A stretch of DNA of 64,000 nucleotides from Anaerolinea sp. (lineage in GTDB: Bacteria > Chloroflexota > Anaerolineae > Anaerolineales > Villigracilaceae), in the NCBI GenBank assembly GCA_020723805.1, contig DYID01000002.1:1-64000 (forward strand), in the 5' to 3' direction. The position numbers and the translations under genes are program-made. Shown piece after piece: positions 1 through 64,000 of this stretch (positions within the stretch are counted from its first letter, which is position 1; every line of letters begins with the position of its first letter). Below the pieces are notes generated by a model. It had not been told where the DNA came from. It saw only the letters and a list, made by a program, of their open reading frames with translations, and ran no database searches.

Positions 1-252
<252 letters not shown>

Positions 253-386
253 CTTTGCATCTTCCGCCTCCAGCCAATGATGGCGAAATTTACCACAAGG
301 GAGGGGAGGATACATTTACAGGTTTGTAATGGATTGTTTTTCTTTGCCCCACTTGAAAGGCAAGGAGGGGGTGTGCAGAGCGTTTT

Positions 387-1202
387 TCACGTTTCCAACG
401 GACGTTTGTCGCGGCTTTCAAGTTCGGGCAGAAGCCCCACTCTCTGCGGGTTGGAATACACGTTGAAACGGTGACGGCGCGCATACCCGATGAGCGTGAT
501 GCCGTAACGTTCCGCCATCTCGATCGAGAGCGAACTCGGCGACGTGCGCGAGATGAGGATGGGTGCATCCATGCGGGCGGCTTTTTGCAGCATCTCCGAA
601 CTGATGCGCCCGGTGGTGATGAGGATGCGGCTCTCGGGGAAGATGCCCCCGCGCAGGCACAGCCCGGCAATCTTATCGAGCGTGTTGTGTCTGCCGATGT
701 CTTCCGCCGCCGCGACGATGTTCTTCCCGTCGCTCAAAGCGGAGGTGTGGACTCCGCCCGTCTCGCGGTAGAGGGATTGCGCCTCGAAGAGCTGCTCGAC
801 CAATTCGCCAATCGCTTCAGGCTCGACCGTGAGACTGTTCCCGCCAAAATGGACATTTGGCTTCGCTAACAGGTCCACCGCCGTCATGCCGCCCGTGCAG
901 CCGGAGGTGCGCCGCCAGGAGACGGGCTGTTCCACACTACGGTTCAGCCACACGTCCACGTTGTCGCCGTGTTCGCACAGGCGCACGTCTGCCACCTCAT
1001 CCATCGAATCAATGATGCCTTCGTTGTAAAGGAAACCCAGCGCCAGTTCCTCGAGGTGGATCGGTGTACACATGAACGTCAGCCAGACTTTGCCGTTGAC
1101 GGTCAGTGAGACGGGCGTTTCGACGATGGTCTCTGCATCGAAGTGTTCCCATTTTTTGAATTCGTAACGTTGGTATTGAATCGCTTTTTGTGGGGTATTC
1201 AT
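387..1202 (-). CDS. fdhD: FdhD-type sulfurtransferase for formate dehydrogenase maturation
   Basis: FdhD passes sulfur from a cysteine desulfurase to the bis-MGD molybdenum cofactor of formate dehydrogenase, so it acts in the cytoplasm. The 271-residue product has the family's usual length and hallmarks: an N-terminal strand region ETPVSLTVNG, the HLEELALGFLYNEGII helix, and the AAEDIGRHNTLDKIAG and TTGRISSEM segments. The usual CxxC loop is here SGCTGG, with one Cys (about residue 102). The start was placed at 1202 because GGAG lies 6 nt upstream; an upstream ATG at 1241 has no better site. It is last in a run with the YHS and GH13 genes. No formate dehydrogenase gene is in the window. Confidence 0.93.
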   Translation of the reverse strand: MNTPQKAIQYQRYEFKKWEHFDAETIVETPVSLTVNGKVWLTFMCTPIHLEELALGFLYNEGIIDSMDEVADVRLCEHGDNVDVWLNRSVEQPVSWRRTSGCTGGMTAVDLLAKPNVHFGGNSLTVEPEAIGELVEQLFEAQSLYRETGGVHTSALSDGKNIVAAAEDIGRHNTLDKIAGLCLRGGIFPESRILITTGRISSEMLQKAARMDAPILISRTSPSSLSIEMAERYGITLIGYARRHRFNVYSNPQRVGLLPELESRDKRPLET

Positions 1203-1245
1203 ATCTGCTCCAACCGGTAAAATGAGCGCGAGAGAACGCAAATCC

Positions 1246-1270
1246 CGACGCTAGAGAGCGTCTCCTGCGC
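1246..1270. repeat. GACGCTAGAGAGCGTC-type palindrome
   Basis: Short inverted repeat GACGC-TAGAGA-GCGTC followed by a TACGC-like tail. It carries the stop codon (TAG) of the YHS gene. Related copies lie near 3333, 10310, 40979, 55897 and 59385. Confidence 0.7.
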
Positions 1271-1520
1271 GGGTGCGGGTGTGTTCCGCATTACGATGTG
1301 CCTTGTAGAAGACTTGCGGGTCGGCGAGGAACGCGCCCAGGCAGGACTCAGTGCAGAAGAAGAGAGCCCGTCCGCGATATTGGGCGCGGGGGAAGTAGGC
1401 GGGGTCGGCGTCGCGGAAGATGCGTCCGCACAGGGTGACGAATCGGCGCGATGCAGAAACGTCCCGCAGGTTGGGCTTGGATCGTGCCGTGGTTTCTCTA
1501 TCAACCTGCGGGACGGTCAT
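1251..1520 (-). CDS. YHS/TRASH-like metal-binding small protein
   Basis: An 89-residue protein with VTLCGRIF (Cys31), then the strand RGRALFFCTESC (Cys56, Cys60) and LADPQVFYK. The C-x(n)-C-x3-C layout with the FFC..C..F.ADP segment is that of the YHS/TRASH family, which binds transition metals and often occurs as a sensing or chaperone module. The start ATG (1520) sits 2 nt past the GH13 stop codon, so translation is probably coupled. The last codons and stop come from a short palindromic repeat, so the C-terminus may have been altered by insertion. The metal and partner cannot be told from sequence. Confidence 0.7.
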   Translation of the reverse strand: MTVPQVDRETTARSKPNLRDVSASRRFVTLCGRIFRDADPAYFPRAQYRGRALFFCTESCLGAFLADPQVFYKAHRNAEHTRTRAGDAL

Positions 1521-1522
1521 TT

Positions 1523-3280
1523 CTACTTCACTTCCGCTATGAAAACTTCAAAGGCACCGAGGTGCAGGGATTTCGGACTGAGGTCGGTGTGAGAGTGGAC
1601 GGCGCTGGAGAAGAGCAAATGCAAGGATTTGTCCTTGAGAGCGGCGGTGCGGGAAAAACTCAGTTCGAGTTTGTTGTTGGAAAAATTCAGAATGACCAAA
1701 ACAGTCTGCGCGCTGGTCTGGCGGAGGAAGGCGAAATAGTCCTCGGCGCGGGGGTGAAGGGGGATGTACTCGCCTTCCACCAGCGCGGGGGTGTTCCGGC
1801 GAACGCGCAGGAGGTTCTTGTAGTAGTTCAACAGCGAATTAGGGTTGTGCAGTTGATCGCGGACGTTGATACCTTCTTTGTAGTTGGGGTTGACGGGGAG
1901 CCAGGTTTGCACGCCGGGCGGGGAGAAGCCGCCATTGGGGGCGTTGTTCCACTGCATGGGTGTGCGGTTTTTGTCGCGGCTCATTTCGCCGGCGCGCAGG
2001 GCGGCTTCGGCGGGGTCCACGCCCAGGTCGTTGACGAGGCTGTGATAGTACCAGGTCGCCATCGTGTCGCGCAGTTTGGAAGGGTCGGTGATGATGAGGT
2101 CGGTCATGCCGATTTCCTCGCCGTTGTAGAGGAAGGGCGTGCCTTTGAGGGTCAGCACGAGGGCGGCGTGCAGACGAGCGAGGCTGGAGTCGTGCTGGCG
2201 GTCGCCGTATCGGGTGAAGAGGCGGGAGGTGTCATGGTTGCCGAGGGTGTTGCACTGCCAGCCTTTGACCGGGAGTGCTTCCAGACGAGTCAAACGCTCT
2301 TTTTGGTTGCGCCGGATATGGTCGGGGGTGATGCGCTCCGTCCGCATGAGGGGGAAGTTGAAGACGAGGTGGAGTTCGTCGCCGCCGTCCCCCATGTAGG
2401 CGATGTCGTCATCTTCGCCGACGAGCATACGGTCACCGTCGTATTCGTCGAGGATGGCGCGGAGTTCCTTCATCAGGTCGTGGAGGCCGGGTCCGCCCCA
2501 TTGGTGTTTGAACATGTCGTACCAGTATTTTTCGATTTGTTTCTTTTCGGCGGGGGTGCGCGCCAGTTCGGAGGCGCGGCGCAGTTGGGCGAGGTTCATG
2601 GGGACGGTGTGCGGCGTGAGGCTGGGGTCTTCGTAGATGGTGCCGATGGCGTCGAGACGGAAACCGTCCACGCCGAGGTCGAGCCAGAAGCGGACGACGT
2701 TCCACATGGCTTGTTTGACTTCGGGGTTGCGCCAGTTGAGGTCGGGCTGCTGCTTCATGAAGTAGTGATAGTAGTATTGTCCGCGCTCGGGGACGTAGGT
2801 CCAGGCATCGCCGTCGAAGCAGGATTGCCAGTTGTTGGGGACCCCCCTCCGGCTCCCCCCATTTCCTTCGGAAATAGGGGGAGTGCCGTCCATCCAAACA
2901 TACCAGTCGGCTTTGGGGTTGTCGCGGCTGGATTTGGATTCGAGAAACCAGGGATGTTCGTCGGAGGTGTGATTGAGGACGAGGTCGAGGATGACGCGGA
3001 TGCCGCGTTTGTGCGATTCGGCGAGGAAGGTCTTGAAGTCGTCGAGCGTGCCGTATTCGGGGGCGACGCTGCAGTAATCCGAGATGTCGTAGCCGCAGTC
3101 CCAGTTGGGGGAGGGGTAGTGCGGCGAGAGCCAGAGGGCATCCACGCCGAGGTCTTTGAGGTAATCGAGTTTTTCGATGATGCCTTTGAAGTCGCCGATG
3201 CCGTCACCGTTTCCGTCGGCGAAGGAACGGGGGTAGATTTGGTAGAAGACTGCGGTTTGCCACCATTTGAGGGAGGTCAT
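1523..3280 (-). CDS. GH13 alpha-glucosidase (oligo-1,6-glucosidase/trehalose-hydrolase type)
   Basis: A 585-residue cytoplasmic glycoside hydrolase of family 13 with no signal peptide. It opens with WWQTAVFYQIYPRSFAD. The four conserved regions are visible: DLVLNH (His104), GVDGFRLDA with nucleophile Asp210, VGED with acid/base Glu289, and GNHDTSR with Asp350. Together they predict retaining hydrolysis of terminal alpha-glucosidic bonds in short oligosaccharides; exact specificity cannot be fixed. The loop before PNNWQS carries about 15 extra residues (about 133-147) encoded by a C-rich palindromic repeat at 2841-2884, so the insertion looks recent and tolerated. The two downstream genes follow closely. 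Confidence 0.95.
   Translation of the reverse strand: MTSLKWWQTAVFYQIYPRSFADGNGDGIGDFKGIIEKLDYLKDLGVDALWLSPHYPSPNWDCGYDISDYCSVAPEYGTLDDFKTFLAESHKRGIRVILDLVLNHTSDEHPWFLESKSSRDNPKADWYVWMDGTPPISEGNGGSRRGVPNNWQSCFDGDAWTYVPERGQYYYHYFMKQQPDLNWRNPEVKQAMWNVVRFWLDLGVDGFRLDAIGTIYEDPSLTPHTVPMNLAQLRRASELARTPAEKKQIEKYWYDMFKHQWGGPGLHDLMKELRAILDEYDGDRMLVGEDDDIAYMGDGGDELHLVFNFPLMRTERITPDHIRRNQKERLTRLEALPVKGWQCNTLGNHDTSRLFTRYGDRQHDSSLARLHAALVLTLKGTPFLYNGEEIGMTDLIITDPSKLRDTMATWYYHSLVNDLGVDPAEAALRAGEMSRDKNRTPMQWNNAPNGGFSPPGVQTWLPVNPNYKEGINVRDQLHNPNSLLNYYKNLLRVRRNTPALVEGEYIPLHPRAEDYFAFLRQTSAQTVLVILNFSNNKLELSFSRTAALKDKSLHLLFSSAVHSHTDLSPKSLHLGAFEVFIAEVK
2841..2884. repeat. C/G-rich palindromic repeat inserted in the GH13 gene
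   Basis: The arms CTCCCCCCATTTCC and GGAAATAGGGGGAG are complementary with one mismatch and a 3-nt loop. It is read in frame within the GH13 coding sequence and adds a Gly/Ser/Arg-rich loop absent from usual family members. Confidence 0.7.
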
Positions 3281-3332
3281 GGATGAGGGGTCCTTGCTGA
3301 GGTTTGAAAGTTGGATGGAGAAAGTCGCAACT

Positions 3333-3369
3333 TGGCGTCAGAGAGCGCCGAGTACGCGCAGGAATTTCT
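3333..3369. repeat. GGCGTCAGAGAGCGCCGAGTACGCG repeat family copy
   Basis: Palindrome GGCG-TCAGAGAG-CGCC followed by GAGTACGCGCAGGAATTTC, almost the same as 10310-10349. It lies between the cytochrome b5-like and GH13 genes. Confidence 0.7.
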
Positions 3370-3375
3370 AACAAA

Positions 3376-3627
3376 TTAACCTGCCAGCCTGCCAACGATT
3401 TTGACGCACGGGCGGGAGAAGACTTCTTCAGCGTGCGGGGCGTCGGGGAGTTCGGAGGTGAGGTCCTGCCCGGGGAAGTGCAGGTTTTCGTGCAGGTCCT
3501 GCCGCCACTTGGGACAGTCGGTCACATCATAGACGATGCCGTTGTAAGCGACATACTTACGCGAGCCGCGCCCGCCATCGTTGCGGCGGAGTTCCATGAG
3601 GGTGACGATGCGCTCGGGGACGGTCAT
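3376..3627 (-). CDS. cytochrome b5-like haem-binding domain protein
   Basis: A single-domain, 83-residue protein with the cytochrome b5 fold signature: KYVAYNGIVYDVTDCPKW, then LHFPGQDLT and DAPHAEEVF. His50 (HFPG) and His65 (APH) are the expected axial haem ligands. Such small soluble proteins carry electrons or bind haem; the partner is unknown. There is no Shine-Dalgarno site. Instead TATAAT (3640..3635) lies 7 nt before the ATG, pointing to a leaderless transcript. Confidence 0.85.
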   Translation of the reverse strand: MTVPERIVTLMELRRNDGGRGSRKYVAYNGIVYDVTDCPKWRQDLHENLHFPGQDLTSELPDAPHAEEVFSRPCVKIVGRLAG

Positions 3628-3640
3628 GGCAGGAATTATA
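3627..3640 (-). promoter_or_regulatory. TATAAT -10 box placed for a leaderless transcript
   Basis: Minus-strand TATAAT at 3640..3635, seven bases (TCCTGCC), then ATG at 3627. The normal -10 to +1 distance would start the RNA at or within one base of the A of ATG. No -35 match was found. Confidence 0.6.
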
Positions 3641-3660
3641 CAGGGGAATGCTGGGAAACG

Positions 3661-3696
3661 AAAAAGGACACGCCTCGTTCGAAGCGCGTCCTTTTT
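3661..3696. terminator. bidirectional rho-independent terminator
   Basis: AAAAAGGAC and GTCCTTTTT form the outer arms of a hairpin with flanking A/T runs. It follows the LysM gene on the minus strand. Confidence 0.75.
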
Positions 3697-3711
3697 ATGG
3701 GCGGGTCTGCA

Positions 3712-4479
3712 TTATTTGACCTTGATAACCTGCCCGACGTAAATCAGGTTGGGATTCTTGATGCCGGGATTGAGTTTGAGCAGGGCATCCACAGTGGTGC
3801 CGTATTTCGCGGCGATGATGCGGAGCGTGTCGCCTTTCTGGACGATGTAACTGGTCGCAGCCGCCGGGACTTTGAGCGCCTGCCCGACGTAGATCAGGTT
3901 GGGGTTCTTGATGCCGGGGTTGAGGATGAGCAGATTATCCACAGTGGTGCCGAAGGCTTCGGCAATCTTGCGCAGGGTGTCGCCTTTTTTCACGTAGTAG
4001 GTTTGCGTGGAGTCGGCGGGCGGAGTGGCTGGGGGCGGTGTGACAGGCGGGGGCGTGGTCGATGCGGCGTAGACTTTGAGCCACTGCCCTTCGTAGATCA
4101 GGTTGGGGTTGGTGATCTCCGGGTTTGCCTTGAGCAGGGCGTCGGTGGTGGTGTTGAAGCGGGCTGCCAGGCTTTTCAGGGTGTCGCCGCGGGCGATGAT
4201 GTAGATGAAGTAACCGCCGTCCGTGCCGAGGATGGCGCCCGGCAATTGCAGGACTTGTCCGGGGTAGATCAGGTTGCCGGAACCGATATCAGGATTTGCC
4301 CGCCGCAGGGCGGAGACGGTGGTGCCGCAGCGGTCTGCGATTTTGCGCAGGGTGTCGCCTTTGACGACGGTGACGCTGGTACCGCAGTTCCCTGCCGCCA
4401 GGGCAGAGGGGGCGGCTGCAAAGGTGGTAATGAGCAGCGCGGCGAGCAGAACAAACATTAAGATTCTTTTGGTAGTCAT
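3712..4479 (-). CDS. secreted protein with four LysM domains
   Basis: A 255-residue exported protein: a signal peptide ([28 protein letters not shown] in outline), then four LysM repeats, each with a GDTLRKIA or GDTLKSLA helix followed by NP.I.N.NLIY.GQ. They are paired two and two around a Pro/Thr linker ([12 protein letters not shown]). LysM domains bind N-acetylglucosamine in peptidoglycan, so this is likely a wall-associated protein; no catalytic domain is present. An in-frame ATG at 4491 exists, but GGAGG lies between it and the ATG at 4479, which fixes 4479 as the start. Repeats 3 and 4 share almost identical ends ([15 protein letters not shown]), indicating recent duplication. Confidence 0.93.
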
Positions 4480-4570
4480 CGAAACCTCCATTTCGTTTCA
4501 CAAAGGGATGATGCTTTTCAATTCCGAAAAGTTCCCGTTTGGCGGTTCCCCTTACCAAAGTCCTGGCGGC

Positions 4571-4599
4571 AAAAAACGTGAGCCGGTTTCAGCCGGCTC
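4571..4599 (-). terminator. rho-independent terminator after terC
   Basis: On the minus strand the hairpin GAGCCGGCT-GAA-ACCGGCTC is followed by ACGTTTTTTG. Confidence 0.8.
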
Positions 4600-4615
4600 C
4601 CGTTCATCCATCGTC

Positions 4616-5452
4616 TTATCGTTTTTTGCTCCTGCTTTTGGCAGAACTGCGGACGCCGCGCGGTATGACCGTCGAGTCTGCGTTGACCGCCACATACGCC
4701 GCCCGTAAAGCGACGGGTTTTTCCGCCCGCGCCCGCAGGCGCAGGTTGAGCATTTCCACGAAGATGGAGAAGCCCATGGCGAAGTAGATATATCCCTTCG
4801 GGATGTGCTGATGCAAGCCGTCCACGAGGAGCGTGAAGCCGATGAGGAGCAGGAATGCCAGCGCCAGCATTTTGATGGTGGGATGCTCTTCCACAAATCT
4901 GCCCACGGGACCCGAAGCAAAGATCATCACGCCGGCGGCGATGATCACAGCAATAATCATAATCATCAACTCGTTTGCCATGCCCACCGCCGTGATGACG
5001 GAATCGAGCGAGAAGACGATGTCCAACAGCATGATTTGGACGATGACGCTCCAAAAGGCGGCATGGATTTTGGCGGAGGCGTGTCCTTCCACGCCTTCGA
5101 GTTTGTCGTGAATTTCATGCACGCTCTTCCAAAGCAGGAAGAGCCCCCCGGCAATCAGGATCAAATCGTGACCGGAAATTCCCAAGTCTTCGCCAAACCA
5201 GGGGAGGAAGAAGAGCGGTTCTTCGAGGCTGATGATCCAGGAAAGGGAGAGCAGGAGCAGGATGCGGGTGATGACCGCCATCGAGATGCCCGTCATGCGG
5301 GCGCGGTCGCGCTGCTCTACCGGCAGTTTGCCCGCCAAAATCGAGATAAAGATGATGTTGTCCACACCGAGCACGAGTTCGAGCACGACCAGTGTGACGA
5401 GCGCAACCCATGCCTCGGGTTGGGATGCCCAGTTGAAATGCAGCCATTCCAT
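4616..5452 (-). CDS. TerC-family integral membrane protein
   Basis: A 278-residue multi-pass membrane protein of the TerC/YoaE/YkoY group, implicated in metal-ion (often manganese) efflux and in metallation of exported enzymes. The family core is clear: VLELVLGVDNIIFI near the N-terminus, its pseudo-repeat LLDIVFSLDSVITAVGM in mid protein, and about seven hydrophobic helices. The acidic VDN and LDS residues within helices are the conserved probable metal-binding sites. The start is set at 5452 because GGAG precedes it; a longer reading to 5611 adds an unlikely N-terminus. The tail is basic (SSAKSRSKKR). It is transcribed alone, ending at a strong terminator. Confidence 0.93.
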   Translation of the reverse strand: MEWLHFNWASQPEAWVALVTLVVLELVLGVDNIIFISILAGKLPVEQRDRARMTGISMAVITRILLLLSLSWIISLEEPLFFLPWFGEDLGISGHDLILIAGGLFLLWKSVHEIHDKLEGVEGHASAKIHAAFWSVIVQIMLLDIVFSLDSVITAVGMANELMIMIIAVIIAAGVMIFASGPVGRFVEEHPTIKMLALAFLLLIGFTLLVDGLHQHIPKGYIYFAMGFSIFVEMLNLRLRARAEKPVALRAAYVAVNADSTVIPRGVRSSAKSRSKKR

Positions 5453-5683
5453 AAAGTTCTCCTTCGGGAATTTAATGATAGCCGCTTGCTTGTGAAGGCA
5501 TAATTGCTTCACAAGAGAAACGGCGCGCAAAAAGATTTTACTGTGAAATGGGGAAAAGAAGAAAGCGTTTAAGAGGCTGGATAGCCTCCCCTGACCGTGC
5601 TCATGAACCAACGTTCTGCGCCGTGCCGGTGCAGCCCGCCGGAACAGGGCGAAGAAAGATATGGCTTGGAATTCTTTCGCGTA

Positions 5684-5721
5684 AGTCCATTATTACAGAC
5701 TATAGTCTGTTATAATGGACT
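5684..5721. promoter_or_regulatory. 38-bp palindromic operator covering the -10 box
   Basis: Perfect two-fold symmetry about 5702/5703 except for one mismatched pair; its centre is ACAGACTATAGTCTGT (5695-5710) and its ends are AGTCCATTAT and ATAATGGACT. The right arm contains TATAAT (5711-5716), so a bound dimer or tetramer would block the promoter of the IclR-like gene. This suggests autoregulation. Confidence 0.8.
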
Positions 5722-5726
5722 ATATG
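5711..5726 (+). promoter_or_regulatory. TATAAT followed by ATG at leaderless spacing
   Basis: TATAAT at 5711-5716, then seven bases, then ATG at 5724. A start at 5715 would lie inside the -10 box, so 5724 is preferred. There is no Shine-Dalgarno sequence. Confidence 0.65.
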
Positions 5727-6839
5727 AAAAAACATGCCGATTCATCCTCCGTCGAACGCGCCCTCGCTCTGCTCGAAACGCTGTTGGAGCAGCCCCAGGG
5801 GGCGGAGATTCCCGATTTGCTCGCCCGCGTGGACGTTTCGCGCAGTTCCCTGTTCGTTTTGCTGAACACGCTCAAAACGCTCGGTTATGTGGAGCAAGCC
5901 GAAAAGCGCGGACGTTACCGCGCCGGTCCGCGCCTGTTGGCGTGGCGGGGCGGTTCCTCTCCGCTGCCTGCCGCCGATTTGCTCTCCGCTTTTTTTCAGG
6001 AGGCGCAATCCTGCGGCTTGGATGAGACGCTGGCGCTGTTCATCCCCACCGGCGAGGGAGAGGCGCTTTTGCTGGGACAGGTCGAAGGTCCGCGCGAGGT
6101 GCGCAGCGCCTTTGAAACGGGTCAGCCTCTGCCCGCCTCCAGCGCGGCGGGACAGGTCTTCCAATCCCCCGTCCCCGGCGAAATCCAAAAACAGGGATAT
6201 TGCCTCGCACGGCGGGGCGATGCGCTCGATGTTGCCTTTCCCATTTGCCGCGATGGCGTCACACCCAATGCCGCGCTGTTGATGAGTGCGCCCGCCTTTC
6301 GCTGGGATGAAGCCGCCGCGCAAAAGGCTTTACCCGTTCTGCGTGAAATGTCCGCCCGCCTTTCGTATCGGCTGGGAGCGGTGCATTACTCGCCCTGGCA
6401 GATGGAAGCGCTCGAAATGACGGAAACCCTGCCGCTGGATGAGACTCAAATTGCGTCGCTGCTCAAAGCGCCCTGGGCGGCGCGGCTGGCGTGCGTGCGT
6501 CCCGACGGCGCGCCGCACGTCGTCCCCGTCTGGCATGAGTGGGATGGGGAAGCCTTTCATGTGGTGGCATGGAAAGGTTCGCGCTGGGACGACTATCTGC
6601 TTGCCAACCCGCAAGTTTCGCTGACGGTGGACGAGCCCTTCCTGCCGCTGCGCCGCATCTCCGCCAAGGGGACGGCGCGCCCTGAGTTTGAATCTGCCGA
6701 CCCGCGCCTCCGCCGCCTGCTGACGCGCCTCAGCCGCCGTTATTTGGGTCAAGACCTGGCTTCTTCGCTCGCGCTGCAGGTGGAGCGTTCGTTCGTGATT
6801 ACGCCTTCCGTGTTGAAGGGCTGGCAGGGAATGGTGTGA
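5724..6839 (+). CDS. IclR-type regulator fused to a PNPOx-like flavin domain
   Basis: A 371-residue two-part protein. Residues about 1-75 form an IclR-like winged helix (SSVERALALLETLL, IPDLLARVDVSRSSLFVLLNTLKTLGYVE). Residues about 80-230 resemble the IclR effector domain but are short and diverged. Residues about 235-371 match pyridoxamine 5'-phosphate oxidase-like split-barrel proteins, which bind FMN or F420 (LLKAPWAARLACVRPDGAPHVVPVWHEWDGEAFHVVAWKGSRW, then the strand NPQVSLTVDE). This predicts a DNA-binding protein that senses a flavin or uses one for redox or ligand sensing; that role is inferred. It heads a likely operon with the ABC permease 34 bp downstream, and its own promoter holds a 38-bp palindrome. 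Confidence 0.85.
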   Translation: MKKHADSSSVERALALLETLLEQPQGAEIPDLLARVDVSRSSLFVLLNTLKTLGYVEQAEKRGRYRAGPRLLAWRGGSSPLPAADLLSAFFQEAQSCGLDETLALFIPTGEGEALLLGQVEGPREVRSAFETGQPLPASSAAGQVFQSPVPGEIQKQGYCLARRGDALDVAFPICRDGVTPNAALLMSAPAFRWDEAAAQKALPVLREMSARLSYRLGAVHYSPWQMEALEMTETLPLDETQIASLLKAPWAARLACVRPDGAPHVVPVWHEWDGEAFHVVAWKGSRWDDYLLANPQVSLTVDEPFLPLRRISAKGTARPEFESADPRLRRLLTRLSRRYLGQDLASSLALQVERSFVITPSVLKGWQGMV

Positions 6840-6866
6840 TTTGCGATTGGCGATTTGCGATTTCAG
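6838..6866. repeat. GATTTGCGATT short tandem repeat
   Basis: Tandem ATTTGCGATTGGCGATTTGCGATTT-like units between two genes; the same unit type is at 55711-55756. This is a simple dispersed repeat. Confidence 0.6.
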
Positions 6867-6873
6867 GTAAACG

Positions 6874-7647
6874 ATGACGACCAACCCTGTCTTGACGCGC
6901 CGTTCTTCTTTCAGTGGAATCTTTCTTGCGGTTCTGATGGCGGCGTCTGCTTTGGCGCTTTGGGAAATTTCCGTGCGCCTCACCGATACCCCCGTGTACA
7001 TCCTGCCTGCGCCCAGCCGCGTGATGCAGACTCTATTCTCCCAGCCGCTTTACTTTCTCGAAGCCCTTGCCGTAACCCTCGGCGAAGCGCTGGCGGGCTT
7101 GACCATCGGTACGCTGGTCGGCGTTCTCGTTGCCGCACTGGTCAGTTTACAGCCGCAGTTGGAACGCGGCGTGATGACGCTTGCCATTTTGGTCAAGTCC
7201 ATGCCGCTGGCGGCGATTGCGCCTTTGCTGACCATCTGGCTGGGCTTCGGCGTTTTGCCCAAGGTCATCATCACCGCCTTGCTGACCTTTTTCCCCACGC
7301 TGGTCAACGTGCTGGTGGGCTTGCAAAGCGCCGAGCGCGAGATGCTCGACCTGATGCGTGTCCTGCGCGCAACGGACTGGCAAATCCTCATCCACTTGCG
7401 CGCCTGGCTTTCCCTTCCTTATCTCTTTGCCGCCCTGCGCGTCGCCGCGCCGCTCTCGCTGGTGGGCGCGGTCATCGCCGAATGGACGGGCGCCTCCAGC
7501 GGCTTGGGGCGCGTGATGTGGCTGGCATACAGCAACCTCAACCTGCCGCCCATGTTCGCCGCCATCTTCATTCTCTCCCTTTCGGGCATGGGCGCGTATG
7601 GGCTGATTATCTGGCTGGAGAAAAAAGCCCTGCGCTGGAAGGGATGA
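6874..7647 (+). CDS. ABC transporter permease, SsuC/TauC/ThiX-like
   Basis: A 257-residue inner-membrane permease with about six helices and the BPD_transp_1 core. The EAA loop that docks an ATPase is visible as [49 protein letters not shown]. The [13 protein letters not shown] motif near the N-terminus is typical of the nitrate/sulfonate/taurine and thiamine-precursor families. It lies between the regulator and the DUF4832 lipoprotein, with the matching binding protein two genes on. No ATPase gene is present here, so one must be supplied from elsewhere. The substrate may be a pyrimidine thiamine precursor or riboflavin, judged only from the binding protein type. Confidence 0.92.
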
Positions 7648-7669
7648 ACCAACATCAAGGAGACAAACC

Positions 7670-9082
7670 ATGCGGCGAAACGCCTTTCTCATCCTGATTT
7701 CCCTGCTGGCAGCCTCCTGCCTGCCCGCGCAGACGGAGACGCCTCAGGCTCCGCCCGCGCCTGTCACTGTTACCCCAAGCCTCATCGCCCCGACAGAGAC
7801 TCCGCCCGTTCCGCCCCTGCAACGCGTCACATTTACCCCCTCCTCCGCCGACCTCCCCAACCCAGAGCGCGGCTTTCATTGGGGCATGGAACTGGGCGAA
7901 AACGACCTGACCTGGTATGCGGAGCAGACGCATTTCAGCCTGGTCTATTTCTACGCCCGATTGGATGACTACCGCAGCCGCGACCTGACGCCCGAATATC
8001 TCGCCGCGCTCGAAGACTTCTTCCTCCTGACGCGCCAGGCGGGGCTGAAAGCCATTGTCCGCTTCTCCTACAACGACGGCGAAACCTACCCCAACCCCGC
8101 GCCCGACGCCTCGCTGGAACAGGCGCTGCGGCACATCGAACAACTCGCGCCCGTGCTGGAATTGTATAAGGATGTCATTGCCTGGTTCGAGGCGGGTTTC
8201 ATCGGCGCGTGGGGCGAGTGGCACACCTCCGCCAGCGGGCTGGATACGCCCCAAGCCAAAGCCGCCATTCGTGACGCGCTCTATCGTCACTTCCCGCAAG
8301 ACCGCTTCATCCTCTTTCGTTACCCCGGCGACTTCATCCGCTGGTATCCCCAGCCGCTGACCGAAACGCAAGCCTTCGATGGCTCCGACCAGGCGCGCAC
8401 CGGGCATCACAACGACTGCTTCCTCGCCAGCGATGACGACTGGGGAACGTATTACGACTACGACGGCTCGCTCAAAATCGAAGAATGGAAAACCTACATC
8501 GCCCAAATGACGCGCTTTACTCCCATGAGCGGCGAGACCTGCAACCTCAACCCGCCCCGCTCCGATTGCCCCACCGCCCTTGCCGAACTGGAACGTTTTC
8601 ACTGGACGGCGATGGATGAAGGCTGGCATCCGGACGTGATTGCCTCCTGGAAAGCGCAGGGCTGCTATGAGGAAATCCGTCAGCGATTGGGCTACCGCCT
8701 CAGCCTGCTGGAAGCCTCCTTCCCGACGCAAACCCGCGCCGGCGAGTCTCTGACCCTGCGCGTTCGCCTGCAAAACACAGGATTCGCCTCCCTGCTCCTG
8801 CCGCGCGCGGTGTATCTCGTCCTGACTTCCCCCACCTACACCGCGCGCCTTCCTCTCGAAACCGACCCGCGCCGCTGGCAGCCGGGCGAACACGACCTGA
8901 GCGAATCCCTCTCCGTCCCTGCCGACCTGCCGCCCGGCGAATACGCCCTCGCCCTCTGGCTGCCCGACCCCTCCGTATCTCTGCACGCAGACCCGCGCTA
9001 TGCGATTCAATTTGCCAACGAAAACATCTGGGACGCGGAGCACGGCTGGAATATGCTGGGCAGTCTCACAATCCTTCCGTGA
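7670..9082 (+). CDS. lipoprotein with DUF4874/DUF4832-like domains
   Basis: A 470-residue lipoprotein: signal with lipobox LLAASC near residue 18, then a Pro/Thr linker. Residues about 50-200 resemble DUF4874 (NPERGFHW, FSLVYFYARLDDY, GLKAIVRFSYN, VIAWFEAGFIGAWGEWHTS). Residues about 210-470 resemble DUF4832, ending in a beta-sandwich (LRVRLQNTGFASLLLPR...). The pairing is seen in putative sugar-binding or hydrolase-like surface proteins with a TIM-barrel front half. The EAGFIGAWGEWH segment could hold acidic catalytic residues, but no activity is established. A good Shine-Dalgarno site (AAGGAG) and the 22-bp gap after the permease gene indicate cotranscription. Confidence 0.85.
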   Translation: MRRNAFLILISLLAASCLPAQTETPQAPPAPVTVTPSLIAPTETPPVPPLQRVTFTPSSADLPNPERGFHWGMELGENDLTWYAEQTHFSLVYFYARLDDYRSRDLTPEYLAALEDFFLLTRQAGLKAIVRFSYNDGETYPNPAPDASLEQALRHIEQLAPVLELYKDVIAWFEAGFIGAWGEWHTSASGLDTPQAKAAIRDALYRHFPQDRFILFRYPGDFIRWYPQPLTETQAFDGSDQARTGHHNDCFLASDDDWGTYYDYDGSLKIEEWKTYIAQMTRFTPMSGETCNLNPPRSDCPTALAELERFHWTAMDEGWHPDVIASWKAQGCYEEIRQRLGYRLSLLEASFPTQTRAGESLTLRVRLQNTGFASLLLPRAVYLVLTSPTYTARLPLETDPRRWQPGEHDLSESLSVPADLPPGEYALALWLPDPSVSLHADPRYAIQFANENIWDAEHGWNMLGSLTILP

Positions 9083-9116
9083 CAATTTACGGCGAAGGTC
9101 ATTTGATGAACAACAC

Positions 9117-9175
9117 CGTCCCGAAGGTTGCGAAATTCAACAAGGATTCATGAAGAAACCTTCGGGACGTTATTT
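9117..9175 (+). terminator. long hairpin, possible terminator or attenuator
   Basis: CGTCCCGAAGGTT (9117-9129) pairs with AACCTTCGGGACG (9157-9169), followed by TTATTTTCTTT. It lies between the DUF4832 lipoprotein and the binding-protein gene, so it may attenuate rather than end the operon. Confidence 0.6.
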
Positions 9176-9242
9176 TCTTTCGTGAATTTACCGCAATCAG
9201 CGGTTGTTCAAATTTCAATTTATCAAGGAGTTTCACTGTACC

Positions 9243-10283
9243 ATGCGTAAGACCGTTTCATTATTTCTGCTTCTCGTGTTTCTGTTGAGCGCCTGTTCTG
9301 GCGTCGGACAGGGTGAGGGCGCCGTCCCGACGGAAACGCCCGTTGTTGCAGAGCCAGCCACAAGCGTCCCGACCGAAGCGGCGCTCATCCCCATGACCTT
9401 CATGGCGGGCTACAAGCCGCAGGCGAATCTGCCCTTCGTCGGCGCGTATGTCGCCAAAGAAAAAGGATTCTTCGAGCAAAACGGACTCGACGTGACCATC
9501 GAACACTCGCCCGGCAAAGGCGAACACGTCCAACTGCTGGTGGCGGGGACCGTGCAAGTGACCACGATGGACGCCGCCACCGTTCTGCAGCGCCGCGCCG
9601 ACCCGGGTTTGCCCGTCGTGTCCATCGCGCTCATCGGGCAGAAGGGTCAGCAAGCCTTCGCCGCGTTGAAAGAGTCGGGCATCGAGACGCCCAAAGACTG
9701 GGAAGGCAAAACCGTCGGTTACAAAGGCACGCCGCCGCCCGATTTATTTGCCCTGCTTGCAGGCGCGGACGTGAACAAGGTCAATCTGGTCAACGTCGGC
9801 TTCGACCCGCGCGTGCTCACTGAAGGGCAGGTGGACGTGTACCCGCTTTTCAAATCCAATGAGCCATATTTGATTCAGAGTTGGGGCTATGAAATCACGC
9901 TCTGGGACGCGGCGGATTATGGCGTGCCGACCCTGGGCTTGACCTACGTCGCCAGCGAAGACTACCTCCAAACCCACGCCTCCGAACTGACCCGATTCCT
10001 GGTCGCCGCGCTTCAAGGCATCGCCTACGCTGAGGCGCATCCCGACGAAGCCGTTGAGATTGTGATGAAATATGCGGGTCCCGAAACCGACCCCGCCCAC
10101 ATGAAATACATGCTCGAAACCGAACTGCGCGACGCGCAAAGCGAACATGGCTTCGGCTGGCAATCGCTCGAACAGTGGCAGGCGCTCGCCGACATGCTTG
10201 CCCAATACCAAGCCCTGCCCGCCGATGTGGATGCCGGCGCGGCGTTCACGACCGAGATTTGGGAGGCGGCGCAGGAGAAGTGA
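9243..10283 (+). CDS. NMT1/ThiY-like ABC substrate-binding lipoprotein
   Basis: A 346-residue lipoprotein (lipobox LLSACS) of the NMT1/THI5-like periplasmic binding family: FMAGYKPQANLPFVGAYVAKEKGFFEQNGLDVTIEH, then GKGEHVQLLVAGTVQVTTMDAATVLQ and WEGKTVGYKG. Relatives bind pyrimidine precursors of thiamine (ThiY) or, in the RibY group, riboflavin; nitrate and sulfonate binders are more distant. It probably works with the permease at 6874-7647. AAGGAG lies 11 nt before the chosen ATG; the upstream ATG at 9204 would bury the signal peptide. Sequence alone does not decide the substrate. Confidence 0.9.
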   Translation: MRKTVSLFLLLVFLLSACSGVGQGEGAVPTETPVVAEPATSVPTEAALIPMTFMAGYKPQANLPFVGAYVAKEKGFFEQNGLDVTIEHSPGKGEHVQLLVAGTVQVTTMDAATVLQRRADPGLPVVSIALIGQKGQQAFAALKESGIETPKDWEGKTVGYKGTPPPDLFALLAGADVNKVNLVNVGFDPRVLTEGQVDVYPLFKSNEPYLIQSWGYEITLWDAADYGVPTLGLTYVASEDYLQTHASELTRFLVAALQGIAYAEAHPDEAVEIVMKYAGPETDPAHMKYMLETELRDAQSEHGFGWQSLEQWQALADMLAQYQALPADVDAGAAFTTEIWEAAQEK

Positions 10284-10309
10284 TGCGCAGGAGATGTTTT
10301 CCAACACAC

Positions 10310-10349
10310 CCTCGGCGTAAGAGAACGCCGAGTACGCGTAGGAATTTCC
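10310..10349. repeat. GGCGTAAGAGAACGCC repeat family copy
   Basis: Palindrome CGGCGT-AAGAGA-ACGCCG then AGTACGCGTAGGAATTTCC; close match to 3333-3369. Confidence 0.7.
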
Positions 10350-10361
10350 ATTGATGCGCAG

Positions 10362-10398
10362 TTTGCGCCCAGAGTTGGGGAACGACTCTGGGCGCAAA
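10362..10398. terminator. bidirectional hairpin between convergent genes
   Basis: TTTGCGCCCAGAGT and ACTCTGGGCGCAAA are exact complements around a 9-nt loop, flanked by TT/AA. It lies between the plus-strand binding protein and the minus-strand response regulator. Confidence 0.7.
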
Positions 10399-10473
10399 TC
10401 ATTTAGCGGCACAGCCGAGTCGTATCAAATGTTGTGCTGAGCGGCAATCGCCGCCTCGTGCGATGCAGAGCGG

Positions 10474-10497
10474 CGCAAGTCTAAGACTTGCGCTATA
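10474..10497. repeat. REP-like palindrome overlapping the response-regulator stop codon
   Basis: GCGCAAGTCT-A-AGACTTGCGC is a perfect 21-bp palindrome. On the minus strand it is preceded by ATAG, like the GTAG head of REP elements, and that TAG is the stop codon of the response regulator. Confidence 0.65.
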
Positions 10498-11125
10498 TCC
10501 CGTGCTGAATGGCAATCACCGCCGCCTGCGTGCGGTCGGAGACGCCCAACTTTTCCAAAATGGCGCTGACGTGGTTGCGCACCGTGCCTTCGGAAAGATA
10601 AAGTGCGGCGGCAATTTCGGCGTTGGTCATGCCTTTGGCGAGCAGGCGCAGCACGTCCAGTTCGCGTTCGGTCAGTTTCTGGGTTAGCAGCGAGGCAGGC
10701 TGGGGTTGCTGACCCGCCGCTTGCTGAATCAATTTGCCTGCTACCGCCGGGTCCACGAAGGCTTTGCCCTCCACCGTGCCGCGAACTGCTTCGATGAGTT
10801 TCTGGCGCGGCGTATCTTTGAGCAGGTACCCGTCCGCACCGGCGCGGATGGCGTCGAAAACCCATTCATCGTCATCATAGGTGGTTAGAACGAGAACCTT
10901 GATGTGGGGGAATCTGCGGCGAATTTCGCGCGTGGCTTCGATGCCGTTCATGCCCGGCATTTTGAGGTCCATCAACACGAGATCGGGCTGATGGCGGGCA
11001 GCAAGTTCGATTGCTTCCGCTCCGTCTTGGGCGCAGCCAACGACTTGAAAGTCTTTTTCCAGTTTCAGGAGCAGTTCCAGCCCGTCGCGGATGACGGCTT
11101 GGTCGTCACAGATGAGGATCTTCAT
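10493..11125 (-). CDS. NarL/LuxR-family response regulator
   Basis: A 210-residue regulator. The receiver domain (1-120) has the acidic pair DD7-8, phospho-acceptor Asp53 (LMDLKMPG), Thr in LVLTTYDDD and Lys in GYLLKD. The LuxR-type helix-turn-helix (about 145-210) reads LTERELDVLRLLAKGMTNAEIAAALYLSEGTVRNHVSAILEKLGVSDRTQAAV. Phosphorylation by the histidine kinase two genes upstream is expected. Its ATG overlaps the stop of the membrane protein gene (ATGA). The stop codon is supplied by a REP-like palindrome. Just beyond it a second, diverged tail (HEAAIAAQHNI) resembles the protein's own C-terminus, as if insertion cut or duplicated the 3' end. Confidence 0.95.
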   Translation of the reverse strand: MKILICDDQAVIRDGLELLLKLEKDFQVVGCAQDGAEAIELAARHQPDLVLMDLKMPGMNGIEATREIRRRFPHIKVLVLTTYDDDEWVFDAIRAGADGYLLKDTPRQKLIEAVRGTVEGKAFVDPAVAGKLIQQAAGQQPQPASLLTQKLTERELDVLRLLAKGMTNAEIAAALYLSEGTVRNHVSAILEKLGVSDRTQAAVIAIQHGI

Positions 11126-11766
11126 AGGGATCTCCCTCGCTGGTCGAGCCAGTGGGAGCAAAGAATAAAGAAGATAACGTGCGCCAGGTTGGGCGCGGCG
11201 GGGGTGAGAAACGCGCGCAGGAGGATGGAAGGGGAGCCGGCTGCCCCAAGCGCAAGCGTAAGGAAGGCGGGGTTGGCAAGCGCCAACGCCCGCGGCGCGG
11301 CGGTTCGCCCTGAACCGACATACCACAGGAACAAAACCGAAGCAAAGAGAATCAGGAGGGCGGCAAGCCCCCACAGACTCAGCAGAAGGGGACCCGATTG
11401 CAGGATTGCTTTCAACGGATCCTCGCTGACAACGCCGCGATGGAGGCTTGCGCCGATGTATGCCGCCGTCAGCGCGTGGATGACCGCGCCCAGCAGACTG
11501 CCGATGATGCCGCTCACGAAAAGCGCCTGCGCGGCGCGGCGGGAGAGGGGCGCGATCCATTCGGAAACGGCGCGGTAGCCGAGGGCATAGAATGGAATAG
11601 CGCAGGCGCCCAACATGCCGCCCAACCATAACCACCCTTCGCCAATTTGCGGGAGTGCGAATTCGGCGCGTTGTGAATTGCCGATATATAAGAGCAGGAG
11701 ATCGCCAGTTGAGGCAATCAGAGCAGCCAGCGCGGCTATACGGGCAGAGTGAGAAGGAGAAAACAT
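11122..11766 (-). CDS. multi-pass membrane protein in a two-component operon
   Basis: A 214-residue integral membrane protein with about six hydrophobic helices and no recognised catalytic motif; it is reminiscent of uncharacterised DUF6796-type proteins, but that match is tentative. It lies between a histidine kinase (25 bp upstream) and its response regulator (4-bp overlap), so it may be the sensed or regulated partner of the pair. AGAGGATGG precedes the ATG. Confidence 0.8.
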   Translation of the reverse strand: MFSPSHSARIAALAALIASTGDLLLLYIGNSQRAEFALPQIGEGWLWLGGMLGACAIPFYALGYRAVSEWIAPLSRRAAQALFVSGIIGSLLGAVIHALTAAYIGASLHRGVVSEDPLKAILQSGPLLLSLWGLAALLILFASVLFLWYVGSGRTAAPRALALANPAFLTLALGAAGSPSILLRAFLTPAAPNLAHVIFFILCSHWLDQRGRSL

Positions 11767-11791
11767 AGAACCATCCTCTGGTGTGTTGGCT

Positions 11792-13069
11792 TCACAGGGC
11801 TAACCGTACTTTCGTTCCCTTCCCTTTCTGACTTTCGACTTTCAATGAACCTCCCGCCAGTTCGGCGCGTTCACGCATCCCCGCCAGACCGAAGTGACCG
11901 CCGCCGATTGCCCGCTTCGAGTCGAAGCCGATGCCGTCATCTTCCACGCTGAGATGCGTCCGCCCATCGTGAAAGAGGCGCACGGTCAGTCCCTTCGCCC
12001 GCGCATGGCGGACGACGTTCTCGATGGCTTCCTGCGCGATGCGGTAGAGGGTCTGTTCCGTGTCGGGGCGGAGGGGAGGCAGAGGGTCTCGCAGGTCCAG
12101 TTCGAGGTCCAGCCCGGCGCGGGCGGCGGCGGATTCGGCAAGTTTCTGGATGGCAAGGCGCAGTCCCAGGTCTTCCAAATCCGAAGAGCGCAGGGCGCGC
12201 AGGGCGCGGCGGGTTTCCTCGGCGCCAGTGCGGGCAGAGTGGAGGGAAGTCTCCAAAAGCGAACGGGCTTTTTCGGGGTCGATGTCGAGGTAGGCTTTGG
12301 CGGTCTCCAGCGAGACGGTGAGCGCGGTGAGCGAATGGGCGAGCGTATCGTGCAGTTCGCGGGCGAGGCGGTTGCGTTCGCGGCTCTCAGCCAGTTGTTC
12401 GCGCGTGGCGGCGTATTGAGCGAGCGCGGCGTTCGCCTCCCGCAGACGGGTCACCAGCAGGTTGATGAAAACCCCTACGGCGATGAAACTGAGGGTGCGG
12501 ATGAGGGTGATGAAAGCAAGGATGAGCGGGTTGGGAAGGGGGGCGGGGCGTAAAAGGAGCAGCCCCCATTCGAGCGCCGCCACGCCCAGGGCAAACAGGA
12601 TGACGTGCCTCAAGCGGTATTCCCATCCCACCAGCGCCAGCGCCACGAACAGGACGGGAATCTGACGCAGCGTCATCCCTGCCGCATCTGAGAGCGGACC
12701 CTGGGGAAAGCGCGGCACAATCAGGGTGTTGCTGAGAATGGGCGCAGCAGAGATGAGCAGAATCATCAGGGGATAATAGTGACGGGCAAGGACCGCTTTT
12801 GCTTCTTCCCAATAGGCGAGCGCTAAAAAGAACAGCGCGGCAAATCCATTGACAGTATAAAAAAGATAAATGGGCAGCAACGGCGAACGGTTTGGCAGGG
12901 AAGGGGGAAATGCCTGGTTGGGGAGGAGGGGACGCGCTGTGAACAGGCGTTGTATCTGCGGTGTGTACAGGGCGAAATCCAACAGCGCCATGCCCAGCAG
13001 AAAGCCAAGCCAAATCCAGGCGGCAATGTGCAGGATGCGGGCGGAATCGAGAGAACGCGGCACGTTCAA
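11792..13069 (-). CDS. HisKA_3-type sensor histidine kinase
   Basis: A 425-residue kinase: six or so hydrophobic helices in residues 12-205 with no large extracytoplasmic domain, a short coiled coil, then HisKA_3 dimerisation with the phospho-acceptor in RNRLARELHDTLAHSL (His240), and a HATPase_c domain (QEAIENVVRHARA, DDGIGFD, GHFGLAGMRERAELAGG). This is a NarX/LiaS/DesK-like layout in which membrane state may be the stimulus. The start is uncertain: 13069 is TTG, and GTG at 13063 is also possible with no clear Shine-Dalgarno site. Two TGAC-N4-GTCA sites lie just upstream. Confidence 0.93.
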   Translation of the reverse strand: MNVPRSLDSARILHIAAWIWLGFLLGMALLDFALYTPQIQRLFTARPLLPNQAFPPSLPNRSPLLPIYLFYTVNGFAALFFLALAYWEEAKAVLARHYYPLMILLISAAPILSNTLIVPRFPQGPLSDAAGMTLRQIPVLFVALALVGWEYRLRHVILFALGVAALEWGLLLLRPAPLPNPLILAFITLIRTLSFIAVGVFINLLVTRLREANAALAQYAATREQLAESRERNRLARELHDTLAHSLTALTVSLETAKAYLDIDPEKARSLLETSLHSARTGAEETRRALRALRSSDLEDLGLRLAIQKLAESAAARAGLDLELDLRDPLPPLRPDTEQTLYRIAQEAIENVVRHARAKGLTVRLFHDGRTHLSVEDDGIGFDSKRAIGGGHFGLAGMRERAELAGGSLKVESQKGKGTKVRLAL

Positions 13070-13100
13070 ATCTTATCATGGAGAGCGGGCTTGAGAGACG

Positions 13101-13144
13101 TGACGGCTGTCATAGTTTGCGCTTTGGGACGGTGACGGGCGTCA
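13101..13144. promoter_or_regulatory. two TGAC-N4-GTCA inverted repeats, 32 bp apart
   Basis: TGACGGCTGTCA (13101-13112) and TGACGGGCGTCA (13133-13144) are spaced by three helical turns in the divergent region between the kinase gene and the 13259 gene. They are candidate binding sites for the NarL-type regulator encoded in the adjacent operon. Confidence 0.55.
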
Positions 13145-13258
13145 TGGGCGCACAGGTGGAATCTCACCCTTCGCCGCATCGGAAGATGACCGCGTTCACT
13201 CCCTCCTGCCACGGCTTTGTCCTACACTGGGGGCAGAAATTAACCACAGGAGTCGCTC

Positions 13259-15295
13259 ATGAAACGCATCGCCTTCTTTCTCACCCTTCTGATTTCGCTC
13301 AGCCTGGCGTGTTCGCTGACCGGCGCGCCTGCCCCTCTCGCGTCTGACAGTGCGCCCACCCCTACCCAATCCCCAATTACCAATCCCCAATTACCAGCGA
13401 CCAATTCCCCCGCTCCAACCACCCAATCCTCTTCCGCCTCCGCCGTCCTCTACTTCACCATCGGCATGCACATCGAGCCGATGGGCGAGACCGCGCAGGG
13501 ATATAAAAGCGGCAAGGGCGATTATCACCAGCCGCAGTTCTTTCAACGTCATGTGCAGGATGTTCTCACCCTGACGGGCATTGTCGAGGCGCACGGCGGA
13601 AGGATGACGATTCAGGCGCAGTCGCCATTTACCAGCGTTGCCATCGAATCGGGGAATACCATTCTCGCCGACCTCGCGGCGCGCGGACATGAGATTGCTC
13701 TGCACTTCCACGAAGACGCGCATCTCGGCAAAAACTCGTCGGCGCTCTCCGTCCAGCAGTGGTGCGATGTGATGAAGCAGGAGATTGCCCTCATCACACA
13801 GGCGAGCGGGGTGAGCGAGGTCCGCTACTGGAGCGGCGGCAATCTCTATCCGAATGTGTACGAAGCCGCCGAATGCGCAGGCTTGGACGTGAACAGCGAT
13901 TGGAAAAATCCCAACATGCAAAGCACTGACCTTTCGCTCGTGGGCGTCAATCCCTGGCGTCCGGCTGGCGGCACGGATGGGACCGACTTCACCCTCTTCA
14001 CGCAACACGACCCGAACGGCGCGATAATCTTCCTGCCCGAAGGGCAATACGACCAGTCCAACTTTGCCTCCATGCGCCGCTCTGAAACGGCGGGCGGCGA
14101 CGAAGCCTACTTCGAGTATCTCAAAACGCAACTGTACGCCTCGCTCGAAGCCGCCCAGCCGGGCAAGGTCAACGTTTTCCACTTTACCGTTCACCCCGGC
14201 GAATTTCGCGGCGACCCGAATCAGCCCTTCGTCGTCATCGAAAAGTTCCTGACCGAAGTGGTGGACCCGCTCGTCGCCAGCGGTCGGGTTCAGTGGGCGA
14301 CCTTCTCGCAGATGGCGGACGCGTTCGCTGCGTGGGAGGCGGCGCTCCCCTCCATCCAGCCGCCTGCTGGTCAGACTCCCTTCGGCAAACCCTGCGGCGA
14401 CGGCGTCTGCCAGGGACCGGAGAACGCGCAGAACTGCGCGGCGGATTGCGCCCTCACGCCTAACCCCTCTCCCAGTGGGAGATGGGCAGGGGGTGAGGGG
14501 AACGAATACACCGTCGCCAACCCCTCCAGCGGCGCGGCGTTGTATGTGGCTGTCTTCTATCCCGAAAATTGGGATGGGCAGACCAAACTGCCAGCCCTCA
14601 TCCTCGTCCCCGGCGGCAGCGGCAACAGCAGCGCGTTCACAGGGCAGACTCCAAAAGGCTCTTCCACGGTGGAGGTCATCAACCAGGCTGGATATGCCGC
14701 TGTCGTCTTCGACCCCGACGGGCGCGGGCGCAGCGGAGGCACGGAGAACTACAACGGCTTCGTTCATCAGGACGGGCTGGCGGAAGTGATTCGCTTCGCC
14801 GCCACCCTGCCCGGCGTTGACCCCGCCAACATCGGTCTCGTGACCTACTCCTACGGAATCACGATGGGCGCGGGCGCGCTGGCGCGTTACCCCGATTTGC
14901 CGGTTAAGTTCCTGATTGACTGGGAAGGTCCCGCCAATCGAAACGACACCGGCGGCTGTGACGGCGCGGGACGGGGACATCTCCAGCAAGTCGCCTCCTG
15001 CTCCGATGAAGCCTTCTGGGCGGAGCACGAAGCCAGCGCGTTCATCGCTCAGATTCGCATCCCGTATCAGCGCATGCAGTCCGATAAAGATCACGTCCAG
15101 CCGGATAACGCCCATGCGATTCTGATGGTCAACAACGCCGTGAACGGCGGCGTCCCCTGGGTGCGGCTGAACAACGAACCTCCCAACCAAACCTACGACC
15201 CCGCCAACCCGCCCGCCATGCTGCCCGATGCCGTCCTTGACCGTCAGCAAGACCGCTTCATTGTGGAATATGCCAAAGAACTGTTTTCTCAATGA
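13259..15295 (+). CDS. lipoprotein: deacetylase-like domain plus alpha/beta-hydrolase domain
   Basis: A 678-residue lipoprotein (lipobox LSLACS) with three parts. Residues about 60-365 resemble a polysaccharide-deacetylase (NodB-like) barrel: VLYFTIGMHIEPMG at the first strand, ARGHEIALHFHEDAHL as the metal-binding strand, and VFHFTVHPGEF. Residues about 378-397 are a CGDGVCQGPENAQNCAADC Cys motif common in secreted proteins. Residues about 415-678 read as an alpha/beta-hydrolase (LILVPGGSG, VFDPDGRGRS, LVTYSYGITMG with the probable nucleophile Ser). Linkers hold two in-frame repeat insertions (TNPQLP-type near 13370 and LTPNPSP-type near 14456). Substrates are probably extracellular glycans or esters; this is inferred. 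Confidence 0.8.
   Translation: MKRIAFFLTLLISLSLACSLTGAPAPLASDSAPTPTQSPITNPQLPATNSPAPTTQSSSASAVLYFTIGMHIEPMGETAQGYKSGKGDYHQPQFFQRHVQDVLTLTGIVEAHGGRMTIQAQSPFTSVAIESGNTILADLAARGHEIALHFHEDAHLGKNSSALSVQQWCDVMKQEIALITQASGVSEVRYWSGGNLYPNVYEAAECAGLDVNSDWKNPNMQSTDLSLVGVNPWRPAGGTDGTDFTLFTQHDPNGAIIFLPEGQYDQSNFASMRRSETAGGDEAYFEYLKTQLYASLEAAQPGKVNVFHFTVHPGEFRGDPNQPFVVIEKFLTEVVDPLVASGRVQWATFSQMADAFAAWEAALPSIQPPAGQTPFGKPCGDGVCQGPENAQNCAADCALTPNPSPSGRWAGGEGNEYTVANPSSGAALYVAVFYPENWDGQTKLPALILVPGGSGNSSAFTGQTPKGSSTVEVINQAGYAAVVFDPDGRGRSGGTENYNGFVHQDGLAEVIRFAATLPGVDPANIGLVTYSYGITMGAGALARYPDLPVKFLIDWEGPANRNDTGGCDGAGRGHLQQVASCSDEAFWAEHEASAFIAQIRIPYQRMQSDKDHVQPDNAHAILMVNNAVNGGVPWVRLNNEPPNQTYDPANPPAMLPDAVLDRQQDRFIVEYAKELFSQ
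13368..13408. repeat. CCCCAATTACCAAT tandem repeat within a linker
   Basis: Repeated CCCAATTACCA units read in frame as ITNPQLPATNSP in the low-complexity linker of the lipoprotein gene. It is similar in type to the AATTCGTAATT run near 61120. Confidence 0.55.
14454..14501. repeat. LTPNPSP-type palindromic repeat inside a coding region
   Basis: CCCCTCTCCCAGTGGGAGATGG-like inverted repeat read in frame as LTPNPSPSGRWAGGEGN between the Cys motif and the hydrolase domain. Related copies are at 15309, 15650 and 59758. Confidence 0.75.
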
Positions 15296-15308
15296 GATTA
15301 TCCATCAT

Positions 15309-15342
15309 TCCCCCTCTTCAATTGGGAGAGGGTTGGGGGGAT
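15309..15342. repeat. CCCCCTCTTC...GAGAGGG palindromic repeat, intergenic
   Basis: An imperfect inverted repeat of the same C-rich/G-rich type as 14454 and 15650, lying just after the 13259 gene. The rest of 15343-15514 holds further GC hairpins (for example GCCGCCTG..., GGCGGTTTCAACCGGC) but no gene. Confidence 0.6.
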
Positions 15343-15514
15343 GAAAGGTGAGCGGGGCTGAAGCCGCCTGTTCAGTTCGTGAAAGTGGTTTCGACAAGCT
15401 CAATCCATCGCCTTCGGACTGGTGTAACGAGGCGGTTTCAACCGGCTGCCATGCGCTGAGTCCCGCCGGCTGTTGAATACCTTGCCTGTCCTGCTTAACC
15501 AAAAAGGAGACTGT

Positions 15515-16669
15515 ATGACCCGCATCTTGGCTTTCCTGATGATTTTGACTCTGCCCGCCCTCGCCTGCGGACTCCCCGCCGCATCAACGCCTCAACCTCC
15601 GCCGATAGTTGATTCTGTTTCTCCAACCACCTTCCCCGCCACAGCCGAATCCCCCTCTCCCGCTGCCGGGAGAGGGGACGGGGGTGAGGGTTACATCTCC
15701 TTCATCATCAACGTTCACGATTGGACTCACCCGACCGAAAGCGCCGAGGTCCTGCTCAAACTAATTGACCTCTTCGAGAAATACGGCGTGCGCGGCGACT
15801 TCTACTTCACCGCCGAGATTACGCGCGAACTGGCAGAAACGCGCCCGGACGTGATCGAACGATTCAAGAACTCGAACATGACCATCAGTTACCACGTCCG
15901 CCCGCCGCACCCGCTCTATACTGGCTTCGATGACCGCCTGCAAGGGCTGGACGACGCCGCGCTCTATCAGACTCTTCTCGACTACGAAACCTATGCCCTC
16001 GACCTCGCCACCGGCGGCCTCGACCGTTCGCGTCCCGGCGGCTACACTTACGTCGCGCAGGTTTTTGGGCGCAAGCCGGTGGTTGCTTCCGTGCCGAACA
16101 GCGGGCGCATCAAAGACGCGGCGCAAAAGGTCTATGCCTCGCTCGGCGCGCAGATGACCCTGCTCTACCACGAAGAAGGCACGAAACTCGAACAGCCCTT
16201 CGAGTACATCAACGGTCTGCTCGTCCGCCCCAGCGACTTCAGCGTGACGCGCAACACGATTGTGGACGGCACGGACAACTTCTGGTGGAACATGATGAGC
16301 AAGCCGAATGCGGCGGATTATCATCCCTTGCATCTGTTGGAGTTGGGATTGGAACAGTGGGTAGGGCGAACTTCAAGTTCGCCCCACGCCCGCGCCCCGT
16401 TCATCACCGCCCTCATCCACGAAAACAACTTCTACCGCCGCGGCGCGGAAGGCTGGACTTCGATTTACTTCACGATGCAAGGCGGCAAGAAAGACCAGCC
16501 TCTGCCCCCGCCCTGGAATCTGTCCGCGCCTGACCCCTCCACCCCGCGCCCCGCCGATGAGCAAGCTGCTATCTGGCAGGCATACGAAGAATTCGTCGCC
16601 TACGCCGCGGCGAATTTGAACGTGGTCACGTCGGAAGATATTGTGGCGATGGCGAAGCAGAACAAATAG
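15515..16669 (+). CDS. polysaccharide-deacetylase-like lipoprotein
   Basis: A 384-residue lipoprotein (lipobox LPALAC). After a Ser/Pro linker it shows a NodB-like barrel: ISFIINVHDWTHPTESAEVLLKLIDLFEKYGVRGDFYFTAEITREL, MTISYHVRPPHP as the probable metal-binding His strand, and a late FITALIHENNFYRRG strand. It is likely a secreted or anchored glycan deacetylase or esterase, although the canonical DD pair is not obvious. It follows the related 13259 gene. AAGGAG lies 7 nt before the chosen ATG. Two in-frame repeat insertions are present: SPSPAAGRGDGGEG in the linker and a REP-like VGRTSSSPH before FITALIH. Confidence 0.82.
   Translation: MTRILAFLMILTLPALACGLPAASTPQPPPIVDSVSPTTFPATAESPSPAAGRGDGGEGYISFIINVHDWTHPTESAEVLLKLIDLFEKYGVRGDFYFTAEITRELAETRPDVIERFKNSNMTISYHVRPPHPLYTGFDDRLQGLDDAALYQTLLDYETYALDLATGGLDRSRPGGYTYVAQVFGRKPVVASVPNSGRIKDAAQKVYASLGAQMTLLYHEEGTKLEQPFEYINGLLVRPSDFSVTRNTIVDGTDNFWWNMMSKPNAADYHPLHLLELGLEQWVGRTSSSPHARAPFITALIHENNFYRRGAEGWTSIYFTMQGGKKDQPLPPPWNLSAPDPSTPRPADEQAAIWQAYEEFVAYAAANLNVVTSEDIVAMAKQNK
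15650..15690. repeat. LTPNPSP-type palindromic repeat inside a coding region
   Basis: CCCCTCTCCC-GCTGCC-GGGAGAGGGG palindrome plus a GGGGGTGAGGG tail, read in frame as SPSPAAGRGDGGEG directly before the deacetylase-like domain. Confidence 0.75.
16361..16387. repeat. GTAG-headed REP palindrome inside a coding region
   Basis: GTAG followed by GGCGAACTT-C-AAGTTCGCC and CCAC. It has the same layout as the REP units at 43201-43410 and in the intergenic elements, and is read in frame as WVGRTSSSPHA. Confidence 0.7.
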
Positions 16670-16727
16670 GACAAGCCATTAGCAGACTTGTCCTATAAAT
16701 CCCTGCAAGGTGTGTTTTCCGTCTCGA

Positions 16728-18179
16728 TTACCCGCCATGGAACGCCAAGCGGCGGAGGAAGAAGGCAACCAGCGCCAGTATCATGCCGGTGGCAATGCAG
16801 GGCGTCGTTGGGGGAATCGGTGTGGGCGTGGGCGGAACGGGGGTAACGGTTGGGGTGAGGGTGGGAGGCGGTGAAGAAGGCGTAAGCGTGGGAGGCTGCG
16901 GCGTGGGCGTGGGTGTGTCGGTGGGGGACGGCGTGGACGAGGGTGTGGCAGAGGAGGAAGCCGCCTGCGCTTCGTAGGCGCCCATGTCACACACTGCTGT
17001 TCCGTTCAAATCGCCGTCGGCAGGGCGGGGGAGCCCGCGCTGATCGGCAGCGGGACAGCCGGCGTTGTTGCCCGCGTCAATGGCGGGACTGCCGGGCTGC
17101 AGTGCGTGAGTCAGCGTGAAGCCGCCGTTATTTTGGAGGGGACCCAGCAGCGGGTCGGTGTTGATGCGGTCTCCGTTCGCGTTGAAGCCGCAGGTGCTTC
17201 CGCTGTCGAGATTGTTTCCCTGCGAAATGAGGAATCCTTCGTTGATGGCGCAGTTGCCGTCAGCGTCGGAATTGGCAACGATGGAGTTCTTGATGGCGAG
17301 GGAGGCGGTATCCTGGAAGATATTGCCGCCGGTGCCTGCGCCGCTGGCAGTGTTGCCGCTAAAGGTGACATTCAGGAGGAGCGCATCGCCGCGATTGAAG
17401 AGTCCGCCGCCGTTGTCGCTGGCGCGGTTGCCGCTGATGGTGCTGTTGGTGATCTTCATGGAAAATCCAAAATGCTCGACGCCGCCGCCGCTCTTTGCCT
17501 GATTTTGGACGACGGCGCTGTTGAGCAGGGTGAGGTCGCCGCTGTTGGCGATTCCGCCGCCGGAGGTCTGCGCGGCATTGGCGGTGATTTGGACATCTTG
17601 GATGATGGCGGTCGCGCCGTTGCCTGAGTTGTACACGCCTCCGCCGATGACAGCGGTATTGTTCGTGACCACACTGTTGAGGAGCGTCAGTTTTGCGCGG
17701 GGGGCGCCGCCGCTGACGATGATCCCGCCTCCGCCGGCGCCGCTGCCGGGATTCCCGTTTTGGATGGTCACGCCGGAGATGGTGACGGTTGCGCCGGGGC
17801 GAATGTCGAAGACGCGGTCGGCGCCATTGCCGTCGAGGAGGATGCGGCTGGCGCCGCCGCCCTGGATGATGAGGGTGCCGCTCAGGTCGAGGTCGCCGGA
17901 GGCGGAAGCGTCTTCATTGGCGCCGGTCAGAGTGAGGGTAAAGGCGGCTGGCGAGGGAAGGGATGGTTCAAAGACGATGGTATCGGCGCCGCTGCCGGCG
18001 GGGCATCCGCCTGTGGCAGTATCGGTATTTGCCGCGATGACCGCTTCGCGCAGGGAACATTGTCCGTCGTCGGCAATCTGGTCAGTGAGGCTGTTGACGG
18101 TAATCGTTCCGGCGGCATGGACGGGGAAACTGCCGAGCATCAGTGCGAGCAGGAGAAGGAGGGGGAAAGTGGTTTTCAT
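16728..18179 (-). CDS. exported beta-helix protein with C-terminal membrane anchor
   Basis: A 483-residue surface protein: a signal peptide (TFPLLLLLALMLGSFPVHA), a CSLREAVIAAN motif typical of Pmp-like and choice-of-anchor repeat proteins, then a right-handed parallel beta-helix with repeated N.A..GGG..N.G.....N.....N.A. rungs and a LLGPLQNNGGFTLTHALQPGSPAID.G closing segment. A Pro/Thr stretch (about 415-455) leads to a hydrophobic helix and a short basic tail (RRLAFHGG), resembling a sorting or anchoring signal. It is probably a surface adhesin or structural protein. The ATG lies 5 bp past the subtilase stop, so it is the last gene of the surface operon. Confidence 0.87.
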   Translation of the reverse strand: MKTTFPLLLLLALMLGSFPVHAAGTITVNSLTDQIADDGQCSLREAVIAANTDTATGGCPAGSGADTIVFEPSLPSPAAFTLTLTGANEDASASGDLDLSGTLIIQGGGASRILLDGNGADRVFDIRPGATVTISGVTIQNGNPGSGAGGGGIIVSGGAPRAKLTLLNSVVTNNTAVIGGGVYNSGNGATAIIQDVQITANAAQTSGGGIANSGDLTLLNSAVVQNQAKSGGGVEHFGFSMKITNSTISGNRASDNGGGLFNRGDALLLNVTFSGNTASGAGTGGNIFQDTASLAIKNSIVANSDADGNCAINEGFLISQGNNLDSGSTCGFNANGDRINTDPLLGPLQNNGGFTLTHALQPGSPAIDAGNNAGCPAADQRGLPRPADGDLNGTAVCDMGAYEAQAASSSATPSSTPSPTDTPTPTPQPPTLTPSSPPPTLTPTVTPVPPTPTPIPPTTPCIATGMILALVAFFLRRLAFHGG

Positions 18180-18184
18180 GAAGG

Positions 18185-19510
18185 TCAGCGGTTGAGGGTG
18201 AAGGTGAGGTAGGGGGTGAAGGGACCATAGCCATAAGCGCCATAATCGCGAAGACGCCATTTGTAATCGCCGTTGGGCAGGTTGAGTCCGCTCGGCGCGA
18301 TGGAACAGGCGGTTCCGCCAGAACAGCCTGCCTGCGCCGAACTGTACCACTTCCACAACACCAACGTGCCATCCGCGCGCCGCACTTCCAAAAGGTAAAA
18401 CAGGGCGGAGGGGTGTCCCGTCCAACTGAAAGTATTGTTCCAGGCGGTGAGCGCGCCGGAGGGAGCCGAGAGCGTGCTGCCGCGCAGACTGGCAGTCACG
18501 TTCTTGTCCGTGTCCATGAGGATCGAAATACTGCTGGTCGTTCCGCTGGCATCTCCGCTCCAGCCGGTGAAGACGTAGCCGGAGGCGGGCGCGATGCTCA
18601 CCTGAACGGTCGAGCCGGAGACGTAGCCGCCGGGACAGGTCTGCGGGCTGGTGGTGACCGCGCCACCGTTTGCAGGGTCGAGGGTGAGGTTCAGGGTGCG
18701 GCAGGCGGCATTCAAGGAAAAGATCAGGTAGGGAGTGAAGGGACCATAGCCATAAGCGCCGTAATCACGGATGCGCCATTTGTAGTCGCCGTTGGGCAGG
18801 TTGAGCCCGTTGGGTGTGAGCGAACAGGCGGTCCCGCCGGCGCAGCCTGCCTGTGCGGCGGTGTACCACTGCCACCACACGGTTGTGTCGTCAGAGCGGC
18901 GCACTTCCAGCAGGTAATTCGTGGCGGCGGGATGACCGGTCCAGGTGAAAGGAATATTCCAAGCGGTGAGCGTGCCGGAGGGAGCCGAGAGCGTGCTGCC
19001 GCGCAGGCTGGCGGTTACGTTCTTGTCCGTGTCCATGAGGATTGAAACACTGCTGGTCGTTCCGCTGGCGTCTCCGCTCCAGCCGGTGAAGACGTAGCCG
19101 GAGGCGGGCGCGATGCTCACTTGAACGGTCGAGCCGGAGACATAGCCGCCGGGGCAGGTCTGCGGGCTGGTCGTGACCGTGCCGCCGTTTGCAGGGTTGA
19201 GCGCGAGGTTCAGCACGCGGCAGGCGGCGTTCAGGGAGAAGGTGAGGTAGGGGGTGAAGACGCCGTACCCATACGAACCATAATCGCGGAGACGCCATTT
19301 GTAGTCGCCGTTGGGCAGGTTGAGTCCGCTGGGCGTGAGCGAGCAGGCTGTCCCGCCGGCGCAGGCGGCTTGTGCGGCGGTGTACCACTGCCACCAGACC
19401 GGTGTGTCATCGAAGCGGCGTACCTCGAGCAGATAATGGGTGGCGGCGGGAAGACCGGTCCAGGTGAAGGTGTAGTTCCAGTTGGTGAGCGCGCCGGAGG
19501 GAGAGAGAGG
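18185..19510. repeat. three-fold direct repeat within the protease gene
   Basis: Units at about 18190-18480, 18715-19010 and 19225-19505 are nearly identical at the DNA level, as are the two intervening segments at about 18480-18715 and 19000-19225. The unit is about 520 bp and encodes the repeated C-terminal modules of the subtilase. Confidence 0.85.
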
Positions 19511-20935
19511 CGTGAGTGAGGCAGGCGGGGGCGCGAGCAGGTTGTAGGCGGCGAGCACGTCGAAACGTCCGTAGCCGTACACGTCGTCCGGTCCCGCTGC
19601 GCCGAGGTCAACGGCGGAGGAGAGCAGGGCGCTTTCCTGCTGGGAAACCGTCAGCGTGGGAAAAGCCGAAAGAAGCAGAGCCAGTCCTCCCGTCACGTGC
19701 GGAGCGGCGAGGGAGGTGCCGGAGGCGGTGGTGTAAAAGCCAGCCAGGTCGGTCGTATAAATGTTCACGCCGGGGGCGGTCAGTTCGGGGAATACGCCGC
19801 TGGATCCGCCGCAGGTGGTGGGTCCGCGGCTGCTCAAGCCGTAGATGACGCCGCTGTTGTTGATGGCGCCGACGGCAAACGCCGAGGGGTTGTTGGCGGG
19901 GCTGTAACTGGTGGCGCTGCCCGGACCGCCGTTGCCCGCGGCGAAAACGGGAAGGATGCCGGCGGCGCGCAGTGCCTGAAGGTCGGGTTCGAAATCGAGG
20001 TTGCAGCCGGGGGAGGCGAATGTCCATGAGTTGTTGACGACATGCGGGGCGTCGTCGGTGGCGGGGTTGCCGTCGGGGTCGAGCAGCCATTCGTAGCCCA
20101 GATGAATGGCGGTGGCGGTGGAGGTGCCGGCGTCGTTGAACATTTTGACGGCGATCCATTGTGCGCCGGGCGCGACGCCGATGGAGGTGCCGTCTTCGTC
20201 GCCGCCGACCATGACGCCCATCGTCCACGTGCCGTGACCGCTGAGGTCAGCCGGCGAGGCGGGGTGCTGACCGTAGGGGTCATACCAACTGTTCGAGCCG
20301 CCGCGCCAGCGGCTGGCAAGCCCGGCGTGCGAGAGGCTCACGCCGCTGTCCATCGAAGCCACCACCACGCCCTGCCCGGTGTAGCCCAGGTTCCACAGCG
20401 CCGGCGCGTTGATGAGGGTGATGTTCGGTTCGGGGTTGGTGAGCGCAGGGGGAAGCGCGGCGGGGACGATGTCCAATTCGTCGGGAGTAATGGAAAGCAC
20501 GTCGGGATGCGAGGCGAGTTCCTGAATGGCTTCGGCAGTGGCGGTGACGGAGAAGCCGTTGATAATCCAAAACGGGGTGTAGGATTGGACTCTGCCGTTG
20601 GACTTTCCCGCATCGAGAAATTTTTTGACTCCTCTCTGGGTCTTTTCCGCCGTCACTTTCAGCGCGTTCATGACCGCGAAAGCCTGTTCCGCCCGCCCAA
20701 TGCTTTTCCCCGGCGGGATGTTTGCCTGCTGGCGCAGCTGCACGATGACTGTCATGGTTTCGCCCTGCTGGAGGCGGGCAAGACGCGCCTGCACGGCGGG
20801 AGCGATTTTGACCGGCGCGGGTTCCAGCACGCGCCACAGAGATGACTCGGCGCTGGTCTGCACGCTGAAGGCGGGCGAGACGAGCAGGCTGAGGAGTACG
20901 AGCAATACCGCAAAAGAAGCAAGACGTGTTTTCAT
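18185..20935 (-). CDS. subtilisin-like serine protease with C-terminal repeats
   Basis: A 916-residue exported S8 peptidase: a signal peptide, an I9-like propeptide (about 60-155), then a catalytic domain with Asp196 (ASMDSG), His234 (SGHGTW), oxyanion Asn335 (AAGNGG) and Ser408 (ASGTSLAAPHVTGG). After residue 478 comes an alternating array: three copies of a beta-sandwich-like module (LEVRR.D...VWWQWYTAAQA.C.GGTACSL.P.GLNLPNGDYKWR) separated by two InlB-like repeats (CPGGYVSGSTVQVSIAPASGYVFTGW). It probably matures or trims surface proteins of the same operon. The ATG lies 13 bp past the preceding stop. Confidence 0.94.
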   Translation of the reverse strand: MKTRLASFAVLLVLLSLLVSPAFSVQTSAESSLWRVLEPAPVKIAPAVQARLARLQQGETMTVIVQLRQQANIPPGKSIGRAEQAFAVMNALKVTAEKTQRGVKKFLDAGKSNGRVQSYTPFWIINGFSVTATAEAIQELASHPDVLSITPDELDIVPAALPPALTNPEPNITLINAPALWNLGYTGQGVVVASMDSGVSLSHAGLASRWRGGSNSWYDPYGQHPASPADLSGHGTWTMGVMVGGDEDGTSIGVAPGAQWIAVKMFNDAGTSTATAIHLGYEWLLDPDGNPATDDAPHVVNNSWTFASPGCNLDFEPDLQALRAAGILPVFAAGNGGPGSATSYSPANNPSAFAVGAINNSGVIYGLSSRGPTTCGGSSGVFPELTAPGVNIYTTDLAGFYTTASGTSLAAPHVTGGLALLLSAFPTLTVSQQESALLSSAVDLGAAGPDDVYGYGRFDVLAAYNLLAPPPASLTPLSPSGALTNWNYTFTWTGLPAATHYLLEVRRFDDTPVWWQWYTAAQAACAGGTACSLTPSGLNLPNGDYKWRLRDYGSYGYGVFTPYLTFSLNAACRVLNLALNPANGGTVTTSPQTCPGGYVSGSTVQVSIAPASGYVFTGWSGDASGTTSSVSILMDTDKNVTASLRGSTLSAPSGTLTAWNIPFTWTGHPAATNYLLEVRRSDDTTVWWQWYTAAQAGCAGGTACSLTPNGLNLPNGDYKWRIRDYGAYGYGPFTPYLIFSLNAACRTLNLTLDPANGGAVTTSPQTCPGGYVSGSTVQVSIAPASGYVFTGWSGDASGTTSSISILMDTDKNVTASLRGSTLSAPSGALTAWNNTFSWTGHPSALFYLLEVRRADGTLVLWKWYSSAQAGCSGGTACSIAPSGLNLPNGDYKWRLRDYGAYGYGPFTPYLTFTLNR

Positions 20936-20948
20936 GGGGGTTCTCAAG

Positions 20949-22253
20949 TTACTGCGCCAGGGTGGGTTCCACCGCCACATCGCCAAACACCACCGTGACA
21001 ACGGTGCCGCGCTTGACGACGTTTTGCGAGTTGGGGATCAGGACGAAGTACACGCGCCCGGCGACGAGTTTTTGTTCGCGCATGTGCATATCGGGCATGA
21101 GCATCACGTCGCCGTTGTTGACATAGACCATCGGCATGATGCCGCCTTCCTCTTCGTCAATCAGTTTGGCGGCTTTGAGCGGGTCAACGACGCGGTAGCG
21201 CACGTCCACCATGCCGCCGGCGGCAGTCACGCCTACCAGCGTCAGGCGGATGCCGTATTCCTGTTCCAGCATGTCGTTGGAGAGGACGGTTTCCGGCAGA
21301 GGATGCTCGACGTGATTGTTGACTGCGCCCAATTGATAGGAAATAAATCCGACGGATACAATCACCAACGCCACCGACAGGATGAAAACGGGCTGGCGGC
21401 TTTTATCCTGGAGCATCGGCGAGAGTTCTTCCAGTCCCAGCGCCCAGGCATTCGACCAGAAAAAGACGATTAGAAAGCCCATGCCCAGCAGGGAGGCGAT
21501 GCCGGCTGGGGCGTTCCATTCGAGGATGGCAATTTCGGGAACGCCGGCGATTCGGCTTTGATAAATTCCAAAAAGCAAAGCCGCGACGGCAAATAAGCCA
21601 ACCGCCCAGCCTGCCCAAAATCTTCGACGCCACACACCGTAGGCGGCAAGACAAGATAACAAAAAGATGACAAAGAACAAACTGCCAATAAAGAATACCT
21701 TCAAGCCGGTTGGCGATTGGAACAGCACTTCGGGATGGGCAAAGGTCAGTCCGCACACGTCCTTGCCCGCCTGATACACCTGCGTTACCTGGATCAGAAC
21801 GAAGAGACCAAGTCCTCCGAGCAGTCCTGCCGCCGTTCGATAGACTGAGGGCTGTGCGGCGCGCGCCGGAGCGGGCGCTTCCGCCCGGTCACGCAGAGAA
21901 TCCCAGGGGCGGGCGAGAAGGAGGGTGACTAGAAAGAGAGTTTCAACAATCAATGCGGGGATGCCGATGGGGTCGTACCATGCTTCCACGTCCATGCCGG
22001 GCATGCCTAGCGTGCGGCTTTGAATGTAGCCGAGGATGGAACCGGCGGCAATGACGCCGCCCAGCATCCAGCCCCAGCCCAGCCTGCGGCGGGCGATGCC
22101 AAAGGCGGCAGCCAGCGAGCCGAGGAAGTTGGCGATGAACAGCAAGCCCATATAGCGGGCTTGGCTGTATTCCTCCGCAGCGGTGATGTAGTGCAGGAAG
22201 CCGGTGGCAAGGATGAGCAGAATGGCTGACCAGTGAAGGAGTTTGTTTTTCAT
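20949..22253 (-). CDS. membrane protein with internal duplication and C-terminal soluble domain
   Basis: A 434-residue protein with about eight membrane helices and a soluble C-terminal part (about 320-434, LSNDMLEQEYGIRLTLVGVTAAGGMVDVRYRVVDP...). The membrane half is duplicated: GYIQSRTLGMPGMDVEAWYDPIGIPALIVE near residue 80 echoes GIYQSRIAGVPEIAILEWNAPAGIASLLG near residue 240. No known family is recognised. The position inside the multicopper-oxidase/surface operon and the Met/His/Asp-rich MPMVYVNNGDVMLMPDMHMREQ stretch make metal or electron handling possible, but this is speculative. Confidence 0.8.
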   Translation of the reverse strand: MKNKLLHWSAILLILATGFLHYITAAEEYSQARYMGLLFIANFLGSLAAAFGIARRRLGWGWMLGGVIAAGSILGYIQSRTLGMPGMDVEAWYDPIGIPALIVETLFLVTLLLARPWDSLRDRAEAPAPARAAQPSVYRTAAGLLGGLGLFVLIQVTQVYQAGKDVCGLTFAHPEVLFQSPTGLKVFFIGSLFFVIFLLSCLAAYGVWRRRFWAGWAVGLFAVAALLFGIYQSRIAGVPEIAILEWNAPAGIASLLGMGFLIVFFWSNAWALGLEELSPMLQDKSRQPVFILSVALVIVSVGFISYQLGAVNNHVEHPLPETVLSNDMLEQEYGIRLTLVGVTAAGGMVDVRYRVVDPLKAAKLIDEEEGGIMPMVYVNNGDVMLMPDMHMREQKLVAGRVYFVLIPNSQNVVKRGTVVTVVFGDVAVEPTLAQ

Positions 22254-22349
22254 GGCGGGTCTCCGCATCTTGGAAGAGTGCGCGGGAAGAATGACGAGGG
22301 ATTGGAGGCTCCGGGTAATCCCGGAGCCTCCAGTGTTGAGAGGGATTAT

Positions 22350-25300
22350 TTACGGGATGTCGAGAGCGTCCACATCCTGATTGGCGGCGGTCAGACCCCG
22401 CGCCGTGCCGTCGAAGTAGACCGACCAGGCGCCGGCGTTGTAGTACACCACGTCTTCATCCTGAACCGTGTCGAAGCCGGTGATCGTGGTCGTATCTGCC
22501 ACGAAGGAGAGGTAGAAATGTGTGGCGTCCACCACTTCCAAACCGTCCACGTTGGCGGCGGCGGGCACGCCGGCGGTGGTGGCGTCGAAGACGCGGCTGA
22601 AGGCGGAGCCGTTCCAAGCATAGATGTCGGAGTCGTCGGCGGTGCCTCCCACGCCCGGCGGGTTGGTGTTGCCAAACGTGGAGAAGTAGATCACGCCGCC
22701 GCTGATGCTGAAGGCGTCAATATCTTGGTTGGCGGCGGTCAAGCCGGCGGCAGTGCCGTCGAAGTACACCGACCAGACGCCGTTGTTGTAGTACACGATG
22801 TCTTCATCCTGCACGGTGCCAATGCCGGGCAGGGTCACATCCGCCACGAAGGACAGGTAGAAGTGAGTGGCGTCCACGCGGTCAAAGCCGTCCACGTTGG
22901 CGGTGGCGGGTACGCCGGCAACGGTGGCGTCGAAGACGCGGCTAAAGGCGGTTCCGCTCCAGAAGTAGAGGTCGGCGTCATCGGCGGTGCCAGCCACGCC
23001 CGGCGGGTTGGTGTTGCCCAGCGTGGAGAAATAGACCGCGTCGCTCTGGACCGTCAGCGGGGCGCTGGTGAGGGCGCTCCAGTTGCCCGCCGCATCCTTC
23101 GCGCGGACGTACACGGTGTGGCTGCCGGGCGTGAGGGCAGAGATCCTGGACGCTGGGATGGTCGCGCTGATGGATGTGCTGGGCGAGACCGTACCAAGCG
23201 TCATGAGGGTCCCAGCGCCGGGCGCGCCGACAGTGTCAATGAAGTATTCGGCGGTGGTGATGTTGCTCCCGCCCGAAGCGGCGTCGCTGGCGGAGGCGGC
23301 GACGGAGACCGGGGCGTTGTTCACGCTGGAGGGTGTCAGCGTCAATCCGCTGACGGAGGGGGCGGTCTTGTCAATCATCAACGTGATGGTGCTGAACGGA
23401 CCCCAGTTTCCCACCGCATCCTTCGCGTGAACGCTGATGACATGCGGACCTTCGGATAGTGCGTTCACCGTGATGAGCGGAATGTAGGAGTAACCGTTTT
23501 CGTTGGGCGAGTTGAACAAGCCGTCGCTGGGGGTGATGAGGATGCCGCTTCCGTTGGCGCCAACCGTGTCAATGAAGAATTCGGCGTTGGCGATGTTGGA
23601 TGTGGTGGGACCGGCGCCGGGTTCGCTGAAAGATGCGTCGAGGCGGACGGACTGGAAGGAGGGTGCGTAGGGCTGTGCGCCGTTGTTCGGGTTCGGGCGC
23701 AGCTGCAATGCGCCGGTAGCAGGACCAGTTTTGTCAATCTTGAGTTCCAGAGCGGCAAACGCGCCCCAGTTGCCGTAGGCATCGCGGCTGTGGATGTAAA
23801 CCATGTGCGAGCCTTCGGATAAGCCGCTCATGGTTGCAGCGGGGATGGTGGCGGTGACTGCCGAGACAGGCGCATTCTGGCTGACCGTCATGGCGGTGCC
23901 GAAGCCGTCGGCGCCGGGCGCGTCAATGAAGTATTCGGCGTCGGTCACGTTGCTGTTGCCGGAGGCGCTGTCGTTGGCGGTGGCGCTCAAGGCAACGTTG
24001 GATGCGCCGAAGGTGGGGTTGGGGGTGGCGGTCAGACCGTTCATGGCGGGACCAGCCTTGTCCAACATCAGAATGACGGAGGTGAAGGCGCCCCAGTTGC
24101 CTGCGGCATCGTGCCCGTGAATGTAGAGGGTGTGATTGCCGGAAGGCAGCGAGGACGGGTCAATTACCGCTGTGACGGCTTCCGTGACCGAGTCGAAGGC
24201 GCTGTCGGCGGCGCTGAGCGGGATGCCCGTGCCGGCGGCGCCGCTCGAGCCGATGAAGTATTCCGCCTGGTCCACGTTGCTACCGCCGCTGGAAAGGTCG
24301 CTCACGCTGGCGGTGAGTGTGACGAGGCTGGCGCCATTGGATGGGTTAGGCACAAGCCACGCGCTGCTGGAGGTGGGACCCGTGGAATCGCCGGAACCGG
24401 GCGTGCCGCCCACCTGAATGAAGGCGAGCATGCCGCCAAAACGCGAGCCGTTGTTGACCAGCCGCAGGCTGGAATCATAGACGGCGTATTTCTGGTTCGC
24501 CGCCGCACCGGCAGGGATTTGGACGAGCGCATCGGCGGTTTGACCGGCGCCCAGCGTTTCGGCAACGGCGGAATGGGGACGGGAGAACGCCTTACCGTCC
24601 ATCGAAATGACGGAGTAGCGCAGTCCCAGCACACCCAGCGAGCGGCTGTGGATGCCGGCGTTGACCAGGCGCAGGAGCAGGGTATTGCCGGCTGCGGTGT
24701 CAATGAGGTCGGTGTTGGGATATGCCTTGCCGTTGAACAGGAAGTAGCGCGGCGTAAAGTTGCGCATGTCGTATGCCGTCGGGCTGGAATGCAGGAGCGG
24801 GTCAATTTCGCTCATGATCAGCACCGCTTCATCGTCGAAGGCGGAGGCGGGTCCGTAGGCTTCCTGCGGCGCGCCCGCCGGGCGGACAATGAGAACGCCG
24901 TACATGCCCATCGCTACCTGTCGTTCGCCGTTGGCGGTGGGACCCGCCTGGTAGATGTAGGTGCCGGGTTGAAGGTTGGCGTAGGTGTATGCCACAGTCC
25001 CGCCGCTGGGCGCTCCGACGGTATCCGACCTGGCGGGCAGACCGGGGATGGAAAGCGAGGTGTTCTCGCCCAGGTTGTTATGCAGGTTGATGACGAGTGT
25101 CTCGCCGGCATTCGCAATCAGCAGGGGACCGGGAAGACCGGCGGGGCTGACGTTATCTGCCGCGTAGCCCCAAATGGTGACGCTGACACTGCCGGGCAAA
25201 GTCAGAGTGCCGGTGGTTGCCCACAGGTCGCAGGTGCGCACGCCGCCCGATTCAACGCAGGTGGAAGCAGGCAGCACGGCGGCTTGCGCCGGCAAGGGGA

Positions 25301-25379
25301 AGGCGGATGCAAGCATGGCAAGGATCAGGCTGAGGAGGAGCAGTCCTGCCCGCGTTTGGTGGAAAGTGAATGTTTTCAT
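22350..25379 (-). CDS. multicopper-oxidase-like surface protein without obvious copper ligands
   Basis: A 1009-residue exported protein. Residues about 40-345 align by pattern with cupredoxin domains of multicopper oxidases (LVINLHNNLGENTSL, LQPGTYIYQAG, MGMYGVLIVRPAG, YFLFNGKAYPNTD), but the copper-binding HxH and HCH motifs are missing: the PGTYxYHCH position reads YQAG. Residues about 350-780 are four Ig-like repeats (NV..AEYFID..GA.G.G, VYIH..DA.GNWG). The last 230 residues are two near-identical repeats (YFSTLGNTNPPGV.GTADD.D.Y.W). It is likely a structural rather than catalytic surface protein. It follows the next MCO-like gene by 28 bp. Confidence 0.85.
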   Translation of the reverse strand: MKTFTFHQTRAGLLLLSLILAMLASAFPLPAQAAVLPASTCVESGGVRTCDLWATTGTLTLPGSVSVTIWGYAADNVSPAGLPGPLLIANAGETLVINLHNNLGENTSLSIPGLPARSDTVGAPSGGTVAYTYANLQPGTYIYQAGPTANGERQVAMGMYGVLIVRPAGAPQEAYGPASAFDDEAVLIMSEIDPLLHSSPTAYDMRNFTPRYFLFNGKAYPNTDLIDTAAGNTLLLRLVNAGIHSRSLGVLGLRYSVISMDGKAFSRPHSAVAETLGAGQTADALVQIPAGAAANQKYAVYDSSLRLVNNGSRFGGMLAFIQVGGTPGSGDSTGPTSSSAWLVPNPSNGASLVTLTASVSDLSSGGSNVDQAEYFIGSSGAAGTGIPLSAADSAFDSVTEAVTAVIDPSSLPSGNHTLYIHGHDAAGNWGAFTSVILMLDKAGPAMNGLTATPNPTFGASNVALSATANDSASGNSNVTDAEYFIDAPGADGFGTAMTVSQNAPVSAVTATIPAATMSGLSEGSHMVYIHSRDAYGNWGAFAALELKIDKTGPATGALQLRPNPNNGAQPYAPSFQSVRLDASFSEPGAGPTTSNIANAEFFIDTVGANGSGILITPSDGLFNSPNENGYSYIPLITVNALSEGPHVISVHAKDAVGNWGPFSTITLMIDKTAPSVSGLTLTPSSVNNAPVSVAASASDAASGGSNITTAEYFIDTVGAPGAGTLMTLGTVSPSTSISATIPASRISALTPGSHTVYVRAKDAAGNWSALTSAPLTVQSDAVYFSTLGNTNPPGVAGTADDADLYFWSGTAFSRVFDATVAGVPATANVDGFDRVDATHFYLSFVADVTLPGIGTVQDEDIVYYNNGVWSVYFDGTAAGLTAANQDIDAFSISGGVIYFSTFGNTNPPGVGGTADDSDIYAWNGSAFSRVFDATTAGVPAAANVDGLEVVDATHFYLSFVADTTTITGFDTVQDEDVVYYNAGAWSVYFDGTARGLTAANQDVDALDIP

Positions 25380-25407
25380 GGGATTTTCCTCGTGGCTTTC
25401 CTGTCCG

Positions 25408-26685
25408 TTACGGACAACCCGTAGGCGGATCAATACGGGTGTAGGTGCCCATGCCTGTCATCACCACGCCCCAAGATGTGAGTTTATGCAGGGCATGGAT
25501 GTGGGCAATGTGATAGTACTCGCCGCATTGATTTTGGACGGTCGTACCGACGGGGATCTGTCCCTGCGATCCGAGGTAGGGGCTTCCGCTGAAGAACGTG
25601 CCGAAGACCATATCCAGGATGTTGGGGAAGGTCACCGGGACGGGGTTGCTTTCGCTATAGGCTTCGGCGTCCTGCCAAGTGAAGAGCGTGTCCCAAGTCT
25701 GTCCGGGTCCCACGGGGATGGAGAACTTGTCGTATGCCAGGTTTTCGAAGGTGGAACTCTCCAGCAGGTTGCCGTCGCGCCCGACCACACGAACGTTGTT
25801 GCCGTGCGGGTGGAAGGGGTAGTCTTCGCTTCCCACGCTCAAGTAGCGCACCGCCGCCGGGAGCGGGTTGAGCACCGGGTGGTAGGGGGTGATGCGAACG
25901 AGCGCGCCGTAGGGCTGGGCAGGAAGCCAGGAGGCAAAGTTGGGCGCCAGCGTATCGGGCAAGCCGCGTCCGTTGATGAACCAGTAGCGCGGATGGTAGT
26001 TGCGCGGGTTGAACGGGCGGTTGAGTTCCATGGCGCTGCTGAGATCGGGGTCCACCTCGGAGAAGAGGGAGATGTATTCATGGCTCGGATTGAACGCCGT
26101 GCTGGGGTCGTCGTAGAGCCAGTCGGGGTGACCGGCGGGGCGCACCACCAGCGCGCCAAACAAGCCCATTGGGACCTGGATGTCGGGATCGGTGCCGCTT
26201 TGATAAACGTAAGTGCCGGGACGCTGCGCCACAAAACTATAGGTGACGGAACCTCCGTTGGCGGCGGCAGTCTTGGCGAGGGAAATCAACGTCGAGCCGC
26301 TAAATTCGGGACCGTCGGGCTGACCATCGGCAAGGACATTTTCCTGCCCCGGGAAAATGAGGGAGGTCTTGCGGTTCAAAGTGTTGTGCAGAACGATAGT
26401 CACCGTATCGCCCTGATTGACGCATAACACCGGACCAGGATATTGGAACGGGTCGGAGCCGGCGGAGAGACCCCACATATACACCACGTTGCCGTCGGGC
26501 GTGCCAATGTAGCCGTCGTTGGTGGTGAGGGTGAAGGTGGGTCCGTAAGTGCAGACGATTCCGTCGCTTTGCGGTCCCTGGGCGTTGGCGCTTCCCATTC
26601 CAAAAGGCACCAGGGAGACCATCAGCGCCAGCACAAAGAAGGCTGCCAGAATCTTCTGCGGTCTGAGGGAAAGATGCTTGTGCAT
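25408..26685 (-). CDS. multicopper-oxidase-like exported protein, partial ligand set
   Basis: A 425-residue exported protein (signal AAFFVLALMVSLVPFGMGSANA). The first cupredoxin domain is degenerate (PGTYVYQSGTDPDIQ where copper proteins have His), yet the second half keeps YPFHPHGNNVRVVG and the C-terminal HIAHIHALHKLTSWGVVMTGM, which resemble real ligand clusters. One metal site is therefore possible, while full laccase activity is unlikely. An AAAAAGGAG site precedes the ATG. It lies between two other MCO-like genes, 25 bp and 28 bp away. Confidence 0.87.
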   Translation of the reverse strand: MHKHLSLRPQKILAAFFVLALMVSLVPFGMGSANAQGPQSDGIVCTYGPTFTLTTNDGYIGTPDGNVVYMWGLSAGSDPFQYPGPVLCVNQGDTVTIVLHNTLNRKTSLIFPGQENVLADGQPDGPEFSGSTLISLAKTAAANGGSVTYSFVAQRPGTYVYQSGTDPDIQVPMGLFGALVVRPAGHPDWLYDDPSTAFNPSHEYISLFSEVDPDLSSAMELNRPFNPRNYHPRYWFINGRGLPDTLAPNFASWLPAQPYGALVRITPYHPVLNPLPAAVRYLSVGSEDYPFHPHGNNVRVVGRDGNLLESSTFENLAYDKFSIPVGPGQTWDTLFTWQDAEAYSESNPVPVTFPNILDMVFGTFFSGSPYLGSQGQIPVGTTVQNQCGEYYHIAHIHALHKLTSWGVVMTGMGTYTRIDPPTGCP

Positions 26686-26710
26686 GGTTTACTCCTTTTT
26701 CCTGAGCCGG

Positions 26711-28003
26711 TTAGGTGTTCGGCTCCGCCTGAGGCGGCAGGGTTCCGGCAGGGTACACACGGACTTCGGTCATCTGCTTGCCTGCGCCAAAGCCGCCGAT
26801 GGAATGGGACATGGTGAAGTTGCGGTTGTAGAGCAGGTACACATCGGGTCCGCTTCCGCCGGAATGGGGCGGGGCGGTGAAGATGGCGTCGAAACTTTCG
26901 CCGGGGCTGATGTTGATGGTGTTGGTGAGGTAACTCAGGTCCACGCCGCCGTTGTTCAGGTAGGTGGCGTCCTTGCCGACCACGCGCAGGGGAATGCCTT
27001 CGATGGTCATGGATGCCTGCATGAAGCCGAGGTTGGCAAAGCGCAGGAGGACACGCTCGCCTTCGTTGCACTGTACGAGGGAACTGATGGGCTGGTATTG
27101 CAGGTTGGGGAAGCCGTCGGGGGCAATAAGGTCGCCGTTGGCGTCGAAGCCCTGTCCGTTGGGGGCGAGGGTGTCGGGATAGACGCGCCCGTTGATCATG
27201 GAGAAGTCGGGCTTGTAGTCGCTCCATTCGGGCAGTTGGATGTGGGAATCTGCCCAGTGTGAGTCCACCCACATTTCGCTCAACAACATGCCAAACTCGC
27301 GGTCGTAGCCGGTGGAGCCGTCGCCATCGTTGAACACGTATTTGCCGCTGGGGTAGAGGGAGGTGTTGCCGTTTTGCGCCGGGCGGATGAAGACCAGCCC
27401 GGTCATGCCCATGTGGACGTGTTCGGTGTCTTCGACGTGACAGTGGAACATGTAGGTGCCGGGGTCGTGCGGGCGATAGACGTAGGTGAAGGAACGATTG
27501 ATCGGCACGGAGATCGAGGAGGAAGGTTCGCCGTCGAAGAAGGGGATAGCGTTTTTGAAGCCGTGAAAGTGCAGGGTGTGGGCGTCCACCAGGTCGGGGC
27601 GCATTTGCAGACCGAGGTTGCGGACTTCGATGCGGAATTGCTGATCCTGGTCGAGCCAGAACATGGGGGCGGAATGCTGCGCCTTCATCTTCTGGTTGAG
27701 GATTTGTTCGTTGGTCATGCCGGTCACATCACGGAAGCCGAAGACGTAGGTGGTGAACAGGCTTGGATCGGGGGAAAGGTCATCGGGGTGATAAGGCGAG
27801 GGCGTGGGGAGAGGCGGGAGGTAAATCCAGCCGTCGGTGGCGGCAAAGACTTTATCTGGCGCTTCCATTTGGGCAAACGCCACCGTGTCGGGGGCAAGGT
27901 ATTTTTTCAGGATTCCCATGCCGCCGGCAGCCAGCAGACCACTGCCCGCCAGTTTGAGAAATTCGCGGCGGCTGATGCGATGGGTGAAGGGGTTCGATTT
28001 CAT
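26711..28003 (-). CDS. Tat-exported multicopper oxidase-type protein
   Basis: A 430-residue protein with a twin-arginine signal (SRREFLK at 11-17, then AGSGLLAAGGMG), so it is exported folded, with cofactor. It keeps copper motifs: TLHFHG (His145, His147) and FHCHVEDTEHVHMGM (His187, Cys188, His189, His195 or His197, Met200), the type 1 and trinuclear-type ligands. The later cupredoxin half lacks an obvious HPxHLHG. It is the only one of the three consecutive family members that looks likely to bind type 1 copper. It is probably an extracytoplasmic oxidase or electron carrier. A good AGGAG site precedes the ATG. Confidence 0.9.
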   Translation of the reverse strand: MKSNPFTHRISRREFLKLAGSGLLAAGGMGILKKYLAPDTVAFAQMEAPDKVFAATDGWIYLPPLPTPSPYHPDDLSPDPSLFTTYVFGFRDVTGMTNEQILNQKMKAQHSAPMFWLDQDQQFRIEVRNLGLQMRPDLVDAHTLHFHGFKNAIPFFDGEPSSSISVPINRSFTYVYRPHDPGTYMFHCHVEDTEHVHMGMTGLVFIRPAQNGNTSLYPSGKYVFNDGDGSTGYDREFGMLLSEMWVDSHWADSHIQLPEWSDYKPDFSMINGRVYPDTLAPNGQGFDANGDLIAPDGFPNLQYQPISSLVQCNEGERVLLRFANLGFMQASMTIEGIPLRVVGKDATYLNNGGVDLSYLTNTINISPGESFDAIFTAPPHSGGSGPDVYLLYNRNFTMSHSIGGFGAGKQMTEVRVYPAGTLPPQAEPNT

Positions 28004-28065
28004 AAGTTGCTCCTGTTGGTCGTCCTGGAGGAGGCGTATGTGCCTCCTCCAGGATTCACGATAGG

Positions 28066-31000
28066 TTAGGGCAGTGTGCCGCCGCCGAAGTCATCGAAGC
28101 GGGCGTCGTTGGGAACGGCAAAGCCGGTGCTGCGCAGGAACCAGACGCCGAGTTGACCGCCATCCGCCGCCAGGGAGGCGGGCCAGCCAGCCACAGAGCC
28201 GTTCGGGAGGGTGACGTTGACGATGCCGATGGGAACGCCGTTCTTGTACACGATGACCGTGCCGTCTTCGTAAGTGCGGGCGCCCAGCGTATCGCCGTTG
28301 GCGAAGTTGACGCCGTTGAAGGTGGCGCGCAGCCTCCAGCCGGGGCTGGCGAAGGTGGAGGGAGTCAGCGTCCAGACCTGTACGCGGCTGTTGAGCGGGT
28401 TCGGGTTGGGATCGTAGAGGATCTCGATGGCGCTGGCAGTGCCGCCTGGGTTGGTGCAGTTGGTCGGGAAGTTGCGCACTTTGAGCAGGATGTCATGCTC
28501 GGTGGCAGACGGGACGACCTTGTTGAAGGTGATGTAGGCTTCCTGGTTGGCGCCGAAGGTGTTGGCGTTCCAGTAGACGAAGCCGTTCGTGCGTACCTGG
28601 ACGTTATTGCCGTCAATGCGGTACACGCCTGTGCCGGTGCAGCCCGACCAGTTGACGCCGAGCGGTCCGTTAGCGCGGTTGAAGTCATCAAGGACGCCGA
28701 GCGTGGGGAACGGACCGGGGATGATGTCGGTGTCGGTGGCGCTGTCGTTGGTGGAGTTCGGGTCCACGGTGTTCGCCGGCACGGTGACCGAGGCGGTGTT
28801 GGAAATGCTCCCCGAAACGCTGGGCGAGACGACGGCTGTGGCGGTCAGTGTGGCTCTGCCGCCGTTCAACAGGTTGAGCGAGGCGCTGAGCGAGTTGCCG
28901 CTGTTGATGACCGCCGCGCAGGACGAGCCGCTGGTGGCGGAGCAAGTCCAAGAGGCGCTGGTGAAGTCGGCGGAGAAAGTATCCGTCACGGTGGCGCCGG
29001 CAACCGCATGAGGTCCGTTGTTGGTGACGACGATGGTGTACCTTACTGTGCCGCCGGGCAGCGCCGCGTAGAGGTTATCGGTCTTGGTGACGGAGAGGTC
29101 GGAGATGGTGACGATGGTGTCGGTATCGGTGGCGGTGTTGTTGGCAAGGTCTGCTTCGAGCACTCCCAGCGGGGCGTCCACGGTGGCGGTGTTGGAGAGT
29201 TGCCCCGAGGCGCTGGCGGCAACGGTGCCGCTGGTGGTAGTGAAGGTGACCGTACTGCCGGCGGGCATGTTAACGGTGCGGTTGATGTTGCCGCTGCCGG
29301 TCGCACTGCCGCCACAGGTTGCGCCGCCGGTGGTGGCGCAGGTCCACGTGATGGGATTGGTGAGCGGGGAGGGCGTCGGGAAGACATCGCGGATGACCGC
29401 GCCGTTGACCGCCGAGGGACCGTTGTTGGTGACCGTGATGGTATAGCGCACTGCGTCACCGGGGGAAACGGTGGTCAGGTTGTCGGTCTTGGTGATGGCG
29501 AGGTCGGTGATGACCGGTGTCTCGTCTGCGCCGATTTCGTAGCCGCCTTCGGAGGGGCGAAGTCCGCGGTCGAAGTCCTGCGAGGGAGCGTTGACGGCGT
29601 TCTTGGAGGCAGCGCCGGCGTTGATTGCAGGCGAGCCGTCGGCAAGATGGTAATCGCCCAGCAGGTTCGGGGTGGCATCTGTGGTGATCATCAGGATGTC
29701 CACAAAGCGGGGGTTGCCGCGCCAGGGCAGGGCGCGCACGGTGGTATCGTAGGTGGAAACCACCAACGGGTCCACGCCGACGAGGTTGGATGCGTCGGGT
29801 ACGGTGCCGGTCGTCACTTGCAGGATGGAGTTGGTGGGCGAGAGCAGACCGATGCCGTCGGAGACGCCGAGGTCCCATTGGTTGATGGGGTGCGGGTCGC
29901 CGGGCAGACCGATGCCTGCCACCGTGCTGCCGACAAAGGTGCCGGCACGGTTATCCCAGAAGATGTTGTTGAACAGCAGCGGTTCGCTGAAGATGGGCGA
30001 GCCGCCGGGCAGGGTGGCTTGCAGCAGGCTGCTGTTGCGGGAGGTGGCGAGTCCTGCCGGGGCGGGCTGACCGTTGCTGGTCATGGCGGTGGCGGTGGTG
30101 ATGTTCTTCATCACGGTGTTGTTGAAGAAGCGCACGTTGGGTGCGTCGTTGAGCGAGACGCCGCCGCCTTCATGGGTGGAGATGTTGTTGACGATGATGT
30201 TGTTATAGACGTTGTACGGGAAGTTGCCCGCCATGAGGAAGCGCAGACCGCCGCCGTCGTCGTTCGCCAGGTTGTTTTGAATCAGGTTGGCGTACACATC
30301 CACGGGACCTGCGCCTGGGGTGAGCAGGTTCGGGTCGCGGGGCAGTTCGCCGGCGATCATGATGCCGCCGCCTTCGTCGTAGGAACGGTTGAAGTAGATG
30401 CGGTTGTGATGGATGCTTCCGTTGGGGCTCAAGCCGTAGTGGCTGATGCCGCCGCCGTATTCCGCCGAGAAGTTTCCGCACACGTCGTTGCCGGTCACTT
30501 CGTAGCCTTCGGCGCCGGAGTAAATTGCCACTGCGCCAGCCAGGTTCGTGCCGCCGTTGGCGAGGATGCGGTTATAGGCGATGCGGACGAAATCGTTCTG
30601 GCTGTCGCTGTATTCGCCCGGCAGGTGCGGCGTGCCGAGGCGGATGGCTCCGCCGTAGGCGCCGCCGTTGCTCTGCAGGATGTTGTTGGTGATTTGCAGG
30701 TAGCGGGCGTAGCCGTTGACGTAGATGCCGCCGCCCTGAACGCCCGAAATTTCGTGAACGCTCGGGTCGGTGTTTGGCACGATCTGGTTGGGGAAGCCCT
30801 GCTGGTCGCCGCCCTGGATGGTGAAGCCGTCAATGCTGGCGGGGTTGGCGCCGGTGAATTCGCCGTCCTCAGCGACGACATAGATGACGGGTCCTTCGAA
30901 GATGGCTTGGTTTCCGCTCCACGTCAGACCTGCCATGAAGGTGTTCCATGCTTCCGCATAAGGGGTGTCACCGGCGACGCCCCGCCCATCAATGACGGAG

Positions 31001-34000
31001 CCGGGAACGACGGTGTTATCCGCGTACCGTCCGCCGGGTCCCACACCCTGCAGGCTGATCTTGGAGTACATGATGATGTTCTCAAGATACATGCCCGTCG
31101 CGGAGGGATACACTACGACCAGTTTCGGGCGGGCGCTGGTGGAAGCCGCCGCCGCATCTATCGCCGCTTGGATGGTTGCATAAGGCTTGCCGGGACCAAC
31201 CTCAAAGACGAGCGGGTTGTAACTCGTGCCGGTGACGTGGAATTTGAGCCCGTTGACGGTTGACTTACCGTTGACGGCGGTGATGCTCAACTGATGCGGA
31301 CCAAACGGCACATTGCTCGGTACGGTGGCGGTAATGCTGGTATCGCTCCAGGAGGAAACGGTCAGCGGGAGTCCATCGAGGGTGGCGCGCCCGGCAGAGG
31401 CGCCAAAGCCAAGCCCTGTGATGGTAAACGTCGAACCGCGCGGTCCGTAGGGCTGCGAAACGCGGAACAGCTGCGGTGTGGCGTCATCCAACTGACACTG
31501 CGGCGGGCTGCTGAAGAGCGAGCCGCCAGCCAGCACACCGGGCACGATCTGCGTCGGCGCGAGGTCGGAGGGGATGATCAAGCCCGAGTAAATTTCGAAA
31601 CTGGCGCCAATGGTGCGGTATTGCGGGTTGTAGCCGGGCAGGCTGGGATCGTTGCCCAGCATGTAGTACACGTTCGGACAGACGCCCGAAGGCGATGGGC
31701 AGTTGACCGTGTGCGTGGAGGGCAGCAGGATTTCGAACACGCCGTTCGGGTCGGAGGTCATGGTGGCGACGAGGCGGTTCTTGAAGTCGTAGATGCCGAT
31801 GGGCATGAGGGGCGCGCCGGCTTTTTCGCCGTACATCAAATCCTGCGGGTTGGTCGAGACCGTCAGGTCGTCAATGATGTAGCCCTTCCACTTGCCGGGG
31901 ATGGGGACTTCGGTGAAGAAGGTGAACGCCGGAGCAATGGATTTGCCGTTGTTGAGCGTGACCAGTTTGACGTTGCACAGCGGTTTTTGCGTGCCTTCGA
32001 AGACGCTGCCGCCGGCATCGGCAAAGGAGGGATTCTCCACTGCGTTCGGTCCATCGGCGCCGACGCCTGCCACGTCCACGACATGCATGGGACCCGCACA
32101 GGGCGGAGGCGGAACGGCGGGCGTGAATTCGTCGCCGCCAAATACGTTGATGTCCTCTTCGCGCACCACCTGGTACATGGGTCTGCCGAGGCTGTCGTTG
32201 GGGACGACCACTTCGACGAGATAATCGCCGGCGGGAATGCTAACGCCCGCAGGTTCGGCGGTGGAGCCGAAGCCGGAATACACCGTGTCGAAGCCGTAGT
32301 TGCCGTCCAGCGTGGCAAAGCCGTTCTGGAACTGGGTGCCCATGAGGGGACCTTCGAGACAGCGCTTGCCGGTCGGATCGGGCGGCAGGACCGCCTGGTC
32401 GGTGGGGTAAACAAGCGGATTGCCGTGCGCGTCGCGGGCGATACAGTCGGTGGGCTGTTCCCAGGTTTCGGTGATTGCCGTGCTAATGACGGGTCCGACT
32501 TTGTAATTGCCGCTGCTGTCTAACTCCCATGTGCCGCTGGGGTCGCAGGGTTCGCCGGGGTTGGTGCCGCAGGCGACGCCGCCGGCCGCCGGGTCTTTGG
32601 CGATGGAGCCGTCGGGAGCCAGTTCAAAGGTATCGGTGGGGTCGCAGGGTACGCCGACGTTGGTGCCGCAATACACGGGTTTGGAAAGCGTGACGAGCAA
32701 ACCGGGGATGCCGGGCGCCCACGCTTCCACCGCCTGGTAGCGTGCGTCGAGCTCGTTGCGGGTGACATCGTAGAAGACCGTGCCGACAATCCCGCCGTTC
32801 GTGCCGCGGGCATACGGGCGCACGCCCCAGTCCAAACGTCCGGATTGACCGAGAATGGGCAGGAAGCCCACGTCCACACCGGCTCCGAGGACGGTGGTCG
32901 GCTCCGGCTGGTTCTCCACCTGGTAGGTCACGCCGGTGGTATAGTAGCGGTCGGAGTAGGCTTCGAGGATCATCCACGAACCCATCGGGTACGCTTTTTC
33001 GAAGACGTAGTAGCCGTTGGCGTCGGTGATGGCTGAAATGGACATGCGGTCAATTTCGCTGTTGTCGCGGTCTTTTAGTACGACCAGATAATCGGAAATG
33101 CCCGGCTCGCCGGGGTCGCGTTTGCCGTTGCTGTTGATGTCGTTGAAGACATAGCCTTCGACTTTGGTGAACCAGCCGGTCAGCATGGGCGTGCCGATGT
33201 CGGTCATTTGCCCGTCGGAGACGGTGACCTGCATCCAGTCGAGGATGTAGTGCAGGTTGTTATCCCACCAGGTGAAGAGGTAGTTGCCGTCGGGGACGTT
33301 GGTGATGGCAAACGTGCCGTCGGGGTTTGCCCGCCCCACATAAACCGCCTGGTCACCGTTTTGCAGGTCGGAAAGCGCCACCCAGCCGTCGGTGATGGGA
33401 CCTGTGACCTTGGTGCCGGTGAAGCCGGTCCAGATGTCGCCAAAGTAGGGCAGGGCGCCCTGCTGGGGCAGGTACACCGAAGCGGCGACGAGTGTGCCGG
33501 AGATGCCGCCTGTGGCGCTCGAATTCAGGTTGTCCATGGGGCGCACAAAACCGAACATCGTCCACGGGAACGGTTCTGCCGCGACGACGAATTCGTTATC
33601 CAGACCTGTGGCGCCTTCCTGCAGCCAGGTATCCCAACTGGGGGAGCCTTCGAGGGTGGTGGTCTCGGTCCAATCGGTGCCGGGCGGCGGCGCTACCAAA
33701 ACGTCGTAGCGGTTGGGTCCCAGGTTGGGGATCGCCATGTCGCCGTTGGCATCGCTCACGGTACAGCCATAAGTGTTGATGCCGGTGGGATTGCCGTTGG
33801 CGTCGTAGGTGGTGCAAAGCGGGTTGCCAAAGACATCGGTGGAAACCTGCCCGGCAATGTCGTTGATGATGACGCGGAAGCCTTCGAGACCGTGTTCATC
33901 GGTGTCGAATTGCCCGTTGACGGAGGCGTTGTCTTCGAAGACTTTGATGCGCATCGTAGCGGGAGGCAAGGGATTAGGCTCCAAAGCCACCGTCACTTCA

Positions 34001-34494
34001 CCTGTGCCTTGCAGCGGAACGGTGAAATGAGCGCCGCCCATCTTGTAGCCGTTCGCCATAACGCTGACCAGATATTTACCGTCCGGCAGGTCAAGACCGT
34101 TCAGGATGTTGCCGTTGAAGTCATCCTGATTTCCTTGGGTGTAGATGGGCGCAGCCGCAGGGACTTGGCGGATGGAGGGCCAATCGCAGGAGTCGGGATA
34201 GCCGGCGTCTTCCGGGGAACAGCCTGCATTCCTGGGCTGGAAGGGGTTGCCGGTGTTGTCAACGTTGATCAGGTATTTGAACTCGGAAATGAGGGAGACA
34301 TCATCCGCGTTCACCACTTTGAGGGTCAGGTGATTGGTGGTGGGAGCGGCTTCAGGTTCCGCAAGAGCCGGGGAAGCGGTGGTGAAGGGGGCGAACGTTC
34401 CCATCAGGATGATGAGAATCATAAAGACGGAGAGTCTTCGACGCCACGTCTTGCCTCCGCCGCCAATTGCATCATTTTGGGATATTCGATTCAT
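28066..34494 (-). CDS. giant cell-surface protein (SdrD/CnaB, IPT/TIG, beta-helix, DUF11, LamG-like)
   Basis: A 2142-residue exported protein heading the surface operon. Approximate domains: signal about 15-45; CnaB/carboxypeptidase-regulatory-like beta modules 180-270; an SdrD-B-like module 445-500 (VFNDINSNGKRDPGEPGISDY); an IPT/TIG domain 1015-1100 (GPRGSTFTITGLGFG); a right-handed beta-helix 1110-1650 ending PAINAGA; two DUF11 repeats 1660-1920 (LAITKTDNLTTVSPGDAVRYTITVTNNGPSAV); and a C-terminal LamG-like sandwich 1930-2142. It likely forms adhesive fibres or a sheath or S-layer-like cover. AAAGGAGG lies 7 nt before the ATG at 34494. Proteolytic processing by the operon's subtilase is a reasonable guess. 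Confidence 0.92.
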   Translation of the reverse strand: MNRISQNDAIGGGGKTWRRRLSVFMILIILMGTFAPFTTASPALAEPEAAPTTNHLTLKVVNADDVSLISEFKYLINVDNTGNPFQPRNAGCSPEDAGYPDSCDWPSIRQVPAAAPIYTQGNQDDFNGNILNGLDLPDGKYLVSVMANGYKMGGAHFTVPLQGTGEVTVALEPNPLPPATMRIKVFEDNASVNGQFDTDEHGLEGFRVIINDIAGQVSTDVFGNPLCTTYDANGNPTGINTYGCTVSDANGDMAIPNLGPNRYDVLVAPPPGTDWTETTTLEGSPSWDTWLQEGATGLDNEFVVAAEPFPWTMFGFVRPMDNLNSSATGGISGTLVAASVYLPQQGALPYFGDIWTGFTGTKVTGPITDGWVALSDLQNGDQAVYVGRANPDGTFAITNVPDGNYLFTWWDNNLHYILDWMQVTVSDGQMTDIGTPMLTGWFTKVEGYVFNDINSNGKRDPGEPGISDYLVVLKDRDNSEIDRMSISAITDANGYYVFEKAYPMGSWMILEAYSDRYYTTGVTYQVENQPEPTTVLGAGVDVGFLPILGQSGRLDWGVRPYARGTNGGIVGTVFYDVTRNELDARYQAVEAWAPGIPGLLVTLSKPVYCGTNVGVPCDPTDTFELAPDGSIAKDPAAGGVACGTNPGEPCDPSGTWELDSSGNYKVGPVISTAITETWEQPTDCIARDAHGNPLVYPTDQAVLPPDPTGKRCLEGPLMGTQFQNGFATLDGNYGFDTVYSGFGSTAEPAGVSIPAGDYLVEVVVPNDSLGRPMYQVVREEDINVFGGDEFTPAVPPPPCAGPMHVVDVAGVGADGPNAVENPSFADAGGSVFEGTQKPLCNVKLVTLNNGKSIAPAFTFFTEVPIPGKWKGYIIDDLTVSTNPQDLMYGEKAGAPLMPIGIYDFKNRLVATMTSDPNGVFEILLPSTHTVNCPSPSGVCPNVYYMLGNDPSLPGYNPQYRTIGASFEIYSGLIIPSDLAPTQIVPGVLAGGSLFSSPPQCQLDDATPQLFRVSQPYGPRGSTFTITGLGFGASAGRATLDGLPLTVSSWSDTSITATVPSNVPFGPHQLSITAVNGKSTVNGLKFHVTGTSYNPLVFEVGPGKPYATIQAAIDAAAASTSARPKLVVVYPSATGMYLENIIMYSKISLQGVGPGGRYADNTVVPGSVIDGRGVAGDTPYAEAWNTFMAGLTWSGNQAIFEGPVIYVVAEDGEFTGANPASIDGFTIQGGDQQGFPNQIVPNTDPSVHEISGVQGGGIYVNGYARYLQITNNILQSNGGAYGGAIRLGTPHLPGEYSDSQNDFVRIAYNRILANGGTNLAGAVAIYSGAEGYEVTGNDVCGNFSAEYGGGISHYGLSPNGSIHHNRIYFNRSYDEGGGIMIAGELPRDPNLLTPGAGPVDVYANLIQNNLANDDGGGLRFLMAGNFPYNVYNNIIVNNISTHEGGGVSLNDAPNVRFFNNTVMKNITTATAMTSNGQPAPAGLATSRNSSLLQATLPGGSPIFSEPLLFNNIFWDNRAGTFVGSTVAGIGLPGDPHPINQWDLGVSDGIGLLSPTNSILQVTTGTVPDASNLVGVDPLVVSTYDTTVRALPWRGNPRFVDILMITTDATPNLLGDYHLADGSPAINAGAASKNAVNAPSQDFDRGLRPSEGGYEIGADETPVITDLAITKTDNLTTVSPGDAVRYTITVTNNGPSAVNGAVIRDVFPTPSPLTNPITWTCATTGGATCGGSATGSGNINRTVNMPAGSTVTFTTTSGTVAASASGQLSNTATVDAPLGVLEADLANNTATDTDTIVTISDLSVTKTDNLYAALPGGTVRYTIVVTNNGPHAVAGATVTDTFSADFTSASWTCSATSGSSCAAVINSGNSLSASLNLLNGGRATLTATAVVSPSVSGSISNTASVTVPANTVDPNSTNDSATDTDIIPGPFPTLGVLDDFNRANGPLGVNWSGCTGTGVYRIDGNNVQVRTNGFVYWNANTFGANQEAYITFNKVVPSATEHDILLKVRNFPTNCTNPGGTASAIEILYDPNPNPLNSRVQVWTLTPSTFASPGWRLRATFNGVNFANGDTLGARTYEDGTVIVYKNGVPIGIVNVTLPNGSVAGWPASLAADGGQLGVWFLRSTGFAVPNDARFDDFGGGTLP

Positions 34495-34564
34495 CCTTAA
34501 CCTCCTTTGGGGTGGAACGCTACAAACCACTTGAAAAATAACTTGCGAATGCGGGCAGATTTTT

Positions 34565-34948
34565 TCATGCAACATTCTCCTTGTTTGGATTGGAATGATG
34601 ATTGAACGTAAGGTTGATGGTTTCAATCAAATCTTTGGATGAACCGAGCATTCGAGTATGACAACGAATGAGATGCATCAAATTGGAATCTTCACTGATG
34701 ACAATGACGGGCAGATCGGGCAGATTCACCAGCAGGCGGGACATCAGAGAGTCTTCCGAAAAGGGCGACATCTCTTCGAGCACAATCAGATCGGGATGGA
34801 CAGACTTGATTTCCTCCAGCAAAGCGTCGAGTTCAACGGATTTGTTTTCGTAAAGGTCGAGGTCGTCCATCATGTCCACCAGCAGGCTTGCCACCAGTTG
34901 TTTGAATAGAGAGTCCTTTCGTCCCACGAGAAAACAACGTTTGTTCAC
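34565..34948 (-). CDS. small receiver-like protein lacking the phospho-acceptor Asp
   Basis: A 127-residue protein with a CheY-like alpha/beta pattern (CFLVGRKDSLFKQLVASLL, HPDLIVLEEMSPF, PDLPVIVISEDSNLMHLI). The position that should carry the phosphorylated Asp reads LEE (Glu58/59), and the acidic pair is missing, so it is a pseudo-receiver, possibly fixed in an active-like state. It starts at GTG with an AGGTG-like site. It sits between the two-component genes (35120-37182) and the surface operon, 70 bp before the giant gene, so a regulatory role there is plausible. It is a lone domain without an output module. Confidence 0.72.
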   Translation of the reverse strand: MNKRCFLVGRKDSLFKQLVASLLVDMMDDLDLYENKSVELDALLEEIKSVHPDLIVLEEMSPFSEDSLMSRLLVNLPDLPVIVISEDSNLMHLIRCHTRMLGSSKDLIETINLTFNHHSNPNKENVA

Positions 34949-34957
34949 TGCAATGCA

Positions 34958-34986
34958 CCTAATGGGGGATTTTTTCTCTCATTAGG
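34958..34986. promoter_or_regulatory. CCTAATG-N15-CATTAGG inverted repeat in the leader
   Basis: CCTAATG (34958-34964) and CATTAGG (34980-34986) are exact complements 10 bp upstream of the GTG start of the pseudo-receiver. It may be an operator or an RNA hairpin. Confidence 0.4.
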
Positions 34987-35035
34987 ATACATTGTTATGA
35001 CGGGAGAGTCGATTACTCGTTATCGAATTGGGGAA

Positions 35036-35069
35036 TCAAAAAAGGATCATTTTTCAATGATCCTTTTTC
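35036..35069. terminator. rho-independent terminator
   Basis: AAAAAGGATCATT and AATGATCCTTTTT flank a 4-nt loop, with T-runs on both strands. It ends the two-component operon transcribed on the minus strand. Confidence 0.85.
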
Positions 35070-35119
35070 GCCGAGGGTTAACCAGGAGGGTTAACCCGTT
35101 GATGCGTACTGACGGAAGA

Positions 35120-35809
35120 TTATTTCGATGCTGACGCTGCGCTGCCTTTCTTCAGCCCCATTTGTTTTGCCAAAACGCTTGCCTGACGGCGGTTTTCCAC
35201 GCCAAGTTTTTCGAGAATGCTGTGAATGTGATGCTTTACCGTGTTCTCGGAGAGGAACAACTGCCGGGCAATTTCCGTATTGGATGCGCCATCCTGCAAA
35301 GCAGAGAGGATATCCCGCTCGCGCGGACTCAACTTTGCCAGCAAATCCTGAGAGGGGGGTGCAGAAGACATGTTCCGCGAATATTCGACCACCCGGCTCA
35401 TCATCTTGCGCGACATGGCGATTTCGCCTTTGGCGAGCGCACGCAAACTGGCGAGCAGAGATGAACTGGAGATATTCTTGAGCATGTATCCTTTTGCACC
35501 CAGGCGAATGGCTTTGAGCAGGTTTTCATCCGTTTCAAAAACCGTCAGAAAGACAATCTTACATTCGGGGATTTCATCCAGAATGACTTTCGTGGCGTCC
35601 AACCCGGTTCCGTCGGGAAGCGAGAAGTCCATCAGGATAATATCCGGCCGGTGCTGGAAGGCTTTTTCGATGCCTTCGCTGACCGTGCCGGCCTGGTCAA
35701 CCACGTAAAAATCGGGGGTGGCTTGAAACAGGCTGATTAACCCATCCCGAAACAGAACATGATCGTCAATCACCAAAATGCTCTGGGGAGCCGTTTTTTG
35801 ATCGTTCAT
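35120..35809 (-). CDS. NarL/LuxR-family response regulator
   Basis: A 229-residue regulator with a receiver domain (DD15-16, phospho-acceptor Asp61 in LMDFSLPDG, Lys in GYMLKN) and a LuxR helix-turn-helix (LSPRERDILSALQDGASNTEIARQLFLSENTVKHHIHSILEKLGVENRRQA). Its ATG overlaps the stop of the kinase gene by 4 bp, so the two are a cognate pair. Position suggests control of the pseudo-receiver and the surface operon just downstream. Codon use is less GC-biased than in the flanking genes. Confidence 0.95.
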   Translation of the reverse strand: MNDQKTAPQSILVIDDHVLFRDGLISLFQATPDFYVVDQAGTVSEGIEKAFQHRPDIILMDFSLPDGTGLDATKVILDEIPECKIVFLTVFETDENLLKAIRLGAKGYMLKNISSSSLLASLRALAKGEIAMSRKMMSRVVEYSRNMSSAPPSQDLLAKLSPRERDILSALQDGASNTEIARQLFLSENTVKHHIHSILEKLGVENRRQASVLAKQMGLKKGSAASASK

Positions 35810-37182
35810 GCAAATACCTTATTTCCTGATTCCAATGGGACAGAAATGGAGACAATCGTGCCTGTGTTTTCCGAAGAGTTCACCGAAAGTTGACCGTTGA
35901 TGCTCGCAATTCGTTCCCGCATGATTCCCAACCCAAAGTGTTCGCTGCTGTCAATTCCGCCCGGTTCGAAGCCTTGCCCGTCATCGGCGACAGAAATATC
36001 GAGAAAGTGTTCGTTCCAGGTTACAAGGATTTGAACCTTTTGGGCGTTGGCGTGTTTTTCGATGTTGCTGAGAATTTCCCGAAACGCGAAGAAAATCATC
36101 TGCTGTGTGTGAGTCGGCAGGTAAGATACCTTTCCCAGCGATTTGAATTCCAGTTCGAACTTTGCCCGGCGGGAGATGGTCTTAGCATGCTCATGCAATA
36201 AATTGGTCAGATGAGGAATGGTTTCTGGTTGAATCTTCTTGAGAATATCGCGGACAATTTCATAGGACTCATTTGCCACCTCCCGCAGGCGTTCCAATTC
36301 GGCGCGGACGCGCGGCAGTTTTTTGAGACTGTTATCCACATGGAGTTGATCCAGTTTCAGGTGAATGTAGCCCAAATTCTGTCCCAGCTGGTCATGGACG
36401 AAGGAAGAGACGAAACGCCGCTCCGCCATCGCTACTTGGGCGGATTGCATCTCCGCCAGCCGCTTACGGTCCTGGCTGGTTTGCAAAACTACAACGATTT
36501 CATCGCCGATGTTTTTAAAAATTTCCTCCTCTTCCTTTAATAACTGCACGCCCGCCTTAAGTTTGAATTTCAATACGGCTGTGCAGCGGTTTTGATTGAG
36601 CAGCGCCAGGCTGTAAACGGGCGGCGACGAGGAATTCTCTTCTGAGGCGCAGAGATGGAAGATAAATCTTCCGTTCGATTGTTTTTCGAGACATTTTGTG
36701 CAGGGGACCAGCGGGTCCCAGGTATAGTGCGGGTTGGCGGCAGCAGTACCGTCCGTCCAATGCCCCCCCTTTTCCAATTGCCCTGTGACAGGATTGCTAA
36801 TAAGCAGATAGGCTTCATCCACTGCCGTGATCGTACTTGGAATTTCCGTCACCTTCTTCATCAAAGTTTCCCAATCCGCACTGGATGTCAAGGCTTGGCT
36901 GAGTTTATGTTTATATTCGAGAATTTTTGCCGCTTGCTTGTGAGCGCGGTTCGATCTCGCAAATAATTCGATCAACAAACCGGTGGATGTCAGCAGAACC
37001 GCGTATTGAAATACTTCAAAATAATGAAACGCCTGATTCAACACCCGCAGGACGAGAAATTCCTGCACCTCCACCCAAAGCAGCGAAAGAGCAATCAAGG
37101 CGAGAATTAGCCAGCGCCATTTCTCGAGCGCCTCTGCCAGATGTTTCAAAAATTGCGAAAATCTTGCCCGGTAGGTTTTCAT
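35806..37182 (-). CDS. HisKA_3 sensor kinase with Cys-containing GAF-like sensor
   Basis: A 458-residue kinase. Two membrane helices (about 24-45 and 55-75) lead to a GAF-like domain (about 85-235) that contains a CxxC (Cys161, Cys164, in VPCTKCLEKQ) plus Cys178 and Cys200, then HisKA_3 with SSFVHDQLGQNLGYIHLKLDQL (His263) and a HATPase_c domain (REILSNIEKHANA, DDGQGFEPGG, HFGLGIMRERIA). The cytoplasmic Cys group could bind a metal or Fe-S cluster or act as a redox switch, as in NreB-type kinases, but this is inference. TATAAT at 37200..37195 lies 12 bp before the ATG, with no Shine-Dalgarno site. Confidence 0.93.
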   Translation of the reverse strand: MKTYRARFSQFLKHLAEALEKWRWLILALIALSLLWVEVQEFLVLRVLNQAFHYFEVFQYAVLLTSTGLLIELFARSNRAHKQAAKILEYKHKLSQALTSSADWETLMKKVTEIPSTITAVDEAYLLISNPVTGQLEKGGHWTDGTAAANPHYTWDPLVPCTKCLEKQSNGRFIFHLCASEENSSSPPVYSLALLNQNRCTAVLKFKLKAGVQLLKEEEEIFKNIGDEIVVVLQTSQDRKRLAEMQSAQVAMAERRFVSSFVHDQLGQNLGYIHLKLDQLHVDNSLKKLPRVRAELERLREVANESYEIVRDILKKIQPETIPHLTNLLHEHAKTISRRAKFELEFKSLGKVSYLPTHTQQMIFFAFREILSNIEKHANAQKVQILVTWNEHFLDISVADDGQGFEPGGIDSSEHFGLGIMRERIASINGQLSVNSSENTGTIVSISVPLESGNKVFA

Positions 37183-37508
37183 GGCGACAATTACATTATA
37201 AGTCCCCAGTCACCAGATTGCATTAAATCGTGACTTTGGGCATCCTTGTAAATAGGACGAGGTCAGTGCAATTTTGTTACAAATTCTGGCAACCGTTTGG
37301 CAAAACTGCAACTTCCCTGTTTTCTGCTGGAGTGTGATGACGACGACACCGCACCGTATGGGGACCTGAAGCGGGGTCCCGCCAAAAAAGCCTTTTCCCC
37401 GCTGACAGATGTTATCGGTAGATCATGAAAACGCCGCAACGACTTCTCAGTCGTTCGGCTAAAAAGCGACTAAAGCCGCCATTGCAAAACTCTTTCATGA
37501 AGTAGTGG
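37183..37508. other. 326-bp gap without a gene
   Basis: No plausible coding frame was found. The right part holds small hairpins: GGGGACC-N7-GGGTCCC near 37369, AACGAC-N6-GTCGTT at 37439 and CGGCT-N13-AGCCG at 37457. These may terminate the HD-GYP gene or be repeat remnants. The left part carries the promoter of the kinase operon (TATAAT at 37200..37195). Confidence 0.5.
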
Positions 37509-40500
37509 TTATTCGTGTTCCCCGTTCAGTAAGCGGAAATATTTCACCACCTGCGGGTCGAAATATTTACCCACCTCATCCATGATGTACTGATAGGCTT
37601 TTTCTTTCGACCAGGCTGGGCGGTAGGGGCGGTCGGAGGTGAGCGCGTCCCACACGTCGGCGACGGCGAAGAGGCGCGCCGCGAGGGGGATTTCCTCGCC
37701 TTTGAGTCCGCGCGGGTAGCCGGTGCCGTCCCATTTTTCGTGGTGGCACCAGGGAATATCGAGGGCGGGGCGCAAAAATTCGATGGGGGAGAGCATATCG
37801 TAGGCAAACTGCGGGTGCTGGCGCATGATTGCCTCCTCTTCCGGCGTAAGAGGACCTGCTTTATGAAGGATGGAATCGGGGATGCCCATCTTGCCGATGT
37901 CGTGCAGAATGGCGCCGCGGCGGATGTGGACCATCTGCTCTTCGCTCAAGCCCATGATTTTCGCCAGCCGCAGGGTCAGGTCGGTGACGCGGCGGGTGTG
38001 CCCCTCGGTGGGTTTGTCGCGCAATTCGAGGGCGCGTGCCCAGCCTTCCAGGGTGTGGTCGTATGCTTCGCCCAGTTTCTCGAACAATTGTGCGCTTTCC
38101 AGAATGGACGCGGCATGACCAGCCATGGTTTGGGCGAGGACAATTTCCGCCTGGGTGAATTCGCGCCGCGCGCGGCTTTCCCACACTTCCAACCCGCCCA
38201 GCATTTTTCCGTGTGTCATGACTGGAATGAACAGCATGGAGCGCACGCCGTATTCTTCGAATTGCCATCGCTCGGCTTTGGAGATTTGCGGATCGTTGTC
38301 ATGGAGAACAGCGGCTTTGCCGGTAGTGAGAACATGCTGAAAGATGGGATAATCGTTCAGAGAGTAGATGCGCCCGCGATCGCTCTTTTTTTCGCTTTCC
38401 GCCGCATGAGCCGACCAGTATTCTGTAACAACGCGGAGGGTCTTCTCTTCCAGATTCACTGCGGTGATATAGGCGCTGGTGGCATGAATCGCTTCGGTCA
38501 CGTGGCGGGCAAGCGCCAGCAAGAGGGAATCGGAATCGAGCAGGCTGGAAGCCATCTCCTGCGCGGCGGCATAGAGCGCGCCCAGTTCGGAGGCTTTGCG
38601 GCGCGTCTCGGCGTTGAGGTCCATGTTTTCCAGCGCCAAACCGATCATCCGCACCAGGGTCTCGCCGGCAGCCAAGTCGGAGGCAGTGAAAACGCCGGGA
38701 GCATTGCGGTAGGCGGTGAACGCGCCAGTCATCCCTTTTGATGTATAGAAGGGAAACACAGCGTAGGAGCGAAAGCCCTCGCGCAGCATCCACTCTCGCA
38801 GGGGGGCGGCGGGTGGGTCGGTTTCCACGTTTTGGATGATGACCGGGCGCGGCTCGCGCAGGATGGCGCTGCCGGGAACATCATGAAAGCGGCGGTTGAT
38901 TTCATTGACGTATTCGGCTGAAAGACCATGCGAACGCAGACAGGAGAGGCTGTCGGTCTCGCGGTCATAGCGGTAGATGGCGACCCGGTCGGCGTGCAAA
39001 ATCTTCTGCACGGCGGTGATGACTTCCGTCCAGAGCATGTCCTCATCGCGGGCGAAGAGCAGCCCGCCGGAGAGTTCAGCCAGGGTGCGCTGCTGTTCCT
39101 CGGCGCGCAGGGCAGCGAGGGCGTGCGCCAGATCATCGGCGAGTTCTTCCAGCAGGGCGGTTTCCTCCTCATCGAAAAAAGCGGGTGGGGCGGCATGGTC
39201 CACCACCAGTACGCCCATCTCGCGCCCTTCATGGGTCAACGGAAGCGCCAGGGAAATTCGCTGGGGGTGGGCGGCGAAGATGGGACAGCCGGCGCACAGG
39301 TCATCCTGCGGCACGCGGATGGGGCGGCGCGCTCGAAGGGCGTTCACTGCGCAGGTGGGCGCACCCGACGGAAGGTCGAGGCGCGAAGTAAATTTTTCAA
39401 GGTCCACTTTTTCGCCGGCTGAGGCAACTGCTTTCAAAGTGACATTGTCCGCCTCCAGTAATCCGATCCATACAAAGTCATAATCGCGTCCGGATATCAG
39501 ATGCTGACAGGCTTGTTGGAGCAGGCGGAGCGGGTCGCGCTCTCGTACAACGAGTTGGTTGATGTCTCGCACCGTAAGCACCATGCGTATCAGACGTTGC
39601 TCGCGCATCAAGGTTTCGCGCAGATGATAGATGTTCTGTTGCAAAGCGCGCATCAGGTAGGTGATGGAAACCAACGCCGCTATGCTCAGGATGAGGAAAA
39701 CGACGATGCCGCTGGTCCACGCGCTGGGGTCGGTGGAGTTGATCTGCCGTTCGGCCGGCACGACGATGACGCCAGTTACTTGCATCCAGCCCGTGCCAAT
39801 CAGCGTGAGCAGACTGAGCCCCGCCGCGAACAGGCTGAAACGCAGACCGAAAAAGATGGCGGAGAGGACGATGAAGGCAAACAGGAAGACGCGCCCGTCG
39901 CCGCTCAACGAGGCGAGCGCCAAGCCAAGTACTCCCAGCACGTACAGAATGAACAGAAACACGCCGGCGCGCAGGGAATAAGGCAGGCTTCGACGAAAGG
40001 TGAGAATTGCAAGGAGAAGTGTGACGCCAACATAAACGGCAATTGCCCCAATGGCAATCGTCAGTGCATGAGGATTAATTTCCCGCTCTTTTTGATATAT
40101 TTCGACAATATTGTAAATTCCACTGGCAAGGGCAAATAATGCAATGATGAATACACCACGCAGGATTCCATCCAAAACGCGTCCGCGCCAGGCGGAGAGT
40201 TCCTCGGGCAGTGCGGCGGGCGGGGGGCGGAAATCCAACAGACGAAGGGAAAACAGCCCCCAGGCAAAAGCCAGCCCGGTCAGGGTAAGGGCAAAGGGAG
40301 TGGGGTCAAGACCGGCAACAGGAAAATCGTATAAGGTGTAAAACACATTGCCCAGCCAGGGCAGGAGTGCGCCGATAATGATTGCCAGTTCCCGCTTGCT
40401 ATACGGGGATGGCAAGCGGGAAAAATGTTGGAGCAAAAGGAAGATTCCAAGGGCAATGAAGTAGTAGGAATAGGCAATGTTGATCCAATAGAAGGGACCC

Positions 40501-40928
40501 TCCACGTTGTCCCAATCGAGGAGAACCCCCACCTGCCTTGCCCCGAAATGCCGGGCAAACAAACCGTGGAAGTCGTTCGTCCACAGCAGGATCAGCATGA
40601 CGATTGGCTCGATGGCGAGAAGCAAAATGACGCGGCGCGTGAGCCATTCGCCGCGCCCCGTGTATTGCAGGGCGAAGACCAGCCAGGCGGTAGGCAGGAG
40701 CAGGATGCCGATGTATTCGAATTTCAGCCAGAAGATTTTGGTGGATAAATCAGCCGCTCCCAGTTCCAGCGCGTTGCCCGCCGACCAGAGCGCCGATGCC
40801 AGCATGACCAGTGCAAACGCCCTCGCGCCCGGCGCGGACCGCCTGCGCCAGCCAAGCCACGCCAGCGATGCGGTGAGGACGGCGGAGAAGGCGGGAATGA
40901 GGAGGAAGGGATTGAAACGCCAAGCCAT
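37509..40928 (-). CDS. membrane-bound HD-GYP cyclic-di-GMP phosphodiesterase with GAF domains
   Basis: A 1139-residue signalling protein. The N-terminal ~230 residues are a seven-helix sensor of the histidine-kinase N-terminal 7TM type; a second hydrophobic block follows (about 240-410). Three GAF domains cover about 440-930, the first with a CAGC motif. The C-terminal HD-GYP domain has LHDIGKMGIPD, the HH in IPWCHHEKWDGTGYP and ADVWDALTSDRPYR, which supports hydrolysis of cyclic di-GMP. It may respond to light, redox or small ligands. The ATG at 40928 is chosen because TATAAT (40944..40939) would put the RNA start past the ATG at 40940. Confidence 0.92.
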   Translation of the reverse strand: MAWRFNPFLLIPAFSAVLTASLAWLGWRRRSAPGARAFALVMLASALWSAGNALELGAADLSTKIFWLKFEYIGILLLPTAWLVFALQYTGRGEWLTRRVILLLAIEPIVMLILLWTNDFHGLFARHFGARQVGVLLDWDNVEGPFYWINIAYSYYFIALGIFLLLQHFSRLPSPYSKRELAIIIGALLPWLGNVFYTLYDFPVAGLDPTPFALTLTGLAFAWGLFSLRLLDFRPPPAALPEELSAWRGRVLDGILRGVFIIALFALASGIYNIVEIYQKEREINPHALTIAIGAIAVYVGVTLLLAILTFRRSLPYSLRAGVFLFILYVLGVLGLALASLSGDGRVFLFAFIVLSAIFFGLRFSLFAAGLSLLTLIGTGWMQVTGVIVVPAERQINSTDPSAWTSGIVVFLILSIAALVSITYLMRALQQNIYHLRETLMREQRLIRMVLTVRDINQLVVRERDPLRLLQQACQHLISGRDYDFVWIGLLEADNVTLKAVASAGEKVDLEKFTSRLDLPSGAPTCAVNALRARRPIRVPQDDLCAGCPIFAAHPQRISLALPLTHEGREMGVLVVDHAAPPAFFDEEETALLEELADDLAHALAALRAEEQQRTLAELSGGLLFARDEDMLWTEVITAVQKILHADRVAIYRYDRETDSLSCLRSHGLSAEYVNEINRRFHDVPGSAILREPRPVIIQNVETDPPAAPLREWMLREGFRSYAVFPFYTSKGMTGAFTAYRNAPGVFTASDLAAGETLVRMIGLALENMDLNAETRRKASELGALYAAAQEMASSLLDSDSLLLALARHVTEAIHATSAYITAVNLEEKTLRVVTEYWSAHAAESEKKSDRGRIYSLNDYPIFQHVLTTGKAAVLHDNDPQISKAERWQFEEYGVRSMLFIPVMTHGKMLGGLEVWESRARREFTQAEIVLAQTMAGHAASILESAQLFEKLGEAYDHTLEGWARALELRDKPTEGHTRRVTDLTLRLAKIMGLSEEQMVHIRRGAILHDIGKMGIPDSILHKAGPLTPEEEAIMRQHPQFAYDMLSPIEFLRPALDIPWCHHEKWDGTGYPRGLKGEEIPLAARLFAVADVWDALTSDRPYRPAWSKEKAYQYIMDEVGKYFDPQVVKYFRLLNGEHE

Positions 40929-40978
40929 GCTGGAGCCCATTATACAACTTGCATATGTGTAGTATTACAGCGCCAAGT

Positions 40979-41005
40979 CCGACGCTAGAGAGCGTCTCTT
41001 ACGCT
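40979..41005. repeat. GACGCTAGAGAGCGTC palindrome copy
   Basis: GACGC-TAGAGA-GCGTC then TCTTACGC; identical in its core to the copy at 1246. Confidence 0.75.
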
Positions 41006-41087
41006 ATTTGGCGGCTGTTGAAGGGTAAAACACAAACCGTCCCGAAGATTCTCGCAAATATCCCGAATTCGGAACTTGCGCTTCATG

Positions 41088-41104
41088 TATAATCGAGGCG
41101 AATG
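41088..41104 (+). promoter_or_regulatory. TATAAT with leaderless spacing to ATG
   Basis: TATAAT at 41088-41093, eight bases, then ATG at 41102; no Shine-Dalgarno site and no clear -35. Confidence 0.55.
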
Positions 41105-41338
41105 AAGACCACGCAATACTTTCAATATACCCGCCAGCGTCCCGACCGTGCCGTGATTCAGGATGAATGGATTGAGCGTGTCATTCACGACCCATTACGT
41201 GAGGAAATTCAATCCGACGGCAGGATTCGCCGCTGGGCGCGAATCCCAGAAATGGGATACCGGGTGTTGCGAGTCATCTTATTGGAAGACGGCGAGACCG
41301 TTCATAATGCCTTCTTTGACCGAAACTTCAAGGAGTAA
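41102..41338 (+). CDS. small protein paired with a DUF2283 gene
   Basis: A 78-residue basic protein (MKTTQYFQYTRQRPDRAVIQDEW..., VLRVILLEDGETVHNAFFDRNFKE). The layout, a first helix ending in DEWIERVI.DP followed by strands IRRWARI and YRVLRVILLEDGETVHNAFFDR, resembles DUF4258-like small proteins seen next to DUF2283 genes, sometimes discussed as toxin-antitoxin-like pairs. The downstream gene begins 3 bp after its stop. No activity is known. The TATAAT 8 bp before the ATG suggests a leaderless transcript. Confidence 0.75.
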   Translation: MKTTQYFQYTRQRPDRAVIQDEWIERVIHDPLREEIQSDGRIRRWARIPEMGYRVLRVILLEDGETVHNAFFDRNFKE

Positions 41339-41341
41339 GCC

Positions 41342-41551
41342 ATGCGAATCAAATACTTTGAAGATACCGACACCGCGCTGGTCGAACTTTCCAACAACCC
41401 GCCCGTGGAGACGCGCGAACTAAGCGAAAACATCTATCTAGATTTGGACAGCAACGGCAACGTGGTCAGCATTACCATTGAACACGCCAGCGCAGCCACA
41501 GACATGCGGGAGTTTTTATTTCAGAGAATACCAGCGGCAGCGCCCATGTGA
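41342..41551 (+). CDS. DUF2283 family protein
   Basis: A 69-residue acidic protein with the DUF2283 pattern: MRIKYFEDTDTALVELSN, VETRELSENIYLDLDSNGNVVSITIEHAS. It is the second gene of a tight pair; the ATG lies 3 bp past the preceding stop. The function is unknown; by size, charge and context it could be the partner or antitoxin of the basic 78-residue protein. A strong terminator follows. Confidence 0.85.
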   Translation: MRIKYFEDTDTALVELSNNPPVETRELSENIYLDLDSNGNVVSITIEHASAATDMREFLFQRIPAAAPM

Positions 41552-41555
41552 AACG

Positions 41556-41595
41556 AACCGTCCCGAAGGTTCATAGCCTTCGGGACGGTTTTTTT
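41556..41595. terminator. strong bidirectional terminator between convergent genes
   Basis: AACCGTCCCGAAGG (41556-41569) pairs with CCTTCGGGACGGTT (41577-41590), then a run of T. The same CGTCCCGAAGG arm is used at 9117. Confidence 0.85.
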
Positions 41596-44500
41596 ACGGC
41601 TTCAATACCAACCTGTTCGCCGCCGCGGCTTTGATCGCTTCCAGACTGAACAGCAGAGGGTGATATTCCACCTTCAGCCATGGCTCGATCTGGTCGTCGT
41701 AGTGCGGACTGAAGGGCTGCCCCGATTGCCCGGTGGGAATGATGGAGATGGATGCGTCCCAGTCCGCCGGGTCGGCGATGATGCGGTAGGCGGGACCCAA
41801 CGTCATGGCGTAGGGTTTATCGGCATAGTATGCGCCGCTGTCCACTGTGTTCCAGTTGCCGCCAGTGGGGAAGGGACCGCGGTTGAAGATGGGGCGCAGG
41901 GGTCCGATGCTGCCTAGCGGATGCGCGGCGGTGTACTGGTGAATGTCACCCCAGGTCTGGTCGCCGAGTTCGGTCACGGCGGCGGAGAGGGCAGAGGTGA
42001 GAATCTCGGCGCGGCGTCCGCCCCACCAAGGATTGGCGGGGTCGTCGAGCAGGTTTTGCAGGAACATGTAGGGGTAGCCTGCCAAAGTGAGATACGAGTC
42101 AATCGAAGCGGAATCCAGTTTCGGGTCGAGAGCGAGGCGGATGAGATTCCGCAGGGCGAGTTCGCTCAGGGCGGCGGCGCGGCTTTCGGGCGACATCACC
42201 CCATCCCAATCTTTCAAAAGAGAAACGGCGGTCTTTTCGGCGTCGGTTTGCGGCGTGGCTTCGGCGGCGATGGCTTGCGCCACCTGACGGTTGATGTCGC
42301 TGTACCAACTCGCCTGTAGTTTGGCAAAGTCTTCGGCGGTGGCATTCTTCAAATCGCGAATCGTCTGGCTGATGAGCGCGACGCGGTAGGGCGGCTGGTA
42401 GTAGTGCGAGAGGAAGTGGGGATAATCCAGCCCGGCGGGGCGATTATTGGCGGAGGCGAAAAAGTCGCCTTGGGGATTTTGCGCCGAGGGCAGTTCCGCG
42501 AAGGGAACGAAGCCCGTCCACTCGTGTTCGCCGTCGGACCCGGAAACGGGCAGCAAACCATAGAGGTCGTTCTTCGCCCGAACGGGGACGGCGCCGCTCA
42601 TCTGGTAGCCGATGTTGCCCGCCGTGTCGGCATAGACGAAGTTCATGCCGGGCAGCTGCCAGAGGGCGAGGGCGGCGCGGAATTCGTCCCAATTGGCGGC
42701 GCGGTTGAGTTGCAGGATGGCTTGGGCAAGCGGGCGTCCCTGGTCGAGACCCGTCCAGCGCAGGGCGAGATGCTGGGGGCTTTCAGGTGTCGCGTCGCTG
42801 ACGAGCGGTCCGTGATGGGTGAGACGCACCTTGAGCGTGACCGCTTCGCCGCCTTTGACCTGAATCACTTCTTCGCGGAAAGTGAGCGGTTTCCATTCGC
42901 CTTTGAAGAGATACTGCGTGCCGTCGTCGTTGAGGGTTTCGAGGAAGAGGTCTTGCACGTCGGGGCGGGCGTTGGTCACTGCCCAGGCGATGTGGGCGTT
43001 GTGACCGATTTCCACGCCGGGCAAACCAGGCAGAGATGCGCCGACGACGTTGTAGGCGTTGTCAGTAGTGTGGAGTCCGACTTCGTACCACAGGGTGGGC
43101 ATGGAGAGCGCCTGATGCGGATCGCCTGCCAGGAGCGGCTTGCCCGAGGCGGTGTGACTGCCGCCTACCACCCAGGCGTTGCTACCCTGGTTGGGAAGGA
43201 GTAGCGCGACATTTATGTCGCTTTGTAGCAAGGGCGACATGAATGTCGCCCCACGCAGTGCGACGTTTACGTCGTTTTGCAAGGGCGACATAAATGTCGT
43301 CCCACGTAGCGCGACGTTTACGTCGCTTTGAACGGACGACATGAATGTCGTCCCACGTAGCGCGACATTCATGTCGCCTTGAGTGAGCGAGATAAATCTC
43401 GCTCCACGCAGCATGGCGTCAATTGTTTCGGGCTGGAGCGCGGCGTTGGCGTCGGGGATGACATCGGGACCGGGGTATTCGGGCAGGAGGGGGAGAAGCT
43501 CTTCCCACGAGAGGCTTTGGGTCAGTTTGCTGATGACGAGTTCGTCCTGGTAGTTGTTGCTCAAGCCCCAGGCGACGAGTTTGCCGAAGACGAGCGAGTC
43601 AATTGGGGTCCAGAGCTGGGGCGTGATGCCGAGAATCTTGAATTCGAGCGGGAGTTTGTTCCCGGCGTGAGCGAGGAAGGCGTTGACCCCGTCAGCGTAG
43701 GCTTGCAGGGCGGCTTGGGTTGCGGGGTCGAGGGTTTCCCAGTCGGCTTCGGCGGATTCGGTCATGCCGAGGATGCGCATCATGGTGTCGTTTCTCAATC
43801 CGCGCTCGCCGATGACCTCGCTCAGCGTGCCATGTGCGGCGCGGCGGGCGGATTCCATTGCCCAAAGCCGGTCTTGGGCATGGACGAAGCCTTGCGCGAA
43901 GAACAGGTCGTGGGCGTTTTCGGCGAAGATGTGCGGGATGCCGCTCGCATCACGATAGACGGTGACGGGTGCGGTGAGTCCCTCGATGGCGAGTTCGCCG
44001 TCCACTTGCGGCAGGGCGGGGCGGATGACGCTGAGCCATACGGCGGCTGGAGCAATGACGGCGATGATGAGGAGGAAAACGAAAAGGTAAAGCAGGATTT
44101 TCTTGAGGGTGCGCATGAGGGACTCCTTGGGCGGGAGGGAACGAAAGGCGCGGATAAGCACAAGAAAGAAAATGAGGAGAATTGCCAGCCCCGCCAGCGT
44201 CCATTTGACTGCCGCGGCGAGGGAGGCGAGAAAGACCAGCGCGGCAGGCGTCTCGTGCAGGACGGTGAGCATGAGCAGGTGCAGGGAGTTTTCGATGTAA
44301 TCGAGCAGGGCGGCGAGAAAGGGGGCGGCGAAAAAGGTCAGGGTGAGGCGCGCCGGCGGATGGTCGGGGCGATGCGTGAGGACGGCGAGCCAACTGCTCA
44401 ATGCCAGGGCATAGGCGAGAGGATAGAGGAAGTCCAGCCACATGCCGCTGACGTAGTCGCGGACGTTTGGTTCTCCCCAAGCGGCGAGGACGGATTGGAA

Positions 44501-44668
44501 TTTTTCGGCAGTGAATGCCAGTTGCAGGTCGAAGATAGTCGGTGCGCCGGGGGGCAGGTTCGCCAGTCCGCGTGTCAGCAACCAGAAGAGAAACCCCGCC
44601 AGCGCGGTGAAGGTCAGCGCACGGCGGGTGGAGGCGAGGGTCGAGTGGAGGCGACGGAGGGATGACAT
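41594..44668 (-). CDS. penicillin acylase family Ntn-hydrolase with N-terminal membrane domain
   Basis: A 1024-residue protein. Residues 1-180 contain about four membrane helices not normal for the family. From Met185 on it is a penicillin amidase/acylase: a membrane anchor, an alpha-chain region (TVYRDASGIPHIFAENAHDLFFAQGFVHAQDRLW), then a spacer and the beta chain starting at the predicted nucleophile Ser near residue 496 (NQGSNAWVVGGSHTASGKPLLAGDPH). Such enzymes cleave N-acyl amides, including acyl-homoserine lactones. The spacer holds about 70 residues encoded by REP repeats. AAGGAG lies 7 nt before Met185 (ATG at 44116), so a shorter enzyme may also start there. Confidence 0.92.
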   Translation of the reverse strand: MSSLRRLHSTLASTRRALTFTALAGFLFWLLTRGLANLPPGAPTIFDLQLAFTAEKFQSVLAAWGEPNVRDYVSGMWLDFLYPLAYALALSSWLAVLTHRPDHPPARLTLTFFAAPFLAALLDYIENSLHLLMLTVLHETPAALVFLASLAAAVKWTLAGLAILLIFFLVLIRAFRSLPPKESLMRTLKKILLYLFVFLLIIAVIAPAAVWLSVIRPALPQVDGELAIEGLTAPVTVYRDASGIPHIFAENAHDLFFAQGFVHAQDRLWAMESARRAAHGTLSEVIGERGLRNDTMMRILGMTESAEADWETLDPATQAALQAYADGVNAFLAHAGNKLPLEFKILGITPQLWTPIDSLVFGKLVAWGLSNNYQDELVISKLTQSLSWEELLPLLPEYPGPDVIPDANAALQPETIDAMLRGARFISLTQGDMNVALRGTTFMSSVQSDVNVALRGTTFMSPLQNDVNVALRGATFMSPLLQSDINVALLLPNQGSNAWVVGGSHTASGKPLLAGDPHQALSMPTLWYEVGLHTTDNAYNVVGASLPGLPGVEIGHNAHIAWAVTNARPDVQDLFLETLNDDGTQYLFKGEWKPLTFREEVIQVKGGEAVTLKVRLTHHGPLVSDATPESPQHLALRWTGLDQGRPLAQAILQLNRAANWDEFRAALALWQLPGMNFVYADTAGNIGYQMSGAVPVRAKNDLYGLLPVSGSDGEHEWTGFVPFAELPSAQNPQGDFFASANNRPAGLDYPHFLSHYYQPPYRVALISQTIRDLKNATAEDFAKLQASWYSDINRQVAQAIAAEATPQTDAEKTAVSLLKDWDGVMSPESRAAALSELALRNLIRLALDPKLDSASIDSYLTLAGYPYMFLQNLLDDPANPWWGGRRAEILTSALSAAVTELGDQTWGDIHQYTAAHPLGSIGPLRPIFNRGPFPTGGNWNTVDSGAYYADKPYAMTLGPAYRIIADPADWDASISIIPTGQSGQPFSPHYDDQIEPWLKVEYHPLLFSLEAIKAAAANRLVLKP
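43201..43410. repeat. in-frame tandem array of REP palindromes
   Basis: Exactly 210 bp (70 codons): four tandem units of 51-54 bp, each with two palindromes such as GCGACATT-T-ATGTCGC and GGCGACATGAATGTCGCC, joined by CCACGTAGCG-type GTAG/GTGG heads. Translated, they give repeated LRGTTFMS..Q.DVNVA. The last unit instead carries GAGCGAGATAAATCTCGCTC. The array lies just before the acylase nucleophile. Confidence 0.9.
44114..44131 (-). promoter_or_regulatory. internal Shine-Dalgarno site and ATG in the acylase gene
   Basis: AAGGAG, 7 nt, then ATG (Met185 of the long reading) followed by RTLKKILLYLFVFLLI, a typical start of an exported acylase. It suggests an alternative, shorter product without the four-helix domain. 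Confidence 0.5.
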
Positions 44669-44695
44669 CCTGGTTGTAAACCTCTATATGTTGTG

Positions 44696-45241
44696 CTAGA
44701 TGATTTCTCTCACCTGATACAGCAAATTGTCTTCTACTTTGTACAACAACGGTGCGACCTGAATTTTGGGGTAACGCAGTCTCAGCCGTTTGGCTTCGCT
44801 CAGCACAAAGTCCACTTCGTTGCCGATTTCGAACATGGGGGCGAAGTGCATGAAATGCTGTTCTGCCCATTCCCGCTCCCAGCCAGCATTTTCAACCAAT
44901 CCGTTGATGAAGATTTCCTTGCGCGCCGCGAGATTGACCATGCCGCACTGATTGTGACCGATGAGCGCGATGCTTTTCACGCCTCCCACGGCGATGGCAT
45001 AAGAGACCTTGAACTCGCTGTAACGCAGATTTGCGCCGCCCGCGCGGATGATGTAGGCGAAGTTGTCGGGGATGTGCAGGTGCTTGCGGTGATCCATGCA
45101 CATGCCGATGAGCAGCTGCGCCTGGGTGTAAGTTTCCTGCTCGCGGTGGAGGTTGTGATATTCCAATAGAAGCCCCACAGGCGTGTTGCGGAATTCGGGA
45201 AAAATCTCTTCAACCGAAGACACAGGGACAAGCCGATTCAT
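44696..45241 (-). CDS. beta-carbonic-anhydrase-like protein
   Basis: A 181-residue cytoplasmic protein with beta-carbonic anhydrase landmarks: CMDHR (Cys48, Asp50, Arg52, where the usual form is CxDSR), RAGGANLRYSEFKVSYAIAVGGVKSIALIGHNQCGM (His96, Cys99), so the three zinc ligands and the Asp-Arg pair are kept. Substitution of the usual Ser by His next to the dyad, and short length, mark a diverged branch; activity on carbon dioxide is likely but not certain. It is transcribed with the TPR-like gene 29 bp upstream. Confidence 0.85.
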   Translation of the reverse strand: MNRLVPVSSVEEIFPEFRNTPVGLLLEYHNLHREQETYTQAQLLIGMCMDHRKHLHIPDNFAYIIRAGGANLRYSEFKVSYAIAVGGVKSIALIGHNQCGMVNLAARKEIFINGLVENAGWEREWAEQHFMHFAPMFEIGNEVDFVLSEAKRLRLRYPKIQVAPLLYKVEDNLLYQVREII

Positions 45242-45270
45242 GATGATCTCTCCTCAGGCGGCGCATTTAC

Positions 45271-45735
45271 CTATGAGATGCTTTCCAAATCCTTTTCAAG
45301 AAGACGCTTCTCTTCCTCGTCTTCGATTTGTTCCAGCATTTCCTGCGCCTTTTCGAAATATACCTTCATGGCAACGCGGTTGTTGGCGAGCATCTCGGCG
45401 CGGGCGAGGGTCTCATAAGCGTAACCGCGCAGAAAAGGGGAGAGTTCTCTGGCATATTGCAAAGCGAGCAGACCGTACCTGCGCGCATTGTGCGGCTGTC
45501 GAATGAGACAATACACCCGCGAAACCTGCCAGTAGCCGATGGACAGGTTTTCGGGGGAGACGTCCTGCCGCTGGGTCCAATGCCAGAGGGAGGCGATGGC
45601 GGTGTGCAGCATCTCCATGTTCTCCTCTGTGGAGCGATTGCCGTCTTTTTCGATGTTGTCCCAGGTTTTGTTGAAGCATTCGGTGGAGAAGAAACGATGT
45701 GCCTGCTGAAGGTCAAAATTCGGTGAATCCGCCAT
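45271..45735 (-). CDS. TPR-like helical protein
   Basis: A 154-residue, all-helical protein with tetratricopeptide-like helices (SIGYWQVSRVYCLIRQPHNARRYGLLALQYA, YAYETLARAEMLANNRVAMKVYFEKAQEML). It probably works as a protein-interaction factor; no partner is evident except the adjoining carbonic-anhydrase-like protein. The start is ATG 45735 (AAGGAT site); a longer reading to 45882 only translates a REP-type element (copy at 45758-45843) and is rejected. Confidence 0.8.
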   Translation of the reverse strand: MADSPNFDLQQAHRFFSTECFNKTWDNIEKDGNRSTEENMEMLHTAIASLWHWTQRQDVSPENLSIGYWQVSRVYCLIRQPHNARRYGLLALQYARELSPFLRGYAYETLARAEMLANNRVAMKVYFEKAQEMLEQIEDEEEKRLLEKDLESIS

Positions 45736-45757
45736 AGTAAATCCTTGTTTGAAATAA

Positions 45758-45843
45758 GTGGTGTTACGCAGTTTATTCGTGCCGCGATGTTCATGTCGCC
45801 TGAAAACACGAGATAAATCTTGCGCCAGCGCGTAAGGTGAGTG
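45758..45843. repeat. 86-bp double-REP element, degenerate copy
   Basis: TTACGCAGTTT, palindrome GCGATGTTCATGTCGC, CTGAAAAC, palindrome ACGAGATAAATCTTGC, then CGCGTAAGGTGAGT. The right terminal repeat is intact, the left one decayed. It shares layout and sequence with 51264, 55793 and 59450. Confidence 0.85.
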
Positions 45844-45885
45844 AAATAAAAGAGAAGGCGGTGAAACTTGAAAGACGCCCAAACG

Positions 45886-46167
45886 CTATTTGACCAGACT
45901 GACCACCTGCGGTCTGGAATGAGGAACGCGCCGAATTTCCCCCCGCGCCTCCATGTCCAGTTTGACTGTGGTCACATACCAGGTGACCGACCCCTCGAAT
46001 TTGCCGCGCAATTCCTTTTCCACGGTGCGGGCGAGTTTCATGAAAGGCATTTCCCTGTGCTGGCTGAGCGCGGATGTGATTGCCCGATGAATGATTTCGT
46101 ATTTTTCCCTGCTGATGTTTACCCCCTGCTTTTTATCGGGGTGAAGGGTTCGGATGGTGTCTTTCAT
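45886..46167 (-). CDS. DUF6958-like winged-helix protein
   Basis: A 93-residue protein: LHPDKKQGVNISREKYEIIHRAITSAL, then LARTVEKELRGKFEGSVTWYVTTVKLDMEARGEIRRVP. The order of helices followed by a basic wing-like segment resembles a small winged-helix family (DUF6958, recalled from pattern). A DNA-binding or regulatory role is possible. AAAGGAGG precedes ATG 46167; the earlier ATG at 46203 is less likely. Confidence 0.75.
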   Translation of the reverse strand: MKDTIRTLHPDKKQGVNISREKYEIIHRAITSALSQHREMPFMKLARTVEKELRGKFEGSVTWYVTTVKLDMEARGEIRRVPHSRPQVVSLVK

Positions 46168-46222
46168 TACGCGCCTCCTTTGGCGGAAATATTCTACCCC
46201 CAAGCGCAGGATGTGACAAACA

Positions 46223-46250
46223 GCCCTCCGTAACTCGATTACGGAGGGCT
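46223..46250 (-). terminator. hairpin after the Fe-S oxidoreductase gene
   Basis: AGCCCTCCGTAA and TTACGGAGGGCT flank a 5-nt loop just past the stop codon at 46256. Confidence 0.65.
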
Positions 46251-46255
46251 CGACT

Positions 46256-48238
46256 TTACTTCAACCGTTCCGCCACCAACTCCGCCACATCCTTGACCTG
46301 CACCTCGCCGCCGTCGGCTTTGGACGCGTCGCTCATCATCGTCAGGCAGAACGGGCAGCCCACCGCCACGGTATTTGCCCCTGTCGCTTTGGCTTCCTTG
46401 AACCTCGCTTCATTCACCCGGCTTGTGCCTGCTTCCTCTTCCTTCCACATCTGCGCCCCTCCCGCGCCGCAGCAGAAGGACTGAGCGCCATGACGCGGCA
46501 TCTCGATGGTTGTCACGCCTGTGGACTTCAATGCCTCGCGCGGCGCGTCGAATACCTTGTTGTGCCTGCCCAAATAACACGGGTCATGGAAGGTTACTAA
46601 CCACTGTTCACTGGTTACTGATAACTGTATCTTTCCTGCCCCAACCAGCTCGTTGATAAATTGGGTGTGGTGAATCACTTCATAGTTTCCCCCAAAGGCA
46701 GGATACTCGTTCTTGATGGTATGCAGACAATGAGGACAGGTCGTCACGATGCGCTTCGGCTTGACCTCGTTGAGGATTTCCACGTTTTGCGTTGCCAGCC
46801 CGAAGAAGATGTCCTCGCGTCCGGCGCGCCGCGCCGAATCGCCCGTGCAGGATTCGTTTTTACCCAACACCGCATAATTGACCCCCGCCGCGTTCAAAAT
46901 CTTCGCAAAGGCTTGCGCGGTCTTTTGCGCGCGGGCGTCAGTGGCGGGAGCGCACCCCACCCACCACAAAATCTCCGGCTCGGGGTTTTGCTCGATGGTC
47001 GGCACGTTCAACCCCTCCGCCCACTTCATGCGGTCCGCCTGCGAGACGTTCCATGGGTTCATGTTGCGCTCCATGCCCTTGAACGCGGTCTCCAACTGTT
47101 TTGGGAACGCGCTCTCCATCATCGAAAGGTTGCGGCGGATGTCGAGAATGTCGCGCATCGGTTCATTGCCGACGGGGCAAATATCCACGCACGCGCCGCA
47201 ACTGGTGCAAGCCCACACGGCTTCCTCGGAGATCAACTGCGTGAGCGGCACATCGGTCCCGCCGCCGAAGTTCAGGTGATAGCGTTTGTTGATTTCCAGC
47301 GCGGCAGGCGAAAGCAGTTTGCCTGTGTTGTAGGCAGGACAGACTTCCTGACAGCGGAAGCACATGATACAGGCGTAACTGTCCATGAGCTGTTCCCAGC
47401 CCAAATCCTTCATCGTTGCCGCGCCGAACTGTTCAATCGTCTGGTCGTCGAGATTGATGTAACTTAACTCGCCGATGGATCTGCGTTCGGGTTTCAACGC
47501 AAAATTGATGGGCGCAAAGAACAGGTGAATGTGCTTGGAATACGGGAAGTAGGGGAGGAACGCCACCACCGCGCCGATGGACAGCCAGAACATGATGCGC
47601 TCGCCGATGAGCAAAGCGTTCGCGTCCCACGCGGACCATAGACCTGCCACCGCCGAAATGAACGGCTGCCAACGATCATAGCCTTTCTCCGCCACGTAAA
47701 ACGACTCGCCCAACAGCCGCGCCGTGTTATGCGTCAGAATGAACAACGCCACAATGGCAGAGTCGCGCAAGATGCCGAAACGCGCTTTGGGATGCAGCAG
47801 AGTCGTCTCGCGCGTGGACAGAGTCGCAGGTCGAAGAACGAAGCGGCGCACCACCAGCGCAATCATCCCGATGAGGATTGCCACGTTGGCGACATCAGCG
47901 AGAAGGCGGTAGAAATCGCCAAACCAGCCGAGATGTTCGAGTAATTTGTAATGGGTGAATGCGTAGATCAGGTCGGCGAGGTTGATGAGGAGAAAAGAGA
48001 GAAATCCCCAGCCGATGAGCGCGTGCAGGATGCTCGTCCAGAGGCGGAAGCGGAAGACCGGTTGGAACAAGCCGACTTTGACGATGAGTTCCCCCAGGCG
48101 CTTCCAGAGGAGATGCCAATCGGGTCTGCCGTGTCCGCTGGAGATGTGGGCGATGATGCGCTTGACGCCCTTGTAGGTGAAGTAGAGCGATGCGGCAGTT
48201 GCAAGGACGAAGAGGATTTTTTCGGTGAGCGAGAGCAT
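46256..48238 (-). CDS. HdrD/GlpC-like membrane Fe-S oxidoreductase
   Basis: A 660-residue membrane protein: about five helices in residues 1-255 of the nitrate-reductase-gamma/DsrM type with His residues suited to haem b, then two 4Fe-4S ferredoxin motifs (CIMCFRCQEVCP and CTSCGACVDICP) and two CCG domains (VGCAP, CPHCLHTIKNEYP; FHDPCYLGRHN, FCCGAGG, CPFCLTMM), as in heterodisulfide reductase HdrD. It probably moves electrons between the quinone pool and a cytoplasmic thiol or disulfide carrier. It lacks a signal peptide. A repeat element adds about 12 residues (QLSVTSEQWLV) between the two CCG domains. A LysR gene precedes it. Confidence 0.93.
   Translation of the reverse strand: MLSLTEKILFVLATAASLYFTYKGVKRIIAHISSGHGRPDWHLLWKRLGELIVKVGLFQPVFRFRLWTSILHALIGWGFLSFLLINLADLIYAFTHYKLLEHLGWFGDFYRLLADVANVAILIGMIALVVRRFVLRPATLSTRETTLLHPKARFGILRDSAIVALFILTHNTARLLGESFYVAEKGYDRWQPFISAVAGLWSAWDANALLIGERIMFWLSIGAVVAFLPYFPYSKHIHLFFAPINFALKPERRSIGELSYINLDDQTIEQFGAATMKDLGWEQLMDSYACIMCFRCQEVCPAYNTGKLLSPAALEINKRYHLNFGGGTDVPLTQLISEEAVWACTSCGACVDICPVGNEPMRDILDIRRNLSMMESAFPKQLETAFKGMERNMNPWNVSQADRMKWAEGLNVPTIEQNPEPEILWWVGCAPATDARAQKTAQAFAKILNAAGVNYAVLGKNESCTGDSARRAGREDIFFGLATQNVEILNEVKPKRIVTTCPHCLHTIKNEYPAFGGNYEVIHHTQFINELVGAGKIQLSVTSEQWLVTFHDPCYLGRHNKVFDAPREALKSTGVTTIEMPRHGAQSFCCGAGGAQMWKEEEAGTSRVNEARFKEAKATGANTVAVGCPFCLTMMSDASKADGGEVQVKDVAELVAERLK
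46593..46628. repeat. CAGTTATCAGTAACCAGTGAACAG-like repeat within the gene
   Basis: Short alternating TTACTGATAACTG and CCACTGTTCACTGGTTACTG segments with internal symmetry, of the simple A/C/T repeat type common between genes; here it is read in frame as QLSVTSEQWLVTF. Confidence 0.6.
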
Positions 48239-48378
48239 GGTTCCTCCTGAAGTGAAAATAAAACGAAGCCAAACCTCTGCGATGGGTTTGCTTCGTCGGG
48301 GTCAATCGCTGGCGTCAGAGACGAGTTGCAACGGCGTCATGCCTGTAGTGTAGCATATTCTGCCGCTTGCGGGCAATC

Positions 48379-49326
48379 TCATGATGCTGGCTGGATATTT
48401 ACCAGACTGTCCCAGAGTTCGTTGTTGATTTTTTCGTATTGCGATTTGACGAAATCCCAAAACAGTGACTGCGCCCGCGTGAACGGAAAACCGATGTGAC
48501 GCGCCATGTAGATTTTGCGGCGCAGGTCCATCCCGTCCACTTCGACCTTTTTCAAGCGCCCCAGAGCCAGCCCGCGCGCGGCGATCATTTCGGAGACGAA
48601 GGCGATGCCTACACCGCGTTCCACCGAGAGCGCCACAGCCTCCATGCTGCCGAGTTCCATGACGATGTTGAGATTGTCCATGGTGATTTGGTGTTGTTTC
48701 AACCCCTCCATGACGGTTTCGCAGGTGCCTGTCATCTCTTCACATTTGACGATGGGCTGGTCGAGCAAATCGGAGGGCAGGGCGTGACCGTAGTTTGCCC
48801 AGGGATGATTGGGATGGACGATAAGGACGATACGGTCTTCGAAGAAGGGGACGCAGATGATGTCGCGGTGTTCGATGAGTTTGCTGGACACGCCGATGGG
48901 AATTACACGATCGAGGAGTCGTTCCACGACCCCCTCGCGGCTCATCACTTTGACGCGCGGATGCACAGCAGGGTAACTTTGCCGGAACTCGGCAAGCAGA
49001 ATGGGCAGGAGATACCTTCCCGCCGAGGTGGAACAGCCAATGAGCAGTTCGCCGCCGATCTGGTTGTTGACATCCTGCAGGCTGTCTTCGAGCAGGCGTG
49101 CCGCAAGCAGGACTTCGCGCACCATCGGCAGGATGGTCTGCCCCGCTTCGCTCAATTCGACCGAACGCCCGCCGCGGATGAATAATTCCGTGTTGTAGGC
49201 GCGTTCCAATGACTGAATGCTTTGGCTGACCGCCGACTGCGACATGTGCAGCCGTTTGGCGGCTCGGCTGAAGTTCAATTCCTCCGCCGCCACAAGGAAA
49301 ACCCGCAGGCTGGAAAGTTCGATCAT
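48379..49326 (-). CDS. LysR-type transcriptional regulator
   Basis: A 315-residue regulator with N-terminal winged helix (LRVFLVAAEELNFSRAAKRLHMSQSAVSQSIQSLERAYNTELFIR) and a LysR substrate-binding domain (GELLIGCSTSAGRYLLPILLAEFRQSYPAV, the form typical of CbbR/CysB-like members). It likely controls neighbouring genes of the Fe-S oxidoreductase, rhodanese and cytochrome group. GGAG precedes ATG 49326; the longer 49386 start is rejected. The effector is unknown. Confidence 0.93.
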   Translation of the reverse strand: MIELSSLRVFLVAAEELNFSRAAKRLHMSQSAVSQSIQSLERAYNTELFIRGGRSVELSEAGQTILPMVREVLLAARLLEDSLQDVNNQIGGELLIGCSTSAGRYLLPILLAEFRQSYPAVHPRVKVMSREGVVERLLDRVIPIGVSSKLIEHRDIICVPFFEDRIVLIVHPNHPWANYGHALPSDLLDQPIVKCEEMTGTCETVMEGLKQHQITMDNLNIVMELGSMEAVALSVERGVGIAFVSEMIAARGLALGRLKKVEVDGMDLRRKIYMARHIGFPFTRAQSLFWDFVKSQYEKINNELWDSLVNIQPAS

Positions 49327-49451
49327 CCTTCTCTCCGTAATAAGAGACGCTAATGTGTTTCTGCTATAAGAATAAGCGGTTGACATTGTTGCGCCTAGTG
49401 AAATTTGTCCGCAGTTAGGGGTGACAGGATAGGATGAACACCCTATATGGA

Positions 49452-49482
49452 AACTGCCCGCAGGGCATGCCTGCGGGCAGTT
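49452..49482 (-). terminator. hairpin terminator after the rhodanese gene
   Basis: AACTGCCCGCAG and CTGCGGGCAGTT form a 12-bp stem with a 7-nt loop, 12 bp past the rhodanese stop codon. Confidence 0.8.
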
Positions 49483-49494
49483 GTTTGGATGGGG

Positions 49495-51231
49495 TTATCC
49501 GGCCGTGGAGACGGGTAATTCGGCTCCGAGCCAGGCATTCATGCCGCCGCCCAGGTTGCGGACGTTGGTGTAGCCCAACATGCGCAGATACATCATGACG
49601 AGCGCGCCGCGATGCCCGGACTGACACAGCACCACGATGGGCGCGGCTTTGTCGGCAGGCAGTTGAGCAAGGTTGGCAGGCACATCCGTGATGTTGATGT
49701 TGACTGCGCCGGCAATGAAGCCCTTGTTGAATTCATCAGCGGTGCGGACATCGAGGATGAATGGGGCGGTGCCGCTGGTGAGTTCCACGTTCAAGTCAGC
49801 GGGTTTGACGGTGTAGAAGCCCTCCGGCAGGCTGGAGAGGAAGGCGTTGAGGTTTGCCAGACGGGTGGCATCCACTTCGGGAGCCGTACCAGCCGTCGGG
49901 GCGGCAGGAAGCGTGCCGGTCTCCACGGGGAGTTCGGCTTTCTTCCAGGCACCCAGTCCGCCGGCGAGGTTTTTCACGTCGGTGTATCCGAGCATTTGCA
50001 GAGCCGCCATCACCATTGCGCCGCGGTGACCGGATGCACAGTAGATGACGATGGGCTGGTCTTTGGCGGGCAGTTTATCGAGGTTGTTGAGAACTTCGCG
50101 CACGGGGATGTTGAATGCGCCCTTGATATAACCATCCTTCTCTATTTCAGCCGCTTCGCGCACGTCGAGCAGGAAGATCGGCTTTTCCGTCAGGGCGGTG
50201 TTGAGATCGGGGGCTTTGATGGAATAGTAGCCCTCGGGCAGGGCGGTGAGGTAATCGTTCCAGACGGTTGCCCAGTCCACCCAGCCTTCGACGGGGAGTT
50301 TGGCGGCTTTCCAGGCGTTGAGTCCACCGGCAAGGTTCTTGACGTTGGTATAGCCCAGCAGGCGCAGCCCCATCATGACGATGGAACCGCGGTGACCGGA
50401 GACGCAGTTGACCACAATGGGGGCATCTTTGGCGGGAAGTTTATCGAGGCTGTTGAAGATTTCCTGCATGGGGACGTTCACAGCGCCCTCGATGTGACCG
50501 TCCTTGTCGAACTCCTCAGCCGTGCGAATGTCCACGATGGTCGGCGCATCGGTGCCGGTCAATGCTTCAGCCAGTTTGTCGGATTTGATGGAATAGAAAT
50601 CCTCCGGCAATTCGGCAAGGAAGCCGTTGAGCATCTCATACAGCGGCTGGTCGGCGATGATGGGGGTGCTGATTGCTTGAGGCGCCGCAGGCATGGAGCC
50701 GGTCACCACCGGCAGATTGGCTTTCTTCCACCCGCCAAGCCCGCCAGCCAGGTTACGCACGTTGGTGTAGCCCAGCAGTTTGAGCGCTGCCATGGTCATG
50801 CCGCCGCGGTGACCGGAGGCGCAGTACACCACGATGGGGTCATCGAGACCGGGCAGCTTATCGAGGTTGGCAAGAACTTCGCGCACGGGGATGTTGACCG
50901 CGCCTTCGATATACCCATCCTTCTCTACTTCAGCCGCTTCGCGCACGTCGAGCAGGAACGGCGGCTTGTCCGCCAGTTCCTCGCTGAGCGCAGGAGGTTT
51001 CACTGTACCATAGCCTTTGTCGGCGGGCAATTCCGCCACCAGCGCGGCAAAGAGCGCCTGCACATCCGGCGCGACAACCACCGGCTCTTCCGTTACCGGC
51101 GCCTGCGGTTGTTCTTCAACTACGGAAGCCGTTGGCTTCTCCACAACCGCTTCAGTAGCGGGGGCGCATGCGCCCAATATCAGGCTGAATACCATCAGCA
51201 GACCCAGCAAAACTTGAAACTTCTTGGACAT
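49495..51231 (-). CDS. lipoprotein with four tandem rhodanese domains
   Basis: A 578-residue lipoprotein (lipobox LILGAC, Cys22) made of four rhodanese domains of about 135 residues. Every active-site loop is intact: CASGHRGG, CVSGHRGS, CASGHRGA and CQSGHRGA, each followed by LGYTNV or LGYTDV-NLAGG or NLGGG. Tandem rhodaneses usually pair an active with an inactive domain, so four active sites are unusual. It probably carries sulfane sulfur (thiosulfate or polysulfide) outside the membrane. It lies 129 bp downstream of the multihaem cytochrome gene, suggesting shared use in sulfur redox chemistry. An alternative is a structural or metal-binding role. Confidence 0.93.
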   Translation of the reverse strand: MSKKFQVLLGLLMVFSLILGACAPATEAVVEKPTASVVEEQPQAPVTEEPVVVAPDVQALFAALVAELPADKGYGTVKPPALSEELADKPPFLLDVREAAEVEKDGYIEGAVNIPVREVLANLDKLPGLDDPIVVYCASGHRGGMTMAALKLLGYTNVRNLAGGLGGWKKANLPVVTGSMPAAPQAISTPIIADQPLYEMLNGFLAELPEDFYSIKSDKLAEALTGTDAPTIVDIRTAEEFDKDGHIEGAVNVPMQEIFNSLDKLPAKDAPIVVNCVSGHRGSIVMMGLRLLGYTNVKNLAGGLNAWKAAKLPVEGWVDWATVWNDYLTALPEGYYSIKAPDLNTALTEKPIFLLDVREAAEIEKDGYIKGAFNIPVREVLNNLDKLPAKDQPIVIYCASGHRGAMVMAALQMLGYTDVKNLAGGLGAWKKAELPVETGTLPAAPTAGTAPEVDATRLANLNAFLSSLPEGFYTVKPADLNVELTSGTAPFILDVRTADEFNKGFIAGAVNINITDVPANLAQLPADKAAPIVVLCQSGHRGALVMMYLRMLGYTNVRNLGGGMNAWLGAELPVSTAG

Positions 51232-51263
51232 GTTGACTTCTCCTTCTTTAATGTTTTTTATTG

Positions 51264-51350
51264 ACTCACCTTACGCAGTTTCGTCGTAGCGCGACATTCG
51301 TGTCGCCTGAGAATGCGAGACAAATCTCGCACTACCGCGTAACATGAGTT
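51264..51350. repeat. 87-bp double-REP element with terminal inverted repeats
   Basis: ACTCACCTTACGCAGTTT at the left, then GTAGCGCGACATTCGTGTCGC, CTGAGAAT, GCGAGACAAATCTCGCACTAC, then GCGTAACATGAGTT. The two inner palindromes carry GTAG heads in opposite orientation (GTAGCGCGAC and, reversed, GTAGTGCGAG). It lies between the cytochrome and rhodanese genes. Confidence 0.88.
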
Positions 51351-51360
51351 ATTGATCAAG

Positions 51361-52884
51361 TTACTCTTGTAACTTGTGGCAACCAGAGCAGTTTTCATCT
51401 TGATATGCGGCATGGTCTTCCGGGCTGACCGGCGCATTGCGAATGCCGGTGGTGTGACATGCCGTACAGGCATTGGACGCCAGATCGGCGTGTGAGGCGG
51501 GTGTCTTTGGCGCGCGGAAGAACAGTTCCACTGCCGGCGGGACCAGCCCGACAATCACCGATTGATTGGCTTCCAGTTCTTCCGCTTTCACTTTGTCCGC
51601 GGTCAGGAAGAAACTCCCGTCGCTGCCGTGGCAGGATTGGCAGGATGCGTTCTGCGGCGTGTTCTTTTGAATGTTGTGCGGCGTTGCGTAGGTCCATGTG
51701 GGCAGAGCGTTGAAGTTTGGCAGAAGGTTTTCGCCGTAGAACTGGTAACTTGTGGGCGCAACCGGCACATGACGGACCGGCACATACTTGTATGGTCGTT
51801 CCTCGGTTGGGTTCGGGTTGCGTCCGATCAGGAACGTGGAGTACGTTGCCTGTGTTTCGAAGAAAGGTTTCCCGCTCTTTTCGCTGATCGCCACATGGCA
51901 GCCGTCGCAACTCGTATAAGTAATGGAATGGCACACCTGACAGGACAGGGTATCCCCGTGCGACTGGTGCATCGGATTTTCATCACCGCCCGGCGCCGCA
52001 GTAGGATGGCAGGTCACGCACTTCGGCGCTTCTGCGTCGGCATAGCGATGAGTCTCCGCGCTTGCCGCATCTGTGGCGGAGCCGTGCAATTCGGCGCCCT
52101 CATGGCACTTGACACAGTTCATGCGCGCCTCGCGGAAGTGCACGTCGCCGGGGAAGCCCTCATTCTTGCCGAGAAATTCATTTCCCACACGGCTTCCGTG
52201 ACAGGCTGTGCAGGAGCGCGTCATCGGCGGAGTCTTCTCGAACACATGTCCCGTAAACAACCCACCGCCCACATTCTTCGGCTGACTGACGTGGCACTCG
52301 CCGCAGGTGGTGTGGCAGGTGGCGCAGTGGTTCCCAAACATCTCTTCCAGTGCCGGGTGATTCTCAGGCACGCTGCGGGTGTTGATTGTGGTCCAGTAGC
52401 CTGCCTGCGTAGAATGCAGCGCAAAGGGATAGGTCTTCACCTGCTCCTCGTGGCACTCGCCGCAATACTTCTCCGGGTCGGCGCTTGGGCTGGCGATCAA
52501 CCCCTCATGGGCAGTTGCCTTATCGGGCGATTGCACGCCGCCGTGACAATCCACACAAGTCTTCTTTCCGTGCGTCGTCTGTGAGAACGCGTCCAAATCC
52601 ACAATGGCTTTCTCCCATGGCTCCAACGGAGCCACATCGCCCCCTCAGCCAACCCCTTTGGATTCTGACTCCGCTTCCACTTTGGGAGCCGCCGTTTCGA
52701 TCAGCCGCTCCTTATCGGTGTGACATGCCACGCATTCATCCGTATCCGGCGTGACCTCGGCAACTGCCTCTGTTTCGACCGGCTTTTCCTCCACTGTGGC
52801 AGTGGGGGAGGTTGTCCCCGCCTTCCCGCAGGCTGAAAGCAGAAAGAAAGCAATGAGCAGAATTTTTAGCGCCTTTGATTTCAC
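51361..52884 (-). CDS. 13-haem cytochrome c lipoprotein interrupted by one in-frame UGA
   Basis: One frame runs from GTG 52884 to 51361, 508 codons, with a single UGA at 52647..52645 (about codon 80). Before it: a lipoprotein signal (LLSAC), linker and one CxxCH (CVACH). After it: twelve more CxxCH motifs (CVDCH, CGECH, CATCH, CGECH, CTACH, CVKCH, CVTCH, CQVCH, CDGCH, CQSCH, CTACH, CSGCH) and no signal peptide. The second half needs export for haem attachment, so read-through is expected if it is active. A hairpin follows the UGA. The options are selenocysteine, a nonsense mutation or a sequencing error. Rhodanese and ccm genes adjoin. The role may be as a multihaem oxidoreductase or extracytoplasmic electron conduit. 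GAGG precedes the GTG. Confidence 0.85.
52618..52647 (-). promoter_or_regulatory. UGA codon with downstream hairpin, SECIS-like
   Basis: UGA (52647..52645), 17 nt, then a hairpin: TGGCTCC and GGAGCCA (7 Watson-Crick pairs, extendable by two G-U pairs) with loop GUU. Distance and a G at the first loop position agree with relaxed criteria for bacterial selenocysteine insertion elements. This is a candidate only. Confidence 0.4.
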
Positions 52885-53014
52885 TTTAACCTCTTTGTGT
52901 ATTTTTTCACAATCATTTTATAGTTTTTCCCCTCTCATTCATAGTGATGGAAATAACGTGACGCTATTCGATTTGCTAATCGGTAAGCATTACTTATGAT
53001 GAAAAGTGAAAACA

Positions 53015-53043
53015 AAAAGAGAGACGAATACACGTCTCTCTCT
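53015..53043 (-). terminator. rho-independent terminator
   Basis: On the minus strand AGAGAGACG-TGTAT-CGTCTCTCT is followed by TTTTGTTTTC, just past the lytic transglycosylase gene. Confidence 0.85.
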
Positions 53044-53088
53044 GGGCAACGACAGGTGGTGCAAGCCTATAGACTTACGCCGCTTGAT

Positions 53089-54741
53089 TTAGGGGGTGCT
53101 GATTTGATTCACGTATTCGATTGCCCCTTGGCAGGCGGGAGCAAGAAACGGCGAAATGCCCTCGAAGGTGAGCGGGGCGTTCTCTTCGCGGGCATCCTCG
53201 AACGCGCTGGCGAGGCACCCGCCCCCGGCGTTGTAGTTGACCAGCGTGAACTTCCACATATCCTCATACGAGATGCCCAGTTGGGCAGGGGTTTTCCTGT
53301 CGTTGTAATTCCAGACCACCTGCGAAGCCTGTTCGCAGTTTGCCATGAGCGCATGGGCAAAGACACCGATGCTGAATTTTGCCCGCTCCAGGTCAATCCC
53401 CAGCGGGCAGGTCTCGCAGGTGGCATTGACCGCATGAATTAGCGCCAGCCGCAGGTAGGAGCGGTTCTCCTCGCCCATGTACAGGTATCCCTTGCTGCAC
53501 GTCTCCGCATCCATCACCAGCGGGCAAAACTGACGGAAGAATGGCGGGTTCCACATCAGCGCCGTATCCGCCCCCTGTTCTGTCAATTGACCGAGTCCCA
53601 CGTCCGATTTTCCGCCAATGCCCGGCCAGAACTGGCTTTCGATGGCAAACAAGTTCTTGAGCAGGTTGGCTGGCACGCCCGTATCTTTTGCCACATTCAA
53701 AATGATTTCATCGAACTGATTCTGCCAGGCGTTGACCGCCTCACGCGCCGCCTCCTGCCCGCACGCCGAAGCGCCGCCATCCGCCAAGAGACCTCCGTCG
53801 GTGCAGGCGCTTACATCCACTGCGCCGCCGCGAATGAGTTGCGCGGCAAGATAGTTATAGGGGATTTGCGTGCCGAGCGTCTCGCTTTGGGGAGGCGTGC
53901 TCAACCACTTCGGTGGACCGCCCACCGGCGGCAGGACGCCCCATGCATCCACACAGGTCGCCACCGGCACGCCCGCCCATTGACTGCTCAACACGTCCAC
54001 GAACCAGTACGCGGGCTGGTCGGGGTTGCCCAAGTCAGTGGCTGCCACGCGGATCTGCGCCTGGAACGCCTCGCTGCTGTCGCCGTAACTGGAATATGCC
54101 CAGAACTGAAGCGTGAATAAATTCTCGCCGGTCACCGGCAGGCGCAGGCGGCAGACCGGACCGCAGGTGAAACTCTGGTCGCCATACAACCCCTCGATGG
54201 CGGTGATTTCGTACCCCGGCAAAGGCTCGATGCCGGTCAGCACCATGATCGGCTCCGACTCGCAAATGCTGGTGGAAGATGAATACACCGGGTTGCAGTT
54301 TTCGAGGGTCACCTGCACGATGGGGGGCTGGAGTTTCGTGGAAACTTTCTTCTGCGCGGGTTGCTGCCCCACCAGCACCACATAAAAACCTTTACAGCGG
54401 TTGACATCCGCCTCCCGGCAGGGCTGTTGGTTGATCCATTTTTCGTAAATTTCCTTGCCGCAGTCCACATAAATATCCCCCGGCGTGGGCATCCCCTCAT
54501 GATCCACTTCGATGTGACAAGCCACATCGTTTTCTCCCCAGCGCACCAGCCACCAAAAATACTTGGTGTAATCCACCACTGTGACGGCGAAGCGGTCGGG
54601 ACCGGGCGGAGAGACGGCTTGGGACGACGCAGCAGACCCTCGGGAGGAAGACGCGAAAACGCTTCCCGCCAGGACGAGGAGCAGGCTCCACGTCAAAAGC
54701 CTGGTCCTCCGCCGAATCCGAATCCCGTCATCCTGTTTCAT
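53089..54741 (-). CDS. secreted lytic-transglycosylase-like protein
   Basis: A 550-residue exported protein: a signal helix (TWSLLLVLAGSVFASS), two beta-rich extracellular segments (about 30-290) with paired Cys residues, then a C-terminal goose-lysozyme/SLT-like domain (ANLLKNLFAIESQFWPGIGGKSDVGLGQLTEQGAD, with Glu in the FAIESQF position as probable acid). It probably cleaves or remodels peptidoglycan or binds it during envelope assembly. TATAAT at 54769..54764 and ATG at 54741 leave a short leader. The gene is adjacent to ccmD on the same strand but begins beyond it, probably with its own promoter. Confidence 0.82.
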   Translation of the reverse strand: MKQDDGIRIRRRTRLLTWSLLLVLAGSVFASSSRGSAASSQAVSPPGPDRFAVTVVDYTKYFWWLVRWGENDVACHIEVDHEGMPTPGDIYVDCGKEIYEKWINQQPCREADVNRCKGFYVVLVGQQPAQKKVSTKLQPPIVQVTLENCNPVYSSSTSICESEPIMVLTGIEPLPGYEITAIEGLYGDQSFTCGPVCRLRLPVTGENLFTLQFWAYSSYGDSSEAFQAQIRVAATDLGNPDQPAYWFVDVLSSQWAGVPVATCVDAWGVLPPVGGPPKWLSTPPQSETLGTQIPYNYLAAQLIRGGAVDVSACTDGGLLADGGASACGQEAAREAVNAWQNQFDEIILNVAKDTGVPANLLKNLFAIESQFWPGIGGKSDVGLGQLTEQGADTALMWNPPFFRQFCPLVMDAETCSKGYLYMGEENRSYLRLALIHAVNATCETCPLGIDLERAKFSIGVFAHALMANCEQASQVVWNYNDRKTPAQLGISYEDMWKFTLVNYNAGGGCLASAFEDAREENAPLTFEGISPFLAPACQGAIEYVNQISTP

Positions 54742-54804
54742 GATAGCAAGAGAGCCCGCCAGCATTATAGCGGACTCTCAATTCTTCGGGGAGTTTTTCG
54801 TTTG

Positions 54805-54984
54805 CTATTTGGTTACAGTTTTGCGCTGGGCGGCGTCCAGCTCTTCGAGCGTTTCGCGGTCGCGCTGGAGGTTGCGGCTGCGAAGGTAGAGGCTGGCAAC
54901 ATACAGCCCCATGACGACGAATGAAACCACGAAGCCGGCAATCATGTAGCCGGAGGTGTTGGCGGTGGCGGTTTGAAACAACAT
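54805..54984 (-). CDS. ccmD: CcmD-like small membrane protein
   Basis: A 59-residue protein, MLFQTATANTSGYMIAGFVV... then one hydrophobic helix (about 12-34) and a charged coiled tail (SRNLQRDRETLEELDAAQRK). Size, topology and position right after ccmC match CcmD, which is needed to release haem-charged CcmE from the CcmABC complex. AAAAAGGAG lies 5 nt before the ATG. Its sequence is too short for a firm family call, so the name rests mainly on context. Confidence 0.8.
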   Translation of the reverse strand: MLFQTATANTSGYMIAGFVVSFVVMGLYVASLYLRSRNLQRDRETLEELDAAQRKTVTK

Positions 54985-54996
54985 GGCGTCTCCTTT

Positions 54997-55695
54997 TTAC
55001 ATCGTTACTTTCAATTTCAACTGTTCGACCTCATCCTGCAATTCGCCCAGGCGGATGCGATTCCAGTACAGGTCAACGAAGATGACCGTGAAGGCAAAGA
55101 GGGCGAAGAAGAACGCCACGCGCATGTCGGCGGTCATGGCAAAGCCGCCTTCGGCTTCGGGGTTGGCGCCGCCGATGACCACCGGGTGGATGGTGCGGAA
55201 CAGGCGGATGGCAAAGAAGGTGATGGGAGCGCTCAACCCGCCGATGAGGGCATAGACCGCGCCGAAGCGGGCGCGCCGTTCGGGGTCGTCAATGCCTTGG
55301 CGGAGCATGAAGTAGGCGATATAGATGAGTTCGGTGACGGCGGCAGTGGTCAGGCGCGGGTCCCATGTCCACCAGGTGTTCCAGACGGGACGCGCCCAAA
55401 TGGAGCCCAGCACGATGGTCAGGAAGAAGAAGACCAGGCTGACCTCGATGGCGGCAACCTGATAGCGGTCCCATTTCAGGTTTTTGGTGACGAGGTAGGC
55501 GACGCTGAAGACCGCCGCCAGGATGAAGCCCATCAGCGCCGTCCACGCGGTGCCGATGTGAAAGTAGAAGACGCGCTGAACCTCTCCCATCACCCGCTCG
55601 GTGGGGGCGAAGAACAGGGCAAGGTAGGTGGAAATGCCCAGGACGATGATGGAGAGGACATCCAGAATGGTGAGCGTTAAGGGTTTGGATTGCAT
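54997..55695 (-). CDS. ccmC: CcmC, haem-handling membrane protein
   Basis: A 232-residue, six-helix protein of the CcmC/CcsA haem-handling group. The tryptophan-rich motif is TWWTWDPRLTTAAVTELIYIAYFML, with flanking conserved His (FYFHIGTAW, and RTIHPVV). It takes haem from CcmAB and passes it to CcmE on the outer side of the membrane. The coiled C-terminal tail (LGELQDEVEQLKLKV) is longer than usual. It overlaps nothing; ccmD follows by 12 bp. Confidence 0.94.
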   Translation of the reverse strand: MQSKPLTLTILDVLSIIVLGISTYLALFFAPTERVMGEVQRVFYFHIGTAWTALMGFILAAVFSVAYLVTKNLKWDRYQVAAIEVSLVFFFLTIVLGSIWARPVWNTWWTWDPRLTTAAVTELIYIAYFMLRQGIDDPERRARFGAVYALIGGLSAPITFFAIRLFRTIHPVVIGGANPEAEGGFAMTADMRVAFFFALFAFTVIFVDLYWNRIRLGELQDEVEQLKLKVTM

Positions 55696-55710
55696 GGAAA
55701 CTCCTTGATA

Positions 55711-55756
55711 GGATTTGCGATTTTCGATTTGCGATTTTCGATTGACGATTTGCGAA
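55711..55756. repeat. GATTTGCGATTTTC tandem repeat
   Basis: Three or so imperfect copies of GATTTTCGATTTGC; same simple type as 6838-6866. Confidence 0.55.
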
Positions 55757-55792
55757 CGAGACGCTGGAGATCGTCAAATGTCTCTTTTTGTA

Positions 55793-55877
55793 ACTCACCT
55801 TACGCAGTTTTCTTGTAGCGCGACATTCATGTCGCCTGAAAACGTGAGATAAATCTCGTGCCACCGTGTAAGGTGAA
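55793..55877. repeat. 85-bp double-REP element with terminal inverted repeats
   Basis: ACTCACCTTACGCAGTTTTC, GTAGCGCGACATTCATGTCGC, CTGAAAAC, GTGAGATAAATCTCGTGCCAC, then GTGTAAGGTGAATTT. The ends are inverted repeats and the two palindromes carry opposed GTAG/GTGG heads. It lies between ccmC and ccmB. Confidence 0.88.
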
Positions 55878-55896
55878 TTTGTAACTTCCTTCAAGA

Positions 55897-55925
55897 CCGA
55901 CGTTAGAGAACGTCATCTACGCGCT
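55897..55925. repeat. GACGTTAGAGAACGTC palindrome copy
   Basis: GACGT-TAGAGA-ACGTC then ATCTACGCGC. The core hexamer TAGAGA is the same as at 1246 and 40979. Confidence 0.7.
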
Positions 55926-55964
55926 AAGCAGAAAATTTGAAACACTCTCTTACGTTGCGCGGGG

Positions 55965-56684
55965 TTATTCCTCCACGACATTATCGAACACCATGAATGC
56001 CACGGCGATGAAGATGATGTCGTAGGCGATGAGCAGGCTGAGCGGGGAAAGGATTTCCTCGAAAGGCAGTCCTTCGAGGTAGCCTCCGCTGGCTTTGACC
56101 GCCGAGAGGATGACCGGTATCACCACCGGGAAGAGCAAGATGGGAAGCAGGATGTCGCGCGTCCGCGTTTGGACCGACATGGCGGAAAGCAGCGTCCCGA
56201 CTCCGGCGTAGCCGATGGAGCCAAGCAGAATGACCAGCAGCAAGCCCGGCTGGAAGAGGTTGATGCTGTACAGCACGCTATAGACCGGCAGGACGATGAC
56301 TTCCACGATGAGCATGAACATCAGGTTGCTGATGACCTTGCCGAAGTAGATGGCGGAGCGGTCCACCGGCGCGAGCAGGAGACCGTCCATGCAGCCGCGG
56401 TCCTTTTCGATTGCCATCGAGCGGTTGAGCCCCAGGGTGCCGGCAAAAGCAAAGGTCGCCCACAGCACGCCGGAGGTCACGGATTGACGCGTTTTGACAT
56501 CCAGTTCGAGGGCGAAGTTGAAGATGAGGATGATGAGCAGGGAGAAGACCAGCATCGCCGAGAAGAGTTCGCGCGAACGAAACTCGGCTTGCAGGTCCTT
56601 CCACACCACGGCAGAGACGGCTTTGATGAAACTGCCCTGACGGGGTTGGGATGCGGCTGCGGTGCGTGTTTCGGTGATGTTCAT
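55965..56684 (-). CDS. ccmB: CcmB, haem exporter permease
   Basis: A 239-residue, six-helix permease subunit. Motifs include VWKDLQAEFRSRELFSAMLVFSLL near the N-terminus, FAGTLGLNRSMAIEKDRGCMDGLLLAPVDRSAIYFGKV, and the YAGVGTLLSAMSVQTRTRDILLPILLFPVVIPVI core of the family. With the CcmA ATPase it forms the transporter that supplies haem to CcmC/CcmE. Its ATG overlaps the ccmA stop by 4 bp. Confidence 0.95.
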   Translation of the reverse strand: MNITETRTAAASQPRQGSFIKAVSAVVWKDLQAEFRSRELFSAMLVFSLLIILIFNFALELDVKTRQSVTSGVLWATFAFAGTLGLNRSMAIEKDRGCMDGLLLAPVDRSAIYFGKVISNLMFMLIVEVIVLPVYSVLYSINLFQPGLLLVILLGSIGYAGVGTLLSAMSVQTRTRDILLPILLFPVVIPVILSAVKASGGYLEGLPFEEILSPLSLLIAYDIIFIAVAFMVFDNVVEE

Positions 56685-57379
56685 GCGGCGAGCGCCTCTT
56701 TGTAGAAGGAGAGCAGGTTGCTGTTTTGCAATTCTTCGTGCTTGGCAGAAGCCGCGATGACGCCCCGCGAGAGGATGTCGAAGCGGGTGGCGAGGTCTTC
56801 GGCGCGGGCAAGGTCGTGCGAGGTCATGACGACGGTGCGTCCTTTCGCGGCGACAGTCTTCAACACTTCGTCCAGCATGGCGGAGGCGTCCTGGTCGAGC
56901 CCGGTGTAGGGTTCGTCGAAGAGCATCACCTCCGGGTCGTGCAGGACCGCCCGCCCGATGGCGAGACGCTGCTGCATACCGCGCGAAAAAGTGCGGACGA
57001 GGTCATGGCGGCGGTTTTCCAGCCCGACCATTTCCAACACCTCGGTGATGCGTAATTGGGAATCGGCGATGCCGTACATGCGGGCATAGAAGCGCAGGTT
57101 TTCTTCGGCGGTCAGGTCGCCGTAGAGCAGGGGCAGGTGCGAGACCACGCCCAGCCGGGCGCGGACGGCGGCGGCTTCGTGCGGCAGTTGATGACCCGCC
57201 ACCGTCACCTGTCCGAGCGAGGGACGCGAGAGCGAGGCGAGGATGCGCAGGAAGGTCGTCTTGCCTGCGCCGTTGGGACCGAGCAGGGCGACGAATTCGC
57301 CCGGCTGGACCTCGAAATCCACGCCGCGCAGAACGGTTTTCAGTCCAAAGCGCTTGACCAGTTTTTTGACGGTAATCAT
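56681..57379 (-). CDS. ccmA: CcmA, ATP-binding subunit of the haem exporter
   Basis: A 232-residue ABC ATPase: Walker A LLGPNGAGKTT, a signature FSRGMQQRLAIGRAVLHDP, Walker B EVMLFDEPYTGLD, and the H-loop MTSHD. Context with ccmB and ccmC identifies it as CcmA. ATP hydrolysis powers release of holo-CcmE rather than haem transport itself. Confidence 0.95.
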   Translation of the reverse strand: MITVKKLVKRFGLKTVLRGVDFEVQPGEFVALLGPNGAGKTTFLRILASLSRPSLGQVTVAGHQLPHEAAAVRARLGVVSHLPLLYGDLTAEENLRFYARMYGIADSQLRITEVLEMVGLENRRHDLVRTFSRGMQQRLAIGRAVLHDPEVMLFDEPYTGLDQDASAMLDEVLKTVAAKGRTVVMTSHDLARAEDLATRFDILSRGVIAASAKHEELQNSNLLSFYKEALAA

Positions 57380-57402
57380 GCTTTGCTCATTCGTCTTAGG
57401 CT

Positions 57403-57428
57403 GTAGCGCGAGATTAATCTCGCGCTAC
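57403..57428. repeat. perfect 26-bp GTAG-headed palindrome
   Basis: GTAGCGCGAGATT and AATCTCGCGCTAC are exact complements with no loop; equal in core to the second palindrome of the double-REP elements. It lies between ccmA and the next gene. Confidence 0.85.
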
Positions 57429-57433
57429 AAAAT

Positions 57434-59353
57434 TCAGCCCATCATGTCCTTCAGGATTTCCTTCAATTCGGCGCGGCGCTTCTGATATGCCTCGTCGGAA
57501 ATCTTTTTGGCGCGGTGCAGGTCGTCGAGGGCGATGATGGCGTCCATCACATCTTCGGAAGACTCGAACTCTTCTTCTTCGTCCTCCTCGTCCTCCTCAG
57601 CGGCTTCCTCCTCTTCTGTGCGTTTGCGGTCACGCAGATAGAGCCACGCCCCCGCCAGGATGAGCGCCACGCCCAGCCCGCCAGCGCCGATGAGCAGGGT
57701 GGTGTTGCGTGTAAACGCAGTGTCAGCGCTGGAGGCGGTCTTTGGCGCGCCGGAGATGGTAAATTCGAGCGTGCTGCCCGCCTGCAAGCCGCTTGCCGTG
57801 TATGCCTGATAGTTCATCCCCTGGATGTTTTGGGCGGCGTCTTTGGTGATGCCCTCGCCCTTGACCTCCATGCCCTCCGGCACGAAAATGCGCACGGTGT
57901 TCACCGCCAGCGTCAGCGGCTGGGCAAGGGAGATTTCCTTGGCGGGCGTCACCGAAGAGAAGGCGAGCAGACCATACGGCTGTTCGCTGGGCGGCATGGC
58001 AAAGCCGTCGGCGGTGCCGATGAAGCGGGCGCTGTCCTGCATGGCTTCGTAGCCGAGTCCCTCCGCGCCGACGGGGAACTTCAGGAACGGAATCTCCTGC
58101 TGGGAGCCCATGGAGACCGCAACGATTTTTTCGCTGGGGTTGCGGAAGGTGTACATCGCAAGGATTTGATACGCCGTCTCATTTTCCACGCTCAGGAACA
58201 GGTTCAGTTCGTCCATTGCCAGCACGGAGGTATCGTCTGTGACTCCGTACAGCACCAGCGGCGGCAGTTCCACCGCGGTCTGCCCCGCCTGCACAATGGC
58301 GAACTCGGAACTCAATTCGATGCCGCCGTAAGTCACCTCCGCAAGGAAGATGCGGTTTTCGGGCATCTCCACATTCTCGAAGGCAAACGTACCGTCGGAC
58401 GCCACCGTGCCTTCCAGCGTCAGGACTTCCTGCGTGCCGGCGTTGGGATTGGCAAAGTCATGTTCGAAGCCGCGCAGAGTGACGGTCATGCCTTCGGGGA
58501 GGTCGGCGCCGGTGCGATTCTCGATGGAGCCGCGCACGGTGCCGAAACCTTCGATGACGACGGGCGTCGCTTCAGGCGTGACTGGAGCCTGCTCGGTCCC
58601 TTCGGGCGTTTCTGCGGCTGACGGCGTTCCCGCCTCAGCGGAGACGGCGCTTGGGCTGGCAGAGACAGGCGTCCCCTGAGGTTGAGGCGAGGGCGTCGGT
58701 TCGGTTTGAGCAGTCTCGGTGGTGTAGGTCAGCGAGCGCAGGTATTCCGCCACTGCCCACATTTCTTCATCGGAGAGGTTTTCTCCAAAGGCGGGAATCT
58801 CCTCGTTGCCGAGCCGCACAATGCGCGCCAGCGCCACCGTGCTCAAGCCCGCCATGCGCGCCGGGTCTTTGAAGTAATCGAGGGGACAGTCCGCGCAGTT
58901 GGCTTCGAAGAGTTCCTTGCCTTTGGCGATTTCCTCTTCGGAAGTGTGCAGAGACATGATGTAGGCGACCACGTCCCAGCGTTCCTGGTCGTTGAGGCTG
59001 GCGAAGGGCGGCATGAAGCGTTCGATCCTGCCGCGTGTAACGACGGTGTACCAGGCGGCGGGCGAGGCGGGGCGGGCAATCTCGGGCAGCGCAAATGCGG
59101 GAACAGTGACGCCCAGTTGAATGCCTTGCGGTCCGTCGCCCATGCCGGTGGCGCCGTGACAGGCGGCGCATTTTTCCATGTAGATGGCGGCGCCGTTGGC
59201 GATATTGGGCGTTTGCGGCGGGACGAGCGCCAGCGTGGGCATGGGCGTCGGCGGGACGTAGCCGGGCGGCGGTGTGACATCCTCGGCGAGGCTCATGTTG
59301 CAGGCGGTGAGGAGGGTGGTGAGAAGAAGAAGGGTGGCGATGCGTAATTTCAT
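57434..59353 (-). CDS. membrane-anchored cytochrome c fusion protein in the ccm operon
   Basis: A 639-residue lipoprotein (lipobox LTAC, Cys18). Residues about 48-215 form two class I cytochrome c domains: the first has CAACH (Cys62, Cys65, His66) and Met after MPPF; the second reads CADCPLD, with His replaced by Pro (Cys153, Cys156), so its haem site is incomplete. A Pro/Thr linker leads to a carboxypeptidase-regulatory-like beta domain and a large beta region, then a membrane helix (TTLLIGAGGLGVALILAGAWLYL), an acidic stretch and a short helical C-terminus. It likely acts as an electron carrier or substrate for maturation. The unusual acidic tail may bind a cytoplasmic partner. Confidence 0.87.
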   Translation of the reverse strand: MKLRIATLLLLTTLLTACNMSLAEDVTPPPGYVPPTPMPTLALVPPQTPNIANGAAIYMEKCAACHGATGMGDGPQGIQLGVTVPAFALPEIARPASPAAWYTVVTRGRIERFMPPFASLNDQERWDVVAYIMSLHTSEEEIAKGKELFEANCADCPLDYFKDPARMAGLSTVALARIVRLGNEEIPAFGENLSDEEMWAVAEYLRSLTYTTETAQTEPTPSPQPQGTPVSASPSAVSAEAGTPSAAETPEGTEQAPVTPEATPVVIEGFGTVRGSIENRTGADLPEGMTVTLRGFEHDFANPNAGTQEVLTLEGTVASDGTFAFENVEMPENRIFLAEVTYGGIELSSEFAIVQAGQTAVELPPLVLYGVTDDTSVLAMDELNLFLSVENETAYQILAMYTFRNPSEKIVAVSMGSQQEIPFLKFPVGAEGLGYEAMQDSARFIGTADGFAMPPSEQPYGLLAFSSVTPAKEISLAQPLTLAVNTVRIFVPEGMEVKGEGITKDAAQNIQGMNYQAYTASGLQAGSTLEFTISGAPKTASSADTAFTRNTTLLIGAGGLGVALILAGAWLYLRDRKRTEEEEAAEEDEEDEEEEFESSEDVMDAIIALDDLHRAKKISDEAYQKRRAELKEILKDMMG

Positions 59354-59363
59354 GAAATTATCC

Positions 59364-59422
59364 TGCGCGTAGGATGCGCTCTCTTGCGCATACGACGGCG
59401 TTGGAGAGCGCCGTTTACGCGT
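59364..59422. repeat. GGCGTTGGAGAGCGCC-type repeat pair
   Basis: GCGCTCTCTTGCGC and ACGGCGTTGGAGAGCGCCGT followed by TTACGCG, two members of the TAGAGA-type palindrome family side by side. Confidence 0.65.
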
Positions 59423-59449
59423 AATTGTGGTGGCTTAGAAACTGATGTT

Positions 59450-59543
59450 ATGCAATTTCCTCGTAGGGCGACACACCGTCCCTGCAAGGGGGGATGCCGC
59501 CTGAAAAGACGAGATAAATCTCGCCCTGCTGCGTAAGGTGGGT
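59450..59543. repeat. double-REP element, variant copy
   Basis: TATGCAATTTCCTCGTAGGG, then a replaced first palindrome (GCGACACACCGTCCCTGC...), CTGAAAAG, ACGAGATAAATCTCG, then CTGCGTAAGGTGGGTTA. The right end overlaps the stop codon of the next gene. It is more diverged than the copies at 51264 and 55793. Confidence 0.75.
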
Positions 59544-60067
59544 TAGGAGAGTGACTTTCCGCACGAAGGGCAGAATTTATCGGAGGCGAGGACAGGCTTG
59601 CCGCACTTGGGACAGAAGCCCGCGGATTTGGTCTTGCGGGCTTTGCGGCGCGAAGCGATGAGCGATTCGATGTCGTCGTCGGTCAGCTCTTTCGGTTTGG
59701 CGGAGGCATCGGCGCGGCGGGCGGCAACGGCTGTCTCGATGCGCGCTTCGACATCTGTCTCTCCTTTCCCATTGGGGGAGGGGGGGAGGGCAGAGATCGA
59801 ATCAATTTTCCGCAGGATGTCTGCACCCTTTTGCAGGAGGGCGGCGCGCTGAACGGGGTAATCTTCTTCGGGGATTTTGCCCAGTTTGAAGTCGAAGTCC
59901 AGTTCCTGCAGGGCATTGACCACGCGGTCGCGTTCGGCGAGCAGGGAGGAAAGTTCATGCTCCTCCGTTGTCACGCGGCGTCCGTATTGTTCGAGCAGGG
60001 GGGAATACAAATACAAACCGACGAGGATGGCGATTCCGGAGGTGAGCAGGATGGCGGCGATTTCCAT
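59543..60067 (-). CDS. CcmI-like anchor with C-terminal zinc ribbon
   Basis: A 174-residue protein: an N-terminal membrane helix (ILLTSGIAILVGLYLY), a coiled-coil with LLAERDRVVNALQELDFDFKLGKIPEEDYPVQR as in the CcmI/CycH N-terminal region, then a spacer with an LTPNPSP-type insertion (SALPPSPNGKGET) and a zinc ribbon (CPKCGKPVLASDKFCPSCGKSL). CcmI assists haem ligation by holding apocytochrome; a zinc ribbon in place of TPR repeats is unusual. GAGG precedes ATG 60067. The order next to ccmG and ccmH supports the role. Confidence 0.78.
   Translation of the reverse strand: MEIAAILLTSGIAILVGLYLYSPLLEQYGRRVTTEEHELSSLLAERDRVVNALQELDFDFKLGKIPEEDYPVQRAALLQKGADILRKIDSISALPPSPNGKGETDVEARIETAVAARRADASAKPKELTDDDIESLIASRRKARKTKSAGFCPKCGKPVLASDKFCPSCGKSLS
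59758..59793. repeat. LTPNPSP-type palindromic repeat in a coding region
   Basis: CTCCTTTCCCATTGGGGGAG plus a G-run; read in frame as LPPSPNGKGE between the coiled coil and the zinc ribbon. Confidence 0.7.
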
Positions 60068-60074
60068 GTGTCCT

Positions 60075-60662
60075 CTACTCGGCAAGCATGGGGTCTAGGA
60101 TGTCTTGGATTTGCTGGAGCGAGGTGAACGGTCCGACTTGGACGTAATGCAGAACGCCTTCGCGGTCAATGAAATAAGTCTCCGGCACGCCCTTGATGCG
60201 GAAGTATTGCGAGATGCGTGTGGCGAGATCGGGTCCGTTGGGGAAGGTGATGCCGAACTTTTTCAAATATACGCGCGCTTCGGGTTCGGTGTCCACATAA
60301 TCCACGCCGAGGAAGATCACCTTGCCGGTCGGCTCATACAGTTCCCAGGCGCGCTGTAATTCGGCGGCTTCCTGTTCACAGGGCTTGCACCACGACGCCC
60401 AAAAGTTAATGACCACCACCTTGCCGCGAAAATCCGAAAGTTTGACTTCGCCGGCGCCCTGGTATTCGTAGCCGCTGAACAGAGGCAGGGTGAAGTCGTC
60501 CACGGCATGACCCGGTTGGATGGTTCCCTGTTGGGCGCGGTTCAGTCCCATGGCGACGATGACCAGCAAACCCGCCAGAAACGCCCAGATGATGACCTGT
60601 GCCCAGAGAGGGACGCCCTTTCGCGCTGGTGCAATGTTCGTTGATTCCGTCATCTGTGTCAT
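60075..60662 (-). CDS. ccmG: thioredoxin-like CcmG/DsbE (ResA-type)
   Basis: A 195-residue protein with an N-terminal membrane anchor (about 19-41) and an extracytoplasmic thioredoxin fold: VINFWASWCKPCEQEAAEL (Cys92, Cys95) and the cis-Pro loop GVPETYFID. It reduces the haem-binding cysteines of apocytochrome c. WCKPC differs from the usual WCxxC only in its inner pair. Its ATG overlaps the ccmH stop (ATGA). Confidence 0.94.
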   Translation of the reverse strand: MTQMTESTNIAPARKGVPLWAQVIIWAFLAGLLVIVAMGLNRAQQGTIQPGHAVDDFTLPLFSGYEYQGAGEVKLSDFRGKVVVINFWASWCKPCEQEAAELQRAWELYEPTGKVIFLGVDYVDTEPEARVYLKKFGITFPNGPDLATRISQYFRIKGVPETYFIDREGVLHYVQVGPFTSLQQIQDILDPMLAE

Positions 60663-61162
60663 TTCCTTTTCTTCAATTCTTCTTCCATGCGGCGGATGTA
60701 ATCATCCTGCGGGACCGGCGCCGCATCGTCCGTCGGGACGGCGGATTCGACTGCGACCGGCTTGATCCACATCCGAAACCCTCGAAAGAGCAAGAATGCG
60801 CCTGCCAGGAAGGCGAGCGCCGGCACGAGGTACGAAGCGATGCGGTTGGGCGGTTCGCTCAGCACGCGCGCGCCGTAATGCGTCACGAAATACTGCTTGA
60901 TTTCCTCCTCGCTCTTCCCCTCCGCCAACTGCTGGCGGATCAGTTCCCGCCATTGACGGCACGCCTCGGTGGGGCATACATCGAGCGGCGTGCTTTCACA
61001 CACGGGACAGTACAATTCCTTGGCGATTTTGTTCACCTCGTCGTCGGTGGGCATGTCGTCCTGCGCGAAGACGGTCGTCGCCAGCAGGAGCGAAACCACG
61101 AGCGCGAGGAGAATTGCGAGTGGTAATTTGTAATTCGTAATTCGTAATTTAATGTTCGACAT
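60659..61162 (-). CDS. ccmH: CcmH, apocytochrome thiol-reduction protein
   Basis: A 167-residue protein: a signal/anchor helix (about 14-32), then the CcmH domain with CPVC (Cys52, Cys55, equivalent to LRCxxC) and two further Cys (63, 68), the helix IRQQLAEGKSEEEIKQYFVTHYG, and a C-terminal membrane helix (YLVPALAFLAGAFLLF). It keeps apocytochrome c reduced for haem ligation with CcmF and CcmG. The two extra cysteines are unusual and might bind metal. The start at 61162 has GAGG; the first codons (NIKLRITNYKLP) read through an AATTCGTAATT repeat. Confidence 0.92.
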   Translation of the reverse strand: MSNIKLRITNYKLPLAILLALVVSLLLATTVFAQDDMPTDDEVNKIAKELYCPVCESTPLDVCPTEACRQWRELIRQQLAEGKSEEEIKQYFVTHYGARVLSEPPNRIASYLVPALAFLAGAFLLFRGFRMWIKPVAVESAVPTDDAAPVPQDDYIRRMEEELKKRK

Positions 61163-61198
61163 TTCAACCTCGGTAATTACCATTTACCAATTACCACC
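61116..61198. repeat. AATTCGTAATT/TAATTACC simple repeats
   Basis: GTAATTTGTAATTCGTAATTC-like units read as N-terminal codons of ccmH, and GGTAATTACC-type units upstream of it. Confidence 0.6.
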
Positions 61199-63264
61199 TA
61201 ATCCGCCGCGCTGGTCTGGCGGGCGCGCCGCTCCGCGCGGACGGTCACACGCTGCGGGTCCTTGTCGGGCCAGGCGGCGATGATGACGCCCACGAGGAAG
61301 AGCAGGCTTCCCAGCCACAGCCAGTTGACCAGCGGATTGACGAAAATCTTGAAGGTGGTGCTTTCCTGGTTGATGGGTTCCCAGTCAATCAGCAGGACGT
61401 ACACTTCATCCTTGAGCGAAGCCAGTTGACCGGGGATGGTCATGGGCTGTTGGGTGTCGAAGTAGAAGTCCTTGCGCGGGTGCAGGTTGCCAAGCAGGTT
61501 GCCGTTGGCATCGTACACTTCGACCACGGCGCGCGTGTAGTTGACGCCCGCGCCGGGGTTATCCCACGAGGCGACTTCCTTGTACTTGATGGTATAGCCG
61601 GCAAGTTCCAGTGAGTCGCCGATGGCGAGGGTGCCCTGAGTCTCCACTTGGAAGAGTTCGATGCCGAGGATGCCGATTGCCATCAGCATCATGCTGAGGT
61701 GGATGATGTATCCGCCATAGCGGCGGCGGTTGCGCCCGGTCAGATTCCAGAAAGCGACGAAGATGTTTTCACCCTGGCTGCGCTGACGCGCCAGCGCGCC
61801 GCGCCCATACTCGTAAAGCGTGACGAGGATGACCAGCGCCACGAGGAAGAAGCCCACCAGCGCGATGACGTTGCGGGTGTAGGTGAAGGCGAGGACGGTG
61901 GTCACTATTGCCGCACCCAGCGCCGGCTTCCAGAGGGCGCGTCCCAGCGTCTTGACGGTGGAATGTCCCCAGGCGGAGAGCGGCGCGACGCCCATCAACA
62001 GCATCAACCCGGCGAACAGCGGAGAGGTGGCGCGCTCGTAGAACGGCGGTCCGACGGTCACCTTTTGACCGGTGAACAGTTCCGAAATCAACGGGTAGAT
62101 GACGCCCCAGAAGGAGACGACCAGAATGCCCATGAACAACAGGTTGTTGAGCAGGAACAGCGCCTCGCGCGAGAGCAGGGAGGTCATCTGCGTTTCGGAT
62201 TTGAGCAAGTCCCAGCGGTAGATGATGAGACCCACCGAGGTAATCAGTGTAACGCCGATGAAGGCAAAGAACAGCGGACCGATGGCGCTCTGAGCGAAGG
62301 AATGTACCGAGGACAACACGCCGGAGCGTGTGAGGAACGTGCCGAAGATGACCAAGTCATAGGTCAGGATGATGAGCAGCATGTTCCAGTGTTTGAACAT
62401 GCCGCGCTTTTCCTGAATCATGACCGAGTGCAGGAAGGCGGTGCCGGTCAGCCAGGGCATGAATGCCGCAATCTCGACCGGGTCCCAGCCCCAATAGCCG
62501 CCCCAGCCCAGCACGTCGTATGCCCAGCGTCCGCCCAGCACAAGACCGGCGGAGAGGAACAACCACGCCCACAACGCCCAGCGGCGGGTGATGCGAATCC
62601 AGCGGTCATCGGTGCGCCCGGTGATGAGCGCCGCCATGGCAAAGGCGTAGGGGATGACGAAGGAGACGAAGCCGAGATACAGCATGGGCGGATGGATGAT
62701 CATGCCCGGGTGACGCAGAAGCGGGTTCAATCCGCGCCCGTCGGAGGGGGTGAAGAGGATGCTGTTCGCCGGCTGAATGGTGTAGGCGGCGATCTCTCCG
62801 CCGAAGGTTTGGTAGAGTTTGGCAAACGGATTCTCGAAGAAGACGTTCATGCCGATGAAGAACGCCATCGTCACGCCGCCGACCACAATAACCCAGGGCA
62901 GGAACTCGCGGTCACGGTCCCATTTGCGCAGGGTGACCAGCGAGGTGAACGCCGACATCAGCCACGACCAGAACAGCAGCGATCCTGCCTGCCCCCCCCA
63001 CCAGGCGGTCACTTTGAGGTAAAGGGGCATCGAGCGGCTGGTCACTTCATAGACAAACTGAACTTCATAATGGTCGTTCACCAGCAGGTACACGAGAACA
63101 CCGGCGGCAAGCGTGAGCAGGGGCCAGGTCAAGAGCATGGCGCGGCGGGCGCTTTCCACCATGGCGGGCTTCTTCTTCAGCTCGCCATAGACCGCCGCAT
63201 ACACGCTGTACAGCGCGGTTAGAAACGCTACGACTAAAACACCATATCCGAAATCTGCAATCAT
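61198..63264 (-). CDS. ccmF: CcmF, haem lyase core subunit
   Basis: A 688-residue membrane protein with about 14-15 helices. The tryptophan-rich WWD motif is WGGYWGWDPVEIAAFMPWL, with conserved haem-handling segments HPPMLYLGFVSFVIPYAFAMAAL, TRSGVLSSVHSFA and the FLVALVILVTLYEYG region; a beta-rich extracytoplasmic segment lies near residues 540-640. It transfers haem from CcmE to reduced CxxCH motifs of apocytochrome c. It sits between ccmE and ccmH. GAGGAG precedes the ATG. Confidence 0.96.
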   Translation of the reverse strand: MIADFGYGVLVVAFLTALYSVYAAVYGELKKKPAMVESARRAMLLTWPLLTLAAGVLVYLLVNDHYEVQFVYEVTSRSMPLYLKVTAWWGGQAGSLLFWSWLMSAFTSLVTLRKWDRDREFLPWVIVVGGVTMAFFIGMNVFFENPFAKLYQTFGGEIAAYTIQPANSILFTPSDGRGLNPLLRHPGMIIHPPMLYLGFVSFVIPYAFAMAALITGRTDDRWIRITRRWALWAWLFLSAGLVLGGRWAYDVLGWGGYWGWDPVEIAAFMPWLTGTAFLHSVMIQEKRGMFKHWNMLLIILTYDLVIFGTFLTRSGVLSSVHSFAQSAIGPLFFAFIGVTLITSVGLIIYRWDLLKSETQMTSLLSREALFLLNNLLFMGILVVSFWGVIYPLISELFTGQKVTVGPPFYERATSPLFAGLMLLMGVAPLSAWGHSTVKTLGRALWKPALGAAIVTTVLAFTYTRNVIALVGFFLVALVILVTLYEYGRGALARQRSQGENIFVAFWNLTGRNRRRYGGYIIHLSMMLMAIGILGIELFQVETQGTLAIGDSLELAGYTIKYKEVASWDNPGAGVNYTRAVVEVYDANGNLLGNLHPRKDFYFDTQQPMTIPGQLASLKDEVYVLLIDWEPINQESTTFKIFVNPLVNWLWLGSLLFLVGVIIAAWPDKDPQRVTVRAERRARQTSAAD

Positions 63265-63276
63265 GGAGTCTCCTCG

Positions 63277-63311
63277 TTAAAAAACCCTAAAGGCATTGTA
63301 TCCTTTAGGGC
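63277..63311 (-). terminator. terminator or attenuator between ccmE and ccmF
   Basis: CCCTAAAGG (63285-63293) and CCTTTAGGG (63302-63310) with an 8-nt loop; on the minus strand the stem is followed by a run of six T. Only 14 bp then remain before the ccmF start, so it may limit expression of the operon downstream of ccmE. Confidence 0.8.
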
Positions 63312-63319
63312 TGTCAAAA

Positions 63320-63802
63320 CTAATTCGACGCTGCCTGTTCCGGCACAGCCTCTTCGTATTTGGTTGGGCATTTGAGCAGGAGTTCATCGGCGTAGAAGAT
63401 GCCGTCTTCGCCGAGTTTGCCGGTCACGATTGCCTGCGCTTCATGGCGGAGCAGGTCGGGCTTGGGACCGACATAGACGATCTTGAGCCGCGAGCGTGTC
63501 GGGTCGAGCACTGCCTGATGCAGCGCCTCTGCCAGACCGCCTTCATCTGCGATCAGAGCCTGGTCGCCGGGGACGTGCGCCACCTCGAAAGTCAGGGTCA
63601 GCGTTTGCGGGTCGTATTGAATCGTGTCGCCGATGACCGCGCCGGAAACGCGCAGGTTCCTGCCCGTCACCTCGGAGCCTTTTGCTTTGAGTTCGTCAAT
63701 GGTCAGGAAGTATTCCGAAGTCGCCGCAGTGGACGTCCAGATGAGAAAAACCACGGCTCCCAAAATCAGCAAGCCGCCGATAACGAATTTATTGATCTTC
63801 AT
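63320..63802 (-). CDS. ccmE: CcmE, haem chaperone of the CxxxY type
   Basis: A 160-residue protein: an N-terminal anchor (VIGGLLILGAVVFLIWTS), an OB-fold core (LRVSGAVIGDTI, LTFEVAHVPGD, RLKIVYVGPKPDLLRHEAQAIVTGKL) and the haem-binding tail LLLKCPTKYEEA, where Cys145 replaces the His of the classical HxxxY motif (Tyr149). This CxxxY type is known from some archaea and bacteria. It carries haem covalently from CcmC to CcmF. It is the first gene of the operon. Confidence 0.95.
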   Translation of the reverse strand: MKINKFVIGGLLILGAVVFLIWTSTAATSEYFLTIDELKAKGSEVTGRNLRVSGAVIGDTIQYDPQTLTLTFEVAHVPGDQALIADEGGLAEALHQAVLDPTRSRLKIVYVGPKPDLLRHEAQAIVTGKLGEDGIFYADELLLKCPTKYEEAVPEQAASN

Positions 63803-63991
63803 GAAGCGCCTCCAAAAACGCGATAAGGTGATTTTTACGACTGACGAGTATTTTCACATGCTGAGATTAATTAGCCGTGAGAAGTGCTGGCGATGAATGT
63901 CATGAAACCCTCCCCCAATTTGTCTTTGCCGGCTGTTACGTCGTTCCTGCCCGGCGGATACAGTGCTGGAACACGAGATTGTCTCTTAAAA

Positions 63992-64000
63992 ACTCACCTT
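63992..64000. repeat. start of a further double-REP element, cut by the window edge
   Basis: ACTCACCTT matches exactly the left terminal repeat of the copies at 51264 and 55793, and the element would continue beyond the window. Between ccmE and this point (63803-63991) nothing coding was seen. Confidence 0.4.

Follow-up and report, generated by a model that had tools for sequence, protein, structure and literature searches.

A conserved in-frame UGA, very likely read as selenocysteine, in a rhodanese-associated multihaem cytochrome c gene of Chloroflexota

The in-frame UGA of a multihaem cytochrome c gene in a contig of an Anaerolinea sp. is, in our assessment, very likely decoded as selenocysteine (Sec), which would make the product a Sec-containing multihaem cytochrome c; this has not been shown biochemically, and there is no protein-level evidence. 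The reading rests on three supports: conservation of the UGA among homologues, synonymous constraint together with compensatory change in a hairpin that follows it, and a complete Sec machinery in the genome. By 'the window' we mean the whole stretch of DNA analysed, 64,000 nucleotides long, and A1 denotes a 31-row alignment of the family that was used for the wider searches. The features of the gene within the window are these:

51361..52884, minus strand: gene of the proposed Sec-containing multihaem cytochrome c, 507 residues with the UGA read through, 13 CxxCH motifs.
52828..52884, minus strand: lipoprotein signal with lipobox LSAC (Cys19), from the translation; Cys19 is nearly invariant in A1.
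52720..52734, minus strand: first CxxCH (C51-H55), the sole haem motif 5' of the UGA, from the translation.
52645..52647, minus strand: in-frame UGA, putative Sec80, in the context GVG-U-GG; UGA in 33/33 loci and in 142/152 distinct sequences.
52618..52634, minus strand: putative SECIS hairpin UGGCUCC-GUU-GGAGCCA, on the grounds of synonymous constraint, covariation and fold.
51376..52557, minus strand: twelve CxxCH motifs 3' of the UGA, ten of them within a conserved core of eleven.

The original prediction, made from sequence alone, had described one frame with a single UGA, one CxxCH motif before it and twelve after, and a lipoprotein signal at the start, and the translation bears out all of this: from 52884 to 51361 on the minus strand there is a single frame with a lone UGA at 52647-52645 and a terminal TAA. 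Exactly one haem motif precedes the UGA in every one of the 104 UGA rows of our first set, and the Sec site, flanked by haems 1 and 2, is embedded in a Gly-rich segment that is conserved and mostly reads G-x-G-U-[GA]-[GA].

A blind scan of a species-genome collection, for which only the part after the UGA served as the query, returned 33 loci with UGA in all 33, always in the same column and within the motif G-U-GG(D/E/S)V(A/V)PLEPW. These loci are titled Anaerolineae-type or Chloroflexi bacteria and match the query part at identities from 87% down to 55%; the scan method picks up close relatives. Searches with A1 reached further. In the phylum Chloroflexota, 13 of 400 genomes gave matches, 12 of them with UGA, the thirteenth (G019) being a distant relative without the Sec loop; the distant relative L064/L144 lacks this loop. 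The class sample gave matches in 75 of 396 genomes and the order sample in 79 of 380. The three samples overlap, and the class and order counts take in a few sense-codon or partial genes. Pooled, the Chloroflexota matches make 178 rows, which reduce to 152 distinct 300-nt stretches, counted in this way because some rows are the same contig under two names; 142 have UGA and 10 have a sense codon, and the window sequence itself is outside both totals. Alignment pieces lacking the Sec column were left out (12 in one batch, including L100, and 4 in another), and three fragments or distant sequences (G522, G672, G756) were kept out of the rows. Five duplicate places (L140-L143, L145) were removed before the hairpin list of 111 rows was drawn up, and the later removal of a second, unrelated cytochrome of L011 and of the outgroup L144 brought it to 109. 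A search of plasmids with the window protein gave no match at E 0.001. Most of the sequences come from draft metagenome assemblies. The original prediction had named a nonsense mutation or a sequencing error as the alternative to Sec. Whether as an error of sequencing or assembly or as a recent mutation confined to this genome, that alternative found no support and is now all but excluded, since the same UGA recurs in 142 distinct sequences from many assemblies, and the codons around it are under selection.

The minority without UGA deserves separate consideration.

Sense-codon members: L097, L098, L099 (second copy), L112, L136, L170, L171, L172, L173 and L206.

Their codons are TGG (three), TTT (two) and one each of TTG, CAC, GTG, CTC and CAG, which places Trp (3), Phe (2), Leu (2), His, Val or Gln at the Sec column. 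No stop interrupts the frame at the site in any of the ten, and one haem motif precedes it and 9-20 follow. The five sense rows then known need four changes on a 107-row tree, which comprised 106 family rows and an outgroup; the sense-codon members are a minority spread over several branches of the tree. A Cys codon at the Sec column was found in none of the 152 distinct Chloroflexota sequences, though exchange between Sec and Cys is the usual, if not obligatory, hallmark of a selenoprotein. The original prediction had held that a column of UGA or Cys would support Sec, and that homologues with neither would speak against it. The conservation of UGA meets the first part without the expected Cys exchange, and the ten members with neither UGA nor Cys do count against Sec by that rule; in mitigation, they are few and lie on several branches, and the nine that could be examined lack the tandem rhodanese described below.

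Three of the sense-codon members merit individual mention. The L099 contig holds two paralogues, at 2582-4075 and 6271-8889, one with UGA and the other with TTT (Phe); in the TTT paralogue the Gly-rich loop is degraded and the haem motifs number about 20. L112, at 3011-4528, has TGG in place of UGA with the hairpin intact, and its congeners L105 and L106 have UGA; this TGG might represent a recent loss or an assembly error. In L171 the UGA looks to have been removed by an in-frame deletion, and the hairpin is still paired.

The original prediction also placed a SECIS-like hairpin 17 nt downstream of the UGA, and here a correction is needed: the distance from the UGA to the stem is 10 nt, and 17 nt is the distance to the apical loop. 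The stem has 7 bp, 52634-52628 pairing with 52624-52618 around the loop GUU at 52627-52625. The current model of the bacterial SECIS calls for a loop of 3-9 nt, a stem of 4-16 bp, a G in the first two loop bases, a UGA-to-loop distance of 16-37 nt and a minimum free energy of at most -7.5 kcal/mol (PMC13188914). The window hairpin, with its GUU loop, 7-bp stem, 17 nt distance and -12.9 kcal/mol, meets this model, and the claim that it satisfies relaxed SECIS criteria holds, the 17 nt to the loop being the very quantity that is constrained to 16-37 nt (PMC13188914). The 41-nt stretch starting at the UGA folds to this hairpin at -12.9 kcal/mol with a z of only -1.87, 10 of 200 shuffled sequences folding as well, so that the single sequence is weak evidence, and it is the comparative data that carry the case.

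These data are of two kinds. Among the 31 rows of A1 there are 114 invariant residues with synonymous freedom, and exactly five of them have an invariant codon; the five are those of the hairpin, V84 (GTG), A85 (GCT), P86 (CCG), L87 (TTG) and E88 (GAG). The 108 comparable columns outside residues 84-89 have a mean codon entropy of 1.16 bits. A random draw of five would yield this outcome with a chance of 7e-9, and any such run with a chance of 7e-7, figures that are naive and only indicative, the sequences being related. The second kind is pairing. When 132 distinct UGA sequences are scored, 98.6% of the cells for the six inner pairs hold a standard pair; sliding the partners by 1-4 positions, as a control, brings this down to 24-56%. 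The loop starts with G in 131 of the 132. Counting positions from the U of the UGA as 0, pair 14-28 occurs as G-C, G-U, C-G and A-U, pair 15-27 as G-C (82) and C-G (49), and pair 19-23 as C-G (129) and A-U (2). The protein shifts alongside the hairpin, from V-A-P-L-E-P to V/L-P-P-L-E-A or -V. On the tree, the swap at pair 15-27 arises separately in L080, amid relatives with the other form, and L090 differs at this pair from its neighbours L085 and L101. A separate pair test on 15 rows gave 98.9% paired and a covariation of 0.219 against 0.109 in shuffled data, each reached by none of 500 shuffles; two of the five measures in that test, the count of pairs with two-sided change and the count of pair types, were not above the shuffles (378/500). 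Taken together, synonymous constraint and compensatory changes make it very likely that the hairpin is under selection as RNA. L061 and L101 form five of the six pairs. The sister rows L120 and L131 were observed to keep the UGA with only two of the six pairs and no canonical hairpin; possibly they use another SECIS or are losing Sec.

The hairpin bears directly on the rival reading in which the UGA is a true stop and the locus encodes two proteins, a monohaem lipoprotein and a multihaem protein re-initiated at GTG 52635. In favour of this reading, a purine-rich stretch precedes that GTG (the original prediction had pointed to GAGGGGG as permitting re-initiation), the 424-codon frame from it is open, and all 31 rows of A1 share the GTG. 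The constancy within A1, however, is accounted for by the hairpin, and outside A1 other members have TTG, CTG, GCG or GTC at this place, the last three of which are not usual start codons. Moreover, the downstream product would have no signal peptide, a free-standing upstream product with one haem motif would be odd, the ten sense-codon members run through the site as one continuous frame, and the compensatory pairs after the UGA would be left unexplained. We therefore consider the two-protein reading very unlikely and retain the Sec reading.

The machinery that Sec insertion demands is present. The original prediction had proposed a search for selA, selB, selC and selD, and all were found in the genome: tRNA-Sec (selC; 71.5 bits, anticodon UCA), selB (341.9 bits), selA (540.2 bits) and selD (359.1 bits), the last with a single UGA of its own in SACAG-U-ASK, which conforms to the UxxK motif of SelD (PMC13188914). 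Over a set of 33 genomes, consisting of the own genome and 12 others with a match to the family and 20 without, selB exceeded the cut-off in 32 and tRNA-Sec was present in 31. Relatives thus possess the machinery almost universally, whether or not they carry the gene, and finding it does not set carriers apart. One UGA member lies in a genome without a tRNA-Sec match (G121), which is 86% complete.

A further rival keeps the read-through without the Sec, the UGA being read as Trp or passed by general read-through. In its favour, TGG stands in the aligned column in three of the ten sense-codon members (L112, L170 and L171). Against it, Phe (2), Leu (2), His, Val or Gln stands in that column in the remaining seven, the hairpin fits the SECIS model, and tRNA-Sec is present. 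In addition, UGA serves as an ordinary stop elsewhere, as the original prediction had noted: TGA ends three of the 12 listed window genes and is the terminal stop of 34 of the 104 UGA-containing family genes themselves (in four of the 104 the end of the contig or locus cuts the gene short). This rival is very unlikely in our view, and the evidence discussed so far supports selenocysteine as the reading of the UGA.

The neighbourhood of the gene offers the main clue to what such a protein might do. Two genes on the same strand need to be introduced:

49495..51231, minus strand: lipoprotein with four rhodanese domains, a CxSGHRG loop in each (PF00581, 8.9e-85, 4 stretches); a conserved partner of the cytochrome.
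48379..49386, minus strand: LysR regulator; best NCBIfam model NF040786 (selenium metabolism-associated LysR) at 210.4 bits, under the cut-off of 250.

A rhodanese homologue lies downstream in all 30 loci L009-L038, the remaining three (L039-L041) stopping at a contig edge. In the 109-row set, a rhodanese on the same strand within 1.5 kb accompanies 93 of 104 UGA rows vs none of the five sense rows (Fisher 3.7e-5, uncorrected for relatedness). In ten of the 11 UGA rows without one, the contig stops no more than 0.6 kb away on one side; the eleventh, L065, is a genuine exception, since the longer locus L142 that contains it shows no rhodanese within about 4 kb on each side. We note as an aside that this rhodanese-free member, L065/L142, is divergent and carries its UGA in a CxxU motif (ACKGU). 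Four sense rows found later were added to the test: L172 and L173 have no rhodanese, L170 has one single-domain frame of 94 codons, and L171 has overlapping rhodanese fragments in two frames. Tandem rhodanese was thus seen beside none of the nine sense-codon members examined; 64 later UGA rows and L206 were left out of the test, and the flank covered only 1.0 kb upstream of L098 and 0.9 kb downstream of L172. The fragments of L171, at 2381-2616, adjoin its sense-codon member. In two other members the rhodanese and the Sec cytochrome are fused in one open frame, with two rhodanese domains at L062:3-2489 and one at L107:2751-4970. With neighbourhood, fusion and joint loss all pointing in one direction, a coupling of cytochrome and rhodanese is very likely.

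A LysR match is present in 28 of the 33 loci L009-L041, and NF040786 was the top model for all five LysR neighbours scanned, at 132-246 bits against the cut-off of 250, the LysR of L126 being cut. NrfD-type membrane and Fe-S proteins adjoin L029 (UGA) and L097 (sense), and a cytochrome b561-type protein and another multihaem cytochrome adjoin L126 (UGA). Upstream in the window, at 54997-57379 on the minus strand, lie genes that resemble ccmC, ccmB and ccmA of cytochrome c maturation, and homologues of these ccm-like genes keep their place in L009, L010, L013, L014 and L037 as far as the loci reach. Separately, a predicted cytochrome at 57434-59353 (minus strand) has two CBB3-type stretches, the second with CADCPL where CxxCH would be expected.

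The protein itself constrains the possibilities for the selenolate. Position 80 and the lipobox Cys19 aside, Cys occurs in the window protein only within CxxCH motifs; it hence has no internal resolving thiol, and the selenolate most likely reacts with a group from outside: a rhodanese persulfide, a substrate or a haem iron. The joint loss of Sec and rhodanese favours the rhodanese persulfide among these. A census of haem ligands counted eleven conserved non-motif His for the eleven core haems, and by counting there is no obviously free site that needs Sec; a role of Sec as haem ligand remains possible and is not excluded by the count. An AlphaFold2 model built on A1 was poor (mean pLDDT 55.7, with residues 78-87 of the Sec loop below 50) and its Foldseek search against the PDB gave no match at E 0.001, so that Sec could not be placed relative to the haems. 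One residue was seen to vary between the two groups: Tyr163 of the window protein is Tyr in 98% of UGA rows and in one of five sense rows. It is a possible Sec-site residue, offered as a lead only, five sense rows being too few.

We propose the following working scheme, of which the decoding of the UGA is strongly supported and the mechanism inferred. SelB and tRNA-Sec would decode the UGA at a SECIS hairpin inside the coding sequence, and the product would be a single extracytoplasmic, lipid-anchored multihaem cytochrome c that works with the adjacent rhodanese, usually one of several domains. Sulfane sulfur (or selenium) would be passed from the rhodanese to the selenolate. The electrons for reducing the Se-S bond, or those released when the reaction runs in the oxidising direction, would travel along the haem chain, coming from or going to the quinone pool via the NrfD/Fe-S or cytochrome b modules found beside some members. 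A function in extracytoplasmic sulfur or selenium redox chemistry is likely, as inferred from context; the direction and the substrate (polysulfide, thiosulfate, selenite) are undetermined.

Within the Sec reading, we lean towards reduction or oxidation of sulfane sulfur over selenium-oxyanion chemistry, an inference that could well go either way. The rival here accepts Sec but has the protein reduce selenium oxyanions or supply selenium, on the pattern of the Ext cluster of Geobacter, instead of handling sulfur. In its favour, the best model for all five LysR neighbours scanned is the selenium-metabolism one; in the ext cluster of Geobacter the Sec cytochrome ExtKL likewise has a rhodanese-like companion, and selenite and tellurite reduction is impaired when ExtI is lost (PMC5877670); and A1 members give weak matches to the ExtM, ExtN and ExtO models (5, 2 and 2 of 31, respectively). 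Against it, the LysR scores stay under the cut-off, few members match the Ext-operon models, and those only weakly (best E 1.9e-7 to 2.5e-9), the four rhodanese domains carry ordinary CxSGHRG loops and score 18.3 bits with the ExtH model, whose cut-off is 200, and the NrfD-type modules beside some members belong to the polysulfide-reductase Pfam family. A selenium role seems to us the less likely of the two, though a serious possibility. Returning to the preferred sulfur chemistry, a bolder reading may be entertained, somewhat more likely to fail than to hold: this would be a family with no Cys version, in which a haem-wired selenolate takes sulfane sulfur or selenium from a dedicated rhodanese and a thiol cannot replace it. 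By the same joint reading, when Sec is lost, Trp, Phe, Leu, His, Val or Gln would take its place, the rhodanese would be lost, shrunken or broken, and the electron-carrier part would survive.

If the Sec reading is right, a widespread and apparently uncatalogued selenoprotein family is added to environmental anaerobes, the gene would appear truncated or split wherever annotation takes UGA as a stop, and the question of why selenium is used rather than sulfur becomes directly testable. The family is absent from the 2026 catalogue of 119 selenoprotein families (PMC13188914) and we found no report of it in the open-access literature searched, preprints and most subscription papers being outside that search; it is therefore likely to be uncatalogued. 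The authors of deep-Sep remark that, as it seems, no known selenoprotein lacks a Cys homologue, and that proteins without one may be lost in their filtering (PMC12013277). Predictors that need Sec/Cys pairs may discard the present family in just this way, and such filtering of Cys-less proteins is one possible explanation for its having gone unlisted.

Finally, we compare the family with known systems. Among cytochrome models, PF14522 (cytochrome c7/c3-type) matches the window protein at 1.3e-16, a scan of A1 at E 0.001 returned 14 families, and a DmsE-type decahaem model matches 21 of the 31 A1 members (best E 5.3e-11); local profile matches to cytochrome c 28pb (E 0.0012) and NrfA chains (E 0.002) are weak, and none is full-length. 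The window protein exceeds no NCBIfam cut-off. The ribbon_DG selenoprotein NF049953, which has a similar motif (GUxG), matched none of the 31 A1 members at E 0.001 and gave no match in the own genome, a search without a responding positive control. The haem-related entries among the 119 families and subfamilies in Table 1 of the catalogue are ExtKL, GSU2204 and the TIGR04315 octahaem family (PMC13188914). The GSU2204 family (NF041027) is likewise a CXXCH-bearing predicted selenoprotein, but of the MtrB/PioB-type outer-membrane barrel (PMC13188914), and its model matched neither the window protein nor, at E 0.001, any of the 31 A1 members. The tetrathionate reductase family octahaem TIGR04315 is, like the proposed protein, a Sec-bearing multihaem c-type cytochrome (PMC13188914), and Dethiobacter encodes rhodanese-domain proteins alongside its octahaem SirA/Otr homologues (PMC10376724); unlike it, the present family has a core of eleven haems, not eight, and the TIGR04315 model leaves the window protein unmatched and finds two of 31 A1 members only weakly (best 1e-5). 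A further parallel is ExtKL (NF040886), also a multihaem c-type cytochrome with predicted Sec at an in-frame UGA and encoded near a rhodanese-like lipoprotein, ExtH (PMC1914089, PMC6148476, PMC5877670). Its model did not match the window protein, any of the 31 A1 members at E 0.001 or anything in the own genome, and none of 400 Chloroflexota genomes exceeded the cut-off, nor did any of 14 control genomes. In architecture, ExtKL has five N-terminal CxxCH motifs and a C-terminal part resembling no characterised protein (PMC1914089), whereas here a single CxxCH precedes the UGA and about ten follow it. The present family would accordingly stand as a further type of Sec multihaem cytochrome and, with ExtKL/ExtH, as the second one adjoining a rhodanese-like protein, which suggests that sulfur or selenium metabolism has arrived at this solution more than once.
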